From assembly GCA_016188625.1 (NCBI GenBank), contig JACPHL010000076.1, forward strand, positions 1 to 7,293: 7,293 nt of DNA. The letters run 5' to 3'. Under the pieces are notes generated by a model. That model did not search any database. It was given only the letters and a program-made list of their open reading frames with translations, and had not been told where the DNA came from. A program made the position numbers and the translations under genes. The stretch is from Candidatus Rokuibacteriota bacterium. GTDB taxonomy: Bacteria > Methylomirabilota > Methylomirabilia > Rokubacteriales > JACPHL01. This document shows, one piece after another, positions 1 through 7,293 of the stretch (its first letter is position 1; every line of letters starts with the position of its first letter).

Positions 1-667
1 CGGGCCCCGAGCCCGACCGGCGAGAGCCTTTCGCCCTTCCCCTCCACCAGGAGCGCCTCCCAGACCCGCTCGGCGTCGGCGGCGGCCAGGTAGAGCTCGA
101 ACCCGTCCTCGCCGGTGTACCCGGTCCGGGAGACGAGGGCGTCGGCCCCGGCGATCCGTCCCGGGGCCGCCCGGTAGTACCCCAGCGCGGCGACGTCCGG
201 CTCCTCGGCCAGGCGGGCCACCACCGCCTCGGCCCGCGGCCCCTGGACCGCGATCAGCCCCGTCTCGGCGCTCACGTCCCGCACCGTCGCCTCGAGCCCG
301 TCCCGATGCCCCTGGATCCAGGCCCAGTCGCCCGCGATGTTGGCGGCGTTGACGGTCATCAGGTACCGCTCCCCGCCGAGCCGGGCGAGGGTCAGGTCGT
401 CCACGATCCCGCCGGCCTCGTCGCAGAGGAGCGAGTACTGGACCTGGCCGATCTCGAGGGCGGCCACGTCGTTGGTGGTGAGGCGCTGGAGGAAGGCGAG
501 CGCCCCGGGCCCCTCGAGACGGCGCTGCGGACCGTCCGGTGCTCCTCCACGATCCCCGCGTACTGGACGGGCATCTCCCAGCCGCCGAAGCCGATCATCC
601 GGGCGCCCAGCCTGAGGTGGGCGGCATGGAGGGGGGTCCGCTTCAGGGCGGGTCGGGCGCCGCTCAT
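1..667 (-). pseudogene. gcvT: Aminomethyltransferase (glycine cleavage T protein), frameshifted by an internal deletion and cut by the left window edge
   Basis: An intact GcvT would transfer the aminomethyl carbon of glycine from lipoyl-GcvH to tetrahydrofolate, releasing ammonia, in the cytoplasm. The first 50 codons from the ATG at 667 are typical of the family ([30 protein letters not shown]). The original frame then turns to nonsense and stops at 392-394, giving a 91-residue product. From 515 downward a different frame gives 171 clean GcvT residues: [23 protein letters not shown] (whose Asp pair includes the catalytic Asp position), [31 protein letters not shown]. The C-terminal third lies outside the window. 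The start at 667 is chosen because it overlaps the ald stop as ATGA and has AGGGGA 4 bases upstream; an in-frame ATG at 694 would overlap ald further. The family assignment is near certain. Whether the break is biological is not. Confidence 0.9.
512..523 (-). other. Deletion and frameshift junction in gcvT
   Basis: Here the reading frame of the N-terminal part (VRSAV, codons 46-50, ending at 518) meets that of the C-terminal part (EGPGALAF, beginning at 515). Normal T proteins have about 16 residues between the VR pair and the (E/R)GP motif, including the highly conserved FDVSHM. Only 11 bases remain, so about 37 bases appear to be lost (3n+1, which fits the observed frame change). An equally possible reading is an in-frame 36-base loss plus one missing G in the G-run at 503-506. 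The sequence alone does not separate these. Confidence 0.8.
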
Positions 668-1794
668 GCGGTCCCCTGCGCGGTCCCCAGGCACTCCTCG
701 AGGGGGACGGCCTTCTCGCCCATCGCCTCCGCGACGGCCGGGTGGACGATGGCCCCCTCCCAGGCGTTGATCCCCCGGGCCAGGGCCGGGTCCTCCAGGG
801 CGGCGCGGTGAGGCCCCTTGTCGGCGAGCGCGAGGATGTAGGGGAGGGTGGCGTTGGTCAGGGCGAAGGTGGAGGTGCGCGGGACCAGGGCCGGCATGTT
901 GGTCACCGCGTAGTGGACGACGCCGTGCAGGGTGTAGACGGGATCGGCCAGGGTGGTCGGACGGATCGTCTCCACGCAGCCGCCCTGATCGACGGCGACG
1001 TCCACGATGACCGCCCCCTCCTTCATCTCCCGGACCATCGCCTCGGTCACCACCCGGGGCGCCCGGGCCCCGGCGATGAGGACCCCGCCCACCAGGAGGT
1101 CGGCCCGCTGGACGGCCCTGGCGACGTTGAAGCTGTTGGAGTGGAGGGTCACGACCCGGCCCCGGAAGAGATCGTCCACGTAGCGGAGCCGATCCACGCT
1201 GATGTCCAGGAGGGCGACGTCGGCCCCCATCCCGACCGCGACCTTGGCCGCGTTGAGCCCGACGGTCCCGCCCCCGATGATCACCACGTTCGCCGGGGGG
1301 ACCCCGGGCACGCCCGAGAGGAGCACGCCCCGCCCGCCGACCGGCCTCTCCAGGTAGTGGGCGCCGACCTGGACGGCCAGGCGGCCGGCGACCTCGCTCA
1401 TGGGGGTCAGGAGGGGGAGGCTCCGGTCAGGCCGCTGGACGGTCTCGTAGGCGATCGCGATGAGCTTGAGGTCGAGGAGGGTCCGGGTGAGGGAGGGGTC
1501 GGCGGCCAGGTGGAGGTAGGTGAAGAGGACCAGCCCGGGGCGCAGGCGCGGCCACTCGGCGGGGAGGGGCTCCTTGACCTTCAGGATCAGCTCGGCCTCG
1601 CCCCAGACCTGCTCGGCGGGTCCCGGGGAGGCCCCGGCCCGCCGGTACTCCTCGTCGGCGATCCCGCTCCCTGCCCCGGCCCCCGCCTCGACCAGGACCC
1701 GATGCCCGCCCTCGGTCAGGGCCCGGACCCCGGCGGGGGTCAGGGCCACGCGCCGCTCCCCTGCCTTCTGCTCCTTCGGTACGCCGACGATCAT
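664..1794 (-). CDS. ald: Alanine dehydrogenase (NAD-dependent)
   Basis: This cytoplasmic enzyme catalyses reversible oxidative deamination of L-alanine to pyruvate and ammonia with NAD. The 376 residues are close to the family's usual length of about 370. Key family residues are visible: R15 and K74 (in KVKEP) for pyruvate binding, catalytic H95 (FTYLH), the Rossmann loop GGGTVG at 174-179 followed by an acidic D197 that fits NAD rather than NADP, catalytic D269 (VDVAVDQGG), NMPALVP at 299-305 and [10 protein letters not shown] at 307-316. The N terminus MIVGVPKE is canonical, which fixes the ATG. The best Shine-Dalgarno match, AAGGA at 1808-1812, is 13 bases away, longer than ideal. The gene has its own promoter-like region and overlaps gcvT by 4 bases (ATGA at 664-667). 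The last codons contain a 9-base repeat at 12-base spacing (668-676 and 680-688), giving a GTAQGTA tail. Linkage to gcvT suggests amino acid degradation. Confidence 0.97.
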
Positions 1795-1795
1795 G

Positions 1796-1847
1796 CGGGA
1801 TATGACATCCTTAGCGGGCCAGCGGGCAAACCGAGGTCATTATCCCG
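1796..1847. repeat. Imperfect inverted repeat upstream of ald, candidate operator
   Basis: The arms are 1796-1806 (cgggatatgac) and 1836-1847 (gtcattatcccg). They are complementary over 11 pairs with one extra base in the second arm, and are separated by 29 bases. Arm centres are about 40 bp apart, close to four DNA turns. The right arm covers the proposed -10 box; the left arm lies next to the ald start codon. A further gtcat at 1847-1851 repeats the one at 1836-1840 with an 11-base period. This arrangement fits a site for a dimeric or oligomeric repressor, but no known consensus is recognised. If transcription reads in from upstream, it could also fold as RNA with the ribosome site in the loop. 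Confidence 0.5.
1808..1812 (-). promoter_or_regulatory. Weak, distant ribosome binding site of ald
   Basis: AAGGA on the minus strand is the best purine-rich match upstream of the ald ATG. The 13-base spacer is long. The second arm of the inverted repeat (1796-1806) fills most of the gap between this site and the start codon. Confidence 0.4.
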
Positions 1848-1867
1848 TCATCACCGGCAAATTGCAA
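1839..1867 (-). promoter_or_regulatory. Putative sigma70-type promoter for ald-gcvT
   Basis: On the minus strand the -35 box TTGCAA (1862-1867; 4 of 6 to consensus) is followed by a 17-base spacer and the -10 box GATAAT (1839-1844; 5 of 6). Transcription would begin near 1832, leaving a leader of about 38 bases. The stretch is clearly richer in A and T than the surrounding coding DNA, which supports a promoter. Confidence 0.6.
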
Positions 1868-1895
1868 CCCCGCGGCCGGGTTCAGGGCCTCGAGT

Positions 1896-1925
1896 CTCCG
1901 GGCGGACGCCCCTTCCGCCCCGGAG
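1896..1925 (-). terminator. GC-rich hairpin just after etfB, possible terminator
   Basis: An 11-bp stem (CTCCGGG, one bulged G, CGGA pairing with TCCGCCCGGAG) with a 7-base loop begins one base after the etfB stop codon. The stem is very stable, but no T-run follows it. A weaker 5-bp hairpin at 1866-1882 follows and is trailed by TTGCAATTT. It may end the redox operon through a non-canonical or Rho-assisted mechanism, or protect the 3' end of the mRNA. Confidence 0.5.
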
Positions 1926-1926
1926 C

Positions 1927-2718
1927 TCAGAGGGCCAGGAGAGCGCGGAGGCGCTCCGCGAGGAGGCGGCCTTTCTCCTGGGGGGTGCCCTCCAGGAACT
2001 CGCGCCGCCGCTCCCGCGTCCGGGCCTGCCAGACGGCGCCCACCGCGGTCGGCGATCCCTCGAAGCCCAGCCAGGCCGGGTCAACGCCGAGATCGCCCGC
2101 GCCCCAGACGGTCACGGGCGCCGCGCTGTGCCGACGCTCCATGTCCATGAAGCGGGGCTCGTTGACCCCGAGCTTGACGGAGACCACCGCGGGAAGCGGG
2201 ACGGCGATGACCTCGTGCCCCCCCCGAATCTCCCGCTCTCCGACCAGGCGACCGTCCGCCCGGACGGCGAGCGACGTGGCGAACGTGATCTGGGAGGCGC
2301 CGAGCCACTCGGCGATCCCCTGGGGGACCTGCCCGGTGGCGCCGTCGCTCGACTCCTCCCCGCAGAGGATCAGGTCCCACCCCCCGATCTTCTCGATCCC
2401 CTTGGCCAGCGTATAGGAAGTGGCCAGGGTATCGGCCCCCGCGAAGGCGCGATCGGAGAGGAGATAGGCGCTGTCCGCTCCCATGGCGAGCCCGACCTGG
2501 AGGTAGGGCGCCGCGAACGGCGGCCCCATCGAGAGCAGGGAGACGGTCCCGCCGTGCCGCTCCCGGAGCGCGAGCGCCATCTCGATGGCGTTCATGTCCG
2601 GGGGGTTCAGCTCCGAGCGGGCCCGGGCGCGGTCGAGGGTCCGAGTCTCGGGGTCCACCGAGACCTCCTCGGGCTTCGGCACCACCTTCACGCAGACGAC
2701 GGTGTCGAGCGGCCTCAC
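1927..2718 (-). CDS. etfB: Electron transfer flavoprotein beta subunit
   Basis: This is the beta subunit of the soluble ETF heterodimer, which carries electrons between flavoprotein dehydrogenases (often acyl-CoA dehydrogenases) and a further acceptor. The 263 residues match the family. Visible landmarks are CVKVVPKPEEV at 9-19, NPPDMNAIE at 38-46, AMGAD at 78-82, GADTLATSYT at 94-103 and the nucleotide-binding segment GEESSDGATGQV at 120-131 with D125. The GADTLATSYT segment resembles bifurcating-type ETFs, whose beta subunit binds a second FAD in place of AMP, rather than mitochondrial ETF. The start is GTG, overlapping the etfA stop by 4 bases (GTGA at 2715-2718). It has only a weak G-rich ribosome site (2723-2728) 4 bases upstream, so translation is probably coupled to etfA. 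It is the last gene of the operon. Confidence 0.95.
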   Translation of the reverse strand: MRPLDTVVCVKVVPKPEEVSVDPETRTLDRARARSELNPPDMNAIEMALALRERHGGTVSLLSMGPPFAAPYLQVGLAMGADSAYLLSDRAFAGADTLATSYTLAKGIEKIGGWDLILCGEESSDGATGQVPQGIAEWLGASQITFATSLAVRADGRLVGEREIRGGHEVIAVPLPAVVSVKLGVNEPRFMDMERRHSAAPVTVWGAGDLGVDPAWLGFEGSPTAVGAVWQARTRERRREFLEGTPQEKGRLLAERLRALLAL

Positions 2719-3722
2719 GGCGTCCCCCGCTGGAGTTCGGCGATCAGCGCCTCGAGGACCGGAAAGAGGTCGTCCATGACGCAGAGGTCGGCATCCTCAA
2801 AGATCGGCGCGTCGGGGTCGGAGTTGATGGCGACGATCTGCTCGGCGTCCTTGATCCCCACGGTGAATTGGGTGGCCCCGCTGATCCCGCAGACCAGCGC
2901 CAGCCACGGCCGGGTGACGAAACCGGTCTGGCCGATCTGGCGATCCCGGCCGATCCATCCGAGATCGCACGCCACCCGGGAGGCGCCCACCTCGCCGCCC
3001 AGGAGTCGAGCCAGCTCCGTGAGCGGGGTGAAGTCGCCCTTGACGCCCCGGCCGCCGGCCACGATGACCCTGGCGCGGGTGATGTCCACCCCTTCCTGTC
3101 GGACCCGCCGGAGGACCTCGGCCTTGAGGGCCTCGGGCGACAGCGCCACCGACACCTCCTCGATCGTCCCCGCCCGCCTCGGGTCGGGGGGCGGAAGCGG
3201 AAAGATCCCCGGCCGCACCGTCGCCATCTGGGGGCGGTGGTGGGCGCACTTGATGGACGCCATGACGCCGCCGCCGAACCCGGTCACCTCGCCCAGCAGG
3301 AGCCCGGTCCCCTCCTCCCAGGCGAGCCCCGTGCAGTCGGCGGTGAGCCCGGTCCGGAGGCGCACGGCGAGCCGCCCGGCGAGGTCCCGCCCGTTGGGCG
3401 TGGCGCCCAGGAGGAGCGTCTCGGGTTTCCGCTCGAGGATGAGCCGGGCGGCGATCTCGGTCCAGGCCTCGGTGCTGTAGGCGGCCAGCAGCGGGTGGTC
3501 GGCCACCAGGACGTGATCCGCGCCGTGCGCGATGGCCACGCGGGCCGCGTCCTGCACCTGGTGCCCCGGGAGAAGCCCGGTGAGGGCCGTCCCCTTCTGC
3601 GCTGCCAGCTCCCGCCCTCTGCCCAGCAGCTCCAGGGCCACGCCCTCCAGCCTGCCCGCCTCTTGCTCGAGGTAGACCCACAGGCCTGACGCGACCTCGG
3701 GGCCGTACGCCGGAGGGATCAT
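2715..3722 (-). CDS. etfA: Electron transfer flavoprotein alpha subunit
   Basis: This is the alpha subunit of ETF, binding the electron-shuttling FAD in its C-terminal domain. At 335 residues it is a normal length. The N-terminal half is a nucleotide-binding-like fold (residues about 10-190; note LLLGATPNGRDLAGRLA at 103-119). The C-terminal FAD domain shows VAGGRGV at 221-227, GASR at 246-249, GQTG at 264-267, GISGATQF at 279-286, VAIN at 297-300 and APIFEDAD at 305-312. The position after Q285, His in mitochondrial and many bacterial ETFs (SGAIQH), is Phe here. The ATG overlaps the preceding stop as ATGA (3719-3722), with AGGGG at 3729-3733 six bases upstream. The gene order is alpha before beta; many bacterial ETF operons have beta first. 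No N-terminal ferredoxin domain is present. Confidence 0.95.
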   Translation of the reverse strand: MIPPAYGPEVASGLWVYLEQEAGRLEGVALELLGRGRELAAQKGTALTGLLPGHQVQDAARVAIAHGADHVLVADHPLLAAYSTEAWTEIAARLILERKPETLLLGATPNGRDLAGRLAVRLRTGLTADCTGLAWEEGTGLLLGEVTGFGGGVMASIKCAHHRPQMATVRPGIFPLPPPDPRRAGTIEEVSVALSPEALKAEVLRRVRQEGVDITRARVIVAGGRGVKGDFTPLTELARLLGGEVGASRVACDLGWIGRDRQIGQTGFVTRPWLALVCGISGATQFTVGIKDAEQIVAINSDPDAPIFEDADLCVMDDLFPVLEALIAELQRGTP

Positions 3723-4885
3723 GAGTCGCCCCTCCCCTCCCCCAGCGCCTGGCAGGCCAGCTCGCTGAGGTCCAGGACCCTGAGCCGGCCGTCGAGCCCC
3801 TTGGCGCTGTCCTCAAGGCAGAGGACGCAGAACGGGCAGGACGTCGCGAGGACCTCGGCCCCGGCCTCCTCGGCCTGGCGGACCCTCAGGTCCCCGAAGC
3901 GCTCGCCGGCCTCCGTCTCGAGCCACATGCGCCCGCCCCCCCCGCCGCAGCAGAGGGCGTCCTCCCGGCTCGAGGACATCTCCACCACGGTCACCCCGGG
4001 GATGGCGGCGAGGAGCCTCCGGGGCGGATCGTAGAGCCCGTGCCGCCGGCCCAGGTAGCACGGATCGTGATACGTCACCGTCGCCGCCACGTTCTTCGCG
4101 AACCCGAGCCGCCCCTCGTCCACGAGGCGCGCCAGCAGCTCGGTGGAGTGCAGCACCTCGATCTCACCGTCGAACGGGTAGCGGGTCCGGAACATGTCGA
4201 AGCAGTGCGGCGAGAGCGCGACCAGGCGCCGGACCCCCGCGTCCCGAAAGCGCCGGCTGGTCGCCTCGACCACCTCGGCCAGGTACCCCTCCTGCCCCAC
4301 CACCCGCACCGCCTCCCCGCAGCACGGCTCATCGGGGAGCACGCCGAAGCTCACCCCGGACGCGCCCAGGAGTCTCGCCAGGCTCCGCGCCACCTTCTGG
4401 CTCCGGCGGTCGTAGGTGGCCGTGCACCCCACATAGAGGAGGATCTCCTGCTCGCCCGTGAAGGCCGGCACGTCCAGGCCCCTACTCCACGCGGTGCGCG
4501 CCGAGGGCGGCTGGTCCCAGGGGTTCCCGTCCCAGTGGACCGCCCAGAGCATGGTCGAAAGGCCCTTCGGCACCGACCGCCGTTTCCACGCGAGCTGGCG
4601 CAGGGCCAGGAGGACCTCGCTCACGGGGACGCCCCGGGGACAGAGGGCCTCGCAGGCCCCGCAGGTGGTGCAGCGCCAGATCGCCTCCCCCCACCGCTCG
4701 ACGCCGAGCTGGGCCAGGCGGACCAGTCGCCGGACGCTCACCGGCTCCGCCTGGACCAGCCCCCAGGGGCAGACCGCGGTGCAGACCCCGCACTGGAAGC
4801 AGGGGGCCGCCATGCCCCGGGTGGCCTCGACGACCTCCTCCCAGACGGCGTCGTCGAGGACGCGAGGCGCTCCCGACTCACTCAT
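3719..4885 (-). CDS. HdrC/HdrB-like iron-sulfur protein: 2x[4Fe-4S] plus two CCG domains
   Basis: This 388-residue soluble protein combines the parts of heterodisulfide reductase subunits C and B, as in HdrD-like and GlpC-like proteins. Two classical [4Fe-4S] motifs lie at C29, C32, C35, C39 and C72, C75, C78, C82. CCG domain 1 has C154, C188-C189 (EPCCG) and C228, but the usual final CxxC reads C-F-D-M, so its last Cys is missing. CCG domain 2 is complete: C276, C312-C313 (LCCGGGGG) and C350/C353 (SCPFC), which fits a non-cubane [4Fe-4S] cluster. No membrane segment is seen. The ATG at 4885 has an excellent GGAGGT (4894-4899) 8 bases upstream. Upstream in-frame codons to 4957 lie inside the previous gene and do not look like protein of this family. 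It probably links HdrA to EtfAB electronically. The physiological substrate, disulfide or otherwise, is unknown. Confidence 0.9.
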   Translation of the reverse strand: MSESGAPRVLDDAVWEEVVEATRGMAAPCFQCGVCTAVCPWGLVQAEPVSVRRLVRLAQLGVERWGEAIWRCTTCGACEALCPRGVPVSEVLLALRQLAWKRRSVPKGLSTMLWAVHWDGNPWDQPPSARTAWSRGLDVPAFTGEQEILLYVGCTATYDRRSQKVARSLARLLGASGVSFGVLPDEPCCGEAVRVVGQEGYLAEVVEATSRRFRDAGVRRLVALSPHCFDMFRTRYPFDGEIEVLHSTELLARLVDEGRLGFAKNVAATVTYHDPCYLGRRHGLYDPPRRLLAAIPGVTVVEMSSSREDALCCGGGGGRMWLETEAGERFGDLRVRQAEEAGAEVLATSCPFCVLCLEDSAKGLDGRLRVLDLSELACQALGEGRGDS

Positions 4886-7293
4886 CCGGTTCCACCTCCG
4901 CCCGGGAGGCCAGGTGCTCCTGGACCACCTCGTGCATCTCGCGCATCTTGGCCGCAAACTCCTTGCCCTCGGACGCCGAGATCCACCGCAGCTGGAAGCG
5001 CTCCGGCGCGATCCCTCGACGGGTCCACTTCCTCTGCCAGAGACCGAAGCGCTTCAGCGTGAACTGGTTGGCGTAGTTGTAGTGGCAGTCCGAGCCCCTC
5101 TCGGGGAGCCGGCAGCCGGTCACCAGCACCGCCCCCGCGCCCGCCTCGAGGGCCCGGTCGATGAAGTCCCCTTCGATGCGGGCCGTCCGGATGATCCTCG
5201 CCGAGGGCGGGTACTGGATCTTCTCGATCCCCGCCTGGTCCGCGCCCGCGTAGGAGCACCAGTTGCAGGTGAAGACCAGCACCTTCTCCTCGGGATGCTC
5301 CGCCAGCGCCGCGTCGATCTGGGCCAGGATCTGCTCCTTGGTGAAGTAGGGCATCTCGAGGGCGTCGTGATTGCATGTCGCGGCGCAGTTGCCGCACCCC
5401 ATGCACGCCGCCTCGACGACCCGGACCTTCCCCTCCTTCACCTTGCCGAGCTGCTCGATAGCCCCGAAGGGACAGGCCGGGACGCAGAGCATGCAGCCGT
5501 TGCAGAGGTCCGGCTTGAGCCGGGCCGTCAGCGGCTCCTTCTCGATGCCGCCCCTGGCCAGGAGCGCGCCGGCCTTGGCCGCGGCCGCCAGGGCCTGGGC
5601 CACGCTCTCCCTCACGTCCTTGGGCGCCTGACAGGCCCCCGCCAGGTAGATCCCCTGGGAGGCGGTCTCCGCCGGCCCGAGCTTCGGGTGCAGCTCCAGG
5701 AGGAAGCCGTCCTCGCTCTTCGCGATCTTCAGTTGGCCGGAGAGCGACTCCTCCTGCGGTCGAAGCGCCTGGACCAGGACCAGGAGATCGGTCGGGATCC
5801 TGACCGGCTCCCCGAGGAGCAGGTCGTGGAGGATCACCGATCTGCCGTCGAACGCGATGACCTCCTCGGGGGGCCGATCGGCCGGGTAGCGGAAGACCTG
5901 AACGCCGGCCCGCATGGCCTCTTCGTACAGCTCCTCGGCCTGGCGGCTGAAGGTGCGGATGTCCTTGAAGAGGACGCGGACCTGCTTCCCCTCGCGCCTG
6001 AGCCTCAGGGCCTGACCGATCATGGAGGCGCAGCAGTAACGGGAGCAACCCGCGCCGTTCTCGCGCGCCCCCATGCATCCCACGAAGGTGACCCGACGGG
6101 CCTCTACCTGCGGGAGCATCCCCTCCAATTCCAGGTTGGTGACGACCCGGGAGTCGAGGCCGTAGAGGAACTCGGTGGGCGTGTAGGGGCGGGCGCCCGT
6201 GGCGAGGATCACGGCCCCGACGCCGAGCTCGGTGCCATCCAGCAATCGGGCCGAGAAGTTCCCCACGAAGCCCCCGATGTGCTCCACCTCGGTCCCCAGG
6301 TGGAGGTGGGCTCCCACCTCGTGCAGCTCCTGTTCCTGCCGCGCCAGAAGCTCCTCCGCCTTCAGCCCCGAGGGGGCCAGCTCGTCGAGATAGCGGAGCA
6401 GCCCTCCCAGCTTCTGCTCCCGCTCCACCAGATGGGTCTCGTACCCCTGGCGGGCCAGGGCCGTGGCCGCGGTCATGCCGGCGATCCCGCCGCCGATCAC
6501 CAGCGCCCGCTGGACCACCGGGGTCCGGGTCACGGTGAGGGGCTCTAGGCGCCGCGCCTTCTCCACCCCCATCGCGACCATATCCATGGCCTTCAGGGTG
6601 GCCCCCTCCCGTTCCTGCTTGTGGACCCAGGAGTCCTGGTTCCTCACATTCACCATCTCCAGGAGGAAGGGGTTCAGGCCCGCTCGGGCCAGGACCCTCC
6701 GGAAGATCGCCTCGTGGGTCTTGGGGGAACAGGCGGTGACCACGACCCGATTGATCCCCTTCGCGCGGATCGCCTCCTCGATCTCCTGCTGGGTGTTGCC
6801 CGCGCAGGAGTACATCTGATCCTGCGCCCAGACCACGTCGGGGAGGCGTCGGGCGTATTCGACGAGGCGCGGGACATCCACCACGCCGGCGATATTGGAG
6901 CCGCAGTGGCAGACGAAGACGCCCACCCTCAGCGTCTCGACCCCCGCCAGCGGCGGGACATGAGGCTCCTCCGCGAACGAGCGGGAGGAGAGGTGGGCGA
7001 GCGCCAGGGAGGCGGCGGCCCCGGCCTCGGCCACGCTGTCCGGAATATCCTTGGGGCCGCTGGCGCAGCCCGCGGAGTATATCCCGTGGCGGGTGGTGGC
7101 GCTCAGCCCGGCCCGCCGCTCCACCGCCCGGATGAAGCCGTCCTGGTCCAGCTCGATCCCCAGAACGCGGGTCAGATCCGCGAGGCCATCGGGAGGGCGG
7201 ACCGCCGTGGCGAGGACCACCATGTCGAAGGCCTCATCTCTGAGCCGGCCCGCTTCCGTGTCCTCGAAGCGCACCCGGAGCTGGCTCCCGTCA
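4878..7293 (-). CDS. HdrA-like flavoprotein, tandem HdrA modules with ferredoxin and MvhD domains (5' end outside window)
   Basis: This is a cytoplasmic electron-transfer flavoprotein of the heterodisulfide reductase A family. The frame is open to the right edge; the GTG at 7272-7274, used here as residue 1, is internal. Residues 1-95 are the end of a first FAD module (GIYSAGCASGPKDIPDS at 64-80). A full second HdrA module follows: an N-terminal cluster domain with C122, C124, C157 and C182; FAD Rossmann motif GGGIAG at 261-266 with E284; a cysteine-rich site with C400, C410, C414 and C415; and GIYLAGACQAPKDVRES at 541-557. Next comes a 2x[4Fe-4S] ferredoxin domain (C591, C594, C597, C601; C624, C627, C630, C634). 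Last is an MvhD-like [2Fe-2S] domain with C670, C673, C721 and C730. No ferredoxin domain separates the two flavin modules. The stop overlaps the next gene by 8 bases. HdrA flavins perform electron bifurcation in methanogens; that activity here is inferred. Confidence 0.93.
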   Translation of the reverse strand, partial: DGSQLRVRFEDTEAGRLRDEAFDMVVLATAVRPPDGLADLTRVLGIELDQDGFIRAVERRAGLSATTRHGIYSAGCASGPKDIPDSVAEAGAAASLALAHLSSRSFAEEPHVPPLAGVETLRVGVFVCHCGSNIAGVVDVPRLVEYARRLPDVVWAQDQMYSCAGNTQQEIEEAIRAKGINRVVVTACSPKTHEAIFRRVLARAGLNPFLLEMVNVRNQDSWVHKQEREGATLKAMDMVAMGVEKARRLEPLTVTRTPVVQRALVIGGGIAGMTAATALARQGYETHLVEREQKLGGLLRYLDELAPSGLKAEELLARQEQELHEVGAHLHLGTEVEHIGGFVGNFSARLLDGTELGVGAVILATGARPYTPTEFLYGLDSRVVTNLELEGMLPQVEARRVTFVGCMGARENGAGCSRYCCASMIGQALRLRREGKQVRVLFKDIRTFSRQAEELYEEAMRAGVQVFRYPADRPPEEVIAFDGRSVILHDLLLGEPVRIPTDLLVLVQALRPQEESLSGQLKIAKSEDGFLLELHPKLGPAETASQGIYLAGACQAPKDVRESVAQALAAAAKAGALLARGGIEKEPLTARLKPDLCNGCMLCVPACPFGAIEQLGKVKEGKVRVVEAACMGCGNCAATCNHDALEMPYFTKEQILAQIDAALAEHPEEKVLVFTCNWCSYAGADQAGIEKIQYPPSARIIRTARIEGDFIDRALEAGAGAVLVTGCRLPERGSDCHYNYANQFTLKRFGLWQRKWTRRGIAPERFQLRWISASEGKEFAAKMREMHEVVQEHLASRAEVEPDE
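4894..4899 (-). promoter_or_regulatory. Strong ribosome binding site of the HdrC/B-like gene
   Basis: GGAGGT on the minus strand with an 8-base spacer to the ATG at 4885. It lies within the last codons of the HdrA-like gene and settles the start against the longer open frame beginning at 4957. Confidence 0.75.

Follow-up and report, generated by a model that had tools for sequence, protein, structure and literature searches.

A conserved eight-gene block of Kor, HdrA, CCG protein and EtfAB genes in bacteria and archaea: a candidate 2-oxoacid:NAD(H) oxidoreductase complex

Described systems closest to the block

In the usual picture, the Kor enzymes, 2-oxoacid:ferredoxin oxidoreductases, donate their electrons to free ferredoxin. 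A direct Kor–Hdr electron link was proposed by Rubin-Blum 2019 for an rTCA cluster in which korABCD is found with flxABCD-hdrABC and tfrAB (PMC6315080). In the block described here, too, the genes of a four-subunit Kor are interspersed with those of HdrA type, but EtfAB stands where that cluster has FlxABCD as its NADH module, the CCG protein is EtfD-like and HdrA combines two FAD halves with a fused MvhD domain. The methanogen HdrABC-MvhAGD and HdrA2 systems (5odc, 8rvu, 7bkb) have the FAD domain, the Fe-S ligands, the bifurcation lysine and the MvhD module in common with the block; unlike them, the block has a second FAD half and no separate HdrB, hydrogenase, formate dehydrogenase or F420 module.

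The remaining genes have relatives in other settings. HdrA, a CCG protein and EtfAB are also clustered in type II sHdr systems such as Sulfobacillus Hdr cluster II (PMC4378227), which differ in having sulfur-relay and lipoate genes, a membrane CCG protein, another ETF class and no Kor. EtfD/EMO (M. tuberculosis EtfD, PMC8593149; M. smegmatis EtfD, 9ojn) is, like the block CCG protein, an ETF partner, but its N-terminal part is a cytochrome-b-like membrane domain and acyl-CoA dehydrogenases are the enzymes it serves, whereas the block protein has no such domain and adjoins HdrA. The closest ETF relatives are the bifurcating Ldh-EtfAB (7qh2), CarCDE (6fah), Bcd-EtfAB (5ol2) and EtfABCX (7koe), which share the NAD-site motif; unlike these, the block ETF has an altered β-FAD motif, Val or Thr in place of the arginine near flavin N5 (the N5 arginine), and no dehydrogenase partner in the operon. 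A literature search found no description of the eight-gene block. The HdrA/CCG/ETF wiring is not a standard one, as the sequence-only reading had suggested.

The window and the eight-gene block

The window, the whole 7,293-nucleotide stretch analysed, is an entire contig (C150) whose end falls inside HdrA. The HdrA, CCG, EtfA and EtfB genes all lie on the minus strand with consecutive overlaps of 8, 4 and 4 bases, as the sequence-only reading had reported, and Pfam/NCBIfam confirmed the domain identities of the four ORFs (Table 1). HdrA is incomplete at its 5′ end; in relatives it spans 1,126–1,156 residues and KorDABC lies directly upstream. The earlier remark that no partner is in view is true of the window but reflects an edge effect, because the contig edge cuts HdrA and the upstream Kor genes. 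Another contig of the same genome (C309) carries Kor genes; it represents a different strain or copy, since its overlap with the window HdrA has only 81% nucleotide identity.

Table 1. Positions of the window features and the basis of their assignment
Feature	Positions	Strand	Basis
HdrA, C-terminal 804 aa of ~1,130 (5′ end beyond contig): HdrA N-terminal domain, second FAD half, two [4Fe-4S], MvhD tail	4878..7293	-	Pfam/NCBIfam, relatives, PDB matches
Second FAD half of HdrA (Pyr_redox_2)	5592..6506	-	Pfam
Two-[4Fe-4S] ferredoxin domain of HdrA, 8 Cys invariant in clade	5361..5513	-	Pfam, cysteine conservation
FlpD/MvhD domain fused to HdrA C-terminus	4917..5282	-	PF02662, E 3.3e-32, PDB matches
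CCG protein: two [4Fe-4S] (HdrC-like) and two CCG domains, soluble EtfD-like	3719..4885	-	Pfam/NCBIfam, sequence and fold matches
EtfA, nearest to bifurcating ETFs, without N-terminal ferredoxin domain	2715..3722	-	Pfam, PDB matches
EtfA V146 codon, position of the β-FAD N5 arginine (LctC R205)	3285..3287	-	Register set on 7qh2
EtfB, nearest to bifurcating ETFs	1927..2718	-	Pfam, PDB matches
EtfB RAFAG, the RxFxG NAD(H)-binding motif	2437..2451	-	Motif as defined in PMC9232219
EtfB DGATGQVPQ, variant of β-FAD motif DGDTAQVGP	2320..2346	-	Motif comparison

The window genes form the second half of a block that reads KorD-KorA-KorB-KorC-HdrA-CCG-EtfA-EtfB in relatives. A check for conserved adjacency, suggested with the original reading, found the same eight genes, collinear and on one strand, in 29 of 30 homologous loci, the sole exception being at a contig edge; wherever contig extent allows, no gene is missing. 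A lack of conserved order among relatives, which would have spoken against the original reading, is not what was seen. The hosts belong to the Rokubacteriota, Chloroflexota, Planctomycetota and two archaeal phyla; they include bacteria of soil and of hot springs as well as archaea. The gene order is conserved beyond chance. The block HdrA proteins form a single clade (support 100/100), and pairwise gene distances within the block correlate (r 0.93–0.95). This order across two domains, together with parallel gene divergence, argues for the shared functional unit proposed earlier; its four members do belong together, but the unit probably comprises eight chains, KorDABC included. Among the loci inspected no other recurring neighbour was found. 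A sister arrangement at one locus (L049) contains Kor, HdrA, FlpD, CCG and, only there, an FNR-type NAD-binding protein in place of the ETF.

Redox features of the encoded proteins

The block HdrA (~1,130 residues) has two FAD halves and ends in a fused MvhD domain; it matches methanogen HdrA (8rvu) with 46% identity and a TM-score of 0.94 over one 429-column stretch. Half 1, seen in relatives and outside the window, contains both the HdrA-family Fe-S ligands and a lysine near flavin N5: the cysteine ligands are invariant, and K274, the lysine linked to bifurcation, is present in 30/30 sequences. In half 2 the FAD-adjacent cysteine motif is conserved and the lysine position is G, Q, H, N, K, R or Y across relatives. 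FlpD/MvhD domains are the classical docking modules for electron-donor enzymes, and an entry module of this type is present as the fused C-terminal domain. Any bifurcation in the putative complex is best placed in HdrA rather than in EtfAB.

The CCG protein is nearer to EtfD than to HdrB/C, with EtfD as its best match both by sequence (9.3e-54) and by fold (TM-score 0.82 to M. smegmatis EtfD). Its first CCG domain has the pattern C..CC..C without a terminal CxxC. The block encodes no HdrB in which both CCG motifs are complete and no separate HdrC; it has this single CCG protein instead. The cytochrome-b-like domain of EtfD is absent from its 388 residues, which include no strong hydrophobic segment. 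The view that the proteins form a soluble set is supported, no membrane domain being present.

For both EtfA and EtfB, the nearest structures in the PDB are all bifurcating ETFs. In LctBC and CarDE, bifurcation depends on the N5 arginine. With the register checked on D189 and R205 of 7qh2, this position is Val in 28 and Thr in one of 29 block EtfA, although 18 of the 20 further ETFs encoded in these genomes do have the arginine. The arginine of the EtfA sequence VRPG was considered as the N5 arginine and ruled out, as 7qh2 numbering gives the R of RPAFGG, which is missing from the block. The RxFxG motif of EtfB (PMC9232219) occurs in 27 of 29 block EtfB and is lacking in most of the remaining EtfB that these genomes encode; SPT is conserved in the bacterial block members. 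The β-FAD motif DGDTAQVGP is altered to DGATGQVPP-like forms in bacterial block EtfB, and in Thermoplasmata it is degenerate; some block ETFs may therefore not use NAD. No ferredoxin domain was found in EtfA. From these residues, EtfAB is best read as an NAD(H) port rather than a bifurcator. The premise that HdrA and the ETF both come from bifurcating families agrees with K274 of HdrA and with the closest relatives of the ETF, but the ETF arginine itself is gone.

The Kor subunits, encoded by the first four genes of the block, were analysed in relatives. YPITP is present in every KorA covering that region, KorB has a WCPGCG-type motif and KorD has eight cysteines. The best match of KorB is the H. 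pylori-type 2-oxoglutarate:ferredoxin oxidoreductase 8ys5. At the positions of StOFOR K49 and L123, looked at for 2-oxoglutarate specificity, KorB has Arg and Met; K49R, however, is reported to favour pyruvate (PMC5020499).

A candidate reaction and its alternatives

We favour, at a probability of about 0.5, a reading in which the eight genes encode a single soluble complex, KorDABC-HdrA-CCG-EtfAB, that acts as a 2-oxoacid:NAD(H) oxidoreductase with EtfAB as NAD(H) port. KorABC and KorD would oxidise 2-oxoacids, namely amino-acid and TCA-cycle intermediates, with CoA and pass low-potential electrons to HdrA, whose Fe-S/FAD chain would deliver them to the CCG protein. Like EtfD, the latter would exchange electrons with the shuttle flavin of the ETF; hydride exchange would then link the β-flavin of EtfAB to NAD+. 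The net reaction, 2-oxoacid + CoA + NAD+ <-> acyl-CoA + CO2 + NADH, would make the complex a flavin- and Fe-S-based equivalent of the 2-oxoacid dehydrogenases that use lipoate, probably running oxidatively in largely heterotrophic hosts, with EtfAB in the place that Flx takes in Kor-Flx-Hdr clusters. Bifurcation or confurcation, if any, would take place at the half-1 FAD of HdrA and involve a high-potential partner at the CCG non-cubane cluster. The original proposal that ETF electrons are split or merged through HdrA gives way here to an ETF, lacking its N5 arginine, that would feed or be fed by HdrA. As a counterpoint, HdrA appears too elaborate for a downhill reaction from Kor to NAD+, which hints at a third substrate. 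A former bifurcating ETF that lost its arginine might now serve as NAD(H) port of a two-FAD HdrA coupling NADH, the 2-oxoacid/acyl-CoA pair at Kor and a high-potential partner at the EtfD-like CCG protein; that bacteria and archaea share such a new class of flavin-based energy-coupling complex is a tentative suggestion, and a somewhat doubtful one.

The same parts could work reductively: NADH would enter via EtfAB and its electron pair would be split at HdrA half 1, one electron reaching Kor to drive reductive carboxylation and the other a high-potential acceptor, such as a disulfide, at the CCG protein. This scheme follows the one put forward for the Kor-Flx-Hdr systems of rTCA symbionts. The invariant K274, the complete set of Hdr Fe-S ligands and the rTCA precedent are consistent with this, but the block contains neither tfrAB nor another acceptor gene, the first CCG domain lacks its terminal CxxC and a proteolytic, heterotrophic lifestyle is described for Thermoflexus (PMC8129789); we regard such use as unlikely. 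Bifurcation of NADH electrons by the ETF itself, as in Bcd-Etf, Car and Ldh-Etf, would put in series two bifurcating flavins that belong to different families; the closest PDB relatives, RxFxG and SPT speak for it, but the Val or Thr in 29/29 EtfA, at a position where R205A abolishes bifurcation in LctBC (PMC9232219), and the missing ferredoxin domain make it very unlikely. It is also quite unlikely that EtfAB takes electrons from acyl-CoA dehydrogenases for HdrA to merge with low-potential Kor electrons towards a mid-potential acceptor. The ETF family, acyl-CoA dehydrogenases in 21 of 23 block genomes and the ETF-QO not found in 20 of the 23 (MAG absences may reflect incompleteness) would fit this scheme; against it, in two block-bearing MAGs that may be incomplete (G099, G102) no acyl-CoA dehydrogenase was found and the block EtfA is the sole EtfA found, separate ETFs, mostly without the NAD motif, occur in the other genomes, many adjoining acyl-CoA dehydrogenases, and the block has no mid-potential acceptor module. 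An acyl-CoA dehydrogenase, the possible upstream partner suggested from the window, does not recur beside the block and is an improbable partner.

Physical association is predicted from the genes. Intergenic gaps separate block genes in several lineages, as might be expected if Kor, HdrA-CCG and EtfAB were separate enzymes sharing free ferredoxin; the strict eight-gene order over two domains, the correlated distances and the consistently complete gene set render this most unlikely. A sulfur-oxidising role is remote and was rejected on gene content and ETF type: HdrABC-EtfAB-CCG clusters are published in Sulfobacillus and one of that type is separately present in related Rokubacteria (L051, L038), but TusA, DsrE, lipoate-binding protein and lipoate ligase do not recur near the block, which has Kor instead, and sHdr-type EtfB lacks RxFxG and sHdr-type EtfA has Ser at the N5 position, unlike the block ETF. 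A missing lipoate 2-oxoglutarate dehydrogenase E1 was also considered as a correlate of the block; E1 is absent from all block-bearing members of the order, but it is rare in the whole order (9/59) and does not discriminate.

If the favoured reading is correct, a dedicated Kor-to-NAD(H) machine would be common to two domains of life. For these lineages, such a machine would explain how ferredoxin is reoxidised in organisms that have no obvious ferredoxin outlets. The block would also show an ETF in a new role as NAD port, and, with Val for Arg in a family that retains the NAD site, it may offer a natural test of the N5-arginine rule.

Gene order and conservation of the block

On its minus strand the window encodes HdrA (truncated at the contig end), CCG, EtfA and EtfB, in that order. 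The sequence-only reading of four redox genes with successive overlaps of 8, 4 and 4 bases is confirmed, and Pfam and NCBIfam agree on their families; the FlpD/MvhD domain in which HdrA ends had gone unmentioned. The window is an entire contig (C150) of a genome of 344 contigs that is 84% complete and falls with Rokubacteriota MAGs, whose HdrAs are 82–87% identical to that of the window. In relatives, HdrA orthologues in the same gene order reach 1,132 residues and are directly preceded by KorD, KorA, KorB and KorC, the subunits of a 2-oxoacid:ferredoxin oxidoreductase (Kor). The suggested look upstream of position 7293 for an acyl-CoA dehydrogenase or other partner leads, in these relatives, to KorDABC. 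In the same genome, KorDABC and an N-terminal portion of a block-type HdrA lie on contig C309; its overlap with the window HdrA is only 81% identical in nucleotides and 85% in protein, which makes this contig another strain or a second copy rather than the literal continuation.

Named genomes were scanned with an HdrA alignment and the loci annotated by tblastn. The full block (KorDABC-HdrA-CCG-EtfA-EtfB) was found wherever HdrA identity was at least 54% and the contig long enough: in Rokubacteriota, Chloroflexota (Thermoflexus, Anaerolinea and others), Planctomycetota, bacterium HR16, Nitrososphaerota and Thermoplasmatota. In Coatesbacteria KorDABC-HdrA-CCG runs to the contig end. Conserved adjacency of the four genes, for which a search had been suggested, extends to the whole block, which is complete, collinear and same-strand in 29 of 30 formally tested loci, the remaining one beginning at a contig edge. 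The inspected loci have no recurring neighbours besides the eight genes. The block is rare: full-length HdrA of at least 50% identity occurs in 7/400 Chloroflexota genomes and 5/292 of the Thermoplasmata phylum. The block HdrAs form one clade (100/100) with archaeal and bacterial branches, and their pairwise divergence correlates with that of every other tested subunit (r 0.93–0.95), which partly reflects shared ancestry. HdrAs with 29–45% identity lie in other clusters, without ETF.

Features within and beside the block and in separate clusters
Locus	Coordinates	Strand	Observation
Window	3-694	minus	GcvT downstream of alanine dehydrogenase; broken, N-terminal part and remainder in different frames, usual stretch between them missing (gene decay or assembly error)
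Window	664-1794	minus	alanine dehydrogenase after EtfB; elsewhere not conserved beside the block
L012 (G000:C242)			QmoABC-like genes in the window's genome
L050 (G033:C134)	2316-3208		one Rokubacterium; insertion of ~890 bases separating KorB from KorC
L134, L135		opposite to block	Thermoflexus relatives; second, divergent Kor (31%) just upstream of the block
L067	15713-17413		Thermoplasmatota MAG; second EtfB-EtfA pair immediately after the block; RxFxG present, N5 position occupied by Lys
L051 (G033:C7)			Rokubacteria; separate sHdr-type cluster, TusA- and DsrE-like genes with HdrA, CCG, EtfB (no NAD motif), EtfA
L038 (G038:C212)			Rokubacteria; separate sHdr-type cluster, HdrA, CCG, EtfB (no NAD motif), EtfA

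HdrA and CCG

The AlphaFold2 model of block HdrA (pTM 0.85) superimposes on the methanogen HdrA of 8rvu with a TM-score of 0.94 and 46% identity over a 429-column stretch. The methanogen FAD domain matches the first half of block HdrA more closely than the second, and nearly all Fe-S cysteines are invariant within the clade. All first halves (30/30) have a lysine following the CCMYxx motif, and the second halves do not conserve it; aligned with 5odc, this lysine corresponds to the one located close to the flavin of bifurcating HdrA. An Arg/Lys rule has been described for bifurcating flavins generally (PMC9232219).

The best solved relative of CCG is mycobacterial EtfD (sequence 9.3e-54, fold TM 0.82). 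EtfD of M. tuberculosis is an interaction partner of EtfB and serves acyl-CoA dehydrogenases (PMC8593149). EtfD contains a membrane domain, whereas block CCG does not. The strongest indication of possible electron exchange between CCG and EtfAB comes from this likeness.

The block ETF and its probable partner

The structures nearest to EtfA and EtfB are exclusively bifurcating ETFs, in keeping with the family likeness in the sequence-only reading; bifurcation by the ETF itself is unlikely. The RxFxG NAD(H)-binding motif is kept in 27/29 block EtfBs; most other ETFs in the same genomes lack it, and many adjoin acyl-CoA dehydrogenases. The arginine at the β-FAD N5 (R205 in LctC, with the register verified through D189 and R205) is replaced by Val in 28 and Thr in one of 29 block EtfAs; other EtfAs retain it in 18 of 20. 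In Ldh-EtfAB, R205A abolishes bifurcation and preserves NADH:dye activity (PMC9232219). From the retained motif, the absent arginine and this precedent, we infer that the block ETF would bind NAD(H) without bifurcating. The main caveat is the β-FAD motif of EtfB, which is altered in the bacterial proteins and degenerate in those of Thermoplasmata. The second ETF of L067 is possibly a true bifurcator beside the arginine-less one.

ETF:quinone oxidoreductase was not found in 20/23 block genomes, nor acyl-CoA dehydrogenase in G099 and G102, within the limits of MAG incompleteness; in these two the block EtfA is the sole EtfA. Most economically, therefore, the partner of the block ETF lies within the block itself.

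Related systems and proposed electron path

A link between Kor and Flx-Hdr has already been suggested in rTCA symbionts (PMC6315080), and type II sHdr clusters such as those of Sulfobacillus contain HdrA-CCG-EtfAB (PMC4378227). The block differs from both in gene content, ETF type and CCG type, and the searchable open-access literature yielded no earlier description. Locus L049 (G030:C73) encodes KorD-KorA-HdrA-FlpD, an FNR-type NAD-binding protein and KorB-KorC-CCG with no ETF; it is the same platform with an FNR-type NAD module in the ETF's place. A different donor occupies the same Hdr platform in L047 (G087:C193), where aldehyde:ferredoxin oxidoreductase, a ferredoxin-like protein, CCG, HdrA (42%) and MvhD form a single cluster.

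Most likely, the block encodes a soluble Kor-HdrA-CCG-EtfAB complex that would connect a 2-oxoacid/acyl-CoA pair with NAD(H) by electron transfer. Oxidation is the favoured direction, since Thermoflexus, the relatives studied best, live as proteolytic heterotrophs (PMC8129789). The best structural match of Kor is 2-oxoglutarate:ferredoxin oxidoreductase (8ys5), although the specificity residues do not decide the substrate. Transfer from Kor to NAD+ alone is downhill by established potentials, yet a complete HdrA is retained; this suggests that there may be a third, high-potential partner at CCG, although none is encoded near the block.
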